A stretch of DNA of 64,000 nucleotides from Nocardiopsis potens DSM 45234 (lineage in GTDB: Bacteria > Actinomycetota > Actinomycetes > Streptosporangiales > Streptosporangiaceae): positions 1 to 64,000 of the forward strand of contig NZ_ANBB01000047.1 of assembly GCF_000341105.1 (NCBI RefSeq), in the 5' to 3' direction. The translations under genes and the position numbers were made by a program. Below the pieces are notes generated by a model. The model saw only the letters and a program-made list of their open reading frames with translations, ran no database searches and had not been told where the DNA came from. Below are positions 1-64,000 of the stretch, in pieces (positions within the stretch are counted from its first letter, which is position 1; each line of letters begins with the position of its first letter).

Positions 1-26
1 CCGGTACTAATAGGCCGAGGGCTTGT
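1..26 (+). rRNA. 23S rRNA, 3' end (partial)
   Basis: The window opens inside the conserved 3' terminus of 23S rRNA: GGTACTAATAGGCCGAGG followed by GCTTG is the classic 23S tail of actinobacteria. Only the last ~25 bases are present. The 5S gene follows after ~90 bases, so this is the distal part of an rRNA operon on the plus strand. The exact 3' end is approximate. Confidence 0.9.
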
Positions 27-117
27 CCGCCGCAGATGCTGGGTGTTCGCGCACACTGTTTTTCCCCTGCCGGGGCTGGTTTGTCCGGCTGGTGGTGGGG
101 GTCCGCGGATCGTTTGG

Positions 118-236
118 TTTGCGGTGGTCATGGCGGGAGGGTCACACCCGGTCTCTTTTCGAACCCGGTCGTTAAGTCTCCCTGCGCCGATGGTACTGCC
201 TCCATGGTGGGGGTGGGAGAGTAGGTCGCCGCCGCA
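118..236 (+). rRNA. rrf: 5S ribosomal RNA
   Basis: A 5S rRNA is recognised by its conserved blocks: GCGGTGGTCATGGCG at the start, CGAACCCGGTCGTTAAG in the loop B/C region, GCGCCGATGGTACTG in loop E, and GGGAGAGTAGGTCGCCGCC near the 3' end, which pairs with the 5' strand. Length is ~119 nt, as expected. It closes the rRNA operon and is followed by a hairpin terminator. Both ends may be off by a few bases. Confidence 0.95.
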
Positions 237-252
237 TTTCTTTTTCTGGGTT

Positions 253-288
253 GGGCGGGGTTCTCTTCGGAGGGTCCCGCCTTTCCTT
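253..288 (+). terminator. Intrinsic terminator of the rRNA operon
   Basis: GGCGGG (254-259) pairs with CCCGCC (276-281), with a nested CTC-TTCG-GAG tetraloop hairpin between them and a T-rich tail (CTTTCCTT). It lies ~17 bases after 5S, the expected place for rRNA operon termination. Confidence 0.75.
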
Positions 289-474
289 GCGCGCTGGCTT
301 GTGAACATGTGAAAAACGTGATTCCGCCCGTAATCCGCCGACAGTGCGGTTCAATCGAAGGGGGTCTGACGCGGCGCCGGCAAGCGTGCTTTCAGGGGAC
401 GGTGTTTCCAAAGGAGCGCGGTCGCCGAGCCCGCGGGCAGAGAAGGAGAGGAAACGAAGAGGGGACGGGGGAGC

Positions 475-1311
475 ATGTTCAGATCGTGGCAGGAGGAACA
501 GGCCTGTCAGGCGGCCGCGAGTTCGGGGGACCCCGTGGCCATGACCGATCTCGCGCTCTGGCACGCCCAGGCGGGGCGGATGCAGGAGGCCGAGCAGTGG
601 CACCAGGCCTCGGCCGGTACCGGGCGTCCGCTCTCCATGACGCACTTCGGGGTCTTCCTCGCCAAGGCCGGCCGGATGCAGGAGGCGGAGTGGTGGCTGC
701 GCTCCTCCGCGACGGCCGGTGAGCCGCAGGCCATGTACAACCTGGGCCGTCTGCTCAACGACACCGGGCGAGTGCCCGAAGGGCGCGACTGGTACATCAG
801 AGCCGCCGGGAACGGGCACCGCGATGCTCAGTACAACCTGGGGAACGACCTCGCGGAGCAGCACCCTGAGGCCGCTGTGCAGTGGCTCCGCCAGGCCGCC
901 GACGCGGGGCATGTGCCGGCGATGTTCAACCTCTGCGTGGTGCTGAACGGACTGGGGCGCTACCAGGAGGGAGCCCCCTACCTCTGGCAGGCCGCGGAGG
1001 CCGGGCACCCGTCCGCGATGAACGCGGCCGCTCGCGACCTGCTGGACCGGCAGCGCTACCCGGAGGCCGAGCCGTGGCTGCGCCGGGCGGCGGACGCGGG
1101 CCTGCCCCCGGCCTTCCGGAACCTCGGCCGCCTGCTGAAGGAGACCGGCCGCGTCCAGGAGGCGGAGGGGTGGCTGCGCCGGGCCGCTGAGAGCGAGGAC
1201 ATCGAAGCGATCACCACCCTGATGGAGCTGCTCACCCAGACCGGGCGGAACGACGAGGCGACGCAGTGGCTGCAGTGGCTGGTGCAGAAGGGCTATGCCC
1301 GCCCGGCGTGA
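475..1311 (+). CDS. Sel1/TPR-repeat protein
   Basis: This 278-residue soluble protein is made almost wholly of ~36-residue alpha-helical repeats. The pattern is (M/V)QEAE-WWLR-AA-GxPxAMxNLGxLLxxTG, for example around residues 60-100, 180-215 and 215-255, and is typical of Sel1-like/tetratricopeptide solenoids that hold partner proteins. No signal peptide or membrane segment is seen. The ATG follows a G-rich ribosome site (AGAGGGG, ~10 bases upstream). It stands alone between the rRNA operon and the penicillin-binding protein gene, so context gives no partner. The repeat class is clear, but the function is unknown. Confidence 0.85.
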   Translation: MFRSWQEEQACQAAASSGDPVAMTDLALWHAQAGRMQEAEQWHQASAGTGRPLSMTHFGVFLAKAGRMQEAEWWLRSSATAGEPQAMYNLGRLLNDTGRVPEGRDWYIRAAGNGHRDAQYNLGNDLAEQHPEAAVQWLRQAADAGHVPAMFNLCVVLNGLGRYQEGAPYLWQAAEAGHPSAMNAAARDLLDRQRYPEAEPWLRRAADAGLPPAFRNLGRLLKETGRVQEAEGWLRRAAESEDIEAITTLMELLTQTGRNDEATQWLQWLVQKGYARPA

Positions 1312-2058
1312 AGTCGGCCGCCGCGCGATCTTTGAGGATTCCAAGAAAACCGCCGTGTGCGTCGAAGATGTCGAAGGCAGCGGGGGAGTAAAGGCCCTGC
1401 GGATTCCCGGTCGGGGTGGAGCCTTTGTGTTAGCGCCGCTGCGACCTGCTCTTTTATCGGAGGTTTACGGGTCGGGAGGGTGCGTCCGGTGCGCGGGGCC
1501 GTCCGCCGCCGAGAGGCGGTCCCTCGGAGGGGGCTCTCCGCCCCCGGGCGGCTCTCTGCGGGGCGCGGGGCGCCTCACGGTGCCGATGGCCGGCCATCGG
1601 GGCGGGCCCCTCCGGGGCCGGCTCCCTCGTGGGCGGCGGTCGTGTGCGGCCTGAGGTGGGGAAGCCGAGGTCGCGGGGCGCATGGCCGGGGCGGTGAACT
1701 TCCGGGCGTCCGGTATTCACGGCCGAGGGCGGTTGAAATCGAGACCTTTTCGTGACGATCGATCCCCATCGGTCTCTTGGGGGTCCGCCGGGAGGTGAAC
1801 GGCTGCAAGACGGTCACGCGGGGTGGCCGAGAAGGCGGAAGGAGTGGGCGCCGGTCACCCGGTGTACGGGAATACGTGCACGTCGAGTCGCGAAATAAGA
1901 GTCCTGTAAGAATCGGCTGAAGGGCATTCCCCAGGACATGGGGGGTCGGCGGGGGCGGGTATCGTATGTGAGGGGTTTTCGGCGATCTCTCCCGCAGCGC
2001 CGTTCCCCGCCTGAGATTTCTGCTGAACCGATTCGGCCCGCGTCTGCGTCTTGTACGG
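1312..2058. other. Intergenic region, no gene seen
   Basis: About 750 bases without a convincing gene; the ORFs here have poor codon structure. It contains a perfect 18-bp palindrome CCGATGGCCGGCCATCGG (1583-1600) within G/C-rich hairpins, and must hold the promoter of the downstream penicillin-binding protein gene. No tRNA, riboswitch or clear -10/-35 pair was recognised. Confidence 0.5.
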
Positions 2059-5000
2059 ATGCAGTCGCACGGTGGGGGATCGAGGATTCCAGGGGGCCTC
2101 CAACTGAGTGACAGCACCTATGGCGACGGTGACGAGCAGGAACCGCGCCGAGACGCCGACTTGCCAGAGAAGCCGGAGAAGAAGGACGAGGCTGCAGCCG
2201 GTGCCGAGGAGGTGACCGGCGCTTCCGAAGCCTCCGAGAGCGACGCTGATGCCTCCCCCGAGGACATCAGACCCTCGGACCCTTCGGACGCCGACTCCCC
2301 GGCGGACGAGGAACGGGAAGCGGACCCCGCGGCCGGGGCCGCCGCCGAGAAGACCGATGAGCGGACCGCGGAATCGGACGGCGACGGGGACCGGCCCGAG
2401 GCTGTGGCCGAAATCTCGGATTCCGATTCCGCGGAAAAGGACTCTGCGGCCGCCGACGATTCCCAGGAGGCCGCGCAGGAGTCGCTGAGCGCCTTCAAGG
2501 ACAGCGGCAGCTTCTTCCGCGACCGGGTCGCGCAGACCCTCGCGGAGCAGGGCTACGACCTCCGGAAGGACGGCACCTGGGGGGCGGACTCCGAATCCGG
2601 CTCCGAGGCCGCTGCGGAGGACGGGGACGCGGACGCGGCGCAGGGCTCCGCGGACGGCGCCGAGGCGCCCGGGGACGCCGGGGCCGAGAAGCCGGAGGCC
2701 GACGCTCCGGCCCTTGACGACTCCGCGGACGACTCCGGTGACGAGGGCGGCGAGAGCGCCGCCCGGAGCGCCGGTGCCGCCGAGGAGGAGAGCGCCTCCC
2801 CGGACCAGGGCCCCATCGAAGAGGACCGGCCGGCCGGGGGGAAGGCCGAGGACTCTGCGGACGAGGGGCCGGCGACGGCGGCGTTCGCTCCGGTCTTCGA
2901 CGACGATGACGAGGACGGGGGCGGTGCCGCCGGAAGCGGTGCCGGTTCCGAGGCCGGGGCCGGTAAGGCCGACGGCGCGGACGCCCCCTCCCGGACCGAA
3001 GACGCCGCCGAGACCGAGGACGAGGGGCCGGCGACGGCCGCGTTCGCTCCGGTCTTCGACGACGATGACGAGGGCGAGGACGGCGCCGAGAGCACCGCAC
3101 GCCAGGAGAAGGCCGGAGAGCGGCCCGCCGACGGGAGCACCGCCGACGGGGACGCCGCCTCCGAGGCTCCGGCGACCGCGGCGTTCGTGCCGGTCTTCGC
3201 CGACGACGAGGACGGGGACGGTGCCGCCGGGCGCGGCGCCGGTTCCGAGGACGGTGCCGGTTCCGAGGACGGTGCCGGTAAGGCCGACGGCGCGGACGCC
3301 CCCTCCCGGACCGAAGACGCCGAAGACGCCACCGCGGCGCTTCCCTCCGCACCGGCCGGGGACGGCGCGGGGCAGGGCGGGGAGCAGCCCGAAGGGGCGC
3401 GCCCCGGCTTCGCGGCCCCCGCGGCCGGGGCCGTGGGAGCGGGCGCGGCCGCAGGCGCGGGCGCATCCGCTGCGGGGTCCGTCCCGCCGGCGGCTCCGTC
3501 GCCTGCTCCGGCGTCGGCCGCCGCGGCCGAGGGCCCGGTGAGCGGGGCGCGCAACATCCTGCGCGCCAAGCGGCCGGGGAAGGCCTTCGGCGGCAAGAAG
3601 GGCAAGGGCGAGAACGAGGGCACCGCGCTCGCCGGGGCCGGCGGGCCGGGCGGCCCGAAGGGGCCCGGCAAGAAGGGCAAGGGCAAGAAGGGCGCCAAGC
3701 CCAAGAAGCCGCTGTGGTTCCGGATCGTCCGGGCCTCCCTGATCGCGCTCCTGGCCATGCTGGGGCTGGGGGTCGCCGGGTTCGCCATCGCCTACGCGGT
3801 GTTCGAGGTGCCCACCAGCGCCAAGGCGGAGGCCACCGACCAGGGCTCGGTCTTCTACTACTCCGACGGCAAGACGAAGTTCGCCGAGCGAGGGGTGGAC
3901 CGGGAGCGGGTCGACTACGAGCAGATCCCGGAGCAGGTCCAGGAGGCGGTCATCTCCGCCGAGGACCGCGGCTTCTGGGAGGAGCCGGGCGTCTCGCTCA
4001 CCGGCACGCTGCGCGCCGCGCTCTCCACCTTCACCGGGCAGCAGGTGCAGGGCGGCTCCACCATCACCCAGCAGATGGTCCGCAACTACTACGAGGGCGT
4101 CAGCAAGGACCAGACGATCTCCCGGAAGCTCCAGGAGATCATCATCGCCCTCAAGGTGGACCAGTCCAAGGACAAGCAGTGGGTGATGGAGCAGTACCTG
4201 AACAGCATCTACTTCGGCCGCCAGGCGTACGGCATCCAGGCCGCCGCGCAGGCCTACTACCACAAGGACGTCGGTGAGCTGGACGTCGCCGAGTCCGCGT
4301 TCCTGGCCGCGGCGATCCAGCAGCCCACCAAGTTCGGCATGGCGGACAGCGACACCACTCCGGAGATGGAGACCCGCTGGCGCTACGTCGTCAACGGCAT
4401 GGTGGAAGAAGAGCTGATCACGAAGGCGGAGGCCGACGAGCTGGAGTTCCCCAAGCCGGAGAAGGAGACCCCCGGCGAGGGCCTCGGCGGGTTCACCGGC
4501 TACATGTGGCAGCAGGCGATGAGCGAGATGGACCGCCTGGGCTACAGCGAGGACAACGTCAACCGGGGCGGCTACAAGATCGTCACCTCGTTCGACAAGG
4601 ACCTCATGGAGGCGGCCAAGGCGGCGGTCGAGGAGAACGTCGACGTGGACAACCTCCCCGAGGGGGTCCAGGCCGGGCTGACCGCGATCGACCCGGCGAC
4701 CGGCGAGGTCGTGGCGTTCTACGGCGGCAAGGACTTCAACGAGAACCAGTACGACAGCGCGTTCCGCGGGGCCGCGCAGTCCGGTTCGGCGTTCAAGCCG
4801 TACGTGCTGGCCGCGGCGCTGGAGAGCGGCAAGAGCCTGAACACCATCGTCGACGGCAGCAACGGCCAGACCTTCAACGGGTCGGTGGTGAACAACGCCG
4901 ACCGCTCCGGCGGCCCGATGAACCTCATCGAGGCGACCCGGCGCTCCAGCAACACCGGCTACATCAACCTGGCGCTGGAGACCGGCCTGGACAACGTCGT

Positions 5001-5805
5001 GGACATGGCGCACGCCGCCGGCATCCCCGACGACAAGATCACCGAGGAGCAGGCGGCCGCGCCCACGCTGGCGCTGGGCGTGTCCGACGTGAGCGCGGTG
5101 GACCAGGCCGCCGGCTACGCCACCTTCGCCAACGGCGGCGTGCACATCGAGCCGCACGTGATCCGGGAGATCGTCAACCAGGACGGCGAGAACGAGCGGG
5201 AGAAGCCCAAGGAGACCCGGGCGATGAAGGAGGGCGTCGCCAACGACGTCACCTACGCGCTGGAGCGGGTGGTCAGCTCCGGTACCGGGCGCTCCGCGAA
5301 CCTGCCGGACGGCCGCCCGGTGGCCGGCAAGACCGGTACCACCGACAGCAGCGTGGCCGCCTGGTTCGCCGGCTACACCCCGCAGATGTCCACCGCGGTC
5401 GGCGTGTACAACGGCAACAACCAGCCGTTCAGCATGCCGGGCTACGGGTCGCTGTCCGGCGGTACGCTCCCGGCGACGATCTGGCGGAGCTTCATGGCCA
5501 AGGCCATGGAGGGCGTCGAGCCGGAGAGCTTCCCCGGGCCCAGCTACGGCGGGGAGACGGAGAACTTCGCGCCGGACGTCCCGGCGGAGGACCCGTCGAC
5601 CCAGGTGCCCGACGACGGTCTGGGCGAGGTGCCGCCGCAGGAGGAGGTGCCGCCGCCGGCGACGGAGAACCCGCCGGTGCCCGAGCAGCCGGAGGTTCCC
5701 GAGGTGCCGGAGGGTCCGGGGACCGAGGAGCCGGGGACCGGCGGCCCGGGGATCCCGGAGAACCCGGACGGCGAGCAACCGCCGCCCACAGAGGGCGGGG
5801 GCTGA
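2059..5805 (+). CDS. Class A penicillin-binding protein (GT51 plus transpeptidase) with long acidic N-terminus
   Basis: A bifunctional peptidoglycan synthase that polymerises glycan strands and cross-links stem peptides outside the membrane. Residues ~1-500 are an Ala/Glu/Asp-rich cytoplasmic region with three copies of a PATAAF-PVF-acidic motif. A Lys-rich stretch and one membrane helix follow (~557-583). The GT51 domain carries catalytic Glu635 (EDRGF) and GGSTITQQ at 665-672. The transpeptidase has SAFK (Ser910, Lys913), SSN (963-965) and KTGT (1091-1094). The C-terminus is Pro/Glu-rich. At 1248 residues it is ~500 longer than usual because of the N-terminus. The ATG at 2059 lacks a good ribosome site; a CTG at 2104 has AGGGGG seven bases upstream and may be the true start. 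Confidence 0.93.
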   Translation: MQSHGGGSRIPGGLQLSDSTYGDGDEQEPRRDADLPEKPEKKDEAAAGAEEVTGASEASESDADASPEDIRPSDPSDADSPADEEREADPAAGAAAEKTDERTAESDGDGDRPEAVAEISDSDSAEKDSAAADDSQEAAQESLSAFKDSGSFFRDRVAQTLAEQGYDLRKDGTWGADSESGSEAAAEDGDADAAQGSADGAEAPGDAGAEKPEADAPALDDSADDSGDEGGESAARSAGAAEEESASPDQGPIEEDRPAGGKAEDSADEGPATAAFAPVFDDDDEDGGGAAGSGAGSEAGAGKADGADAPSRTEDAAETEDEGPATAAFAPVFDDDDEGEDGAESTARQEKAGERPADGSTADGDAASEAPATAAFVPVFADDEDGDGAAGRGAGSEDGAGSEDGAGKADGADAPSRTEDAEDATAALPSAPAGDGAGQGGEQPEGARPGFAAPAAGAVGAGAAAGAGASAAGSVPPAAPSPAPASAAAAEGPVSGARNILRAKRPGKAFGGKKGKGENEGTALAGAGGPGGPKGPGKKGKGKKGAKPKKPLWFRIVRASLIALLAMLGLGVAGFAIAYAVFEVPTSAKAEATDQGSVFYYSDGKTKFAERGVDRERVDYEQIPEQVQEAVISAEDRGFWEEPGVSLTGTLRAALSTFTGQQVQGGSTITQQMVRNYYEGVSKDQTISRKLQEIIIALKVDQSKDKQWVMEQYLNSIYFGRQAYGIQAAAQAYYHKDVGELDVAESAFLAAAIQQPTKFGMADSDTTPEMETRWRYVVNGMVEEELITKAEADELEFPKPEKETPGEGLGGFTGYMWQQAMSEMDRLGYSEDNVNRGGYKIVTSFDKDLMEAAKAAVEENVDVDNLPEGVQAGLTAIDPATGEVVAFYGGKDFNENQYDSAFRGAAQSGSAFKPYVLAAALESGKSLNTIVDGSNGQTFNGSVVNNADRSGGPMNLIEATRRSSNTGYINLALETGLDNVVDMAHAAGIPDDKITEEQAAAPTLALGVSDVSAVDQAAGYATFANGGVHIEPHVIREIVNQDGENEREKPKETRAMKEGVANDVTYALERVVSSGTGRSANLPDGRPVAGKTGTTDSSVAAWFAGYTPQMSTAVGVYNGNNQPFSMPGYGSLSGGTLPATIWRSFMAKAMEGVEPESFPGPSYGGETENFAPDVPAEDPSTQVPDDGLGEVPPQEEVPPPATENPPVPEQPEVPEVPEGPGTEEPGTGGPGIPENPDGEQPPPTEGGG

Positions 5806-5827
5806 CCGGCGGCCCCGAGCGAGTGAA

Positions 5828-5860
5828 GAGCGGCCGCGCCCGAGGAGGGCGCGGCCGCTC
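5828..5860 (+). terminator. Terminator hairpin after the penicillin-binding protein gene
   Basis: A perfect 14-bp inverted repeat, GAGCGGCCGCGCCC (5828-5841) and its complement (5847-5860), encloses a 5-base loop and is followed by a pyrimidine-rich stretch (TCGTCTTCTCCTTCTCC). It lies between convergent genes and could serve both. Confidence 0.8.
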
Positions 5861-5991
5861 TCGTCTTCTCCTTCTCCGGCCGCCCGGAGCGGCGCCCAGG
5901 GCGTCGATCTCGGCGGCGTGGGGGATCGGAGCGCTCCGGTCCCCCGCGCATGGTCAAGGTCGACGGGGCGGGCGCCCGGGGCGCCCCGGGG

Positions 5992-7020
5992 TCAGCCGCA
6001 GCCGGGCGGGTCGGTGAAGACCTTCGCGCCGGGGGTGGCCCCGGAGAGCGCGTCGGCGGCGAGGATGACCGCGGCAGCGGTCCAGGTGCTCCGCTCCACC
6101 GGCCAGCGCACCCGCTCGGCGAACTGGTAGCCGGTCCAGTAGGCGCCGTCGTCGGGGTCGCGCAGGTGGGAGATGCTGCCGAGGAGTTCGGCGCCGAGGT
6201 CCACCTCGCCCATCGAGGCCAGCGCCAGGACCAGCTCGGAGGTCTCCGCGCCGGTGACCCACGGCTGGTCGCTCACGCAGCGGATGCCCAGCCCGGGGAC
6301 GACGAAGGCGTCCCAGCGCTCCTTGATCCGCTCCCGGGCGGCCTGGCCGCGGACCGCGCCGCCGAGGATCGGGTAGAACCAGTCCATGGAGAACCGGCCG
6401 CGGTCGGCGAACACGTCCTCCCGCTCGTTGATCAGCACGGCCAGCCGGTCGGCGGCCGCGGTCCACTCGGGGTCCCCGCCGCCGAGGCGCGCACCGAGCT
6501 CGGCGGCGCAGCGCAGGCCGTGGTGGATGCTGGAGCAGACGGTGAGCAGGGCGTGGTCGCCGGGGGCGCCGTCCGGGTCGCGGGCCCAGAGGAACTCGCC
6601 GCGCTCGGTGCGCAGCCCCATCACGAAGCCGATCCCGGCGCGCACCGTCGGCCAGATCTCGCGGGCGAACGCCTCGTCGCCGGTGACCAGCAGGTGGTGC
6701 AGGAGCCCGACCGCGGGATAGGCGGCGTGGTTGGCCTCGCGGAGCGGCTGGACGACCCGGGACTGGCGCAGCTTGGCCGGCCAGGAGCCGTCCGGGTACT
6801 GGGCGGTGGCCAGCCAGGAGTAGGCGCGGCGGGCCGCCTCGGTGTGGCCGGTGGCGGTGAGCGCCATGGCGCACTCCACGTGGTCCCAGACGTCCAGGTG
6901 GCCGCCGGGGAACCAGGGGATGCCGCCGTCGGCCTCCTGGGCGGACAGCAGGTAGCCGGCGGAGCGGGCCGCCTCGTCCGCGCCGAGTACTCCGGGGACC
7001 TCCGGGAGCGCCGGGCTCAC
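5992..7020 (-). CDS. Alpha/alpha-toroid prenyltransferase-like protein
   Basis: A 342-residue soluble protein with repeats typical of alpha/alpha-toroid enzymes (prenyltransferase/squalene-cyclase-like or six-hairpin glycosidase-like): QEADGGIPWFPGG near the N-terminus and QYPDGSWPAK about 45 residues later, then WDH and WVTGAETSELVLAL segments. I see no DxDD cyclase motif, so catalysis cannot be assigned. The GTG start at 7020 overlaps the methyltransferase stop (GTGA), implying translational coupling as the third gene of an operon with a GT4 glycosyltransferase and a methyltransferase. The trio suggests modification of a glycosylated lipid, but that is inference. Confidence 0.75.
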   Translation of the reverse strand: MSPALPEVPGVLGADEAARSAGYLLSAQEADGGIPWFPGGHLDVWDHVECAMALTATGHTEAARRAYSWLATAQYPDGSWPAKLRQSRVVQPLREANHAAYPAVGLLHHLLVTGDEAFAREIWPTVRAGIGFVMGLRTERGEFLWARDPDGAPGDHALLTVCSSIHHGLRCAAELGARLGGGDPEWTAAADRLAVLINEREDVFADRGRFSMDWFYPILGGAVRGQAARERIKERWDAFVVPGLGIRCVSDQPWVTGAETSELVLALASMGEVDLGAELLGSISHLRDPDDGAYWTGYQFAERVRWPVERSTWTAAAVILAADALSGATPGAKVFTDPPGCG

Positions 7021-7748
7021 CCGCCGTCCCGGGGGGGCAGGGGCTTGCGCACGTAGACCACGACGCTCTTGCCGATGACCGGGTCGAGCAGGCGCTCGGC
7101 GATCCGGGTGGTGCGGGGCGCCTTGAGGATGTCCCAGACCAGCATCCGGTGGTAGGCCTTGACCAGCGGGTGCCGATCGTCGTCGGTGCCGACGGCGCAC
7201 TTGATCCACCAGTAGGGGGCGTGCAGGGCGTGCGCGTGGTGGTGCGGGCCGATCTCGAACCCGGTGGCCTTGAGCTTGGCCTCCAGTTCGGCGCGGGTGT
7301 AGATGCGGATGTGCCCGCCCTCGACGGTGTGGTACTCCTCGGACAGCGCCCAGCACACCCGCTCCGGCAGCCAGCTGGGCACGGTGACCGCGGCGATGCC
7401 GCCGGGCCGCAGCACCCGGTAGAGCTCGGCCATGCCGGCGGTGTCGTGCGGCAGGTGCTCGAAGATCTCCGAGGCGATGACCCGGTCGAAGTGGCCGTCG
7501 TCGAAGGGCATGGCGAGGGCGTCGCCCTTGACGGTCTCGGCGGTGGCGCCCTCCGGCCCCTCGCCCTCGGCGCGCATCGCGGCGAACATCGCGGAGACGT
7601 CGGCCAGGTCGTTCTCGTTCTGGTCGAACGCGGTGATGTCGGCGCCGCGCCGGTAGACCTCGAAGGCGTGCCGGCCGCCGCCGCAGCCGAGGTCCAGCAC
7701 CCGGTCGCCCGGACCGACGGGGAACAGGGAGAAGTCGACGGTGATCAG
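7017..7748 (-). CDS. Class I SAM-dependent methyltransferase (CTG start)
   Basis: A 243-residue methyltransferase with the Rossmann-fold SAM motif VLDLGCGGGRHAFE near residue 15, an acidic ribose-contact residue (TAFDQNE), motif II (GDALAMPFDDGHFDRVIASE) and post-II LYRVLRPGG. The substrate is unknown. The upstream GT4 gene stops at TGA (7747-7745); an AAGGAG ribosome site lies six bases before a CTG at 7748, and no ATG, GTG or TTG is near the conserved N-terminus (ITVDFSLFPVGPG). CTG is therefore the most likely start, overlapping the previous stop as CTGA. The stop overlaps the next gene by four bases. It is the middle gene of the glycosyltransferase-methyltransferase-toroid operon. Confidence 0.88.
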   Translation of the reverse strand: MITVDFSLFPVGPGDRVLDLGCGGGRHAFEVYRRGADITAFDQNENDLADVSAMFAAMRAEGEGPEGATAETVKGDALAMPFDDGHFDRVIASEIFEHLPHDTAGMAELYRVLRPGGIAAVTVPSWLPERVCWALSEEYHTVEGGHIRIYTRAELEAKLKATGFEIGPHHHAHALHAPYWWIKCAVGTDDDRHPLVKAYHRMLVWDILKAPRTTRIAERLLDPVIGKSVVVYVRKPLPPRDGG

Positions 7749-9013
7749 TGCGGGCTCCTTATGGTCGTTGCGTAGTGCCGTGCGGTGGCCTCGGCGACGG
7801 CGCGCCAGGTGAACCGCTCCTGGACGCGCTTCCAGGCGGCGGCGCCCATCCGCTCCCGCTCGGCGGGGTCGTCCAGCAGCGCGGCGATCTCGGCGGCGAG
7901 CTCCTCGGGGTCGCCGGGGGCGACCAGGCGACCGGCCTCGCCGTCGGTGCCGACCACCTCGGGGATGGCGCCGGCGCGGCTGGCGACGAGCGGGGTGCCG
8001 CAGGCCATGGCCTCCACCGCGGGCAGTGAGAACCCCTCGTAGAAGGAGGGGACGACGGCGACCTCGGCGCCGGCGACCAGCCGGCCCAGCTCGGCGTCGT
8101 CGATGCCGCTGACGAACTCCACCCGGTCGCGCAGCGAGAGCTCGTCGACGAGGGAGTCGGTGGGGCCGCCGGGCTTGGGGCGGCTGACGATGGTCAGCGA
8201 CACGTCGCGCTCGGTGGCGAGCTTCGCGGCGGCGCGCAGCAGGGTGGCGACGCCCTTGAGCGGGCTGTCCGCGCTGGCCACGCAGACGATGCGGCCGGGG
8301 GTGCGGGGTTCGCCGGGGCGGGGGTGGAAGTGCCGGGTGTCGACGCCGAGGGGGACCACGGCGGTGCGGTCGCGGCGCACGCCGAACTCGCGGACGATGT
8401 CGTCGGCGGAGGACTGCGAGGGCACCAGGATCGGGTCGAGGCGGCGGGCGACCCGGCCCTGCATGGTGACGAAGCCGTACCAGCGGCGCTTGGAGAGGCG
8501 CTGCCAGCCCTCGGCCTCGGACAGCTCGATCCGGCGGTCCACGGTGATCGGGTGGTGGATGGTGGTGACCAGGGGCAGGCCGGCGTTCTTCAGGCCGAGC
8601 TGGCCGTAGCCGAGGGTCTGGTTGTCGTGCACCACGTCGAACTCGCCGGCGCGGCGGCGCAGCTCGCGCAGGGCGCGCAGGGAGAAGGTGAGGGGCTCGG
8701 GGAAGCCCGCGGTCCACATGGTGCCGACTTCGAGGACGTCGATCCAGTCGCGCCACTCGCGCATCGGCGGGGCCTTGAACGGGTCGGCGTCGTTGTACAG
8801 GTCGAGGCTGGGGACCTTCTCCAGGATGACGCCGGGGTCGAGTTCGGGGTAGGGCTGGCCGGAGAAGACGGTGACACGGTGCCCCAGAGCGGCGAGCTCG
8901 CGGGACAGGTGCCGGATGTAGACGCCCTGCCCGCCGCAGTGGGGCTTGCTGCGGTAGGAGAGCAGCGCGACGCGCATCGGCGGCGGGGCGGGGGACGGCG
9001 GCGGTTTCGGCAT
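7745..9013 (-). CDS. GT4-family glycosyltransferase
   Basis: A 422-residue GT-B glycosyltransferase of the PimA/PimB type. The N-terminal domain has RVALLSYRSKPHCGGQGVYI, the acceptor-side glycine loop. The C-terminal domain has the nucleotide-sugar signature EGFSLPAVEAMACGTPLVAS (E-x7-E). It transfers a sugar from a nucleotide donor, probably in the cytoplasm at the membrane face; the acceptor is unknown. A second possible start is the ATG at 8977, which removes a Pro-rich 12-residue leader. It is the first gene of a three-gene overlapping minus-strand operon. Confidence 0.88.
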   Translation of the reverse strand: MPKPPPSPAPPPMRVALLSYRSKPHCGGQGVYIRHLSRELAALGHRVTVFSGQPYPELDPGVILEKVPSLDLYNDADPFKAPPMREWRDWIDVLEVGTMWTAGFPEPLTFSLRALRELRRRAGEFDVVHDNQTLGYGQLGLKNAGLPLVTTIHHPITVDRRIELSEAEGWQRLSKRRWYGFVTMQGRVARRLDPILVPSQSSADDIVREFGVRRDRTAVVPLGVDTRHFHPRPGEPRTPGRIVCVASADSPLKGVATLLRAAAKLATERDVSLTIVSRPKPGGPTDSLVDELSLRDRVEFVSGIDDAELGRLVAGAEVAVVPSFYEGFSLPAVEAMACGTPLVASRAGAIPEVVGTDGEAGRLVAPGDPEELAAEIAALLDDPAERERMGAAAWKRVQERFTWRAVAEATARHYATTIRSPH

Positions 9014-9098
9014 ATGTCTGACCCATCGGCGAGCGGTGGAGCGACCGGAAGTTACTCGGCAGTTTAGTGCGGGGTTCCGGTAGTGGATCCTAGGCCGC

Positions 9099-9992
9099 TC
9101 AGCGCAGGTCGCCGACGTCGGGGGCGGTGAAGCCGTGCGGCGGGAGGGAGGCGGCGCCGAGGGCGAGGGCCACCTGGTCGGCGGAGGACCACCCGGTGCC
9201 GTCCGGGGCGTGCAGGGCGGCGGCGACGCTGGGCGGGGCCAGCACCCCGATGACGCCGCCGTGCACCGCGAAGACCTGGCCGGTGACGCCGGCGGCCGCT
9301 TCCGAGGCGAGGTAGCAGACCAGCGGGGAGACGTGCTCGGGGGCGAGCGGGTCGGGGCCGTCGGCGGGGGGCGGCCCGAACACGCCGGCGGTCATGCCGG
9401 TGCGGGCGCGGGGGCAGATCGCGTTGGCGGTGACGCCGTACCGGCGCAGGCTCTGGGCGGTGGAGGCGGTGAGCGCGGCGATGCCGCCCTTGGCGGCGGC
9501 GTAGTTGGGCTGGCCGGGGGAGCCGAGGAGGAACGCCTCGGAGGCGGTGTTGACGATCCGGCCGTAGACCGGACCGCCGGCCTCCTTGGCGCGGGCCCGC
9601 CAGTGCGCGGCGGCCGCCCGGGAGGTGGCGAAGTGCCCTCTGAGGTGGACCCGCAGCACGGTGTCCCAGTCCTCCTCGGCCATGTTGAACAGCATCCGGT
9701 CCCGGGTGACGCCGGCGTTGTTGACCAGGATGTCCAGCCCGCCGTGGAGTTCGGCGGCGGTGGCCACCAGCCGTTCGGCGGCGGCGGTGTCGGCGGCGTC
9801 GCCGACCAGGGCGGCGGCCTGCCCGCCGGCGGCGCGGATCTCGGCGGCGACCTCGTGCACCTCCTCGCCGGCGTCGTTGAGCACCAGGCGGGCGCCGTGC
9901 GCGGCCAGGGCGAGGGCGTGCGCGCGGCCGAGGCCCCGGGCGGCCCCGGTGACGGCGGCGGTCCGGCCGTCCAGGCGGGTGGAGGCGGTCAT
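9099..9992 (-). CDS. Short-chain dehydrogenase/reductase, candidate beta-oxidation dehydrogenase
   Basis: A 297-residue classical SDR: cofactor motif TGAARGLG (residues ~16-23), NNAG (~91-94), and the catalytic Ser-Tyr-Lys in TASEAFLLGSPGQPNYAAAKGG. The C-terminal ~50 residues extend beyond the usual SDR core. It resembles the hydroxysteroid/3-hydroxyacyl-CoA dehydrogenases found with steroid and fatty acid catabolism. AAAGGA lies 5 bases before the ATG. It sits 43 bases after the MBL hydrolase gene on the same strand, behind an operator-like palindrome, and next to an igr-like steroid operon, so a role in side-chain degradation is plausible but unproven. Confidence 0.85.
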   Translation of the reverse strand: MTASTRLDGRTAAVTGAARGLGRAHALALAAHGARLVLNDAGEEVHEVAAEIRAAGGQAAALVGDAADTAAAERLVATAAELHGGLDILVNNAGVTRDRMLFNMAEEDWDTVLRVHLRGHFATSRAAAAHWRARAKEAGGPVYGRIVNTASEAFLLGSPGQPNYAAAKGGIAALTASTAQSLRRYGVTANAICPRARTGMTAGVFGPPPADGPDPLAPEHVSPLVCYLASEAAAGVTGQVFAVHGGVIGVLAPPSVAAALHAPDGTGWSSADQVALALGAASLPPHGFTAPDVGDLR

Positions 9993-10035
9993 GGGGGTCC
10001 TTTCTCGGCGGGGTGCGTTTCTCGGCGGGGCGCGT

Positions 10036-11052
10036 TCACGGGCGCTGCCAGAGCAGGACGCCGCCGGGGCCCCGGGAGGGCGCGGCGCGGCCGCGCCGCT
10101 CCAGGGTGCGCAGGTGGGCGGCGGTCTCGGAGGCGGCCATCCGGCGGGCCCGGACGGACATGGCGTCCCAGCCGCGGCTCCACGGCAGGGAGGCGGTGAG
10201 CTCCCACAGGGTGAGCGGGGCGGGGCCGAGCGCCCCGGCGAGGACGTCCAGCCGCTCCTCGTGGTGGGCGATGATCTCGCGGGTGCGCCCGGGGAGGTCG
10301 TCGAAGCGGCGCTCGTGCGCGGGCAGCGCGTGCGCGGCGCCGATGTCGGGGATGAGGGCGAGGGAGTCGAGGAAGGAGCCGAGCGGGTCGCGGTCGTCGG
10401 GGCCGCCGCCGGGCTCGGTGAAGGGGTAGAGGCCGATGTGCGGGGTGATCCGGGGCAGCACGTGGTCGCCGGTGAACAGGTGGTCGCCGTCCTCCAGGTG
10501 CAGGCAGATGTGGCCGGGGGAGTGGCCGGGGGTCCACACCGCGCGGAGCTTGCGGCCGGGGGCGTCGACCAGTTCGCCGTGGGCCAGCGCGGTGTCGGGC
10601 AGGGCGGGCGGGTCCATCCGGGTGTCGAGCAGGGCGTAGGCGGCGACCTCCTCCTCGGGGGCGCCGGCCAGCCGCAGCTGGGCGGTCTCGGTCTCGTCCT
10701 GGAGCAGGCCGCCGAGCGCCTCGATCCGGCGGAGCACGTCGATGTCGGCGTGGTGCATGGCGATCCAGCAGCCGGAGGCCTCGCGGACCCGCCCGGCCAG
10801 GCCGGCGTGGTCGGGGTGGAAGTGGGTGACGACGACGCCGTGCACCCCGGACGGGTCGGCGCCGATGGAGCGGAGCCCGGCGGTGAGCGCCCGCCAGGAG
10901 TCCTCGTGCTGCCAGCCGGCGTCGACGAGCACCGGGCCGCGCGGGGTCTCCAGGGCGTAGACGAGGGTGTAGCCGAGGGGGTTGCCCGGGATGGGCACCG
11001 GGATGCTCCAGATGCCGTTGCCCAGGTCCTCCACGGGTGGGGTGTCCCGCAT
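10036..11052 (-). CDS. Metallo-beta-lactamase-fold hydrolase
   Basis: A 338-residue MBL-fold protein with the zinc motif THFHPDHAG, a downstream GHSPGH histidine and FTGDHVLP aspartate, followed by a C-terminal helical/winged-helix extension (LTLWELTASL, ETAAHLRTLERRG). Such proteins hydrolyse thioesters, lactones or similar; here a CoA-thioester substrate is plausible from the neighbours. The start at ATG 11052 has GAAAGG 8 bases upstream; the ATG at 11082 lies inside the operator-like palindrome and has no ribosome site. It heads a two-gene unit with the SDR. Confidence 0.83.
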   Translation of the reverse strand: MRDTPPVEDLGNGIWSIPVPIPGNPLGYTLVYALETPRGPVLVDAGWQHEDSWRALTAGLRSIGADPSGVHGVVVTHFHPDHAGLAGRVREASGCWIAMHHADIDVLRRIEALGGLLQDETETAQLRLAGAPEEEVAAYALLDTRMDPPALPDTALAHGELVDAPGRKLRAVWTPGHSPGHICLHLEDGDHLFTGDHVLPRITPHIGLYPFTEPGGGPDDRDPLGSFLDSLALIPDIGAAHALPAHERRFDDLPGRTREIIAHHEERLDVLAGALGPAPLTLWELTASLPWSRGWDAMSVRARRMAASETAAHLRTLERRGRAAPSRGPGGVLLWQRP

Positions 11053-11081
11053 GCGCGCGGCCTTTCGTGCTCGTGCCGTCA

Positions 11082-11101
11082 TAGAACCGAATTCCGTTCT
11101 A
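11082..11101 (-). promoter_or_regulatory. Operator-like palindrome before the MBL-SDR unit
   Basis: TAGAACCGAATTCCGTTCTA is palindromic except at one symmetric pair. The outer half-sites TAGAAC and GTTCTA match KstR half-sites, but the spacer is 8 bases rather than the 2 of the TNNAACNNGTTNNA motif. It lies 30 bases before the preferred start and next to a TAGAGT -10-like hexamer. Confidence 0.55.
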
Positions 11102-11126
11102 CTCTACGGTGGAGCACTGCCCCGAT

Positions 11127-11155
11127 CACCGGGTCCTCTGGAGGGAGGCCCGGTG
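11127..11155 (-). terminator. Hairpin, probably the original ltp2 operon terminator
   Basis: CACCGGG (11127-11133) pairs with CCCGGTG (11149-11155), with a nested CCTC/GAGG stem. Before the tnpB insertion it lay ~55 bases downstream of the ltp2 stop codon, so it is best read as the terminator of that minus-strand operon. Confidence 0.6.
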
Positions 11156-11242
11156 TTTCAAGGCCGGGAGGGACCCAAGCGGTAGGCCTGTACTTTTCGC
11201 GTTCTGCTTACTCACGACTCCCTCTTGAGCCATGCTTTCCGT

Positions 11243-12496
11243 ATGCGGACGGCGTACAAGGTCCGGGCCTACCCGGACTCCGAGCAGGCGGCCCAGCTGG
11301 GCCGCACGTTCGGGTGCGTGCGCCTGGTGTGGAACAAGACCCTCGCGGAGCGCCACCGCGCCTACCACCAGCACGGCACCAAGACGTCGTATAAGCAGAC
11401 CGACCGGGCGCTGACGGGGTGGAAGAAGACCACCGACCTGGCGTTTCTGTCCGAGGTATCCTCGGTGCCGCTGCAGCAGGCCCTGCGCCACCAGCACACC
11501 GCGTTCGCCAACTTCTTCGCCGGACGCGCCCACCATCCCAGGTTCAAGAACCGTGACGGCCGCCAGTCGGCGCACTACACCAGGTCGGCGTTCCGCCTCA
11601 AGGACGGGTGTCTGTTCCTGGCCAAGCAGAAGAGGCCGCTGCGTGTGGCGTGGTCGTTCGACGATGTCGACATCGCGTCCCTGAACCCGACCATGGTCGT
11701 GGTGTCGCGGGAACCGGACGGCCGGTTCTATGTGACGTTCGCCGTCGAGACCGAGGACCCCGAACCCGCCCCCGACACCGGCGGCGAGGTCGGCATCGAC
11801 CTCGGAGTGAAAGAATTCGCGACCCTGTCCACCGGGGAGAAGATCGCCAACCCCGGACACCTGGACCGCAAGGCCGAGCGGCTTGCCCGCTACCAGCGAA
11901 TGACGGCCCGAAAGCAGCGCGGCTCGAACAACCGCCGCAAGGCGAAGCGCAAGGTCGCCGCGGCGCACAGGAAGATCCGCCATGCCCGCAACGACTTCCT
12001 GCACAAGACCTCGACGCGGATCGTCCGCGAACATGACGTGATCGTCATCGAGGACCTCAACGTGCACGGTATGACCGTCTCCGCGCGCGGAACCGTCAAA
12101 GAACCAGGCCGGAACGTCCGCGCCAAGGCCGGGCTGAACCGTTCGGTGCGCGATGCCGCCCTGGGGGAGTTCCGCCGACGGTTGGAATACAAGGCCGCCC
12201 GCGCGGGCCGCACCCTGGTTGTGATCGACCGGTGGTTCCCCTCTTCCAAGACGTGCTCGCGGTGCGGGCACCTGCTCAAGAAACTCTCGCTGAACACCCG
12301 GGCATGGACGTGCCCTGCCTGCCGCACCCGCCACGACCGGGACCTGAACGCGGCGAAGAACATCCTTGCGGCTGGTCGAGTCGCAGCCCGTGAACACGCG
12401 GGTGATGCCTGTGGAGCCGGTGTCAGTCGGCAAGGGTCCTCCCTTCCGCGGTCGGCGACGAATCAGGAAACCGCTGCCGTGAGGCAGTCCGCGTAA
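11243..12496 (+). CDS. tnpB: TnpB, RNA-guided nuclease of an IS605-family element
   Basis: A 417-residue TnpB (OrfB_IS605 type). The N-terminal helix-turn-helix/WED-like part (MRTAYKVRAYPDSEQAAQL) precedes a split RuvC domain with catalytic Asp186 (GIDLG), Glu270 (VIEDLNV) and Asp367 (DRDLNAAKN). The zinc finger CSRCG...CPAC lies between the last two. TnpB family members are guided by an RNA from the element's right end to cleave DNA next to the target motif, here expected to be TTAC. ATG 11243 matches the usual family N-terminus; an upstream in-frame ATG at 11225 is less likely. All catalytic residues are intact. Confidence 0.93.
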   Translation: MRTAYKVRAYPDSEQAAQLGRTFGCVRLVWNKTLAERHRAYHQHGTKTSYKQTDRALTGWKKTTDLAFLSEVSSVPLQQALRHQHTAFANFFAGRAHHPRFKNRDGRQSAHYTRSAFRLKDGCLFLAKQKRPLRVAWSFDDVDIASLNPTMVVVSREPDGRFYVTFAVETEDPEPAPDTGGEVGIDLGVKEFATLSTGEKIANPGHLDRKAERLARYQRMTARKQRGSNNRRKAKRKVAAAHRKIRHARNDFLHKTSTRIVREHDVIVIEDLNVHGMTVSARGTVKEPGRNVRAKAGLNRSVRDAALGEFRRRLEYKAARAGRTLVVIDRWFPSSKTCSRCGHLLKKLSLNTRAWTCPACRTRHDRDLNAAKNILAAGRVAAREHAGDACGAGVSRQGSSLPRSATNQETAAVRQSA

Positions 12497-12557
12497 GCGG
12501 AACCGTCCTGTCAGAGGCGGTCGGACTCCCCCTCCTTCAGGAGAGGGAGGAAGTCAA
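12400..12557 (+). ncRNA. Predicted omega (guide) RNA scaffold of the tnpB element
   Basis: In IS605 elements the guide RNA overlaps the tnpB 3' end and runs through the right end into flanking DNA. Here the stretch contains hairpins CCGC-GTAA-GCGG (near 12490) and CTCC-TTCA-GGAG near the end. Its 3' guide would start at 12558 (TCCCGGCTCAGC...), i.e. the ltp2 3' end. Position by family analogy only; the 5' end is not visible. Confidence 0.35.
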
Positions 12558-13723
12558 TCCCGGCTCAGCACCAGGCCGCTGGTGGGCACCCCCGTTCCTG
12601 CGGTGACCAGCACGTTGTGCACGGACGGCAGCTGGTTGGCGGCGGTGCCGCGGATCTGCCGGACCGCCTCGGCGATGCCGTTCATGCCGTGGATGTAGGC
12701 CTCGCCGAGCTGGCCGCCGTGCGTGTTGACCGGCAGCCGCCCGCCGATCTCCAGCCCGCCGTCGGCGGCGAAGTGCCGGGCCTCGCCGCGGCCGCAGAAC
12801 CCCAGCTCCTCCAGCTGGACCAGGACGAACGGGGTGAAGTGGTCGTAGAGCACGGCGGTCTGCACGTCGCCGGGCCCCAGCCCGGACTGGCGCCACAGCG
12901 CCTCGGCGACCACGCCCATCGCGGGCAGCCCGGCCATGTCGTCGGAGTAGAACGAGGTCATCGTCTGCTGGCCGGGCGCCGACCCCTGGGCGGCGGCGGA
13001 GACCACCGCGGGCGGGCGGCGCAGCGACCGGGCCCGCTCGGCGGAGACCACCACCAGCGCCACCCCGCCGTCGCTCTCCTGGCAGCAGTCGAGCAGCCGC
13101 AGCGGCTCCGCGATCCACCGCGAGGCCTGGTGCTCCTCCAGGGTGATCGGCCGGCCGTGGAACCAGGCCGCCGGGTTGGTCGCCGCGTGCCGGCGCGCCG
13201 CGACCGCCACCCGGCCGAAGTCCTCGCTGGTCGCGCCGGAGGCCGCCATGTACCGGCGGGCGCTCATCGCCACCCACGCGGCCGGGGTGACCAGGCCGAA
13301 CGGCACGTGCCAGCTCATCTCCAGGCCCTGGGAGGACGGGTTGCGGTGCGCCTCGGGCATCGCCCGGCCGAACCGGCGCCCGCTGCGCTCGTTGAACGCC
13401 CGGTAGGCCACCACCACGTCGGCCTGGCCGGTGGCCACCGCCATCGCGGCCAGGGCGACGGTCGCGCAGGCCGCGCCGCCGCCGTAGTCGATCCGGCTGA
13501 AGAACCGGAGCGGCCCGGCCCCGATCTCCCGGGCCACGGCGATCTCGGAGCTGGAGTCCTGGGAGAAGGTCACCATGCCGTCCACCTCGGACGGGGCCAC
13601 CCCGGCGTCGTCCAGCGCGTCCAGCACGGCCTCGGCGGCCAGCCGCAGCTCGGTGCGGCCGGACTCCTTGGAGAACTCGGTGGCGCCGATCCCGGCGATC
13701 GACGCCGCGCGCGACAGCCCCAT
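12554..13723 (-). CDS. ltp2: Ltp2, steroid side-chain aldol lyase (thiolase-like lipid-transfer protein)
   Basis: A 389-residue SCPx-type thiolase-superfamily protein matching M. tuberculosis Ltp2 across its length: IVGIGATDFS-like start (SIAGIGATEFSKESGR), YGGGAACATV, RWIAEPLRLLDCCQE, LYDHFTPF, LEELGFCG, and GGRLPVNTHGGQLGEAYIHG. Ltp2 with the ChsH2 DUF35 domain performs the retro-aldol cleavage that releases propionyl-CoA from the sterol side chain. The start overlaps the ChsH2-ChsH1 stop (TGATG). The TGA stop codon is supplied by the right end of an inserted tnpB element; before insertion the gene would have ended GAG-TAA one codon later in meaning (Glu instead of Asp). Confidence 0.93.
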   Translation of the reverse strand: MGLSRAASIAGIGATEFSKESGRTELRLAAEAVLDALDDAGVAPSEVDGMVTFSQDSSSEIAVAREIGAGPLRFFSRIDYGGGAACATVALAAMAVATGQADVVVAYRAFNERSGRRFGRAMPEAHRNPSSQGLEMSWHVPFGLVTPAAWVAMSARRYMAASGATSEDFGRVAVAARRHAATNPAAWFHGRPITLEEHQASRWIAEPLRLLDCCQESDGGVALVVVSAERARSLRRPPAVVSAAAQGSAPGQQTMTSFYSDDMAGLPAMGVVAEALWRQSGLGPGDVQTAVLYDHFTPFVLVQLEELGFCGRGEARHFAADGGLEIGGRLPVNTHGGQLGEAYIHGMNGIAEAVRQIRGTAANQLPSVHNVLVTAGTGVPTSGLVLSRD

Positions 13724-15012
13724 CAGCCCTCCCCCTCTTCCACGGTGACGGTCCCGGTGACGTGCGGGCCCAGCGAGTTGGTGCCGCGCACGGAGATCTC
13801 GGTGGCGGTGCCGGAGCGCTCCGCGGTGCCGGTGAGCAGCATCGAGTCCCCGGCGTGGTTGGGCGCGCCGAGCCGGATCGCGATCCGGCGCACCCGCGCG
13901 GCCGGACCGGCCCAGTCGGTGGCGTACCGCTGCACCAGCCCCTGGGTGGTCAGGATGTTCATGAAGACGTCGGCGGCGCCCTGGGCACGGGCCGCACCGG
14001 GGTCGTGGTGCACGTTCTGGAAGTCCCGGGTGGCCAGGGCCTGGGCGGTGATCGAGGAGCGGGTGAGCGGCAGGTGCAGCGCGGGCAGCGGCTCGCCGGT
14101 CCCCGGCCGCCACTGCGGCAGCACCAGGTCGGAGTCGACCCGCTCGAACTCCAGCCGCACCGGCATGCCCACGTGCACCTCGGCGGGGTCGGCGCCGACG
14201 ATGCCGCCGGTCACCCGGACCCCCTCGGGCAGCTCCACCACCGCGACGGCGAACGGCGCGGTGCGGCCGGGCACCGGCGGGTGGTGGTGCACCGTGTAGC
14301 TGTACACGGTGCCCGCCCCGGACGCGGTGACGTGGTCGGCCCCGGCGGACCGGCAGTGCGGGCAGAGCGGGCCGGGCGGGTGGCGCAGCGCCCCGCACCC
14401 GGTGCACCGGCGGATGCGCAGCTCGCCGCGGGCGGTGCCGTCCCAGAAGAAGTCGGTGTCGGCGCTGCGCGCGGGTCGCAGCGGGTGGCGCTCGGGTCGG
14501 GCCGGGCGCTGCGGCGGCGACTCCGGCGGGGCGAACTTGAGCACCCGGAACATCATCTCGCCCACCTGCTCCTCCCCGGAGTACCAGCAGGTGTGCCAGG
14601 TGAGGAAGTAGCCGGTGCCCATCGCGGTGCGCTTGGGGCCGGACAGCGAGCCGAACCGGGTGGTGGAGCGGAGCTCCTCGCCGAAGCGGAGCGGGCGGTG
14701 GTAGGTCTGGGCGCAGTCGGTGGCCACCACCCCGGTGCAGCCGTTGGCGTCGAACCACTCCAGCAGCCCGTCCACGGCCGACCCGGTCCCGGGCGGCTCC
14801 GGGTCCAGGCCGCGCATGGTCCACACCTGGAGCATCGCCGGCGGGGCCTCGCCGGCCTCGAGGTAGCGCGGGTTGGCGTCGCCCATGGCGTGCAGCCAGT
14901 GCCGGGCCGCCGGCGCGTTCACCGGGTCGGCGGCCCGGCCGCCGTCGACCTCGCCGAGGGCGCGGGCGGCCTCGGCCAGGGCGGTGAGCTCCTCGGGCGG
15001 GGATTCGGTCAT
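13723..15012 (-). CDS. ChsH2-ChsH1 fusion: MaoC hydratase / DUF35 / MaoC
   Basis: A 429-residue protein with three modules. A hot-dog MaoC-like domain spans ~25-165. A DUF35 zinc ribbon plus OB fold spans ~185-300, with Cys203, Cys206, Cys217 and Cys220. A C-terminal MaoC domain spans ~312-429 and carries the hydratase-type Asp330/His335 (RDFQNVHHDP). In M. tuberculosis these are two proteins, ChsH2 (Rv3542c) and ChsH1 (Rv3541c), forming the hydratase for the three-carbon side-chain acyl-CoA, with DUF35 partnering Ltp2. Gene order (FadE29, this, Ltp2) matches the igr operon. AAAGG lies 6 bases before the ATG. The substrate is inferred from orthology. Confidence 0.9.
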   Translation of the reverse strand: MTESPPEELTALAEAARALGEVDGGRAADPVNAPAARHWLHAMGDANPRYLEAGEAPPAMLQVWTMRGLDPEPPGTGSAVDGLLEWFDANGCTGVVATDCAQTYHRPLRFGEELRSTTRFGSLSGPKRTAMGTGYFLTWHTCWYSGEEQVGEMMFRVLKFAPPESPPQRPARPERHPLRPARSADTDFFWDGTARGELRIRRCTGCGALRHPPGPLCPHCRSAGADHVTASGAGTVYSYTVHHHPPVPGRTAPFAVAVVELPEGVRVTGGIVGADPAEVHVGMPVRLEFERVDSDLVLPQWRPGTGEPLPALHLPLTRSSITAQALATRDFQNVHHDPGAARAQGAADVFMNILTTQGLVQRYATDWAGPAARVRRIAIRLGAPNHAGDSMLLTGTAERSGTATEISVRGTNSLGPHVTGTVTVEEGEG

Positions 15013-15076
15013 CGGGCGCCTTTCTGCGGGTCCGCCCCCTCGGCGGGGGCACGGGCGGTGCGGGCGGCGGTGCGGG

Positions 15077-16225
15077 TCACCGCGGGGCCCGGGGCAGCCG
15101 GAGGCCGAGCGTGGCGATGAGCTCTCGCTGCACCTCGTTGACGCCGCCGCCGAAGGTCATCACCAGCGCCCCCTTGGCGGCGGTGTCGGCCTGCTCCAGC
15201 AGCGACCGGGTGGCCTCGTCGGCGGGGTCGCCGAACCGGGAGACGGTGTCGGCGACGATCCGCGGCACCTCCTGGAGCCGCTCGGAGCCGTAGACCTTGT
15301 TGGCGGAGGCGTCCGGGGCGCCCAGCCACCCGGTGTCGATCGACGCGGCGACCTGCCAGTTGAGCAGCTCGTTGACGCGCAGGTAGGCGTGGATCCGGCC
15401 GAGCGCGCGGCGCACCGCGGGCCGGTCGGCCCCGGGGGTGCTCCGCGCCCAGTGCAGGAACCGGTCGTAGAGCCGGGCGATGTTCCCGGACGGCCCGAGG
15501 GTGAGCCGCTCGTGGTTGAGCTGGTCGGTGATGATCCGCCAGCCGCCGTCGACCTCGCCGACCACCCGGCCGGCGGGCACCCGGACGCCGGAGTAGTAGG
15601 TGGCGTTGGTGTGGTGCCGGCCGTCGGCGGTGATGATCGGCGTCCAGGAGAAGCCCGGGTCGGAGGTGTCCGCGATGAGCAGCGAGATGCCCTTGTGCCG
15701 GGGGGCGTCGGGGGAGGTCCGCACGGCCAGCCAGACGTGGTCGGCGAAGTGCGCGCCGGAGGTGTAGATCTTCTGCCCGTCGACGGTGAAGCCGCCGCTC
15801 CCGTCGGGGACCGCGGAGGTGCGCAGCGCCGCCAGGTCGGTGCCGGCCTCCGGCTCGGAGTAGCCGATGGCGAAGTGCACCTCCCCGGCGAGGATGCCGG
15901 GCAGGAACTCCCGCTTGAGCTCCTCGGAGCCGTGCCGCTGCAGGGCCGGCCCGACCGTCTGCAGGGTGACCAGCGGGAACGGTACTTCGGCCCGGGTCAC
16001 CTCGTTGACGAAGACCTGCTGCTCCACGGCTCCCAGGCCGCGGCCGCCGTACTCGGCCGGCCAGCCCAGGCCGAGCATGCCGTCGCGGCCCATCCGGCGC
16101 ACCACCCGCCGGTAGACCTCGGGGTCGGCGGCGTCGCGGCGCTCGGCGTCGGTCATCACGGTGGCGAAGTAGGCGCGCAGCTCGTCGCGGAGCTTGCGCT
16201 GGGCGTCGGTGAGGTCGATGAACAC
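15077..16225 (-). CDS. fadE29: FadE29-type acyl-CoA dehydrogenase (ChsE2 subunit)
   Basis: A 382-residue acyl-CoA dehydrogenase closely resembling M. tuberculosis FadE29: FIDLT-QR start, RRMGRDG, GLGWPAEYGG, EQQ-FVNE, LQTVGP, HFAIGYSEPEAGTDLA, and the C-terminal TFGGGVNEV-RELIA. FadE28-FadE29 (ChsE1-ChsE2) form a heterotetramer that dehydrogenates the 2'-propanoate side chain of sterol-CoA; electrons go to Etf. It starts at GTG 16225 with AAGGAG six bases upstream, 11 bases after the stop of the FadD/FadE28-like fusion. It is the second gene of the igr-like operon. Confidence 0.92.
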   Translation of the reverse strand: MFIDLTDAQRKLRDELRAYFATVMTDAERRDAADPEVYRRVVRRMGRDGMLGLGWPAEYGGRGLGAVEQQVFVNEVTRAEVPFPLVTLQTVGPALQRHGSEELKREFLPGILAGEVHFAIGYSEPEAGTDLAALRTSAVPDGSGGFTVDGQKIYTSGAHFADHVWLAVRTSPDAPRHKGISLLIADTSDPGFSWTPIITADGRHHTNATYYSGVRVPAGRVVGEVDGGWRIITDQLNHERLTLGPSGNIARLYDRFLHWARSTPGADRPAVRRALGRIHAYLRVNELLNWQVAASIDTGWLGAPDASANKVYGSERLQEVPRIVADTVSRFGDPADEATRSLLEQADTAAKGALVMTFGGGVNEVQRELIATLGLRLPRAPR

Positions 16226-16236
16226 GCGCCGCTCCT

Positions 16237-18864
16237 TCAGGCCAGGGTGTGCACGGGCCGGTCCTGGGCGGCCAGGGCGCCCAGTGCGTCGAGCCGGGCC
16301 TCCGGTCCGCCGAGGGCCCGGGAGACCCACTGCGCGGTGGAGAAGTGCCGGTGCAGCGGGTAGGACGCGTCCACGCCCAGCCCGCCGTGCAGGTGCTGGG
16401 CGGTGTAGAGGGCGTCCAGGGCCTGCTCGGTGGCGAGCAGCGCGGCCGACTCCAGCACCGAGGCGGTCTCCGCGGGGTCGGCGCCGCGCTCCAGCCGCCA
16501 CGCCCCGGCCCACAGCGCCGCGTCCAGGGCGCGCCCGGCCACGTAGACGTCGCCGACCTTCATGGTGACCGCCTGCAGTTCGGCGAGGGCCCGGCCGAAC
16601 TGGCGCCGGGTCCGCACGTGCTCGGTGGTCAGCTCCAGGGCGGCGGCCAGCGCGCCGGAGGCGGTGGCGGCCAGCGCGGCCAGCGCGCAGTGCCGCAGGG
16701 TGCGGGCGGCCGCGCCGGTGGTGTCCGCGCCGAGCAGGGCGGAGGCGGGAACGGGCACGCCGTCCAGGCCGACCCGCTCGCCGGCGGCGGTCAGCCCGGC
16801 CGCGTCCGCGGGGACCAGGAAGACCCCGGTGCCGCCGCCGTCCAGGGCGGCCGGGACGAGCAGGGTCCGCGCCGCTTCGGCGTCCGGGACCGGGGCGCGC
16901 ACTCCGTGCAGGCGGAAGCCGCCGCCGTCGGGGTGCGCGGACACCGGGGCGGGGCCGGTGAACCCGGCGGTCAGCAGGTGCTCCCCGGCGAGCACCGGGG
17001 CGAGCGCGGCGCGCTGCTCGTCGGTGCCGGCCATGGCGACCGGCAGCGCACCCAGGCCGAGCGCGGCCAGGGCGGGCACCGGCGCGGCGCGGGCGGCCGC
17101 CTCGCGGAGCACGATCGCGGTGCGCACCGCCCCCTGGGCGGCCGCCTCCAGCAGCCCGGTGCGGGCCATCGCGGCCCAGGCGCCGCCGCCCTCGCCCTCG
17201 CCGTCGAGCACCCGGCGGGCCAGGGCGCGCAGCTCCTCCTGCTCCTCGTCGAATCCGAAGTCCATGCGGCTCCTCAACAGGTAGCGGTCTCCGCGCCGCT
17301 CCCACACCGGGTCGGCGCAGTCGGTGCCCTCGGCGCCCAGCCGGCGCTTGAGGACCTTGTGCGAGGCGGTGAGCGGGAGCTCCGGGACGATCCGCAGGTA
17401 GTGCGGCGCCCACTTGGCCCCCAGGTCGGTGCGGCCGGCCAGGAACGCGGCGAACTCCCCGGGGTCGAACCGGGCGCCCTCGGCGAGCACCAGCGCGGCC
17501 ATCACCCGGTCGCCGGCCTGCGGGTCGGGCACCGGGTAGACGGCGGCGTCGGCGATCCGCGGGTGGCCGCGGAGCAGCTCCTCGATCGGCCCGGCGGCCA
17601 GGTTCTCGCCGTCCACCCGGAGCCGGTCGGGCTCCCGGCCGGCGAAGAACACCCACCCGCCGCCGTCCTGGTATGCCAGGTCGCCGCTGTGGAAGCGGCC
17701 GCCGCGCACTCGTTCGGCCCCCTCCCCGGTGTCCCCGTAGTAGCCCTCGAAGAGCCCGGTGCCGGCGGTGTTGACCAGTTCGCCGACGGCGCCGGGCGGG
17801 CAGGGCGCGCCGGTGTCCGGGTCGAGGATCGCCACGTCCGGGGGGAGTCGGCCCAGCGCTCCGGGCGGCCCGCCGGGGGAGGGGCGGATGGCGATGGCGT
17901 TCTCGCTGGAGCCGTAGGCGTCGACGACGCGGCAGCCGAACCGCTCGGCGAAGCGCCGCCGCGCCTCCGGCGGGGCCTCGTTGCCGAACGCGACCCGCAG
18001 CGGGTTGTCCGCGTCGTCCGGGCGCGGCTCGGTGGCGGCGGCGTAGGACAGGGCCTTGCCGACGTAGTGCAGGTAGGTGCAGCCGTACCGGCGCACGTCG
18101 CCGAGGAGGGCGGAGGCGGAGAACCGGCGGCGCAGCGCGATCGCCGCGCCGGAGGCCAGCGCCGGGGCCGCCGCGGCCAGCACCGCTCCGGAGTGGAAGA
18201 GCGGCATCGGGCAGTACACCGCGTCCTCGGGGCCCAGCCCCAGATCGGCGGCGATGGCCTCGCCGGGCAGGGTGATCTTGCGGTGGCTGAACCGGACCGC
18301 GCGCGGGCGGCCCGAGGTGCCCGAGGTGAACACCAGCATGACCAGCGCCGCGGGATCATCGGGGTCGCCGGGGGCGCCCGGCGGCGCGGCCGGGGCGCCG
18401 CGGGCGAAGTCGGCGGCGTCGTGCAGCGGCAGCCCGGTGGCCCGGGCGAGGTCGGTTGCCGCGGATTCCGTAGCGGCCCCGGCCAGCAGAACATTACAAT
18501 CTGTAGCGTCGACGTCACGGGTGAGTTCGGCGGTGGAGCGCGTGGTGTTCAGGGCGACCAGGACGCTTCCGGAGAGCGCCGCTCCGCCGAGCAGGAAGAG
18601 CATCTCCGGGGTGTTGTCCAGCAGGACGCCGACGTGCGGGCGGTCCCGCGCGGCGGCGCCGTGCGGACGGCTCCGCGCGGCCCTGTCCTGCGGATGCCTC
18701 CGCAGGGCTCTGTCTTGCGGATGCCTCCGCAAGGCGGTGGCATGGCGCCGGCACTGCTCGGCGAACTCCGGCCAGGTCCAGGTGGAGTCCTCGAAGTGCA
18801 GGGCGGGGCGGTCGTCGCGGGCGCGGGCGGCCAGTAGGGAGGTCAGGGTATGCGGGCGCGTCAT
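16237..18864 (-). CDS. Acyl-CoA synthetase (FadD17-like) fused to acyl-CoA dehydrogenase (FadE28-like)
   Basis: One uninterrupted 875-codon frame encodes two enzymes. Residues 1-~525 are an AMP-forming acyl-CoA ligase: P-loop TSGTSGRP at 180-187, YGSSENAIA, HSGDLAY, and hinge/C-domain LKRRL. Residues 534-875 are an acyl-CoA dehydrogenase of FadE28 type: MDFGFDEEQEEL start, RRQFGRALAELQAV, and HLHGGLGVDASYPLHRHF near the end. Met534 (ATG 17265) is preceded by GAGGAG four bases upstream, so the dehydrogenase (16237-17265, 342 aa) may also be made separately. Residues ~44-70 contain a three-copy 27-bp repeat insertion. It heads the igr-like operon behind a KstR-like site. A ligase supplying the CoA thioester plus ChsE1 would fit steroid side-chain entry. 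Confidence 0.88.
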   Translation of the reverse strand: MTRPHTLTSLLAARARDDRPALHFEDSTWTWPEFAEQCRRHATALRRHPQDRALRRHPQDRAARSRPHGAAARDRPHVGVLLDNTPEMLFLLGGAALSGSVLVALNTTRSTAELTRDVDATDCNVLLAGAATESAATDLARATGLPLHDAADFARGAPAAPPGAPGDPDDPAALVMLVFTSGTSGRPRAVRFSHRKITLPGEAIAADLGLGPEDAVYCPMPLFHSGAVLAAAAPALASGAAIALRRRFSASALLGDVRRYGCTYLHYVGKALSYAAATEPRPDDADNPLRVAFGNEAPPEARRRFAERFGCRVVDAYGSSENAIAIRPSPGGPPGALGRLPPDVAILDPDTGAPCPPGAVGELVNTAGTGLFEGYYGDTGEGAERVRGGRFHSGDLAYQDGGGWVFFAGREPDRLRVDGENLAAGPIEELLRGHPRIADAAVYPVPDPQAGDRVMAALVLAEGARFDPGEFAAFLAGRTDLGAKWAPHYLRIVPELPLTASHKVLKRRLGAEGTDCADPVWERRGDRYLLRSRMDFGFDEEQEELRALARRVLDGEGEGGGAWAAMARTGLLEAAAQGAVRTAIVLREAAARAAPVPALAALGLGALPVAMAGTDEQRAALAPVLAGEHLLTAGFTGPAPVSAHPDGGGFRLHGVRAPVPDAEAARTLLVPAALDGGGTGVFLVPADAAGLTAAGERVGLDGVPVPASALLGADTTGAAARTLRHCALAALAATASGALAAALELTTEHVRTRRQFGRALAELQAVTMKVGDVYVAGRALDAALWAGAWRLERGADPAETASVLESAALLATEQALDALYTAQHLHGGLGVDASYPLHRHFSTAQWVSRALGGPEARLDALGALAAQDRPVHTLA
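18661..18741 (-). repeat. Three tandem 27-bp hairpin repeats inside the CoA-ligase gene
   Basis: Three 27-bp units start at 18661, 18688 and 18715. Each holds a hairpin with a 4-base loop. Units 2 and 3 have perfect 8-bp arms, CCTGCGGA/TCCGCAGG and CTTGCGGA/TCCGCAAG, with paired C-to-T and G-to-A changes. Unit 1 is GTGCGGA/TCCGCGC. In protein they add Arg-rich 9-residue repeats (RRHPQDRAL) between conserved ligase segments. Confidence 0.85.
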
Positions 18865-18926
18865 GGGCGGCTCCCTGCGTTCGCCGTGCTCGCCGGTGTC
18901 CGGCCGTCGCGCCCCGGCCGGCTAAG

Positions 18927-18940
18927 TAGAACAGATTCTA
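18927..18940 (-). promoter_or_regulatory. KstR-like operator before the igr-like operon
   Basis: TAGAACAGATTCTA matches the mycobacterial KstR motif TNNAACNNGTTNNA except for ATT in place of GTT. It lies 63 bases upstream of the ligase/dehydrogenase fusion start, between that gene and the divergent kstR-type gene. Confidence 0.65.
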
Positions 18941-19057
18941 GTAGGTGTCGCCCGATCCGGGAAGAGGATTCCCCAAGGGTTGGTCATACCGCTGCAACAT
19001 CGCTCGATGAGGTCTTCTCCACAGTTGTCGAAGGCTGAACTCGTGGGCGATCCTTGG

Positions 19058-19085
19058 ATAACGTGTTCTTATAAGTGTTCTTATG
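19058..19085 (+). promoter_or_regulatory. Operator/promoter region of the kstR-type gene
   Basis: AACGTGTTCT at 19061-19070 is the core of the KstR motif (AACNNGTT). It is followed by GTGTTCTTAT repeated at 19075, giving two overlapping palindromes, CTTATAAG and ATAAG-TGTT-CTTAT. This AT-rich patch 30-55 bases before the regulator start is a likely autoregulatory site. Flanking bases T and A of the full motif are not matched. Confidence 0.55.
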
Positions 19086-19114
19086 GGCGGACGACGCAGG
19101 ATGGGGGAGGCACC

Positions 19115-19714
19115 GTGGCGGTCCAGGCGCCGATGGGGATGCGATCGCGGAGTCAGAACCAGCGCCGCAAGCGGATCGTGCAGACCGCGGCCGCCCTCGC
19201 GCTGCGCGGCGGCGTCGAGGCGATGCAGATGCGCACGGTGGCCGAGCGCGCGGGTGTCGCGCTGGGCACGCTCTACCGGTACTTCCCCTCCAAGATGGAC
19301 CTCGTGGTCGCGGTGGTCACCGAGGAGCTGGACCTGCTGGAGGCCAGTATCGGCCGCCGGCCGCCGGCCGACGAGGGGGCCGCCGGGCGCACCGTGGACG
19401 TGCTGATGCGCGCCACCCGGGGGCTGATGCGCGAGCCGGAGCTGGCCGACGCGCTGGTCCGATCGCTGATCATGGCCGAGGTCAAGACCGAGCTGGGGCA
19501 GCGCATCACCGACCTGCTGTGGCGGGTGGCCTTCGGCGGCGCGGAACCGGAGGGCGCCGAGCCGGACCGGGAGGGGACCGAGTACATCCTGGTCGGGTCG
19601 CTGGCCAGCGTGTGGATCTTCGAACTGCTGGAGATCCTCAAGGGGCACCGGGACGTGGAGCAGGTCCAGCAGCGGCTGGCCGTGGCCGCGGACCGGTTGT
19701 TCGCCGGTTCCTGA
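19115..19714 (+). CDS. kstR: KstR-type TetR-family repressor of steroid/lipid catabolism
   Basis: A 199-residue TetR regulator. The DNA-binding N-terminus (RRKRIVQTAAALALRGG...MQMRTVAERAGVALGTLYRYFPSK) closely resembles mycobacterial KstR (RRKRI, GGYEAVQMR, GTLYRYFPSK), which controls cholesterol catabolic genes and is released by steroid acyl-CoA. The C-terminal ligand domain is more divergent. GTG 19115 has GGGGGAGG four bases upstream; a longer in-frame start at 18980 has no ribosome site and would cover the operator. It lies between the igr-like operon (minus) and fadA5 (plus), with KstR-like sites on each side, so local control is well supported. Effector not shown. Confidence 0.85.
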   Translation: MAVQAPMGMRSRSQNQRRKRIVQTAAALALRGGVEAMQMRTVAERAGVALGTLYRYFPSKMDLVVAVVTEELDLLEASIGRRPPADEGAAGRTVDVLMRATRGLMREPELADALVRSLIMAEVKTELGQRITDLLWRVAFGGAEPEGAEPDREGTEYILVGSLASVWIFELLEILKGHRDVEQVQQRLAVAADRLFAGS

Positions 19715-19766
19715 ATCGGGTTCTGGCAGGCCGAAACCACGACGCAACGTTCCCCTGGCTCTGAAC

Positions 19767-19780
19767 TAGAACCGGTTATA
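19767..19780 (+). promoter_or_regulatory. KstR-like operator before fadA5
   Basis: TAGAACCGGTTATA is an exact match to the KstR motif TNNAACNNGTTNNA. It lies 40 bases before the fadA5 ATG and overlaps a TATAGT -10-like hexamer, so binding would block initiation. Confidence 0.75.
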
Positions 19781-19781
19781 G

Positions 19782-20951
<1,170 letters not shown>

Positions 20952-20991
20952 AGCCCGCTCGGACGGCCGCCACCGGCCCCCGCCCCCGCCC

Positions 20992-21041
20992 CGATGATCT
21001 TGGCGATGCGGAGGTGCCAGAGCCCCTTGCCGTCAAGCGGC
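20992..21041. repeat. REP-like palindrome copy downstream of fadA5 (degenerate)
   Basis: CGATGATCTTGGCGATGCGG (20992-21011) matches the left arm of the perfect palindrome at 60337-60400 with few changes. A decayed right arm (CCCCTTGCCGTCAAG) follows after a short loop containing CAGAG. It lies 40 bases after the fadA5 stop, as expected for a gene-end hairpin. Confidence 0.65.
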
Positions 21042-21097
21042 CGTTGCAGCGAGGAACCCGGAGAGGGACGAACGACAAGAGGTACCCCACCCGGCTG

Positions 21098-21450
21098 CGG
21101 CGCCCCACGGGGTGCAGGTTCAAGCTGGCGGCGAAGGCGGGGAGGGGGACCGGCCGGTCGGTCCGGCGCGGCGCCCCGCGAAGTGCAGGTTCAGACCGGC
21201 GGCGACGGCAGCGGCAGGGGCGGGGCGGGGTGGTCGCCCGGGTGCCGGGCCCCACGGGGCGAGGGTTCAAGCAGGCAGCGACGGCGGGAGGGGGACCGGC
21301 TGGTCGGTCGGGCGCGGCGCTCCGCGGAGCGAAGGTCCAAGCTGGCGGCGAAGGTGGGGAGGGCGTGCCGGCTGGTCGGTCCGGCGCGGCGCCTCACGGG
21401 GCCGGGGTTCAAGCGGGCGGCGAGGGCGGGAGAGGGCGGGGCGCCGCGTT
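21098..21450 (+). repeat. Repeat array, arm A: five tandem ~70-bp units
   Basis: Five units start at about 21098, 21169, 21246, 21315 and 21387 (69-77 bp each). Each begins CGGCGCCCCACGGGG or a variant, then GGGTTCAAGC, then GGCGGCGA-GGCGG-GAGG and GACCGGCCGGTCGGTC. Unit 2 is the most divergent. The sequence reads open in several frames because it lacks A/T, but codon use does not support a protein. Confidence 0.85.
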
Positions 21451-21541
21451 CACCGGCCAGGCCCGGGCGCGTGCTCCCGCCGAGGGGGGTTATATCCCGT
21501 ATGCCGGGTTCGCGGCGGGGGTCGAGCGGAGGCAGGGGCGG

Positions 21542-21837
21542 CCTGCGCACCGCGAGAGCACCCCGATTACATCTACCAGCGAGTAGTAAGTCTCGAAGCC
21601 CCCACCGCCCCCTTATCGATTACCCAGAGTAGCCAAAGCAGGGCCTCCTGGGAGGGCAAAAGCGACATCCCGCCCCAGCGCCGCCCCTGCCCGGGTTCCG
21701 GCCCCCTGCCTTGCGGCCTTGCGGGCGGCTCGAACCCCTCACCACCGGCCCGAACAAGGCGATCCGGGCCTCCCGGGGGCCGATCCGGCCCGGGATGCGC
21801 GCCCGGGAATCACCGGGGTGCTCTCGCGGTGCGCAGG
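21542..21837. repeat. Inner perfect 24-bp inverted repeat
   Basis: CTGCGCACCGCGAGAGCACC at 21543-21562 is part of a 24-bp block (21542-21565) whose exact reverse complement stands at 21814-21837, 248 bases away. It lies in the spacer between the two repeat-array arms. The spacer (21451-21982) has no supported gene and includes the relatively AT-richer stretch 21565-21665. Confidence 0.8.
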
Positions 21838-21982
21838 GCGCCCCACACCGCCATCACCCTGAGTATTCGCCCAGGTCAAAGAGGTGCAGCGGTTTCAGCG
21901 GCGGCCGGCCCCGGCGCCCGGGGCGACGCGGGCACGGCGAACCCGCCGCCCCGGCCCACCCCGGCCGCCCCGCCCGCTCTGC

Positions 21983-22432
21983 CGCACCCGACCGACCGGC
22001 CGGTCCCCACCGCCGCCTTCGCTGCCTGCTTGAACCCCCGCCCCGTGGGGCCCGGCACCCGGGCGACCATCTGCACCCCGCCCCTACCGCTGCCGTCGCC
22101 GCCGGTCTGAACCTGTACTCCGCGGGGCGCCGCGCCCGACCGACCGGCCGGTGCCCACCCACCGCCTTCGCCGCCCGCTTGAGCCCCTGCCCCGTGGGGC
22201 GCTGCACCCGACCGACTGGCCGGTGCCCCTTCCCGCCTTCGCTGCCTGCCTGAGCCCTCGCCCCCTGGGGGCCGCGCCCGACCGACTGGCCGGTCCCCAC
22301 TGCTGCCGTCGCCGCCTGCTTGAACCCCCGCCCCGTGAGGCGCCGCGCCCGGGTGACCGCCTCCGCCACGCCCCCACCTGCGCCGTCGCCGCCAGCCTGG
22401 ACCTTCGCTCCGTGGGGCGCCGCGCCCGACTG
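21983..22432 (-). repeat. Repeat array, arm B: six units in inverted orientation
   Basis: About six 70-77-bp units, each the reverse complement of the arm A unit: GACCGACCGGCCGGTCCCC, then GCCTGCTTGAACCC (complement of GGGTTCAAGC), then CGCCCCGTGGGGCG. They run to 22432 and are followed by CGACTGACCGACCAG. With arm A this makes an 11-unit head-to-head array of 1.3 kb between the convergent fadA5 and sigma-like genes. Confidence 0.85.
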
Positions 22433-22504
22433 ACCGACCAGTGGCTCCCCCTGTCCTCTGGTCTGCGGTGTTGCAACGGATGCTGGAAACCAACCGCTCC
22501 GATG

Positions 22505-22527
22505 CCCCTGCAACGTCAAGAGCATCG
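22505..22527. repeat. REP-like arm downstream of the sigma-like gene
   Basis: The minus strand reads CGATGCTCTTGACGTTGCAG, two changes from the arm of the 60337 palindrome. It lies 37 bases beyond the stop of the minus-strand sigma-like gene, the same distance as the copies after fadA5 and the VTT protein gene. A clear second arm is not seen. Confidence 0.6.
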
Positions 22528-22563
22528 TTCGCCCGGGGGCGGCGGAGTGCGGGCGTCCGGCGG

Positions 22564-23772
22564 TCATTCAGGGGTGAAGAACCGGGCGATGCCGTCCAGG
22601 AGCCGGGTGACCGGTCCCGCCGCCGGAGGGTCTTCGGCGGGGGGCGGGGCGGTGCCGCTCGGTTCGGGGGGAGGGGGAGCGGGGTCGGCGGTGCGGGACG
22701 GCTCGGGGGCCGGCTCCTCCGGTGCGGCCGGCGGGGCGGACGGGCCGCCCGTCGGGGCGGCGCCCGGCTCCCCGGTCCTCCCGGATTCCCCGGAGTCCGG
22801 TTCGCCGCCGGGCGAGGCGGCGGCGGAGGGTCCCGTCCGGGGCGAGGGCGCCTCGCCGGGGGTGTCCCCGGGATCGGCGGGCGCGGTGGACCGGGCGGTG
22901 GCCGGTGCGCCGGTGCCGATCGGCGGCGGGCCCGCGCCGGCCACCGTGCCCGGGCCGCTGAGCAGCACCGCCGCCGAGAGCATCAGCGCCAGTGCGACCG
23001 TGACCAGGCCGGAGACCGCCGCCCAGGACCAGGCCCGGTGCTCGTCGCGGGCCTGCTCGGGGCGGAGCGGGACGCCCACGTCGGCGGTGGTCACCCGGTC
23101 TCCGGGCAGCGGCCGGGGCGCCTGCTCGCGGGGCTCCTCCGCGGCCCCGGCCGGCCCGGGGGCCGCCTCCGGCCCGGCGGGGCGGTCCGCTTCGCGGCGG
23201 CGGTGCAGCGGGAACCCGTCGGGGCCCAGCGGGCGCATCTCCCCGGCGGCCTCGGCCGCCTCCGCGCGGCCGCCGAGCGGGCCGGAGAGCAGGCCGGGCG
23301 GCGGTCCGGGCGGCTCCAGCAGCGCCAGGGCGGCGGCCGGGTCGGGCAGCAGTTCGGCGGCGCGCCGCTCGGCCGCGCGGCACAGCTCGCCGCAGGTCTC
23401 CCGGTCCAGCCCGCAGACCTTGGCGATCTGGGAGGCGGTCAGCCCGTGCCGCAGGTGGAGTTCGAGCATCTCGCGGGAGCTGGGCGGCAGCCCGGCGAGC
23501 ATCTGCGCGACCGGCCGCTCCTCGGCGGAGGCCGCCAGGGCGGCATAGGGGGAGGCGGCGGCGAACCCGTGGCGCCGGCAGGCGGTGCGCGCCAGCGCGA
23601 ACAGCCACGGCTGCAGGTCGTCGGGGTCGGAGAGCTCGCCGGCCAGCCGCGGCGCGGCCAGCAGGGCGCGCCGCAGCGCGGCCTCCGCCGCCTGCGGGCC
23701 GACCAGGGACCAGCAGTACCGGTACAGGGCGGGGGCGAAGGCGTCGTAGCGCCGCTCCGGCTCCGTCGTCAT
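22564..23772 (-). CDS. Membrane-anchored sigma-70-family-like protein with Pro-rich tail
   Basis: A 402-residue protein. Residues ~10-75 resemble a shortened sigma region 2, with PWLFALARTACRR. Residues ~92-140 are a sigma region 4 helix-turn-helix (LPPSSREMLELHLRHGLTASQIAKVCGL). A linker is followed by one membrane helix at ~247-271 (WAAVSGLVTVALALMLSAAVLL) and a ~130-residue Pro/Ala/Gly-rich tail, probably outside the cell. A sigma factor tethered to the membrane by its own helix differs from ordinary ECF sigma/anti-sigma pairs, and no separate anti-sigma gene is adjacent. Whether it binds core polymerase is unknown. Confidence 0.78.
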   Translation of the reverse strand: MTTEPERRYDAFAPALYRYCWSLVGPQAAEAALRRALLAAPRLAGELSDPDDLQPWLFALARTACRRHGFAAASPYAALAASAEERPVAQMLAGLPPSSREMLELHLRHGLTASQIAKVCGLDRETCGELCRAAERRAAELLPDPAAALALLEPPGPPPGLLSGPLGGRAEAAEAAGEMRPLGPDGFPLHRRREADRPAGPEAAPGPAGAAEEPREQAPRPLPGDRVTTADVGVPLRPEQARDEHRAWSWAAVSGLVTVALALMLSAAVLLSGPGTVAGAGPPPIGTGAPATARSTAPADPGDTPGEAPSPRTGPSAAASPGGEPDSGESGRTGEPGAAPTGGPSAPPAAPEEPAPEPSRTADPAPPPPEPSGTAPPPAEDPPAAGPVTRLLDGIARFFTPE

Positions 23773-24468
23773 CAGGGGCGTCCTCCGCGGTAGGACCCGA
23801 CGCTAGCCGGACCGGTACCGGCGCGCTCGCGGAGTCGGCGATGTGTGTCCCGACGGTGAGGAGTTCGTTACCGTCCTCCCGATATCGGCCCCGTGGGCAG
23901 GGCGCCCGGGGCGCCGCGCGCCGCCGCGGCCGCCCCGGTGCGGAACGCCCGGTTCGTCCCCGGGGGGAATTCCAGGTGCCGCCGGAGCGGGTGCGGCGGG
24001 GACGCGGATCCGCCGCGCCGCACCGGGTCCCGGGCCGGTGCCGGGCGATGGGCGCCGGAGATCGCCTCGCTGCCGCCTTCCTCCGCCTTCCTCCCGGGAT
24101 GATTCCGGCGTTGCGGGGGGCAGGGGCCCCGCTCCGGGGCGGGCTCTTCCCACCGGTGGTCCGGGGCGCCGGCCGCGGCTCTGCGCTCGCCCCGGGGCGG
24201 GGCGGTGGGTGCCGGAGGACGCCTCGCGGCCGCCTTCCCCTCGGGACTCTCGGTGTCACGGAGGTGCGGGGCGTCGGCGGGAGGTGCGCGGACCGGCCGC
24301 CGGCGGCGCCCCGCCGGAGCACGGTTCCGGGGCCGCCGGCCGCGGCTCCGTGATCGCCCCGCGGTCGCCCCGGGGCGGGGCCGGGTGGTGTCGCCCCGGG
24401 GCGGGCTCTTCAAGGATCCGCCGCACCGGGCCCCGTAGCGGGGCCGGGGCGGCCGAGGCGGCGGGGGC
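23773..24468. other. Non-coding region between sigma-like gene and nadA
   Basis: About 700 very GC-rich bases with no supported gene. It holds degenerate direct repeats (GCCGGAGATCGCCTCGC near 24055 and GCCGGAGGACGCCTCGC near 24212), several GCCCCGGGGCGGG palindromes (24190-24400), and a REP-like arm GATGATTCCGGCGTTGCGGG at 24098-24117. The promoter of the minus-strand sigma-like gene must lie near its left end. Confidence 0.5.
24427..24447 (-). terminator. Hairpin after nadA
   Basis: GGCCCCG-TAG-CGGGGCC (24429-24445), flanked by further G/C pairing, lies 24 bases beyond the nadA stop on the minus strand. No T-tract is present, as is common in actinobacteria. Confidence 0.55.
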
Positions 24469-25437
24469 TCACTCGCCGCCGCGGGAGGGGGGGCCGATCT
24501 CGATCATCCGCTGCACCGAGCGGCGCGCCCGGTCGGCGGTGCCGGTGTCCACGGTGATCTCGCCGAAGCCGGTGCGCAGCGAGCGGAGCAGGCTGTCGGT
24601 GGTGATCATCTTCATGTAGTGGCACTCGGCACGCGGGTTGACCGGCTCGAAGACGGTGGTCGGGTTGGCCGCGCGCAGCTGGTGCAGCATGCCGGTCTCG
24701 GTGGCGATGAGCACCTTGTCGGCGCGGGTCTTCTCGGCCGCGGCGAGCATGCCGCCGGTGGAGAGCACCTTCACCCGCTCCTCGGGGACCGAGCCGGAGG
24801 TGGCCAGGTAGAGGGCGGAGGTCGCGCAGCCGCACTCGGGGTGCACGTACAGCTCGGCGTCGGGCTCGGCGGCGGCGCGCTCGCGCAGGGTCTGCCCGTC
24901 GATGCCGGCGTGCACGTGGCACTCGCCCATCCAGACGTGGATGTTCTCCCGCCCGGTGACCCGCTTGACGTGGGCGCCGAGGAACTGGTCGGGGAGGAAG
25001 AGGATCTCCCGGTCGGCCGGGATGGACCGGATGACGTCGGCGGCGTTGGAGGAGGTGCAGCAGATGTCGGTCTCGGCCTTGACCGCGGCGGTGGTGTTGA
25101 CGTAGGCGACGACGACCGCGTCCGGGTGCTCGGCCCGCCAGGCCCGGACGTCCTCGGCGGTGATGGTGTCGGCCAGCGAGCAGCCCGCCTCCGGCTCGGG
25201 GAGGAGCACGGTCTTCTCCGGGGCGAGGATCTTGGCCGTCTCGGCCATGAAGTGGACCCCGCAGAAGACGATGGTCTCGGCCTCCACCCGGGCCGCCAGC
25301 CGGGACAGGGCGAGGGAGTCGCCGGTGTGGTCGGCGACGTCCTGGATCTCCGGCCGCTGGTAGTTGTGCGCGAGGATCACGGCGCCCTGTTCGTCCGCGA
25401 GGCGGCGGATCTCGGCGGCCCGGCCCGGTTCGGTCAT
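24469..25437 (-). CDS. nadA: Quinolinate synthase A
   Basis: NadA condenses iminoaspartate with dihydroxyacetone phosphate to quinolinate in de novo NAD synthesis, using a [4Fe-4S] cluster. The 322-residue protein shows [20 protein letters not shown] near the N-terminus, [18 protein letters not shown] and CHYMK with the likely cluster cysteines, plus STGGM and GTA-type repeats. ATG 25437 has GAAGG ten bases upstream; a longer frame to 25497 has no ribosome site. nadB and nadC are not in the window. It is divergent from nrtR and shares its promoter region, so NAD-dependent repression is expected. Confidence 0.95.
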
Positions 25438-25505
25438 GTCCGGTACTTCCTTCACGGGTTTTGGTCTTTCAGGCAAAAACTTGAGACAGCCTAACATGGG
25501 GGGTC
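25438..25505. promoter_or_regulatory. Divergent nadA/nrtR promoter and probable NrtR operator
   Basis: This 68-base AT-richer spacer contains TAACAT (25492-25497) eight bases before the nrtR ATG, suggesting a leaderless transcript. On the opposite strand TAGGCT suits nadA. Inverted elements TTAGGC and GCCTGAA on the minus strand, 14 bases apart, and GTCT/AGAC at 25464-25487 are operator candidates. The exact NrtR site is not proven. Confidence 0.55.
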
Positions 25506-26240
25506 ATGGGAGGGACAGGCGCGGTACGAGACGTGGAGGAGGCCCGGGTGGGGGTGGCTGCGCACGAGGTGCTCGCGGTCGTCTTCCAGGTCAGGGCCGG
25601 TCGGCTGTGCGTTCTGCTGTGGTGCAGGGCGCGGCCGCCGTTCGAGGGCGACTGGGTGCTGCCGGGCGGGCGGCTCGGCGCGGACGAGGGGCTGGGGCAG
25701 TCGATGCGCCGCCAGCTCGCGCAGAAGGTCGACGTCCGCGACCTGGCGCACCTGGAGCAGCTGGAGACCCGCGGCGCCCCCGACCGGCACCCGGCGGGGC
25801 GCACCCTGGCCACCGCCTACCTGGGCCTGGTCCCCGCGCACAACGAGCCGGTGATCCCGGACGACACCGCCTGGCACGCCATCTCCGAGCTGCCGCCGAT
25901 GGGCTTCGACCACGCCGCGATCGTGCACTCCGGGCGGCGCCGGCTGCGCGCCAAGCTCTCCTACACCAACATCGGGTTCGCCCTGGCCCCGCCCGAGTTC
26001 ACCATGTCCCAGCTCTCCGGGTACTACCGGGCCGCGCTGGGGCACGACGTCGCCGCCACCAACCTGCGCCGGGTGCTGCTCCGCCGCGGCCAGATCGAGG
26101 AGACCGGGCGCTCGGTGCCCTCCGGCCGCTCCGGCGGCCGCCCGGCGGCGGTCTTCCGGTTCCGGGTGTCGCACCTGGAGGTCACCGACGAGTTCGCGGT
26201 GCTGCGGCCGCCGCCGAAGCGAGCGGAAAAAGTCCACTGA
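25506..26240 (+). CDS. nrtR: NrtR, Nudix-related regulator of NAD biosynthesis
   Basis: A 244-residue protein with an N-terminal Nudix-like domain (VLPGGRLGADEGLGQSMRRQL, a degenerate Nudix box) and a C-terminal winged helix (FTMSQLSGYYRAALGHDVAATNLRRVLLRRG). This is the NrtR architecture: ADP-ribose or related NAD metabolites release it from DNA. The degenerate box argues for sensing rather than hydrolysis. It is divergent from nadA, the standard regulated target. The ATG is immediately behind a TAACAT hexamer, so the mRNA may be leaderless. Function is by family and context. Confidence 0.88.
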   Translation: MGGTGAVRDVEEARVGVAAHEVLAVVFQVRAGRLCVLLWCRARPPFEGDWVLPGGRLGADEGLGQSMRRQLAQKVDVRDLAHLEQLETRGAPDRHPAGRTLATAYLGLVPAHNEPVIPDDTAWHAISELPPMGFDHAAIVHSGRRRLRAKLSYTNIGFALAPPEFTMSQLSGYYRAALGHDVAATNLRRVLLRRGQIEETGRSVPSGRSGGRPAAVFRFRVSHLEVTDEFAVLRPPPKRAEKVH

Positions 26241-26301
26241 ATGAGTAGGAAATGAGCGTGGTGACCGCACTCCGTCGTCCGCCCGTGTTAGCGTCCCATT
26301 C

Positions 26302-26958
26302 GTGACGATTCGCAGTGTGGTGTTCGACGTCGGCGAGACCCTCGTGGACGAGACGCGCATCTTCTCCCGCTGGGCCGACCGGCTGGGCGTGCCGCGGCTG
26401 GCCTTCTTCGGCCTGATGGGCGGCCTGCTCGCCCAGGGGCGCCCGCTGATGGACGCGTTCCGGCTGGTCAAACCCGACTTCGAGCTGGAGGCCGAGGTGC
26501 GCGCCTGGCGCGCCGAGGACCCCGGCACCCTCGCCGACGGCTTCGACGCCGAGGACCTCTACCCCGACGTGCGCACCGCGCTGGGCGCCCTGCGCGCGAT
26601 GGGGCTGTCCGTCGTCATCGCCGGCAACCAGCCGGTCCAGGCCCGCCCCGCGCTGGAGGCGATGGAGCTGCCCGTCGACGGGGTGCACGTCTCCGACGAG
26701 TGGGGCGTGCAGAAGCCCGACCCCGCGTTCTTCACCCGGGTGACCGAGACCGCCGGCGTCGCCCCGGCCGAGATCCTCTACGTCGGCGACCGGGTCGACA
26801 ACGACGTGCTGCCCGCCCGCGCGGCCGGCATGCGCACCGCGCTCATCCGCCGCGGCATGCTCGGCTACCTGCACGCCGACCGGCCCGACGCCAAGTACGC
26901 CGACGTCGTCATCGACTCCCTGAACGAACTCCCCACCTGGATCGCGACCGGACGATGA
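26302..26958 (+). CDS. HAD-superfamily hydrolase
   Basis: A 218-residue HAD phosphatase-like enzyme: motif I VVFDVGETLVDE (nucleophile Asp in DVGET), motif II region VVIAGNQ, and motif III/IV KPDPAFF...ILYVGDRVDNDVLPARAAG. The cap domain is short and helical. The substrate is unknown. GTG 26302 lies seven bases after TAGCGT, suggesting leaderless transcription. Its stop overlaps the ABC ATPase start (ATGA), but a link to osmolyte transport is not evident. Confidence 0.87.
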   Translation: MTIRSVVFDVGETLVDETRIFSRWADRLGVPRLAFFGLMGGLLAQGRPLMDAFRLVKPDFELEAEVRAWRAEDPGTLADGFDAEDLYPDVRTALGALRAMGLSVVIAGNQPVQARPALEAMELPVDGVHVSDEWGVQKPDPAFFTRVTETAGVAPAEILYVGDRVDNDVLPARAAGMRTALIRRGMLGYLHADRPDAKYADVVIDSLNELPTWIATGR

Positions 26959-28079
26959 TCACCTTCGAGGGCGCGGGCAAGCGCTACCCGGACGGCACCG
27001 TGGCCGTGGACGGACTGGACCTGGAGGCCCCCACCGGGCGCACCACCGTCTTCGTCGGCTCCTCGGGCAGCGGCAAGACCACCGCCCTCCGGATGGTCAA
27101 CCGGATGGTGGAGCCCACCTCCGGCACCGTCTCCATCGACGGCCGGAGCGTCACCGACCGCGACCCCGCGCTGCTCCGCCGCTCCATCGGCTACGTCATC
27201 CAGCAGGCCGGTCTGTTCCCGCACCGCACCGTGCTGGACAACGTCGCCACCGTGCCGCTGCTGCTGGGCTGGGGCCGGCGCAAGGCCCGGGCCCGCGCCG
27301 GCGAGCTGCTGGAGCTGGTCGGGCTGGACGCGGCCCAGGGGCGCCGCTACCCGCACCAGCTCTCCGGCGGGCAGCAGCAGCGGGTCGGGGTGGCCCGCGC
27401 GCTCGCCGCCGACCCGCCGGTGCTGCTGATGGACGAGCCGTTCAGCGCGGTCGACCCGGTGGTCCGCACCGGCCTGCAGGACGAGCTGATCCGCCTCCAG
27501 GGCGAACTGCACAAGACCATCCTCTTCGTCACGCACGACATCGACGAGGCGGTGAAGCTCGGCGACGGCATCGCGGTGTTCCGCCCCGGCGGCCGGCTGG
27601 CCCAGTACGACCCGCCGGAGCGGCTGCTGGCCGAGCCGGCCGACGAGTTCGTCGAGCGGTTCATCGGCTACGACCGCGGCGTGCGCCGGCTCTCCTTCTT
27701 CCCCGCCTCGGCGCTGCAGCTGCGCAGCGACGCGGTGCTGGACCACGGCGCCACCGCGGGCGAGGCGCTCGCGCTGGCCGAGCGGACCGGCGAGCCGTGG
27801 CTGCTGGTCGCCGACGGCGCGTGCCGCCCGCTGGGCTGGGTCTCCGCCGACGAACTGGCCCGCACCCCCGCCGGGCGGCCGCTGGACGGGATGGAGCTGG
27901 TCGGCTACGGCCACATCTTCCACGTGCGGACCGACTCGCTGCGCGCCGCGCTGGACGCGGCGGTGCTCTCCCCGGCGGGGCGCGCGGTCGGGGTGGACGC
28001 GGAGGGGGCGGTGGTCGGCGTCGTCGCCCAGACCGACCTGGGCGCCGCCATCTGGTCGGTGGGGAGCCCCGATGGGTGA
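26955..28079 (+). CDS. Osmoprotectant-type ABC importer, ATP-binding subunit
   Basis: A 374-residue ABC ATPase of the OpuCA/ProV class. Walker A is GSSGSGKTT, the Q-loop is IQQAGLFPH, the signature is LSGGQQQR, and Walker B is VLLMDEPFSAVDP with H-loop FVTHD. The C-terminal ~110 residues are a CBS-like region ending in VVGVVAQTDLG. It energises uptake of glycine betaine, choline or related compounds with the two permeases and lipoprotein that follow. It overlaps the upstream HAD gene by ATGA and the first permease by 8 bases. Confidence 0.93.
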   Translation: MITFEGAGKRYPDGTVAVDGLDLEAPTGRTTVFVGSSGSGKTTALRMVNRMVEPTSGTVSIDGRSVTDRDPALLRRSIGYVIQQAGLFPHRTVLDNVATVPLLLGWGRRKARARAGELLELVGLDAAQGRRYPHQLSGGQQQRVGVARALAADPPVLLMDEPFSAVDPVVRTGLQDELIRLQGELHKTILFVTHDIDEAVKLGDGIAVFRPGGRLAQYDPPERLLAEPADEFVERFIGYDRGVRRLSFFPASALQLRSDAVLDHGATAGEALALAERTGEPWLLVADGACRPLGWVSADELARTPAGRPLDGMELVGYGHIFHVRTDSLRAALDAAVLSPAGRAVGVDAEGAVVGVVAQTDLGAAIWSVGSPDG

Positions 28080-28746
28080 CGACGGCCTGATCCACTGGGG
28101 GTGGATCGAGCGGGGCCTGGCCGACCCGATCGGCACCGCCCTGCTCCAGCACCTCCAGCTCTCGCTGATCCCGATCGCGCTGGGCCTGCTGGCCGCCCTG
28201 CCGCTGGGCATCGCCGCCGCGCGCTGGCCGAAGGCCTACCCGCCGCTGCTCGGCGCGGTGAACGTGCTCTACGCGCTGCCCTCCATCGCGCTCTTCTTCC
28301 TGCTGCTGCCCTACACCGGGCTGACCATCTGGACCGCGGTGCTGCCGCTGGCCGCCTACACCCTGGCCATCCTGGTGCCCAACGTGGTGGACGGGCTGCG
28401 CCAGGTGCCCGACCACGTCCGCCAGGCCGCCGTCGCGATGGGCTTCGGCCCGCTGCGCCGGCTGCTCCAGGTGGAGCTCCCGGTCGCGGTCCCCGCGGTG
28501 ATCGCCGGGCTGCGGGTCGCCGCGGTCTCCACGATCAGCATGGTCAGCGTCGCCTCCCTGGTCGGCCTGGGCGGGCTGGGCGGGCTGATCCTGCGGGACG
28601 GCTTCAACAACCGGTTCGCCACCCCGATCATCGTCGGCGTGCTGCTCACCGTGGCGCTGGCCTTCCTGGTGGACGCGGTGCTGGTACTGGTGCAGCGGCT
28701 GCTCACCCCGTGGGCGCGGCGCACCGGGGCGGAGGTGCGGCGGTGA
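28072..28746 (+). CDS. ABC importer permease 1 (OpuCB-like)
   Basis: A 224-residue membrane protein with five to six hydrophobic helices and the permease coupling loop (RQAAVAMGFGPLRRLLQVELPVAVPAVIAGLR). It forms half of the membrane channel. The start overlaps the ATPase 3' end and its stop overlaps permease 2 (GTGA), so all are cotranslated. The family is that of quaternary-amine transporters; the actual substrate is not determinable here. Confidence 0.9.
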   Translation: MGDDGLIHWGWIERGLADPIGTALLQHLQLSLIPIALGLLAALPLGIAAARWPKAYPPLLGAVNVLYALPSIALFFLLLPYTGLTIWTAVLPLAAYTLAILVPNVVDGLRQVPDHVRQAAVAMGFGPLRRLLQVELPVAVPAVIAGLRVAAVSTISMVSVASLVGLGGLGGLILRDGFNNRFATPIIVGVLLTVALAFLVDAVLVLVQRLLTPWARRTGAEVRR

Positions 28747-29426
28747 ACGTCGGCGACCTGATGGCGGCCTGGTTCTCCGACCCGGCCAACTGGTCCGGCC
28801 CGGCCGGCATCCCGGCCCGGTTCGGCGAGCACGTCCTCTACTCGGCGCTGGCGATGGCCGTCGCCGCGCTGATCGCGATCCCGGCGGGCCTGCTCACCGG
28901 GCACACCGGGCGGGGCGGCTTCCTCGCGGTGACGCTGGCCAACGTCGGCCGGGCGCTGCCCACCATCGGGGTGATGTTCCTGGTGGTGCTGGTGATGGGC
29001 ATCGGGCTGGTGCCGATCGAGGTGGCGCTGGTGGTGCTGGCGATCCCGCCGATCCTGGTCAACACCTACGAGGGGGTCCGCGCGGTGGAGCCCGGCCTCA
29101 CCGACGCCGCCCGGGGCATGGGCATGCGCGCACCGCAGGTGCTGCTCCGGCTGGAGCTGCCGGTGGCCGCCCCGATGGTGCTGCTGGGCCTGCGCACCGC
29201 CGCGATCCAGGTGGTCGCCACCGCCACCATCGCGGCCTACGCCGGGGCCGGCGGCCTCGGCAAGTTCATCTTCGACGGGCAGAAGCGGCAGGAGTTCGGC
29301 ATGGTCGCCGGCGGGTCGCTGCTGGTCGTCCTGCTGGCGGTGCTGGTCATCGCGTTCTTCGCCCTGCTCAGTCGAGTGGCGGTGGCACGGGGGCTGCGCG
29401 CGGGCGCGGCCGCCGGCCGCCGCTGA
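28743..29426 (+). CDS. ABC importer permease 2 (OpuCD-like)
   Basis: A 227-residue integral membrane permease with the EAA-type coupling loop (TDAARGMGMRAPQVLLRLELPVAAPMVLLGLRTA) and conserved IAAYAGAGGLGKFIFDG. GTG 28743 overlaps the stop of permease 1. It pairs with permease 1 to form the transmembrane domain of the osmoprotectant-type importer. Confidence 0.9.
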   Translation: MNVGDLMAAWFSDPANWSGPAGIPARFGEHVLYSALAMAVAALIAIPAGLLTGHTGRGGFLAVTLANVGRALPTIGVMFLVVLVMGIGLVPIEVALVVLAIPPILVNTYEGVRAVEPGLTDAARGMGMRAPQVLLRLELPVAAPMVLLGLRTAAIQVVATATIAAYAGAGGLGKFIFDGQKRQEFGMVAGGSLLVVLLAVLVIAFFALLSRVAVARGLRAGAAAGRR

Positions 29427-29463
29427 ACCCGTCCCCGACGTCCACGAACCGAGAAGGTGCGCC

Positions 29464-30375
29464 ATGGCCATCCCGACCCGGATCACCGCCGCGGCCGCGG
29501 CCGTCCCGCTGCTGCTGGCGGCGGGCGCCTGCGGGGCCTCCGACCCCTACTCCGAGGGAGGCGCCGCCAACGGCTCCGGCGGCGCGCTCGTCGTCGGCTC
29601 CGCCGACTTCCCCGAGTCCACCCTGCTCGCCAACATCTACGCCCAGGCGCTGGAGAACGCCGGCCAGGAGGTGGAGACCAAGTTCAACATCGGCAGCCGG
29701 GAGGTCTACTACGACCAGATCGAGTCCGGGAACCTGTCGGTGCTGCCCGAGTACAACGGCGGCATCCTGCTCTACCTCGACCAGGAGGCCGAGCCGGGGA
29801 ACCGGGAGGAGACCGACGGGCGGGTCGAGGAGGCGCTGCCCGACGGGCTGAGCATCCTGGACTCCGCCGCCGCGGAGAACAAGGACTCGATCACCGTCAC
29901 CCGGAAGACCGCCGAGGAGAACGACCTCACCGAGATCGGCGACCTGTCCGAGGCCGCCGGGGACATGGTGCTGGGCGGCCCGCCGGAGTTCGAGAGCCGC
30001 CCGCAGGGCGTCCCCGGGCTGGAGAAGGCCTACGGGCTGGAGTTCGAGCGGTTCGAGTCGCTGGAGCCGGCGCTGCTCCCGCAGGCCCTCACCGACGGCG
30101 ACATCCAGGCCGCCAACCTGTTCACCACCGACCCGGCGATCGCCACCGAGGACCTGGTCACCCTGGAGGACCCGGAGAACGTCTTCGGCGCGCAGAACGT
30201 GGTGCCGCTGATCCACGACGCCTCGGTGGACGACGCGGCGCGCGAGGCGCTGAACGCGGTCTCCGCCGAACTCACCACCGAGGACCTGGTCGCGCTCAAC
30301 GAGCGGGTCAGCATCGAGCACGAGAGCCCCGCCGACGTCGCCGCCGACTGGCTGCAGGAGAAGGGCCTGGCCTGA
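29464..30375 (+). CDS. ABC importer substrate-binding lipoprotein (OpuAC/OpuCC-like)
   Basis: A 303-residue lipoprotein with a signal peptide and lipobox LLLAAGAC (Cys24). The mature domain matches the quaternary-ammonium-binding family: VVGSADFPESTLLANIYAQALENAG, VLPEYNGGILLYLD, and NVVPLIHD. It delivers ligand to the two permeases. AGAAGG precedes the ATG. It is the last gene of the five-gene unit beginning with the HAD hydrolase, followed by a long palindrome. Confidence 0.93.
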   Translation: MAIPTRITAAAAAVPLLLAAGACGASDPYSEGGAANGSGGALVVGSADFPESTLLANIYAQALENAGQEVETKFNIGSREVYYDQIESGNLSVLPEYNGGILLYLDQEAEPGNREETDGRVEEALPDGLSILDSAAAENKDSITVTRKTAEENDLTEIGDLSEAAGDMVLGGPPEFESRPQGVPGLEKAYGLEFERFESLEPALLPQALTDGDIQAANLFTTDPAIATEDLVTLEDPENVFGAQNVVPLIHDASVDDAAREALNAVSAELTTEDLVALNERVSIEHESPADVAADWLQEKGLA

Positions 30376-30406
30376 GCGGGGGCCCGGCCGGAGGATCCCG
30401 CCCCTT

Positions 30407-30430
30407 CCGCGATGGCCGCGGCCATCGCGG
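30407..30430 (+). terminator. 24-bp perfect palindrome after the ABC operon
   Basis: CCGCGATGGC-CGCG-GCCATCGCGG is fully palindromic and framed by CCTT and AAGG, 32 bases after the operon's last stop. Likely terminator; there is no T-tract. Confidence 0.65.
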
Positions 30431-30496
30431 TGGGGGAAGGACGACGGGAAGGCGGACCGGTGTCCCGTCGGGCTCGGTCGAGGGCGTGTTCCAGGG

Positions 30497-30562
30497 TCAG
30501 AGGATCATGGCCAGGATGAGACCGACCGCGAGGATGCCGAGAACCGTGTAGAAGCCGTCCAT
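30497..30562 (-). CDS. Candidate 21-residue membrane protein
   Basis: A tiny ORF starts MDGFYTVLGILAVGL and continues with eight more hydrophobic residues (ending AMIL), forming one complete membrane helix. GGAGGG lies 15 bases and GGAGG one base before the ATG. It is on the minus strand ~100 bases downstream of the flavin reductase gene and in a region otherwise without genes. The clean amphiphilic start (short polar N-terminus, then an unbroken apolar helix, then stop) is what suggests a real small protein. Function unknown, and it may be chance. Confidence 0.45.
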   Translation of the reverse strand: MDGFYTVLGILAVGLILAMIL

Positions 30563-30663
30563 GCCTCCATTGCACCCTCCGGCCGGGAGCCTGTGAACTG
30601 GCGCCGCCAGCAGAACGGGCTCCCGGCCGGGGGGTGCGATCCGACCTCTGCAGAGAGTTTGGA

Positions 30664-31152
30664 TCAGCCGAGGGTGCGGTACCGCCCGCCGTACCGGAGC
30701 AGCGGGGAGGAGCCGGCGCGGGCGCCGGCCACCTCCGGCAGCACCGCCGCCTCGGCGAAGTAGACCACGTGGTCGCCGACCTCGGTCCGCTGCAGCACCG
30801 CGCACTCGAACGCGGCCAGCGCCCCGTCCAGCACCAGCGCGCCGGTGGCCGCGCCGCGGTGGTGCTCCTCGGCGGCGAGCAGCAGCCGGGCGCTGGGCCG
30901 GCCCTCGGCGGAGAACCTCCCGGCGATCGCCCGGTGGCCCTCGCCGAGCACGCTCACCGCGAAGGCGCGCCGCTCGTCGATCACCTCGCGCAGGTAGCCG
31001 TCGGCGATCACGCTGAGCATGGCGATCGGCGGGTCGGCGGAGATGGACGCGAACGCGCTCACCGTGCTGCCGATGTCGTCCCGGTCGTCGTTCACGGTGA
31101 CCACGCACACCCCCGTGGGCAGGGCGGCCATCGCCTCGGTGTAGTCGCTCAC
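30664..31152 (-). CDS. Flavin reductase-like (split-barrel FMN-binding) protein
   Basis: A 162-residue flavin-reductase domain protein: ALPTGVCVVTV...GSTVSAFASISADPPIAMLSV is the FMN-binding segment, followed by FAVSVLGEGHRAIAGRFS and GDHVVYFAEA. Such proteins reduce FMN/FAD with NAD(P)H, often for a partner monooxygenase; none is adjacent. GTG 31152 overlaps the sppA stop (GTGA), so the two genes are coupled although functionally unrelated on present knowledge. Confidence 0.88.
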   Translation of the reverse strand: MSDYTEAMAALPTGVCVVTVNDDRDDIGSTVSAFASISADPPIAMLSVIADGYLREVIDERRAFAVSVLGEGHRAIAGRFSAEGRPSARLLLAAEEHHRGAATGALVLDGALAAFECAVLQRTEVGDHVVYFAEAAVLPEVAGARAGSSPLLRYGGRYRTLG

Positions 31153-32840
31153 CGGACCCGCCAGTCGCCGGGGAGGGTGAGCACGCCCTCGGCGGGCAGC
31201 CCGAGCCGGGCGGAGAGCTCGGCCAGCGGGCCCCAGGCGTCCAGCCGGCCCTGCGCGGCGGTCCGCTCCTCGCTGGACTCGGCCGGGCGCAGCCGCTCCA
31301 CCGGGTTGGGCCGGGGGAACGGGCGCAGCGGCGCGCCCTCGGCCCCGGACGCCTCGCGGGCCAGCCGCACCGCGGTCTCCAGGCCGCCCAGCTCGTCCAC
31401 CAGGCCGCTGCGGTGCGCGTCGGCGCCGCTCCACACCCGGCCCCGGGCCAGCCGGTCCACCTGCTCGGCATCGAGCCCCCGGGCCTCGGCGACCTTGCCG
31501 GTGAAGTCGGCGTAGACCGCGTCCAGCAGGGCGTTCACCCGATCCCACTCGGACTCGGTGAACCGGCGGGCCGGCTCGAACATGGCGGCGTGCGGGTCGC
31601 TGTCCACGCTGCCGGTGCCCACCCCCAGCTTCTCCAGCAGCCCGGCGGTGACCGGCTTGCTGATGAACACGCCGATCGACCCGGTGATGGTGCCGGGCTG
31701 GGCCACCACGCTCCGGGCGCCCAGCGCCACGTAGTAGCCGCCGGACGCGGCCACGTCGCCCATGGAGACGATGACCGGGGTGCCCGCCTCGCAGGTGAGC
31801 CGGACCTCGCGGCGGATCACGTCGGAGGCCGAGTGCGAACCGCCGGGGCTGTCCACCCGGAACACCACGGCCCGCACCGAGGGGTCGCGGCGGGCCGCGC
31901 GGAACGCCGCGCCCACCGTGTCCGAGCCGGCGCTGGCCGAACCGGAGACCGGGGAGCGCCGGCTGGGGCCGCTGTGGATCGCCCCGTGCGCGGTGATCAG
32001 CGCGATCTGGTCCTGGCGGCCCGGCGCGGGCACCCGCTCGGCCGCCTTGTGCCGGTTGTACCGGGGGACGTAGCGCAGCCGCGGCTCGCCGAACCGGCCG
32101 AGCAGCTCCGCATAGACCTCGTCCCGGTAGGCGAGCCGGTCGACCAGCCCGGCCTCCAGCGCCTCGCCGGCCAGCAGCGGCCCGCGGGCGGTCAGCTCGG
32201 CGACCCGCTCCGCGGTCAGCCCGCGCGCTTCGGCGATGCCCTCGCGGACCTGCTCCGACAGCGAGGAGACCAGGTGCTCGGCGGCCTCCCGGTGGGCCTC
32301 GGTGAAGTCCCGCTCGGTCAGCATGTTCACCGCGGTCTTGTACTCGTGCCGGGCACCCGCCTCGGTCTCGATGCCGAGCCGCTCGGCGGCCTCGCGCAGG
32401 AAGTAGGCGCGCATGGAGATGCCGGTGAGCCCGAGGGTGCCGGTGGGGCCCAGCACGATCTCCTCGAACGCGGTCGCCAGGTAGTAGCCGACGGTGCTGG
32501 GGCCGAACTCGCCGATCGACTCGCCCCAGGCGACGGTGGGCTTGCCCGCGGCGCGGAAGGCGCGCACCGCGTCCCGCACCTCCTGCACCTTGGCGAACCC
32601 GAGGGAGCGCCCGTCGACCTTGGCGACCAGCGCGGCCACCTGCGGGTCGTGCGCGCCTCTGCGGACCCCCTCGATCACGTCGGCGAAGCGCTGCCGGCGC
32701 CGCCCCAGCAGCTGCGCCACCGGCGGGGCCGCCGGCTCGTCGATGATCGCCTCGGTCAGATCCAGCTCCAGCACCAGCGGCGCGCGCCGCCTGTCCCGGA
32801 GCCCGGCCAGTGGTTCGAGAAGCTGTGCAAGGTCCGCCAT
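31149..32840 (-). CDS. sppA: Signal peptide peptidase SppA (long form)
   Basis: A 563-residue serine peptidase of the S49 family with two tandem domains. The general base Lys168 (EYKTAVNM) sits in the N-terminal repeat and the nucleophile Ser366 (GDVAASGGYY) in the C-terminal repeat, the arrangement of the long SppA that cuts residual signal peptides. GTITGSIGVF follows the active site. No clear N-terminal membrane helix is visible, unlike E. coli SppA. ATG 32840 lies seven bases after TAGCCT on the minus strand, suggesting a leaderless start; an ATG two codons upstream is also possible. Confidence 0.92.
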   Translation of the reverse strand: MADLAQLLEPLAGLRDRRRAPLVLELDLTEAIIDEPAAPPVAQLLGRRRQRFADVIEGVRRGAHDPQVAALVAKVDGRSLGFAKVQEVRDAVRAFRAAGKPTVAWGESIGEFGPSTVGYYLATAFEEIVLGPTGTLGLTGISMRAYFLREAAERLGIETEAGARHEYKTAVNMLTERDFTEAHREAAEHLVSSLSEQVREGIAEARGLTAERVAELTARGPLLAGEALEAGLVDRLAYRDEVYAELLGRFGEPRLRYVPRYNRHKAAERVPAPGRQDQIALITAHGAIHSGPSRRSPVSGSASAGSDTVGAAFRAARRDPSVRAVVFRVDSPGGSHSASDVIRREVRLTCEAGTPVIVSMGDVAASGGYYVALGARSVVAQPGTITGSIGVFISKPVTAGLLEKLGVGTGSVDSDPHAAMFEPARRFTESEWDRVNALLDAVYADFTGKVAEARGLDAEQVDRLARGRVWSGADAHRSGLVDELGGLETAVRLAREASGAEGAPLRPFPRPNPVERLRPAESSEERTAAQGRLDAWGPLAELSARLGLPAEGVLTLPGDWRVR

Positions 32841-32936
32841 GCCCACCAGGCTACTGAGCCGAGGCGCGGCGCGGGGAGCCCGCCGGGCCCGCTATGGTCG
32901 GTTCCGTCCGATCGGCCGACCTTGGAGGCAGAGGCG

Positions 32937-33581
32937 ATGTGGGGTAGAGCGGCTGTGCGCGCCGGCGGGGCGTCGGCGCTGCTCCTGCTCACGGCGGCGT
33001 GCGGCGGGGGCGGGGAGGCCCCCGAGGAGGCGCGGGCCACGGCGGAGAACGCCTACAGCGAGGTCGTCCCGGCCGCGGAGTCCTCCTACACGCCCACCGA
33101 GTTCCAGGGCATCGCGATCGACGTGCCCCAGGACTGGGCGGCGACCACCGAGGGCGGCACGCTGTGCATGACCCCGCCCGGCGGCCAGGCGTGCGGCTAC
33201 GGCGCGGTGCAGGTGCTGCCCAAGGCCGCGGCGAGCGACCCGGGCAAGTGGCCGAAGAAGGGCTCCGCCTTCAACAAGGAGGACGGCTGGACCGGCGGCG
33301 ACAAGGCGTGCCTGGCGCCCGGCGCGGACGGCAAGAAGGCGCAGAAGGCCGTGTTCACCGTGGGCAAGGGCGAGCTGACCCAGCACGCCGACGGACTCAA
33401 GTCGCACCACCGGGTCTGGGAGGTCGGCTGCGAGGGCGGGGCCGCCTTCGAGGTGCGGATGTGGTTCCTGCCCGAGAGCGACGTGCTGGTGTACGTCCCG
33501 GCCGCCGACCCCGCCTACGCCAAGGTCTACGACGAGGTGGCCGCCTCGATGGACATCACCGAGTACAAGAAGAACGCGTAG
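32937..33581 (+). CDS. Putative lipoprotein of unknown function
   Basis: A 214-residue secreted protein with a signal peptide and lipobox ALLLLTAAC followed by a glycine run. The mature part begins with an Ala/Glu linker and a region (FQGIAIDVPQDWAATTEGGTLCMTPPGGQACGYG) with four cysteines that may form disulfides. The C-terminal DVLVYVPAADPAYAKVYDEVAASM resembles small actinobacterial surface lipoproteins. GGAGG is 11 bases upstream of the ATG. Function not recognised; divergent from sppA. Confidence 0.8.
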   Translation: MWGRAAVRAGGASALLLLTAACGGGGEAPEEARATAENAYSEVVPAAESSYTPTEFQGIAIDVPQDWAATTEGGTLCMTPPGGQACGYGAVQVLPKAAASDPGKWPKKGSAFNKEDGWTGGDKACLAPGADGKKAQKAVFTVGKGELTQHADGLKSHHRVWEVGCEGGAAFEVRMWFLPESDVLVYVPAADPAYAKVYDEVAASMDITEYKKNA

Positions 33582-33588
33582 CGGAGAA

Positions 33589-33607
33589 CCCCTCCCCTGC
33601 CGAGGGG
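33589..33607. terminator. Small hairpin between convergent genes
   Basis: CCCCTC (33589-33594) pairs with GAGGGG (33602-33607) across a 7-base loop just after the lipoprotein stop and before the convergent DUF418 gene end. Weak but well placed. Confidence 0.45.
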
Positions 33608-33616
33608 CGGGCGCGG

Positions 33617-34639
33617 TCAGGCCGCGGCCGGGGCCTCCCGCCGCTCCTCCGGCCGGGTCCCGCGGCGCAGCGGGACCACCTTCCACCAGGTCGCGCACCG
33701 CCAGGCCCACTCCAGCGGGCCGTACCGGAAGGCGCGCAGCCACAGCGAGGAGAGCACCCACTGGGCCGCGAGCACCGCGGCGGCCAGCGCGAACAGGGCG
33801 CCCCACCGGTCCTGGGCGGAGAAGTCCAGCGCCCACCCGGCGGCCAGCACCACCAGCGTCGCGGTGGTGTAGTTGGTCAGCGCCATCCGGCCCAGCGGGG
33901 CGAACAGCCGGTGCAGCGCCCCGGCCAGGGGGGTGCGCATGAGCAGGCACAGCCCGGTCACGTACGCCCCGGCCATGACCAGGCCGGCGACCGCGCTGGA
34001 GGTGCTGAACCCGGTGTTCTCCACCTCGCCCCACTGCCAGAGCGCCGCGGGCACCGCGGCCGCGGCGAACAGCGCGAAGGCGAGCCCGGTCCAGCCGGTG
34101 AGCCGGTCCAGCCGCTGCGGGACCCGGTACCGGGCGACCGCCATGCCGAGCAGGAACATCCCGGGGATCAGCAGTATCCCGCCGCTCACCACGGTGACCC
34201 CGGCGACCGTCCCGGCCGCGCCGCCGGCCAGTACCGCCCAGCGCGGCAGGAAGCTCGCCGGCACCAGCACGAGCAGGCCGAACACGGCGTAGGGCAGCAG
34301 CGCCTCGCCCGGGTGGACCACCTGGTGCAGCGCGCCGAGCAGCCCGAGGGCGACGAGCCGGCGGAGCAGCAGCAGCCGGGGCCGCGGGTGCCGGTCGGCG
34401 GCGGAGTCCAGGAAGATCGCGAAGCCGATCCCGAACAGGAACGAGAAGATCGGGAAGAACCGGCCGGCCACCAGCATGTTCAGCCAGAGCTCCGGGGCCG
34501 CGGGGCCGGAGATCCGGCCCGCCTCGATCGCCTCGTACCCCATGTGGGTGATCGGACCGATGTTCACCAGCAGGATCCCGCACAGCGCGAACCCGCGCAG
34601 CACGTCCAGCACCTCGATGCGCCGCCGTTCTCCGGCCAC
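33617..34639 (-). CDS. DUF418-family membrane protein
   Basis: A 340-residue polytopic membrane protein with eight or more hydrophobic helices. RRIEVLDVLRGFALCGILLVNI at the N-terminus and the C-terminal DUF418 block (PLGRMALTNYTTATLVV...WVLSSLWLRAFRYGPLEWAWR) define the family, which is widespread but uncharacterised and related to acyltransferase-3-like membrane proteins. GTG 34639 is the start. It stands alone between convergent and same-strand neighbours. Role unknown. Confidence 0.85.
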   Translation of the reverse strand: MAGERRRIEVLDVLRGFALCGILLVNIGPITHMGYEAIEAGRISGPAAPELWLNMLVAGRFFPIFSFLFGIGFAIFLDSAADRHPRPRLLLLRRLVALGLLGALHQVVHPGEALLPYAVFGLLVLVPASFLPRWAVLAGGAAGTVAGVTVVSGGILLIPGMFLLGMAVARYRVPQRLDRLTGWTGLAFALFAAAAVPAALWQWGEVENTGFSTSSAVAGLVMAGAYVTGLCLLMRTPLAGALHRLFAPLGRMALTNYTTATLVVLAAGWALDFSAQDRWGALFALAAAVLAAQWVLSSLWLRAFRYGPLEWAWRCATWWKVVPLRRGTRPEERREAPAAA

Positions 34640-34741
34640 GTCGCCCCCCGTCTCGTCGGAACCGGTCTTCAGGACCGGCGTCCGACGATACGGGGAGGGG
34701 CCGTTCCGGAGGAATCGGTCATTCGGCCGGTCTTGCCCGGA

Positions 34742-36931
34742 TCAGCGCACCGTACTTTCGGCCTCCAGCCAGACCGCGGCCAGCGGCGGCAGGTCGAGCA
34801 CGGCCGACGCGGGCTGCCCGTGCCACGGCTCGGCGACGGCCTGCACCGACGCGGGCACGCCGCCGCCGTAGCCGCTGCCGCCGTAGCGCTCGGCGTCGCT
34901 GTCCAGCACCCGGTGCCAGGCGCCGGCGGCCGGCAGCCCGATCCGGCGCCGCCGGTGCGGCACCGCGGAGAAGTTGACCAGGCAGGCCAGCGCGGAGCCG
35001 TCCGCCCCGTAGCGCAGGAAGGACAGCGTGTTGCCGGCGGCGTCGCCGCCGTCGATCCACTGGAAGCCGGCCGGGTCGGTGTCCAGCGACCACAGCGCCG
35101 GACGGCCCCGGTAGGCGGCGTTGACGTCCTTCACCAGCGCCTTCACTCCGCGGTGGAAGGCGTGGTCGAGCAGCCACCACTGCACCCCGGCCTCGTGCGA
35201 CCACTCCTCGCCCTGGCCGATCTCGCCGCCCATGAAGAGCAGCTGCTTGCCGGGGTGGGCCCACATGTAGCCGAGCAGGGCGCGCAGCCCGGCGAACCGG
35301 CGCCACTCGTCGCCGGGGTTCTTGTACAGCAGCGACCCCTTGCCGTGCACCACTTCGTCGTGGGAGAGCGGCAGCACGTAGTTCTCGCTGTAGGCGTAGA
35401 CCATCGAGAAGGTGACCTCGTCGTGGTGGTACTGCCGGTGCACCGGGTCGCGCTTGAGGTACTCCAGGGTGTCGTGCATCCACCCCATGTTCCACTTGAA
35501 GCCGAAGCCCAGGCCGCCGGCGTCGGTGGGGCGGGTGACGCCCTCCCAGGCGGTGGACTCCTCGGCGATCATCATGATCCCCGGGTTGCGCCGGTAGGCG
35601 GTGGCGGTGAGCTCCTTGAGCAGCTCGATCGCCTCCAGGTTCTCCCGCCCGCCCTCGTGGTTGGGGGCCCACTCGCCGGACTCCCGGGAGTAGTCCAGGT
35701 AGATCATCGAGGCGACGGCGTCCACCCGCAGCCCGTCGATGTGGAACTCCTCCAGCCAGTACAGCGCGGAGGCGATGAGGAAGTTGCGCACCTCGGTGCG
35801 GCCGTAGTCGAAGATGAGGGTGCCCCAGTCGGGGTGCTCGCCGCGGCGCGGGTCGGGGTGCTCGTAGGTGGGCGAGCCGTCGAACCGGGCCAGCGCCCAG
35901 TCGTCCCGGGGGAAGTGCGCCGGGACCCAGTCCAGCAGCACCCCGATGCCGGCCCGGTGCAGCTCGTCCACGAGCGCGCGGAACTCGTCCGGCGTGCCGA
36001 ACCGCGAGGTGGGCGCGTAGTAGGAGGTGACCTGGTAGCCCCAGGACCCGCCGAACGGGTGCTCGGAGACCGGCATGAACTCCACGTGCGTGAAGCCCAT
36101 CTCGCGGACGTACTCCACCAGCTCGGCGGCGAGCTCGCGGTAGCCCAGGCCGGGCCGCCAGGACCCCAGGTGCACCTCGTAGACGCTCATCGGGCGGCGG
36201 ATCCACTCGGCCGCCTTCCGCTCGGCCAGCCACGCCTCGTCGCGCCACCGGTGCGCGGAGGTGTAGACGACCGAGGCGGTCTCCGGCGGGCACTGCGCGG
36301 CGAACGCCACCGGGTCGGCCTTGTCCCGGACCCCGCCGTCCCGGCCGTGCACCCGGTACTTGTAGCGGGCCCCGTCGCCGACGCCGGGCACGAACAGCTC
36401 CCAGACCCCGCTGGAGCCCAGCGACCGCATCGGGTGCGCGGTGCCGTCCCAGTGGTTGAAGTCGCCGATCAGCTGGACGCCCCGGGCGCCGGGCGCCCAC
36501 ACCGCGAACGAGGTGCCGCGCACCTCGCCGAGGGCGGACGGGAAGGCGCGGACGTGCGCGCCCAGCGCGCGCCACAGCTCCTCGTGCCGCCCCTCGCGGA
36601 TGAGGTGCAGGTCCAGCTCGCCGACGGTGGGCGCGTGCCGGTAGGGGTCGTCGGAGACCGACTCCGCGCCGTCGCCGTAGCCGGCGGCGATCCGGTAGTC
36701 GGGCGCGGAGGCGCCCGGCACGGCCGCGGCGAACACGCCGTTGTGCACGTGCTCCATCGGCACCCGGGAACCGTCCGGGAGGACCGCGTGCACGGTGCGG
36801 GCCAGCGGCCGCAGCGCGCGCAGCAGCACCGTCCCGTCCGGGCGGGGGTGCGCGCCGAGCAGCCCGTGCGGGTCGTGGTGCCGGCCGGAGACGAGCCGGT
36901 CGATCTCCTCGGTGGGCGGGGGCGTGGTCAT
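34742..36931 (-). CDS. glgB: 1,4-alpha-glucan branching enzyme
   Basis: A 729-residue GH13 branching enzyme that introduces alpha-1,6 branches into the linear glucan made by GlgE. N-terminal starch-binding-like domain ([12 protein letters not shown]), CBM48 ([22 protein letters not shown]), then the catalytic barrel with nucleophile Asp404 (GLRVDAVAS), acid/base Glu457 (MIAEESTAW), and [12 protein letters not shown]. It is the last gene of the minus-strand glgE-treS-mak-glgB cluster, 42 bases after mak. Length and motifs are complete. Confidence 0.96.
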
Positions 36932-36973
36932 GGAGGTCCTTAGCGTCGTAGGTGTCTGGCGGGAGGGGGCGGG

Positions 36974-38373
36974 CTAGCGGGGCGGGCCGGCCAGCGAGGC
37001 GATCGAGTCCAGCGGGATGCGCAGCCAGGTCGGGCGGTTGTGCGCCTCGTAGAGGACCTCGTAGACCGCCTTGTCGTACTCGAAGGCGCGCAGCACCACG
37101 GCGTGCTTCTCCGGGTCGACGCCGCCGGCCGCGGCGTAGCCGGCGCAGAACGCGTCCCGGTTCCGCCGGGCCCAGGCCCGGGCGGCCGGGGCCAGCGCCT
37201 CCTCGTCGGCGCTGCCGATCATCTGGTGCCGGGCCGCGTAGTCGAAGGAGCGGAGCATCCCGGCGATGTCGCGCAGCGGGCTGGACGGGCGGCGGCGCTC
37301 GGCGACCGGGACGGCCGGCTCGCCCTCGAAGTCCAGCAGCACCCAGCCCCGGTCGGTGCGGACCACCTGGCCGAGGTGGAAGTCGCCGTGCACCCGCTGC
37401 ACCGGCAGCGGCGCCTGCACCCGGGCGAAGTCGTCGTAGGCGCCGCGCAGCGCCTCCCGGTACGGGGCGAGCCCGGGGACCTGCTCCACCGCGGTCTCCA
37501 GGCGGTGCGCCATGGCGTCGGCCAGGTCGCGCAGCGCGCCGGGGGAGAGCACGTCGGTGGGCAGGGCGCGGGCGAGCGCGCGGTGCACCTCCGCGGTGGC
37601 CGCGCCGAGCCGCTCGGCCTCCCCGGCGAAGTCGCCGCCGGCCTCGCCCGGCGGGGTGCCGGGCTCGGCGTAGAGGTCGCGCACGCTGGTGGCGGCCAGC
37701 ACCCAGCCGTCGGTGGCGCTGCGCAGGTACTGCTGGAGCATGGCCACGGTGGTGGGCACCTCGCCCCCGCCGTCGTCGGCCTCGACGTCCACCTCGATCC
37801 AGCCGTGCGGCCGGGCGGCGCAGGGCGACCCGGACAGCGCCCGGTTGAGCTCCAGGTCGGGGTTGAGCCCGGGCCAGAGCCGGCGGAACGTCTTGAGCAC
37901 GTAGCGCTCGCCGAACACCAGGGTGGTGTTGGACTGCTCGCCGGTGTGCACCAGGCTGCGCATCCCGGTGGCGATCGGCTCGGCGGGCTCCGGCAGGCGC
38001 CGGAACCGGACGGGTCCGGTCCCGGCGCCCCGGGCGATGCGGCGCAGCAGCCTCCCGGTCAGCTCCGGGTCGTGCAGGGCGTCGTAGACGGTGCGCCGGG
38101 CGCCGCCGACCGTGCACGCGCCGATGGCGCAGTGCGCCAGCTCGTCGCGGAGGCGCCCCTTGGCGCACAGCCCGATGACGACCAGGTAGCGCGCGCGGCC
38201 GCCGGGCTGGTGCACGGCGACCACCAGCGCGCGCATCCCCGGCCCGTGCGGGCCCGGGTCGGCGCCGCCGATCGGGTGCTCGCGTTCGATCAGCACCTTC
38301 TCGACCGGCGCGCCCTTGCCGGCGAACCAGCGCTGCCGCGGCATCCATCGGGCGAGGAGCTCCTCCAACTGGG

Positions 38374-38377
<4 letters not shown>
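36974..38377 (-). CDS. mak: Maltokinase
   Basis: A 467-residue maltokinase (Pep2 type) that phosphorylates maltose to maltose-1-phosphate for GlgE. The N-terminal intermediate domain begins [19 protein letters not shown]. The kinase part has [23 protein letters not shown], the catalytic loop [25 protein letters not shown], and C-terminal [25 protein letters not shown] 38377 overlaps the treS stop (ATGA), so TreS and Mak are coupled; in other actinobacteria the two form a complex or a fused protein. Here they are separate. Confidence 0.95.
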
Positions 38378-40167
<1,790 letters not shown>

Positions 40168-40220
40168 GAGAACAACTCCACCAGTTGGCGTTCCAGTGCG
40201 TCCGCCGGTCGGACCCTTTT

Positions 40221-42203
40221 TCACGGGGTGCTGCCGGCCGGGTCGACTGTGAAGACGTGAGCGGACTGGACATTCGGGTCGAGGCGGACGTAATTCGCCT
40301 CTCCCCAGGTGTAGGAATCGCCCGAGAGCGCGTCGGTGACGGTGAACGAAGCGCCGCGGTCGAGCCCCAAAGAGGGCATGTCGATCCGCACGGTCGCTTC
40401 GCGGGTGCGGTGCGGATCGAGGTTGACGATCACCAGTACGGTGTCGTCCCCCTCCTGGTCGCCGGTCCCGGCCAGCCGTTTCGAATAGCAGATCAGCTCG
40501 GGCTGGTCGACATGGTGGAACCGCAGGTTGCGCAGTTCTTGCAATGCCGGGTGGTCGCGCCGCACACAGTTTAGCCTGCGCAGAAGCGGAATGATCGACA
40601 TTCCCGCGGCCTCGGCCGCGTCGAAGTCCCGCGGTTTGTACTGGTATTTCTCGGAGGCGAGATATTCTTCGCTTCCCTCGCGCACCGGGACGTTCTCGCA
40701 CAGCTCGAAACCGGAGTAGACGCCCCAGGAGGGGGAGAGGGTCGCGGCGAGCACCGCGCGCACCTCGAACGCCGGCCGGCCCCCGTGCTGGAGGTAGGCG
40801 TGCAGGATGTCGGGCGTGTTGGCGAACAGGTTGGGGCGCATGTAGGCGGCGGCGTCCCCGGACAGCTCGGTCAGGTACTCCTCGAGCTCCTCCTTGCCGT
40901 TGCGCCAGGTGAAGTAGGTGTAGGACTGGTGGAACCCGGCCTTGGCCAGCGCGTGCATCATGGCCGGCCGGGTGAACGCCTCGGACAGGAAGAGCACGTC
41001 GGGGTCGGAGGCGGCGACGTCGGCGAGCAGCCGCTCCCAGAACGCCAGCGGCTTGGTGTGCGGGTTGTCCACCCGGAAGATCCGCACCCCGTGCGCCATC
41101 CAGTGCCGGACCACCCGCAGCACCTCGGCGTAGAGGCCCTCCGGGTCGTTGTCGAAGTCGAGCGGGTAGATGTCCTGGTACTTCTTGGGCGGGTTCTCCG
41201 CGTAGGCGATCGAGCCGTCCGGGCGGGCGGTGAACCACTCCGGGTGCTCGGCCACCCAGGGGTGGTCCGGCGAGCACTGCAGGGCCAGGTCGAGGGCGAC
41301 CTCGATGCCGTGCGCGGCGGCCTCGGCGACGAACGCGTCGAAGTCGCCGATGTCGCCCAGGTCGGGGTGGACCGCGTCGTGCCCGCCCTCGGCGGAGCCG
41401 ATCGCCCAGACCGACCCGGGGTCGTCCGGCCCGGCGTGCAGGGAGTTGTCCGGGCCCTTGCGGAAGGAGCGCCCCACCGGGTGGATCGGCGGCAGGTAGA
41501 CCACGTCGAAGCCCATGTCGGCGATGGCCGGCAGCCGCTTGGCGGCGGAGCGCAGGGTGCCCGAGCGCCACCGGCCCTCGGCCTCGTCGTACTCGGCGCC
41601 CACCGAGCGCGGGAAGAACTCGTACCAGGAGCCGACCAGGGCCCGGCGGCGGTGCACGGTCAGCGGGAACCGCTTGCTGCGGGTGGTGCCCTCCCGCAGC
41701 GGGTTGGCCGCCAGCGAGCCGGCGACCTCCGCGGAGCGGGCCAGGGCCAGCCGCTCGGCGGCGGGCAGCGAGGCGTCGCGCATCCGCCCGGCGGCCGCGG
41801 CCAGCTCGGGGCGGCGCGGCACCCGGCGGGCGGCCCGCTCCACCAGCCGGGCGCCCTCCTCCAGGGTGAGCTCGGTGTCCTGGTCCAGCGGGATCTTGGC
41901 CTCGGCCCGGCGGAGCCAGGTGGCGAACGGGTCGGCCCACGCCTCCACCGCGAACGTCCAGCGGCCCGGCTCGGGGGCGCTGAGCAGGGCGGTGTAGCGG
42001 TCGGTGCCGGGGGCGGCCTCGGCCATCGGCGCCTGTGCGGCGCGCCGGCCCTTGGCGTCGTAGAGCACCGCCGCCGCGCCGAGGGCGCCGTGGCCCTCGC
42101 GGACGACGGTGGCGCTCACCGGGAAGGCCTCGCCGGCGGCGGCGCAGGCGGTCCCGTAGCCGAGCACGGGGGCGACGTCGAGAATGGGAATTCGTCCGAT
42201 CAC
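40221..42203 (-). CDS. glgE: Maltosyltransferase GlgE
   Basis: A 660-residue GH13_3 enzyme that adds maltosyl units from maltose-1-phosphate to alpha-1,4-glucan. The N-terminal domains end near [28 protein letters not shown]. The catalytic residues are Asp379 ([12 protein letters not shown]) and Glu408 (LSEAFTRP), spaced exactly as in the characterised actinobacterial enzymes. [14 protein letters not shown] and [13 protein letters not shown] are further signatures. It starts at GTG 42203 and is the first gene of the cluster, divergent from glgP across a 500-base regulatory region. Confidence 0.97.
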
Positions 42204-42701
42204 AAGAGCACCATCGATATCTATGTCGGGATCTATGCCGGGTGTTTTTCGGGCATGCCGTACCGGCTCTGGATGTTCCCGGTGTTCCCCCGTGTGCCGC
42301 CCGTGCGTCGGGTTTCGGGCAGAGAAGGGTGTTTCAGCGTGATGCCGCGTGTTTCAACTGACTGATTCCGGGACGGAGGAGCCGCGTCTCACTGTCCTAT
42401 CGTCGGGGCCCGGAACGCCGGTGCCGACAGTCCGACCGCGATTATTTTTGTGATTGTCGTCACAGCGCGAATACGGATATCCCCGTGGTTTTAGACATGT
42501 TTCTTTCGTGTTGATTCCGGCGAATCGGTCATTGGGTGCAGGTGTGCACTCCGATAACAGCGGCAACGAGGGCATGAATAGGATTCGGTTCGGACTCCGC
42601 CCGGCATTCGGGCGGCGCTCTGCACTGAATTCTCGGTGAAATCACGAAAACGGCCCGGAAAGGCTCGCGCACCGGCCGCGCATTGACTAGCCTCACGGTC
42701 C
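42204..42701. other. Divergent glgE/glgP regulatory region
   Basis: About 500 bases of lower GC with no supported gene. TAGCCT (42688-42693) lies eight bases before the glgP GTG, a leaderless-type promoter. On the glgE side CATAGATATCGATGG (minus strand, ~25 bases before the start) is the likely -10 area. The stretch 42430-42540 is the most AT-rich (ATTATTTTTGTGATTG) and may hold activator sites. GTGTTT recurs at 42242, 42328 and 42350. Confidence 0.5.
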
Positions 42702-45341
42702 GTGAAGGCGATCCGGAGATTCACCGTACGTACCGTTCTGCCCGAAGAGCTGTCCGCGCTGGGCCGGCTCGCGGCCAACCTGCGCTGGGTCTGGCACGCC
42801 CCGACCCGCGAAGTGTTCGCCGCGGTCGACCCCGCGCTGTGGGAGTCCGTCGGCCGCGACCCCTACCGGATGCTGGGCGAGGTGGGCCGGGAGCGCCTCG
42901 CCGAACTCCGCGCCGACGCCGCGTTCCGCGCCCGGCTCGGCGAGGCCGCCGCCGACCTGGACGCCTACCTCGGCGAGCCCCGCTGGTACCAGGGGGCGGA
43001 CGGGGCGGAGCGGCCGCGTGCCGTCGCCTACTTCTCCGCCGAGTACGGCCTGGCCGCCGCGCTGCCGCAGTACTCCGGCGGCCTGGGCATCCTCGCCGGC
43101 GACCACCTGAAGAGCGCCAGCGACCTGGGCGTCCCGCTGATCGGGGTCGGGCTGCTCTACCGGCACGGCTACTTCTCCCAGACCCTCTCCCGGGAGGGCT
43201 GGCAGCTGGAGTCCTACCCCGAGGTGGACCCGCAGGGCCTGCCGATCACCCGGCTGGCCGGCCCCGGCGGCGCCCCCGCCGAGGTCGGGGTGGACCTGCC
43301 CGGCGGCGAGCGGCTCACCGCCCGGGTCTGGGTCTGCCGGGTGGGCCGGGTGCCGCTGCTGCTGCTGGACGCGGTGCACGAGGGCAACCCGCCCGCCCTG
43401 CGCGCGGTCACCGACCGGCTGTACGGCGGCGGCGGGGAGCACCGGCTCCGCCAGGAGCTGCTGCTCGGCGTGGGCGGGGTGCGCGCGGTCCGGCTCTACT
43501 GCGAGATCGGCGGCCACCCCCGGCCCGAGGTGTTCCACATGAACGAGGGGCACGCCGGCTTCCTCGGCCTGGAGCGGGTCCGCGAGTACATGGACGGCCG
43601 CGGCGTGGACGGCGCGCCGCTCGGCTTCGCCGAGGCGGTCGAGGCCGCCCGGGCCGGGACCGTCTTCACCACGCACACCCCGGTCCCCGCCGGCATCGAC
43701 CGGTTCCCGCGCGGACTGGTCCTCGCCCACCTGGCCGGGGACTCCCCGGCGGTGCCCGGGCTCCCCGCCGACCGGGTGCTGGAGCTCGGCGCCGAGGACT
43801 ACCCGGGCGGCGACCCCGACGTGTTCAACATGGCGGTGATGGGCATGCGGCTGGCCCAGCGGGCCAACGGGGTCAGCCGGCTGCACGGGGCGGTCAGCCG
43901 GGGCATGTTCCAGGGGCTGTGGCCCGGGTTCGACCCGGACGAGGTGCCGATCGGCTCGGTCACCAACGGGGTGCACGCCCGCACCTGGGTGGCCGAGGAG
44001 GCCCAGGAGCTGGCCGCGGCGATGGTCGACGACTCGGCCGAGTTCAACCGGCCCGAGGGCTGGCGCAAGGTGGTCCGCGCCGACGAGGGCGAGCTGTGGC
44101 GGATGCGGCGCACCCTGCGCGAGCGGCTGGTGGCCGAGACCCGGGCCCGGCTGCGCGCCTCCTGGCGGGCCCGCGGGGCCAGCGGCGCCGAGCTGGGCTG
44201 GATCGACGGCGTGCTCGACCCGGACGTGCTCACCATCGGCTTCGCCCGCCGGGTGCCGTCCTACAAGCGCCTCACCCTGATGCTGCGCGACCGGGACCGG
44301 CTCACCCGGATGCTGCTCCACCCGGACCGGCCGGTGCAGATCGTCGTCGCGGGCAAGGCGCACCCCGCCGACGAGGGCGGCAAGCGGCTGATCCAGGAGA
44401 TCGTCCGGTTCAGCGACCGTCCCGAGGTCCGGCACCGCATCGTCTTCCTGCCCGACTACGACATGGACCTGGCCGCCTCCCTGGTGCAGGGGAGCGACGT
44501 GTGGCTGAACAACCCGCTGCGCCCGCTGGAGGCCAGCGGCACCTCGGGGATGAAGTCGGCGCTCAACGGCGGCCTCAACCTGTCGGTCCGGGACGGCTGG
44601 TGGGACGAGTGGTTCGACGGCTCCAACGGGTGGGCGATCCCCACCGCCGACGGCGTCTCCGACCCCGACCGCCGCGACGACCTGGAGGCCCGCGCGCTCT
44701 ACGAGCTCATCGAGGACCGGGTCGCCCCGCTCTTCTACGACGCCGACGGCGACGGCCTGCCCAAGCGCTGGCTGGAGATGGTCAAGCACACCCTGGTCTC
44801 GCTGGGGCCGAAGGTGCTGGCCACCCGGATGGTCCAGGACTACGTGGCGGGCTACTACCAGGGCGCCGCGGCCTCCTCGCGGGCGCTGCTGGAGGACGGC
44901 GCGGCCGGCGCGCGCGAGCTGGCCGCCTGGAAGGCCCGGGTCCGGGCCGGCTGGCCGGGGGTGCGGATCGAGCACGTCGAGGCCGGCGGGATCGACGCGG
45001 GCACCGGGGAGCCGCCGCAGGCCGGGGGTGCGCTGGACCTGAGCGCCACGGTCCTCCTCGGCGACCTGGACCCGGACGACGTCCAGGTGGAGGCGCTGGT
45101 CGGCCGGGTCGACGCGGACGACCGGCTGGTGGCGCCGGCCGTCGCCGTGCTGGAGCGGACCGGCGGCGCGCAGGGGCAGCACCGCTACACCGGCTCGGCC
45201 CCGCTGACCAGGGCGGGCTCCGGCGGCTACACGGTGCGGGTGCTGCCCCGGCACCCGGCGCTCCGCTCGGCCGCGGAGATGGGCCTGGTGGCCGTTCCGG
45301 AGCCGCACCGCGGAATGGAGGACGGGATCGTGCTGCGCTGA
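42702..45341 (+). CDS. glgP: Alpha-glucan phosphorylase
   Basis: An 879-residue GT35-type glucan phosphorylase releasing glucose-1-phosphate from alpha-1,4-glucan. Signatures are AYFSAEYGLAAALPQYSGGLGILAGDHLKSASDLG, EVFHMNEGHAGFLGLERV, and the PLP site ASGTSGMKSALNGGLNLSVRDGWWDE with Lys618. An N-terminal DUF3417-like segment (LGRLAANLRWVWH) is typical of the actinobacterial/archaeal form. The GTG start follows TAGCCT by eight bases. It is divergent from the GlgE synthesis cluster, giving opposing synthesis and breakdown arms. Confidence 0.95.
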   Translation: MKAIRRFTVRTVLPEELSALGRLAANLRWVWHAPTREVFAAVDPALWESVGRDPYRMLGEVGRERLAELRADAAFRARLGEAAADLDAYLGEPRWYQGADGAERPRAVAYFSAEYGLAAALPQYSGGLGILAGDHLKSASDLGVPLIGVGLLYRHGYFSQTLSREGWQLESYPEVDPQGLPITRLAGPGGAPAEVGVDLPGGERLTARVWVCRVGRVPLLLLDAVHEGNPPALRAVTDRLYGGGGEHRLRQELLLGVGGVRAVRLYCEIGGHPRPEVFHMNEGHAGFLGLERVREYMDGRGVDGAPLGFAEAVEAARAGTVFTTHTPVPAGIDRFPRGLVLAHLAGDSPAVPGLPADRVLELGAEDYPGGDPDVFNMAVMGMRLAQRANGVSRLHGAVSRGMFQGLWPGFDPDEVPIGSVTNGVHARTWVAEEAQELAAAMVDDSAEFNRPEGWRKVVRADEGELWRMRRTLRERLVAETRARLRASWRARGASGAELGWIDGVLDPDVLTIGFARRVPSYKRLTLMLRDRDRLTRMLLHPDRPVQIVVAGKAHPADEGGKRLIQEIVRFSDRPEVRHRIVFLPDYDMDLAASLVQGSDVWLNNPLRPLEASGTSGMKSALNGGLNLSVRDGWWDEWFDGSNGWAIPTADGVSDPDRRDDLEARALYELIEDRVAPLFYDADGDGLPKRWLEMVKHTLVSLGPKVLATRMVQDYVAGYYQGAAASSRALLEDGAAGARELAAWKARVRAGWPGVRIEHVEAGGIDAGTGEPPQAGGALDLSATVLLGDLDPDDVQVEALVGRVDADDRLVAPAVAVLERTGGAQGQHRYTGSAPLTRAGSGGYTVRVLPRHPALRSAAEMGLVAVPEPHRGMEDGIVLR

Positions 45342-45369
45342 ACGGCGAAAACCCGCATAATGGGTGGAA

Positions 45370-45458
45370 ACCGACAGGGGAGCGCTTCGGCGCTGAGAGT
45401 GCGGAGACCCCGCAGACCCTTAGACACCTGATCTGGATCATGCCAGCGAAGGAAGTCG
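45370..45458 (+). promoter_or_regulatory. TPP riboswitch (THI element)
   Basis: The conserved thiamine pyrophosphate aptamer is clear: CAGGGGAGC, GCGCTGAGAGTGCGGAGACC, then ACACCTGATCTGGATCATG and CCAGCGAAGGAAGTC. A CATAAT -10-like hexamer (45356-45361) is placed to start transcription just before it, inside the gap after glgP. It precedes ykoE by ~80 bases, so thiamine pyrophosphate probably represses the ykoEDC transporter genes. Confidence 0.95.
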
Positions 45459-45540
45459 TGTGTTCCACCCGGAGGAGTCCGCACCGGGTGCTCTTGGCCT
45501 GAGCCCTCTCGTGTCCTCACCGACGCGAAGGGACCCGTTC

Positions 45541-46125
45541 GTGAAGACCTCTACCCGGCGTTCGCCGTACGCCTGGCGCACCGTGGACATCGTCGTCGCC
45601 GCGGTGCTCGGCGTCGCCATCGGCGTCGTGTTCTGGTTCTGGGGCATGCTCTGGCAGGCCACCGAACCGCTGTTCATCTTCTTCCCGCCGGCCCAGGCGG
45701 TCATCTACGGCATCTGGCTGCTGCCCGGCGTGCTCGGCATGCTGGTGCTGCGCAAGCCCGGCGCGGGCGTCCTCACCTCCGTCGCCGCCGCCACGGTCTC
45801 CGCGCTGCTGGGCACGCACTGGGGCATGATCGTGCTGGTCGCCGGCCTCCTCCAGGGGCTCCTGCCGGAGCTGGTCTTCCTGGCCGGCCGGTACCGCTCC
45901 TGGGGCATGGCCGCCTCGGTGCTGGCCGCCGCGGCCGCCGCGCTGGCCCCGATCGGCATGGACCTCACCATGTCCTACGCCGACTGGCCCGCCTCCTTCA
46001 TGGCCGCCTACGCGGTCTGCGTCGCCATCAGCTCGATGCTGATCGCCGGGGTCGGCGGCCGGCTGCTCACCACCGCCCTGGCCCGGGCCGGCGCGCTCAC
46101 CCCCTTCCCCTCGGCCCGCGGATGA
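45541..46125 (+). CDS. ykoE: YkoE, substrate-binding subunit of a thiamine-precursor ECF transporter
   Basis: A 194-residue polytopic S-component of the YkoE family: WRTVDIVVAAVLGVAIGVVFWFWG, PPAQAVIYGIWLLPGVLGMLVLRKPGAG, and GLLQGLLPELVFLAGRYR. It likely binds hydroxymethylpyrimidine or thiamine. GTG 45541 with GAAGGGA about nine bases upstream fits the family N-terminus; longer in-frame starts (ATG 45460, GTG 45511) would overlap the riboswitch. It is under a TPP riboswitch and overlaps ykoD by ATGA. Confidence 0.93.
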   Translation: MKTSTRRSPYAWRTVDIVVAAVLGVAIGVVFWFWGMLWQATEPLFIFFPPAQAVIYGIWLLPGVLGMLVLRKPGAGVLTSVAAATVSALLGTHWGMIVLVAGLLQGLLPELVFLAGRYRSWGMAASVLAAAAAALAPIGMDLTMSYADWPASFMAAYAVCVAISSMLIAGVGGRLLTTALARAGALTPFPSARG

Positions 46126-47633
46126 GCGGCGCGCGGGTCCGGCTGCGCGGCTGGGGCTGGCGGCACGCCGGCCGCGAGGAGTGGGCGCTGCGCGGGGTCG
46201 ACCTGGAGATCGAGCCCGGCGAGCGGGTGCTGCTGCTCGGCCCCTCCGGCGCCGGCAAGAGCACGCTGCTGCACGCCCTGGCCGGGCTGACCGGACCGGA
46301 GTCGGCCATCACCGGGGAGGAGGAGGGCGAGCTCACCGTGGACGGCGCCCCGGCCGAGCGCGGCCGGGGCGGCACCGGCCTGGTCGCCCAGGACCCGGAG
46401 ACCCAGCTGGTGATGGCGCGGGCCGGCGACGACGTCGCGTTCGGCCTGGAGAACACCGGCACCGACCCGGCGCTGATCGGCGGCCGGGTCCGGGAGGCGC
46501 TGGACGCGGCCGGCTTCGGCCACGGCCCGGAGCGCTCCACCGCGGCGCTCTCCGGCGGGGAGAAGCAGCGCCTGGTCATCGCCGGCGCGCTGGCGATGCG
46601 GCCCCGGCTGCTGCTGCTCGACGAGCCCACCGCCAACCTCGACCCGGACGGCGCCGCGCAGATCCGCGGGGTGCTGGCCGGGCTGGCCGCGGAGAGCTCG
46701 GCGACCATGGTGGTCGTCGAGCACCGGGTGGCCGAGGCGGTCGGCCTGGTCGACCGGGTGGTGGTGGTCGAACCCGGCGGCGGCGTGGTCGCCGACGGCC
46801 CGCCCGCCGAGGTGTTCGCCCGGCACGGGGCGGCCCTGGCCGCCCGCGGGGTGTGGGTGCCCGGCCACGAGCCGCGGGCGCCCGGCGCCTCCGGCGCCAC
46901 CGGGGAGGTGCTGATCCGCGCGGCCGGGTGCACCGCGCTGGAGCCGCTGGGCCCCGGCACCGACCCGCGCCGCCGGCGCACCGTCCTGGACCGGGTGGAG
47001 GCGGCCGTGGCCGGCTCCGCCACCACCGCGCTGACCGGGCCGAACGGCGCCGGGAAGTCGACCCTGCTCACCCTGCTGGGCGGGCTGGCCCGCCCGGACG
47101 CCGGCGCGGTGCGGCCGGAGGGCGCGCTGGCCGCGGTGGACCGCCGCGACCTGGGCCGCTGGCCGGCCCGGCGGCTCGCCCGCCACCTGGGCACCGTCTT
47201 CCAGCACGCCGAGGACCAGTTCGTCACCGCCACCGTCCGGGACGAGCTGGAGTTCGCCCCGCGCCGGGCCGGGCTGGCCCCGGAGACCGCCGCGGCCTGG
47301 GTGGACGAGCTTCTGGAGCGGCTCCGGCTGGCCCCGCTGGCCGGGGTCCACCCCTACACCCTCTCCGGCGGGGAGAAGCGGCGGCTCTCGGTGGCCACCG
47401 CGCTCTCCTCCGGCCCGGCGCACGCCCCCGACGTGCTCCTGCTCGACGAGCCCACCTTCGGCCAGGACGCCTGCACCTGGGCCGAGCTGGTGGCGCTCCT
47501 GGCGGAGCTGCGCGCGCAGGGCCGCGCCGTGGTCATGGCCACCCACGACGAGCGGCTGCTCGGCCCGTTCACCGACGTGGAGCTGAGGGTGGCCGGCGGC
47601 GGCGTGGCGCCCGCGGTGGGGAGCGGCCGGTGA
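46122..47633 (+). CDS. ykoD: YkoD, duplicated ECF transporter ATPase
   Basis: A 503-residue protein with two complete ABC ATPase domains in tandem. The first has GPSGAGKST, LSGGEKQR and LLLLDEPTANLD; the second has GPNGAGKST, LSGGEKRR and VLLLDEPTFGQD. It supplies both EcfA functions for the YkoEDC thiamine-precursor importer. Start and stop overlap ykoE (ATGA) and ykoC (GTGA), a fully coupled three-gene unit. Confidence 0.94.
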   Translation: MSGARVRLRGWGWRHAGREEWALRGVDLEIEPGERVLLLGPSGAGKSTLLHALAGLTGPESAITGEEEGELTVDGAPAERGRGGTGLVAQDPETQLVMARAGDDVAFGLENTGTDPALIGGRVREALDAAGFGHGPERSTAALSGGEKQRLVIAGALAMRPRLLLLDEPTANLDPDGAAQIRGVLAGLAAESSATMVVVEHRVAEAVGLVDRVVVVEPGGGVVADGPPAEVFARHGAALAARGVWVPGHEPRAPGASGATGEVLIRAAGCTALEPLGPGTDPRRRRTVLDRVEAAVAGSATTALTGPNGAGKSTLLTLLGGLARPDAGAVRPEGALAAVDRRDLGRWPARRLARHLGTVFQHAEDQFVTATVRDELEFAPRRAGLAPETAAAWVDELLERLRLAPLAGVHPYTLSGGEKRRLSVATALSSGPAHAPDVLLLDEPTFGQDACTWAELVALLAELRAQGRAVVMATHDERLLGPFTDVELRVAGGGVAPAVGSGR

Positions 47634-48349
47634 CCGGGGTGCTGCGCCGCCGCAACCCGGCGGCCAAGATCATCGCCGCGCTGCTGGTGGCCGCCGGGCT
47701 GATCCCGGCGGTCGACCCGGTGACCGCGGGCGCGGTGCTCGCCGCGACCGTCCTGCTGCTGCCGTTCGCCGGCCTGGAGCGCCGGGCGCTGCTCACCGTC
47801 GGCGTGCCGCTGGTGCTGGCCGCGTTCTCCGTCGGCCTGGTCAACCTGCTGTTCGGCGAGAGCGGTCCGATGACCGCGTTCGGCCTGGCGGTGCGGCTGC
47901 TGGCGATCGCGCTGCCCGGGGTGCTGGTCGCGCTGACCAGCGACCCGACCGAGACGGCCGACGCGCTGGTGCAGCGGCTGAAGGTGCCGGAGCGGCCCGC
48001 GCTGGGGGTGCTGGCCGCACTGCGGCTGATCCCGCTGCTGGTCGGGCACTGGCGCACCCTCACCCTGGCCCGGCGGGCCCGCGGCCTGGAGCCGGGGCGC
48101 AACCCGGCGGCGCTGGCCGCGCAGTTCACCGGGAAGGCCTTCGCGCTGCTGGTCCGGGCGATCCGCACCGGGACGCTGCTGGCCACCGCGATGGACGCGC
48201 GCGGGTTCGGCACCGGGCCGCGCACCCACGCCCGCACCAGCCGGTGGTCCGGCGCGGACACCGTGCTGATCGCCGCGACCGTGCTGGTCCTGGTCGCCGC
48301 GCACCTGCTCTCGGTGCGGCTGGGCACCTGGCGCCTGCTGTTCGGCTGA
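47630..48349 (+). CDS. ykoC: YkoC, transmembrane EcfT subunit
   Basis: A 239-residue CbiQ/EcfT-type membrane protein with N-terminal RRNPAAKIIAALLVAAGLIPAVDPVTAG and the two short Ala-Arg-Gly coupling motifs (ARRARGLEPG and MDARGFGTG) that contact the ATPase. It joins YkoE and YkoD into the importer. GTG 47630 overlaps the ykoD stop. A tnpB element begins three bases after its stop codon, so the native terminator has been displaced ~1.5 kb. Confidence 0.94.
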   Translation: MTGVLRRRNPAAKIIAALLVAAGLIPAVDPVTAGAVLAATVLLLPFAGLERRALLTVGVPLVLAAFSVGLVNLLFGESGPMTAFGLAVRLLAIALPGVLVALTSDPTETADALVQRLKVPERPALGVLAALRLIPLLVGHWRTLTLARRARGLEPGRNPAALAAQFTGKAFALLVRAIRTGTLLATAMDARGFGTGPRTHARTSRWSGADTVLIAATVLVLVAAHLLSVRLGTWRLLFG

Positions 48350-48490
48350 CCGTTGAGTGAATCTCAGCGTTCCTCTCGCTGGTCTTCTTCCTGCTTCACC
48401 GACCGCCGCCAACTCCGAAGAGCGAGGTCTCACGCGGTCTCCACGAGGCGTTTCTCCTCTCCGGGCAACTTCCCGGCGAGGGATCGAATG

Positions 48491-49717
48491 TCAGACGGCC
48501 GACCCGAGTTCTTCGCTCATCTTGGCGAGGAGGTTCCCGGCCGCGTTGCGGTCGCGGTCGTGGACGGCGCCGCAGCCGGGGCAGGCCCAGGTGCGGTCGG
48601 CCAGCGCCAAGGCGCGGTTGACCCGCCCGCAGTTCCCGCAGGTCTTGGAGGAGGGGAACCAGCGGTCGGCCTTCCAGACGCGGGAGCCGTACCAGCCGGC
48701 CTTGTACTCCAACTGGCGGACGAACTCTGCGAACCCGGCATCGGAGACGGCGCGGGCCAGCCTGCGCTTCCTGGCCATGCCCTTGACGTGCAGGGTCTCC
48801 ACCGCGACGGCCGACTTGGTTCTCGCCAGCCTGGTGGTGGTCTTGTGCAGGAAGTCCCGCCGCCGATCGGCCACCCGCAAGTGCAGCCGCCCGACGCGCT
48901 CGCGCGCCTTGGCCCTGTTCCTGGAGCCCTCCGCGCTCCGGGCCAGTCTGCGGCCGGCGCGCTTCAGCGCCCGCTGGGCGGCCTTCAGCGGTCTGGGGGC
49001 GCAGATCTCCTCGGTGGTGCCGTCGCTGTTGCGAACGGTGGCGAAGGTCTTCAGGCCCAAGTCGATCCCGCAAGCGGGAGCGCCATCGGGCACTTGGCGG
49101 CGCTTGTTGACCTCATCGCGGTCCGCCTCGATCTGGAAGGAGACCCACCACCGCCCGGCCTGCTCGCGGATCGTGGCGCCGAGGATGTGCGCCCTTGCGG
49201 TGGCCATGCGGTCGGTCAGCCAGGACATGTCCTCGCGGGTGGCGACGTCGCCGATCGCCGGGAGGCGCACGGTGCGGGTGTTGAGCGGTCTGGCGCGGTC
49301 GGCGTCGTAGCGGAACCGGGAGCCGTGCTTGCGTTTGCGCCACCTCGGCCACCCCAGCCTCGCGCCCTTGCGCTTCCCGGCGCGGGAGGCGAAGTAGTTC
49401 TTCAGACCGGCCGCCCGGACCCGGCACGCCTCCTTGGGGATGCGGGAGGACAGCCCGCCCTGGGAGAACGAGGGGTAGCGCTTCGGGTGGGCGGCGCGCC
49501 ACTCCCTCTCCAGCGCCGGGGCCGACCACGGCACCTTGGTCAGGTCCTCACCGGTGATGCCGTAGCTCTCCTCGGCCTTGCGCTGGGCGTACTTCTTCTG
49601 CACGGCCTCCAGGCAGAAGTTCTCCACCGCCCGCGACAGCCCGCAGTGCCGCCCCATGAGGACCGCCTGCTCGCCGGTGGGCGCCAGCTCGAAGCGCAGC
49701 CCCTGCTTATGGCTCAC
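48491..49717 (-). CDS. tnpB: TnpB, RNA-guided nuclease of an IS605-family element
   Basis: A 408-residue TnpB divergent from the copy at 11243. RuvC catalytic residues are Asp219 (CGIDLGLKTFA), Glu307 (VAVETLHVKG) and Asp389 (VHDRDRNAAGN); the zinc finger CGNCG...CPGCG is intact. GTG 49717 overlaps the stop of the small upstream ORF (GTGA), with GAGG eleven bases before. A longer frame to 49825 is unlikely because of this coupling. Its guide RNA would derive from the right end and read into the 3' end of ykoC. Confidence 0.92.
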   Translation of the reverse strand: MSHKQGLRFELAPTGEQAVLMGRHCGLSRAVENFCLEAVQKKYAQRKAEESYGITGEDLTKVPWSAPALEREWRAAHPKRYPSFSQGGLSSRIPKEACRVRAAGLKNYFASRAGKRKGARLGWPRWRKRKHGSRFRYDADRARPLNTRTVRLPAIGDVATREDMSWLTDRMATARAHILGATIREQAGRWWVSFQIEADRDEVNKRRQVPDGAPACGIDLGLKTFATVRNSDGTTEEICAPRPLKAAQRALKRAGRRLARSAEGSRNRAKARERVGRLHLRVADRRRDFLHKTTTRLARTKSAVAVETLHVKGMARKRRLARAVSDAGFAEFVRQLEYKAGWYGSRVWKADRWFPSSKTCGNCGRVNRALALADRTWACPGCGAVHDRDRNAAGNLLAKMSEELGSAV

Positions 49718-49857
49718 GCGTCCGCCTCGGAGGCTGCGGCCGGAGCCTTGCGTGCCCGGTTCCTCGCGGCCCGCCTGCACAGCAGGCGGGCACAGAACAG
49801 TGCCGCTGCATCGGTCATGGCACACGCCGCCTCCTCGAAGCCTCCACCTTCACCCAT
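49714..49857 (-). CDS. Small ORF coupled to tnpB inside the element
   Basis: A 47-codon ORF ends in TGA overlapping the tnpB GTG. From its internal Met14 it reads TDAAALFCARLLCRRAARNR, a basic helix with two cysteines, then an Ala/Pro-rich end. ATG 49857 lies seven bases after TATTCT (leaderless-type), and Met14 (49818) has GGAGG eleven bases upstream, so a 34-residue form is also possible. It may be a leader peptide setting tnpB translation or a small accessory protein. No family recognised. Confidence 0.45.
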   Translation of the reverse strand: MGEGGGFEEAACAMTDAAALFCARLLCRRAARNRARKAPAAASEADA

Positions 49858-49886
49858 GACCCGCAGAATAGGACCCGGCACTGACA

Positions 49887-50347
49887 GTAAAGCCTCGATG
49901 TACTCCGGGCCGGGCGGGCCGACCGCGATGCCCGGGCCGGCCGGGCCGGTGCCCGGGCTTCGGGCGGGCGCCGTCGAGCGCCGGGCCTGCTTCGGCGGTG
50001 GCCTCGACCGCGGGCGGCCTGTCTCCAGAGGGGGGACGGGAAACCGGCCCGCCGGCGTCTTCGACCACCGGCACGGCCGTCCCGCCTTCTTGCCCCCGCT
50101 TTCAGGCGCTCTGATGGTGACCGCCCTGCATGCATGCCCCATCACTGAGCCGCACGTGAAGACCATGGCAGAGGGGCACTGATCAACGCCGATGAATCGG
50201 CCGGCAGGATTCAGCCCCGGGCCCCTCCCTCCCCCGGCGCCGGGAGCGCCGCGGGGGAGGGGCGGGGGCGGCCGGGTGCGCCGTGGTAGTACAGCGGGAG
50301 GCGCCGGAGAACCCGGGCGCAGGACCGAAGGGCAGGAGGGCTCGGCA
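49887..50347. other. Intergenic region between the tnpB element and enoyl-CoA hydratase gene
   Basis: About 460 bases of the ancestral ykoC downstream flank, with no supported gene. A C/G hairpin CCCCTCC...GGGGAGGGG (50220-50262) could terminate ykoEDC transcription in the empty site. TAGTAC at 50286-50291 is a possible -10 for the enoyl-CoA hydratase gene. Confidence 0.4.
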
Positions 50348-51136
50348 GTGGGCGAGTTCGTGCGGGTGGAGAAGGACGCGGAGAATCCGGCGGTCGCGGT
50401 GATCAGGCTGGACCGGCCGAAGATGAACGCGCTCAACGCGCAGGTGCAGCGGGAGATCGGGGCGGCCGCGGCCGAGGTCGCCGCGGACGGCTCGGTGGCC
50501 GCCGCGGTCCTCTACGGCGGGGAGCGGGTCTTCGCCGCGGGCGCCGACATCAAGGAGATGGCGGACATGGGCTTCGCCGACATGGCGGCCCACTCGCGCA
50601 CCCTGCAGGCCTCGTTCACCGCGGTCGCCGAGATCCCCAAGCCGGTGGTGGCCGCGATCACCGGCTACGCTCTGGGCGGCGGATGCGAACTGGCGCTCTG
50701 CGCGGACTTCCGGGTCGCCGCCGAGGACGCCAGGCTGGGCCAGCCGGAGATCCTGCTCGGGGTGATCCCCGGGGCCGGCGGCACCCAGCGGCTGCCCCGG
50801 CTGATCGGCCCGGCCCGGGCCAAGGACCTGATCTTCACCGGCCGGCACGTGCCGGCCGACGAGGCGCTCCGGATCGGCCTGGTGGACCGGGTCGTCCCGG
50901 CGGCGGAGGTCTACTCCGCGGCGGTGGCCATGGCGGCCCGCTACGCGGGCGGCCCGTCGGCGGCGCTGCGCGCGGCCAAGGAGGCGGTCGACCGCGGGCT
51001 CGAGGCGGACCTGGGCACCGGCCTGGAGATCGAGCGGGTGCAGTTCGCGGCGCTGTTCGGCACCGAGGACCAGAAGACCGGGATGCGCAGCTTCGTGGAG
51101 AACGGCCCGGGCAAGGCGGAGTTCACCGGGCGCTGA
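50348..51136 (+). CDS. Enoyl-CoA hydratase/isomerase family protein
   Basis: A 262-residue crotonase-fold protein: [16 protein letters not shown], the oxyanion-hole segment [60 protein letters not shown] with the catalytic glutamates of true hydratases. It probably hydrates 2-enoyl-CoA in beta-oxidation; chain specificity is unknown. GTG 50348 has AGGAGGG eight bases upstream. The YbaK-domain gene follows after 49 bases on the same strand. Confidence 0.92.
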   Translation: [262 protein letters not shown]

Positions 51137-51185
51137 CCGGAACCGGCCGGTCGGCCGGGCGGAGGAGAAGAGGAGAGCGGCGGAG

Positions 51186-51746
51186 ATGGCGGAGCGGATC
51201 TGGGGCCTCGCGGCGGCCCCCGCGGTGGAGCGGACCGACCTGCTGGCCGCGCCGGTGGCGGCGGGGCTGGAGGGCTGGAAGGCGGCGGCGGAGGAGCCCC
51301 CGCCGCTGGTCGCCGAGGTCGATCCGGCGCTCTCCGACACCGCCGCCGCCTCCGAGGCCTACGGCTTCCCGCTGGAGGCCGGGGCCAACTGCATCGTGGT
51401 CGCCGGCAAGCGCGGCGGCGAGGTGCGCCGGGCGGCCTGCGTCGTGCTCGCCACCACCAGGCTGGACGTCAACGGCGCGGTCCGCCGCCGGCTCGACGTG
51501 CGCAAGGCCTCCTTCGCCCGGCAGGAGGACGCGGTCGCCGCCACCGGGATGGAGTACGGCGGCATCACCCCGGTCGGCCTGCCGGAGGGGTGGCCGCTGC
51601 TGATCGACGCGGCGGTCGCCGCCTGTCCACTGGTGGTCATCGGCAGCGGCGTGCGCCGCTCCAAGCTGATCGTCCCCGGAGCCGCCCTGGCAGGCCTCCC
51701 GGGAGCCGAGACCGTCGACGGGCTCGGGCTTCCCGCCCAAGGCTGA
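51186..51746 (+). CDS. YbaK/aminoacyl-tRNA deacylase-domain protein
   Basis: A 186-residue protein with a variable ~55-residue N-terminus and a YbaK/EbsC domain: ANCIVVAGKRGGEVRRAACVVLATTRLDVNG, VRKASFARQEDAVAATGMEYGGITPVGLPEGWPLLID and VVIGSGVRRSKLIVPGAAL. YbaK-family proteins deacylate mischarged tRNA, notably Cys-tRNA(Pro); the conserved Lys of the family is likely that of VRKAS. It is probably cotranscribed with the enoyl-CoA hydratase gene, without an obvious functional link. Confidence 0.87.
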   Translation: MAERIWGLAAAPAVERTDLLAAPVAAGLEGWKAAAEEPPPLVAEVDPALSDTAAASEAYGFPLEAGANCIVVAGKRGGEVRRAACVVLATTRLDVNGAVRRRLDVRKASFARQEDAVAATGMEYGGITPVGLPEGWPLLIDAAVAACPLVVIGSGVRRSKLIVPGAALAGLPGAETVDGLGLPAQG

Positions 51747-51886
51747 GCGGCACCGAAGCGGAACCGGGCGCAGGTATTTTCCGTCATACTCGTGGGGTTG
51801 CAAGGGGCGCGCAGCGCGGTACCGCTCGCCCCGCGACGGCTAAGCTGGTCGTGGCGGTATGCGGGTTTTGAGGGGATGAGTTCGCA

Positions 51887-54058
<2,172 letters not shown>

Positions 54059-54282
54059 GGTGCCCTAAGCTCTGAAGTCCCGGGGGTGTGTTCGCCTTCT
54101 GTGCTACTAGTCAGTAACATCGGGGGCGAGCACCATGAACAGGCGGGACGCGGGACGTGAACGCGCACCCCGCCGCCGGATGCCATCAGCGCATTTGGCA
54201 CCCTTAGGGGCCACGGACGCACCGGCGTCCGCGCCGTCCGAGCGGGCGACGCAAGGGAGTGCAGGGAGGTCGGCCACCGGCC
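54059..54282 (+). promoter_or_regulatory. etfBA upstream region with a short palindrome
   Basis: TACT-AGTC-AGTA (54105-54116) is a palindromic TetR-like site ~165 bases before etfB, in an AT-richer patch (CTACTAGTCAGTAACATC). An ORF from 54135 overlaps the real etfB start and is not supported. The etfB promoter must lie here. Confidence 0.4.
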
Positions 54283-55059
54283 ATGAATATTGTCGTTTTG
54301 GTCAAGCAGGTCCCGGACACGGCGACCGAGCGGAAACTCGCGGATGACCACACGCTGGACCGCGCGGCTTCGGACGGCGTCATCAACGAGCTCGACGAGT
54401 ACGCCATCGAGGAGGCCCTCCTCCTCAAGGAGAAGCACGGCGGCGAGGTCACGATCCTGAGCATGGGTCCGGACCAGGCCACCGACTCCATCCGCAAGGC
54501 GCTGTCCATGGGCGCCGACAAGGCGGTGCACGTCAACGACGAGGCGCTGAAGGGCTCCGACGCCCTGCAGACCGCCTACGCGCTGTCCAAGGCCCTGGGC
54601 ACCATCGAGTTCGACCTGGTCGTGCTCGGCTCGGAGTCCACCGACGCGCGCACCGGCGTGGTCGGCGCGGCGCTCGCCGAGTACCTCGGCCTGCCGCAGC
54701 TCACCCTGGCCGGCAAGGTGGACGTGGACGGCTCCGCCATCAAGGTCCAGCGCCAGACCGACTACGGCTACGACGTGGTCGAGGCGCAGCTGCCGGCGGT
54801 GGTCAGCGTGGTCGAGAAGATCAACGAGCCGCGCTACCCGTCGTTCAAGCTGATCATGCAGGCGAAGAAGAAGCCGGTGCAGAAGCTCGGCGCCGCCGAC
54901 GCCGGCATCGACACCGCCAAGGTGGGCCTGGCCGCCGCGACCACGCAGACGGTCGACGCCGCCCCGGCGCCGCCGCGCGCCGCCGGCACCATCGTCAAGG
55001 ACGAGGGCGACGGCGGTGCGAAGATCGCCGCGTTCCTCGCCGACAAGAAGTTCGTATAG
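54283..55059 (+). CDS. etfB: Electron transfer flavoprotein beta subunit
   Basis: A 258-residue EtfB/FixA: MNIVVLVKQVPDT start, NELDEYAIEEALLLKEKHGGEVT, MGADKAVHV, and the signature VEAQLPAVVSVVEKINEPRYPSFKLIMQAKKKPV. With EtfA it accepts electrons from acyl-CoA dehydrogenases such as the FadE proteins encoded at 15-18 kb. ATG 54283 matches the family start; GGGAGG is ~13 bases upstream. Cotranscribed with etfA, 30 bases apart. Confidence 0.95.
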   Translation: MNIVVLVKQVPDTATERKLADDHTLDRAASDGVINELDEYAIEEALLLKEKHGGEVTILSMGPDQATDSIRKALSMGADKAVHVNDEALKGSDALQTAYALSKALGTIEFDLVVLGSESTDARTGVVGAALAEYLGLPQLTLAGKVDVDGSAIKVQRQTDYGYDVVEAQLPAVVSVVEKINEPRYPSFKLIMQAKKKPVQKLGAADAGIDTAKVGLAAATTQTVDAAPAPPRAAGTIVKDEGDGGAKIAAFLADKKFV

Positions 55060-55089
55060 GTCCGGCGAGACGAAAGAGGGATTCAAGAC

Positions 55090-56034
55090 ATGGCTGAGGT
55101 CCTCGTCCTCGTCGACCACGTCGACGGTGAGGTCAAGAAGGTCACCACCGAGCTGCTCACCGCGGCCCGCCGGATCGGCGAGCCGGCGGCCGTGTGGGTC
55201 GGTGCGGGCGCCGACTCGGGCAAGGCCAAGCTGGCCGAGTTCGGTGCGGAGAAGGTCTACGTCGCCCCGGCCGAGCTGAACGACTACGTCGTCGCGCCCA
55301 AGGCCGAGCTGCTGGCCAAGCTGGCGGGGGAGAAGTCCGCCGCCGCGATCCTGGTCTCGGCCACCGCCGAGAACAAGGAGATCGCCGGGCGCACCGCGGT
55401 GAAGCTGGGCTCCGGCGTGCTCACCGACGTCGTCGACGTCACCGCCGAGCTGGTCGCCGAGCACAGCGTCTTCGGCGGCGCCCTGGTCACCCACGCCAAG
55501 GTCGCCTCCGGCACGCCGGTCGTCGCGATCCGCCCCAACTCGGTCCCGGCCGAGCCGGCCTCCGGCGCCGCCGCCGTCGAGGAGGTCTCGGTCGAGGTCT
55601 CCGAGGCCGCCAAGGGCGCCAAGGTCGTGGAGCGCGTCGTCCAGGAGCAGGGCGCCCGCCCGGAGCTGACCGAGGCCGCGATCGTGGTCTCCGGCGGCCG
55701 GGGCGTCGGCTCCGACGACTTCTCCGTGGTGGAGAAGCTGGCCGACTCGCTGGGCGCCGCCGTCGGCGCGTCCCGCGCCGCGGTCGACTCCGGCTGGTAC
55801 CCCAACCAGTTCCAGGTCGGCCAGACCGGTAAGACGGTCAGCCCCAACCTGTACATCGCGCTGGGCATCTCCGGCGCGATCCAGCACCGGGCCGGCATGC
55901 AGACCTCGAAGAACATCGTCGCGGTCAACAAGGACCCGGAGGCGCCGATCTTCGAGCTCGCCGACTTCGGCGTCGTGGGCGACCTGCACACCGTCGCCCC
56001 GCAGCTCACCGAGGAGATCGAGAAGCGCAAGTAG
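55090..56034 (+). CDS. etfA: Electron transfer flavoprotein alpha subunit
   Basis: A 314-residue EtfA/FixB with FAD-binding C-terminal domain: [72 protein letters not shown] and [12 protein letters not shown]. It completes the Etf heterodimer passing electrons to the quinone pool. GAAAGAGGGA precedes the ATG. A strong terminator follows the gene. Confidence 0.96.
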
Positions 56035-56054
56035 GCGCCGCTCCGCGGAAGGCC

Positions 56055-56093
56055 GGCGGCGGCCCCGGGCACTTCGGGCCCGGGGCCGCCGCC
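56055..56093 (+). terminator. Terminator after etfBA
   Basis: A perfect 16-bp stem, GGCGGCGGCCCCGGGC (56055-56070) with its complement at 56078-56093, encloses a 7-base loop, 20 bases after the etfA stop. The TATCCT promoter hexamer of the next gene begins two bases later. Confidence 0.85.
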
Positions 56094-56109
56094 GTATCCT
56101 TGGAAGGCC

Positions 56110-57279
56110 ATGGTGTATCTGGATCACGCAGCCACGACCGCCGTCCGCCCCGAGGCCGTCGCGGAGATGACCGAGGAGTACGGGCGGCTCGGCAACCCGT
56201 CGTCGCTGCACGGGGCGGGGCGGGCCGCCCGCAGGGTGGTGGAGGAGGCCCGCGAGGACATCGCCTGGGCACTCGGGGCGACCCCGCACGAGGTGGTGTT
56301 CACCGGCGGCGGCACCGAGGCCGACAACCTCGCGGTCAAGGGCCTGTACTGGGCGCGCAACCAGGCCGACCCGCGCCGGCGGCGGATCCTGGTGGGCTCG
56401 GTGGAGCACCACGCGGTGCTCGACCCGGCCCGGTGGATGGCCGACCGCCAGGGCGCCCGGTACGAGGAGCTGCCGGCCGACGGGTACGGCACCGTGCACC
56501 CCGAGGCGCTGCGCGAGGCGATCGAGCGCGATCCCGGCGACGTCGCGCTGGTCTCGGTGATGTGGGCCAACAACGAGGTGGGCACGGTGCAGCCGGTGCG
56601 CGGGCTGGCCGCGGTGGCCGCCGAGTACGGCGTCCCGATGCACACCGACGCGGTGCAGGCCGTCGGCGCGGTCCCCGCGGACTTCGCGGTGGAGGGGCTG
56701 TCCGCGCTCACCCTGTCCGGGCACAAGCTGGGCGGGCCGATGGGCGCCGGCGCGCTGGTGCTGGCGCGCGGCACCGACCCGGTCCCGGTGCTGCACGGCG
56801 GCGGCCAGGAGCGGGAGGTCCGCTCCGGGACCCTGATGACGCCGCTGCTCCGCGGCTTCGCCACCGCGGTCCGGCTGGCCGCCGAGGAGCGCGAGGAGCA
56901 CGCCGCGGAGCTCTCCTCGCTCCGCGACGAACTGGTCCGCGCGGTGCACAAGGCGGTGCCGGACGCGGTGCTCAACGGCCACCCGGAGGACCGGCTGCCG
57001 GGCATCGCGCACATGTCCTTCCCCGGCTGCGAGGGCGACGCCCTGCTGATGCTGCTGGACGCCCAGGGGATCGCCTGCTCGACCGGGTCGGCCTGCTCGG
57101 CGGGGGTGGCGCAGCCCTCGCACGTGCTGCTCGCGATGGGCGCCGGGGCCGAGGCCGCGCTCAGCTCGCTCCGGTTCAGCCTGGGCCGCGGCTCCACCCC
57201 GGCCGACGTGGACGCCCTGGCCGAGGCGATCGGCCCGGCCGTGGAGCGGGCCCGCGCCGCCCGCAGCCGCCGCCGCTGA
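56110..57279 (+). CDS. iscS: Cysteine desulfurase (IscS/NifS-like)
   Basis: A 389-residue class V aminotransferase-fold enzyme with PLP Lys206 ([16 protein letters not shown]) and the sulfur-carrying Cys329 in [31 protein letters not shown] starts the protein. It mobilises sulfur from cysteine, here presumably for MnmA (1.3 kb downstream) and Fe-S assembly. ATG 56110 lies nine bases after TATCCT, with GGAAGG between, so transcript leader is minimal. Synteny with etfBA and mnmA matches Mycobacterium. Confidence 0.94.
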
Positions 57280-57317
57280 CCCCCGCCTCGCGTTGGGGAT
57301 GGGGGCAGGGCGGGCGG

Positions 57318-58487
57318 TCAGGAGAGGCCGCGGAACTTCCCGGTGATCCGGTTGAACACCGACCAGTCCGGGTCCAGCTGGGTCTTCATCCCCGGCCGGC
57401 CCTCGCTCCAGGAGGCCACGGCCTCCTCCACCGAGGGCAGCACCTGGGACTCGGGGTCCAGGTAGAAGAGCATCTCCCGGCGGCCGCCCCCGGTCTGCTG
57501 CAGGAAGAGCGCGCCGTCGGCGCCGAGCACCTCCTCCAGCCGGGAGTCCATAGCCTCCAGCGCCGCCGCGCTGGCGCCGCTGGGCTGCTTCTCCGCGTCG
57601 GCCTCGCGGTAGGGGAGCACCACCTGCAGCAGCAGGGTGAAGACCGGGAAGTCGCGGCGCTGCACCGGGTGGCGGAGGAGCACCTCCAGCGGGCCGAGCA
57701 CCGGGTGCCGGGCCTCGGCGCTCACCAGGGCGCCGCCGGAGCCGTGGCCCAGCTGGCGGGCGACCGAGGGGATGGACGTCGGCGGGAGCGGGTCCAGCGG
57801 CTTCTCCACCAGCGCGCGCACCGCGCCGATCGCCCGCACGTAGTCGTCCTCGCCCAGCGCCAGCATCACCACGTGCTCGGCCACCCCGGCCTGGTCCTCC
57901 TCGGGCAGGAACATGAAGTCGGGGTGGTAGACGCCGGCGGTGAGGGTGCCGCGCCGCGGGTCGGCCCGCAGCTCCACGCTGGTGTGCGACAGGTCCAGCT
58001 CGTGGCCGTTCCAGTCCAGCGGGCGGGAGAGCGCCTCGTGGTCGGCGGGCAGCGACGGGCGGAACGTCCAGCCCGGCTCCCCGGGGGCGGCGCGGGACCA
58101 CCGCTCGGCGGCGATCCGCGCCTCGTCGTCCGGGCCGGAGCGGAGCGTCAGCGCGTAGGAGGGGCCGTCCCCGCCGAGCAGCGCGGCGGGGTCGTCCAGT
58201 TCGGCCAGCCGGGCCATCAGCTCGCCCGGGTCGGCGTCGAGCGAGGACTGCAGGTCCTCCAGCGGGTTGCCGCCGGCCGGCGGGGCGGAGGAGACCTCCC
58301 AGGCGAGCGCGGGGTGGATGCGCCGGACCAGCCCGGTGAGCCGCTCGGCGGCCTCCTCGGGGAGCGCGGAGCCGGCGTCGACCGACTCCGCCAGGGCGCC
58401 GCGCAGTTCGGGCCAGTGCGCCCAGAAGGCGTCGATGCCGGCGGCGGATTCGGACGCCGCGGAACGGCGGCGGCGGAACAGAGGCAT
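57318..58487 (-). CDS. DUF695-like protein of unknown function
   Basis: A 389-residue soluble protein starting MPLFRRRRSAASES and continuing with acidic alpha/beta sequence; the last ~110 residues (LEEVLGADGALFLQQTGGGRREMLFYLDPESQVLPSVEEAVASW) resemble the DUF695 fold seen in uncharacterised bacterial proteins. No catalytic motif, signal peptide or membrane helix is visible. A longer in-frame extension to 58712 has poor coding character and overlaps mnmA's promoter. It is antisense-oriented between the desulfurase and mnmA genes, interrupting an otherwise conserved order. Confidence 0.75.
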   Translation of the reverse strand: MPLFRRRRSAASESAAGIDAFWAHWPELRGALAESVDAGSALPEEAAERLTGLVRRIHPALAWEVSSAPPAGGNPLEDLQSSLDADPGELMARLAELDDPAALLGGDGPSYALTLRSGPDDEARIAAERWSRAAPGEPGWTFRPSLPADHEALSRPLDWNGHELDLSHTSVELRADPRRGTLTAGVYHPDFMFLPEEDQAGVAEHVVMLALGEDDYVRAIGAVRALVEKPLDPLPPTSIPSVARQLGHGSGGALVSAEARHPVLGPLEVLLRHPVQRRDFPVFTLLLQVVLPYREADAEKQPSGASAAALEAMDSRLEEVLGADGALFLQQTGGGRREMLFYLDPESQVLPSVEEAVASWSEGRPGMKTQLDPDWSVFNRITGKFRGLS

Positions 58488-58599
58488 GCTCTGATTTTCG
58501 CAGAACCCGGGGGGAGGAGAGGACACCGGCCCGGAAGCGGCCGGCCGGCGGTCGGAACGGGAGGGGGCGGCCCGGTGCAGCGCATACCCTGGAGTCGTT

Positions 58600-59727
58600 A
58601 TGACTTTGCGCGTACTGGCCGCCATGTCGGGCGGCGTCGACTCAGCGGTGGCCGCCGCCCGGGCGGCCGAGGCCGGCCATGACGTCACCGGGGTGCACCT
58701 GGCCCTCTCCAAGAACCCGCAGTCCTACCGGACCGGGGCCCGGGGCTGCTGCACTGTGGAGGACTCCCGGGACGCCCGCCGGGCGGCCGACGTGATCGGC
58801 ATCCCGTTCTACGTGTGGGACATGGCGGAGGAGTTCGACCGCGAGGTGGTCCAGGACTTCGTCTCCTCCTACGCCGCGGGCAGCACGCCCAACCCGTGCC
58901 TGCGCTGCAACGAGAAGATCAAGTTCGAGGCGGTGCTGGACCGGGCGGTCGCGCTCGGCTTCGACGCGGTCTGCACCGGCCACCACGTCCGGCTGGTCGA
59001 CGGGCGCCTGGTGCGCAGCGTGGACCAGGCCAAGGACCAGTCCTACGTGCTGGGCGTGCTGACCCGCGAGCAGATCGCGCACGCCATGTTCCCGCTGGGG
59101 GACTGCACCAAGGAGGAGGTCCGGGAGGAGGCGGCGCGGCGCGGGCTGGCCGTCGCGGACAAGCCGGACAGCCACGACATCTGCTTCATCGCCGACGGCG
59201 ACACCGCGGGCTTCCTCAACAGCCGGCTGGGCAGCCGGCCGGGGCCGATCAAGGACGAGTCCGGCGAGGTGCTGGGCACCCACGACGGCGCGCACGCCTA
59301 CACCATCGGCCAGCGCAAGGGCCTCAACCTGGGCGGCGCCCCGGACCGCCGCTACGTGCTCTCCATCGAGCCGGTGCAGAACACGGTGACGGTGGGCCCG
59401 CGCGAGGCGCTGCGGGTGGACGGGATCAGCGGCGTCCGGCCGGTGTGGAGCGGGCGCGAGGCGCCGGCCCCCGGCGACGGCCCGCTCGCCTGCCGGGTGC
59501 AGCTGCGCGCCCACGGCGAGGTGCACGGCTGCACGGTGCGCGCGGCCGGCGAGGGGGTGGAGGTCTCCCTGGACTCCCCGGCCACCGGGGTGGCCCCCGG
59601 GCAGACCGCGGTGTTCTACGACGGCGACGCGGTGCTGGGCTCGGCGACGATCTCCGGCACCCGCGCGGCCGAGCCGGCCGAGTCGGCGGAGTCGGCCGAG
59701 CCTGCGGCGGCCCCCCGGGCCGGGTGA
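58600..59727 (+). CDS. mnmA: tRNA-specific 2-thiouridylase MnmA
   Basis: A 375-residue enzyme that thiolates U34 of Lys, Glu and Gln tRNAs. PP-loop SGGVDS sits at residues 10-15; catalytic cysteines are Cys100 (NPCLRCN) and Cys195 (DSHDICFI). [15 protein letters not shown] and YTIGQRKGL are further signatures. The C-terminus has a short Ala/Glu repeat tail ([13 protein letters not shown]). It follows a cysteine desulfurase gene, its usual sulfur source. ATG 58600 is nine bases after TACCCT. Confidence 0.96.
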
Positions 59728-59729
59728 AC

Positions 59730-59748
59730 TTAGGTTAGGCTTATCATG
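59730..59748 (+). promoter_or_regulatory. IdeR/DmdR-like iron box before the VTT protein gene
   Basis: TTAGGTTAGGCTTATCATG matches the actinobacterial iron box TTAGGTTAGGCTAACCTAA at the first 12 positions and 14 of 19 overall. It begins three bases after the mnmA stop and ends 47 bases before the next start, so iron-dependent repression is possible. Confidence 0.6.
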
Positions 59749-59795
59749 GTCTCCGGGTGGCGCCGCTCGGGCGGCCCGGAACGCATGGAGGGCCG

Positions 59796-60305
59796 ATGGA
59801 ATACCAGTTCCTGGAGGGGCAGCCCTTCTGGATCGTGTACTCCGCGCTGTTCGGCATCGTCTTCGCCCGGACGCAGGCCACCTACTGGATCGGCCGCGGC
59901 CTCGGCGCCGGGCTGCACCGCTCGCGCTGGGGCGCCCGGCTCGGCTCCCGGCTGGAGCGGGCCGAGCGGCTGATCGACCGGTTCGGCCCGCCGGTGGTCA
60001 CCGTCGCCTACGTCACGGTCGGCGTGCAGACCGCGATCCACCTCGTGGCCGGCGCGATGCGGATGTCCTTCCCGCGCTACCTGGCCGCGATGATCCCCGG
60101 CTGCGCGATCTGGGCGGCCATCTACAGCCTCGGCGGCCTGGCCGTGCTCGCGGTGTGGTGGAACGTCTTCCTGCACTCCCCGGTGCTGGCCGTGGCCCTG
60201 GTACTGCTGCTCGCGGCCGCCGCGGCCGCCGCCGCGACCCTGCTCCGCCGCCGCCGCGCCGCTCAGCGGGGGGACGCCGAACCCTCCGAACCGGTCGCGG
60301 GCTGA
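59796..60305 (+). CDS. VTT/DedA-like membrane protein
   Basis: A 169-residue membrane protein: FWIVYSALFGIVFARTQATYWIGRGLG, the re-entrant-loop type segment RLIDRFGPPVVTVAYVTVGVQTAIHLVAGAMRMSFPRYLAAMIPGCAIWAAIYSLGG, then a C-terminal helix and Arg-rich tail. This is a short DedA/SNARE-associated (VTT) domain, a family implicated in lipid flipping. GGAGGG lies upstream of ATG 59796. A possible iron box precedes it and a large palindrome follows. Confidence 0.82.
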   Translation: MEYQFLEGQPFWIVYSALFGIVFARTQATYWIGRGLGAGLHRSRWGARLGSRLERAERLIDRFGPPVVTVAYVTVGVQTAIHLVAGAMRMSFPRYLAAMIPGCAIWAAIYSLGGLAVLAVWWNVFLHSPVLAVALVLLLAAAAAAAATLLRRRRAAQRGDAEPSEPVAG

Positions 60306-60336
60306 CCGGGGACCCCCTCCCCGCCCGCCCTTCCCC

Positions 60337-60400
60337 CGATGATCTTGACGTTGCGGGGGGCCTCAGAGCGCTCTGATACCCCGCAACGTCAAGATCATCG
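60337..60400. repeat. Perfect REP-like palindrome with palindromic loop
   Basis: Two perfect 22-bp arms (60337-60358 and 60379-60400), reading CGATGATCTTGACGTTGC then four G, enclose a 20-base loop that itself contains the palindrome CAGAGCGCTCTG. It lies 32 bases after the VTT gene stop. Related arms occur after fadA5 (20992), after the sigma-like gene (22505), and at 24098. Probably a mobile or recurrent gene-end hairpin acting as terminator. Confidence 0.85.
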
Positions 60401-60435
60401 AGAGGGGCCGGACGGGTGCCCTAGTCTTGTCGGTC

Positions 60436-63683
<3,248 letters not shown>

Positions 63684-64000
63684 GCGGCGGCCGGGGGCGG
63701 GAGCGCGATCCCGCCCCCGGCCGCGCCGCATGTCGGCGGGGCGGGTGCGGTGCCCGATACGGAAACCGGGTGTTTCTGTCAACCCCCGCAAGGCTTACCT
63801 AAAGTCCCTGTATGGCGACACCTGGTGATGAAGCGTCGTAAGCTGTGCCCGTACACCGACGGGTGCGCACGGCCTGCGCACCGCGCGGAAGCGAACCGGA
63901 TCCGTCGCAGGGGGTGGCCGGAAGGCTTGAGGACGAGACTCCGCCAGGAGCTCCCGGACCGCACTCCCCCGGGCGGGACCGGAGCTCCGCCGACCATCCC
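63684..64000. other. Region after ligA, possible gene start at the window edge
   Basis: 317 bases without a recognised gene. A hairpin GGCCGGGGGCGGG-AGCGCGAT-CCCGCCCCCGGCC (about 63689-63721) probably terminates ligA. A frame open from ATG 63829 to the window end reads MKRRKLCPYTDGCARPAHRA; it is basic and may be a leader or chance. The iron-box-like site lies just before it. Confidence 0.4.
63788..63802 (-). promoter_or_regulatory. Iron-box-like half palindrome
   Basis: The minus strand reads TTAGGTAAGCCTTGC, matching the left two thirds of the IdeR/DmdR iron box (TWAGGTWAGSCTWACC). It lies between ligA and whatever gene starts beyond the window, in a short AT-richer promoter-like patch. 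Confidence 0.5.

Follow-up and report, generated by a model that had tools for sequence, protein, structure and literature searches.

A solo tnpB element at the end of ltp2 in Nocardiopsis potens rebuilds the TGA stop codon, and its relatives are enriched at gene ends and starts

IS608 of Helicobacter pylori ends on the right with the tetramer TCAA, and its ends are recognised by a mechanism that combines a hairpin with a guide. In the available part of PMC8612924, the target of IS608 is given as TTAC and the target and TAM of ISDra2 as TTGAT, and the TnpB of ISDra2, carrying a guide from the right flank, is described as cutting the empty site. An IS605 element of Sulfolobus islandicus has the target and TAM TTTAA and the right-end motif TTCAC according to the accessible text of PMC11043419, in which we found no mention of stop codons at insertion sites. 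The IS1341-type group is defined by the presence of tnpB only (PMC9956272), IStrons splice out of RNA (PMC4227781), and a guide tetranucleotide is mentioned in PMC7290912, each as given in the portion of the paper available.

The window, by which we mean the whole analysed stretch of 64,000 nucleotides from Nocardiopsis potens, carries at 11130..12557 (plus strand) a solo tnpB element of 1428 bp without tnpA, whose ends were established from other copies and from an empty site. It is highly probable that this solo IS1341-type element was inserted 3' of ATCAC, that it rebuilds the TGA of ltp2, and that insertions of its kind at gene ends and RTGA sites are retained as near-neutral. The element itself is an ordinary IS1341-type member and thus of a known type: tnpB is the sole gene between its two ends. 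This gene runs antisense to ltp2 from an ATG at 11243 to a stop at 12496 (11243..12496, plus strand, 417 aa). Its product matches PF01385 (E 1.8e-34) and PF07282 (E 1.8e-24), the OrfB_IS605 and Cas12f1-like TNB domains, and scores 345.5 bits against the NCBIfam model guided_TnpB (NF040570), for which the cut-off is 100. The RuvC-type motifs GIDLG, IEDLN and HDRDLNAAKN and a zinc ribbon are present; the protein aligned to the TnpB-type chain 9yyg_A and is homologous along most of its length to chain 8bf8_A ('RNA-guided DNA endonuclease TnpB', E 1.2e-53), which we take to be the TnpB of ISDra2 from Deinococcus radiodurans. Judged by its motifs, the tnpB reading frame is intact. A PF01797 search over ten genomes, of which the window's own (G000) was one, found at least one Y1 transposase gene in six but none in G000; such a gene in the element would have placed the locus with IS605. 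Since its genome has no Y1 transposase, the element may be stranded.

On the left, the element adjoins the pentamer ATCAC (11125..11129, plus strand), whose reverse complement GTGAT contains the TGA that was the ancestral stop codon of ltp2. The left end with its subterminal hairpins follows (11130..11175, plus strand), as delimited by alignment to copies and by a DNA fold of 11125-11180 (z -2.97), and the hairpin keeps its position across copies; subterminal hairpins at both ends are characteristic of IS200/IS605 elements. A first-pass annotation of the window had read this hairpin as a host terminator that the insertion separated from its operon. We rejected that reading, as the hairpin lies inside the element and aligns with the left ends of other copies. 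On the minus strand, the Shine-Dalgarno-like AGAGGA (11134..11139) stands 4 nt before a GTG (anti-SD dG of the stretch -5.8, shuffle p 0.017); the window's left flank scored as non-coding, and the Shine-Dalgarno-like left end has no gene to serve there.

The right end (12528..12557, plus strand) consists of a hairpin, CCCCCTCC-TTCA-GGAGAGGG, followed by AGGAAGTCAA, and is presumed to form the 3' end of the omega RNA scaffold. The fold of 12515-12557 was no better in energy than its shuffles, and the TTCA-type loop motif is common to the copies because it was the search pattern, the stem changing beside it. The element closes with the tetramer TCAA (12554..12557, plus strand), whose reverse complement TTGA gives ltp2 its stop TGA (12554-12556, minus strand). 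The ltp2 gene (12554..13723, minus strand, open to its end), which encodes a lipid-transfer protein/thiolase (NF005892), therefore ends GAT-TGA with a stop codon drawn from the TCA at 12554-12556 of the element. The adjoining right flank, antisense to the 3' end of ltp2, would be the guide segment of the omega RNA (12558..12573, plus strand), placed by analogy with ISDra2.

That a tnpB element sits on the ltp2 stop codon, with the frame reading GAT-TGA through an element-supplied TGA and the right end TCAA at 12557, had been recognised in the first-pass annotation, and these points hold. It had set the left end at 11211, however, behind a TTAC (11208..11211, plus strand), a junction that yields in-frame GAG-TAA when 11211 is joined to 12558 and whose TTAC and TCAA are both known sites of IS608. 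Other copies place that end further left and make TTAC internal to the element. A second copy in the window's genome (L002, 83-84% identity) is homologous from about 11144 to 12557, through a TTAC that it also carries, and the homology ends after TCAA. In the nine copies of one related genome (G117), eight of which are 91.6-94.8% identical to the ninth and one of which is only partly covered, homology ends at TCAA or, through a chance match of the flank, one base later. Left ends are covered in eight of these copies, and seven start after a (T)TCAC|CT junction, with one (L127) offset; the window aligns to them as ATCAC(11125-11129)|CGGGTCCTCTGGAGGGAGGCCCGG. The sister genome G002, whose ltp2 protein is 94% identical, is without the element: its ltp2 ends CGG-GAC-TGA, and at its empty site homology resumes at ...CCCCGATCA / TGATCGGG / TGATCGGGG, corresponding to window 11128 and leftwards, and not at the GCTTAC junction that had been predicted for related genomes. 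Three sources define the element as 11130-12557: the second copy, the G117 ends and the G002 empty site. A right boundary at TCA|A, considered because the sister has GAC-TGA, was rejected, as the G117 copies end at TCAA.

By the insertion rule of the family described below, the end of ltp2 before insertion would have been GAG-TGA, and the expected empty site would read CCCCGATCAC-TCCCGGCTCAGC. At this place the sister reads CTCAG instead of TCAC, a difference of one base between the lineages within the target itself, which is also seen when its GAC-TGA is set against the predicted GAG-TGA. The ends of ltp2 were considered in six genomes of the genus, the window's own included, of which G001, G002 and G004 were read and G003 and G005 left out; in G001 and G004, with no element there, the gene ends in a different short tail with TAG. 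Among 80 ltp2 relatives from named genomes, the stop was TGA in 52, TAG in 21 and TAA in 7. The native stop, read from the GAC-TGA of G002, is TGA and not the TAA first proposed, and the ending GAT-TGA without any element, which had been named as the observation that would contradict the earlier reading, occurs in G002 up to a synonymous base. The predicted Glu-to-Asp exchange at the last residue survives, as it also follows from the corrected junction (GAG-TGA to GAT-TGA). The apparent restoration of GAG-TAA is a coincidence arising from an internal TTAC. Copies and empty sites are needed to fix the boundaries of such elements, because a motif inside the element may by chance seem to restore a stop.

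Copies were collected in two sets. Set 1 comprised 60 copies found by the right-end motif in the window's taxonomic family, the window's element and L002 included (37 of 341 genomes matched); they are 60 of 64 listed places, four near contig starts having been left out and three more in G117 being unlisted. Set 2 added 37 copies, 30 from other families, which are 45 listed places minus eight already in set 1. Members of the family insert 3' of TCAY, or RTGA in the complement, and have the right end TCAA; because the right end is TCAA, a copy that lands antisense over a stop codon restores a TGA in that frame. The flanks (240 nt each side) were called with a codon model trained on the window, one genome's model thus being applied to other high-GC genera; it gave the right frame in 78 of 78 segments of four genes that were themselves part of the training.

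Rebuilt stops were enriched at the right flanks. In set 1 (n=60), 24 right flanks had the rebuilt TGA as an in-frame stop, three were coding in the Met/Val frame, none in the third frame, eight on the plus strand, and 25 were non-coding; the same categories gave 9, 1, 0, 7 and 20 in set 2 (n=37) and 8, 1, 0, 5 and 16 among its copies from other families (n=30). Right flanks in the Met/Val frame (three in set 1, one in set 2) probably represent cut genes. When the right flank was coding on the minus strand, it was in the stop frame in 24/27 and 9/10 cases. By comparison, 120 of 4603 background sites (2.6%) lay at such a stop, the background being TCAY sites on both strands in 20 stretches of 20 kb from 20 host genomes (Fisher p 1e-21 for 24/60 and 5e-7 for 9/37). 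The stop counts at score thresholds 5 and 20 were 24 and 18 of 60 in set 1 and 12 and 6 of 37 in set 2, the background having been computed at 10 only; at threshold 5, two of the 60 land in the third frame. A homologous right flank was shared by a single pair (L338/L339) among the 97 copies, both of them stop calls, and counting the pair once gives 8/36 for set 2. Right flanks are otherwise non-homologous, indicating that the insertions are otherwise separate. Stop rebuilding thus recurs across the family, in agreement with the first-pass suggestion that such an element can settle at a gene end by an almost costless swap of stop codons.

The left end could be placed in 34/60 and 10/37 copies, in which the hairpin was accompanied by a TCAY at the expected position (L158 by hand). 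The tetramer was TCAC in 22 and TCAT in 22 of these 44 copies, TCAY itself being part of the placing rule, and three copies (L127, L149 and L175) have the left hairpin without TCAY where expected. Insertion at a fixed target without target duplication has rule-independent support in seven of the eight G117 copies and in the empty sites. A minus-strand gene starts in the RTG frame at the left flank in 14/34 and 5/10 placed copies; at L157, a gene was cut, since the frame of the left RTG is also the coding frame of the right flank. The left-flank RTG call alone applies to 21% of the background, mostly Met/Val codons inside genes, and was counted only with the right flank. Stop and start were found together in 7/34 copies of set 1 (L146, L147, L150, L152, L159, L160 and L161) and 2/10 of set 2 (L324 and L330), against 53/4603 in the background.

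Relatives without the element show the junctions at two of these sites. At L147, all 19 of 19 relatives have an overlap (GTGA in 17, ATGA in 2), as do all 19 of 19 at L150 (ATGA in 18, GTGA in 1), the relatives being the best-matching ones from 54 and 65 genomes searched, respectively. In all 38 empty sites, the TGA closes the upstream gene and the RTG opens the downstream frame, and no stop occurs over the 300 and 150 nt examined. The sole clear relative of the L152 site (L399) shows ATGA at its junction, although the gene downstream is a different one, and a search with the L324 site found no clear relative or ortholog.

Read on the gene strand, the left ends often carry GGAGG or a similar sequence 4-8 nt before the RTG. 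Pairing energies calculated with the anti-SD letters reached dG <= -5 kcal/mol in 26/34 copies of set 1 and 4/10 of set 2, counts that are not independent, the copies being related by descent; the mark was missed by 8/34 and 6/10. Mean anti-SD dG was -7.5 and -3.9 in sets 1 and 2, and -2.6 and -1.6 after shuffling. At L147 and L150, the element gave -9.5 and -10.2 where the native sequences that it displaced averaged -3.1 and -6.4 (19 relatives each), so its pairing is stronger than that of the displaced sequence at both sites. Several left ends are palindromic and pair on both strands, while L152, L177 and L161 are strong on the gene strand alone. A general Shine-Dalgarno sequence in the left ends was not upheld, with 4/10 in set 2 and 3/9 outside the window's family passing the mark; the feature is lineage-bound and could be a by-product of the left-end palindrome.

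We propose that a Y1 transposase acting in trans would have placed the element as single-stranded DNA 3' of ATCAC, over the stop codon of ltp2, so that ...CGG-GAG-TGA became ...CGG-GAT-TGA. As the TCAY target and the TCAA right end share TCA, an NNR-TGA stop is rebuilt in frame, with the change of NNR to NNT as the only one. At ATGA and GTGA overlaps, the downstream gene also retains its RTG start in the left flank, and in many copies a Shine-Dalgarno-like sequence of the left end, putatively functional, comes to lie 4-8 nt before that start. Because the stop is rebuilt, the start kept and the left end Shine-Dalgarno-like, insertions at stop-start junctions are probably nearly neutral and would be retained, whether by selection or by tolerance. 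Empty alleles would be cut by a complex of TnpB and omega RNA whose guide derives from the gene end, and the element would thereby be restored, as expected from ISDra2. The TCA common to target and right end is probably the outcome of one hairpin-guide recognition at both ends, on the model of IS608. A stronger version, to which we give slightly less than even credence, is that this clade has ends adapted to operon grammar. Its target, complementary to the ATGA or GTGA overlap, would preserve the downstream start, the upstream gene would receive a stop from the right end, and a ribosome-binding site would come from the left end. Coupled genes could then be split with neither broken, and the element could spread in gene-dense genomes.

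Chemistry and purifying selection alone would also predict some excess at gene ends. If TCAY sites were hit at random and copies inside genes were lost, stops would remain as one kind of tolerated site and no special niche would be needed, an account that we regard as a serious possibility but somewhat doubtful. The background method makes no distinction between tolerated and harmful sites, and a large share of the right flanks scored as non-coding. Yet stop sites make up 24/60 and 9/37 of the copies, versus 120/1005 (12%, a rough ratio) of the background sites that have two non-coding flanks or lie at a stop, and stop and start coincide in 7/34 placed copies, a setting in which losing the ribosome-binding site would ordinarily be harmful. 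Very unlikely is guide-directed homing, in which TnpB would cut gene junctions and repair would copy the element in. In its favour are the intact motifs of TnpB and the match to be expected between guide segment and empty allele. Against it, right flanks differ between copies (L338/L339 being the sole homologous pair of 97), which means that new sites are not selected by the guide, and the feature that the sites have in common is TCAY, a transposase-type target. An element at 11212-12557 behind TTAC, with a native GAG-TAA and a host terminator outside, is scarcely credible, since homology to other copies crosses TTAC to the left-end hairpin, the G002 empty site already refutes it by resuming at 11128 and ending GAC-TGA, and the element would be without its left-end hairpin, a part called indispensable in the available text of PMC7290912.

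Retention of near-neutral insertions at gene ends and RTGA sites, the reading we prefer, offers a simple answer to the persistence of multi-copy solo tnpB elements in gene-dense genomes, namely a target at stop-start overlaps combined with an end that rebuilds the stop. The niche predicts where to seek such elements and what they do to translational coupling, and the relatives at points where one bacterial gene ends and the next starts suggest that tightly packed operons may be invaded with little harm. The stop-rebuilding geometry and the stop-start insertion niche are provisionally new: neither was found in the literature searched, in the parts of the papers available, with most subscription papers and all supplements outside the search.

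Compared with known systems, the element resembles the IS1341-type members of IS200/IS605 in having one tnpB between subterminal hairpins and in inserting 3' of a short fixed sequence without target duplication. Unlike IS1341-type elements at large, its family has a target and a right end (TCAY and TCAA) that share TCA, its TGA stops are rebuilt, and many copies lie at RTGA stops or stop-start junctions. It shares the right-end TCAA with IS608, and many copies have GAAT, the guide of IS608, before the right hairpin; unlike IS608, with its target TTAC, it has ATCAC as its target in the window and TCAY in the family, the TTAC of the window being internal. As in ISDra2, the guide would be expected to adjoin the right end, whereas the target and TAM of ISDra2 (TTGAT) differ from ATCAC/TCAY. 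With IStrons it has in common that a tnpB-type element is made harmless to the gene it enters, but where IStrons rely on RNA splicing, here the gene is spared at the DNA level by a rebuilt stop and a kept start. The swap of stops may extend more widely. By letters alone, TTAC and TCAA of IS608 would turn an antisense TAA stop into TGA at the same offset, and in the S. islandicus IS605 element TTA and TCA lie at the same offset and would exchange an antisense TAA for TGA too, so that both pairs, TTAC/TCAA and TTTAA/TTCAC, appear to hold the complement of a stop codon at the same offset.

Elsewhere in this genome, the second copy of the tnpB element (locus L002, 1440-2869) is placed at a GTG codon within a minus-strand coding frame, which gains six codons, so this insertion probably cuts a gene. 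The window itself holds a second, diverged tnpB-like stretch (48525-48743, minus strand; 68% identical DNA).

The antisense strand of tnpB matched Rfam family RF02743 (Saccharopolyspora sRNA 389, "antisense") with 225 bits at 11430-12024 (minus strand). Since the match falls on this strand, the RNA family may correspond to antisense tnpB. Other RNA features of the window were a 5S rRNA gene (120-237) and a TPP riboswitch (45366-45471).

An operator-like palindrome, TAGAACGGAATTCGGTTCTA (11082-11101), lies between the element and the adjacent MBL-fold hydrolase gene, and a similar sequence occupies the same place in the sister species' genome (G002) and two others of the genus (G001 and G004). 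The ltp2 gene itself starts within a TGATG overlap with the preceding gene (13721-13725).

The right-end tetramer of IS608 is TCAA. Its target is TTAC, according to PMC8612924, and PMC11043419 gives TTTAA and TTCAC as target and right-end motif of the Sulfolobus islandicus IS605. Because both pairs, TTAC/TCAA and, as given there, TTTAA/TTCAC, carry a stop complement at one offset by their letters, like the window's element, in-frame replacement of an antisense stop may be general among IS605-type elements.
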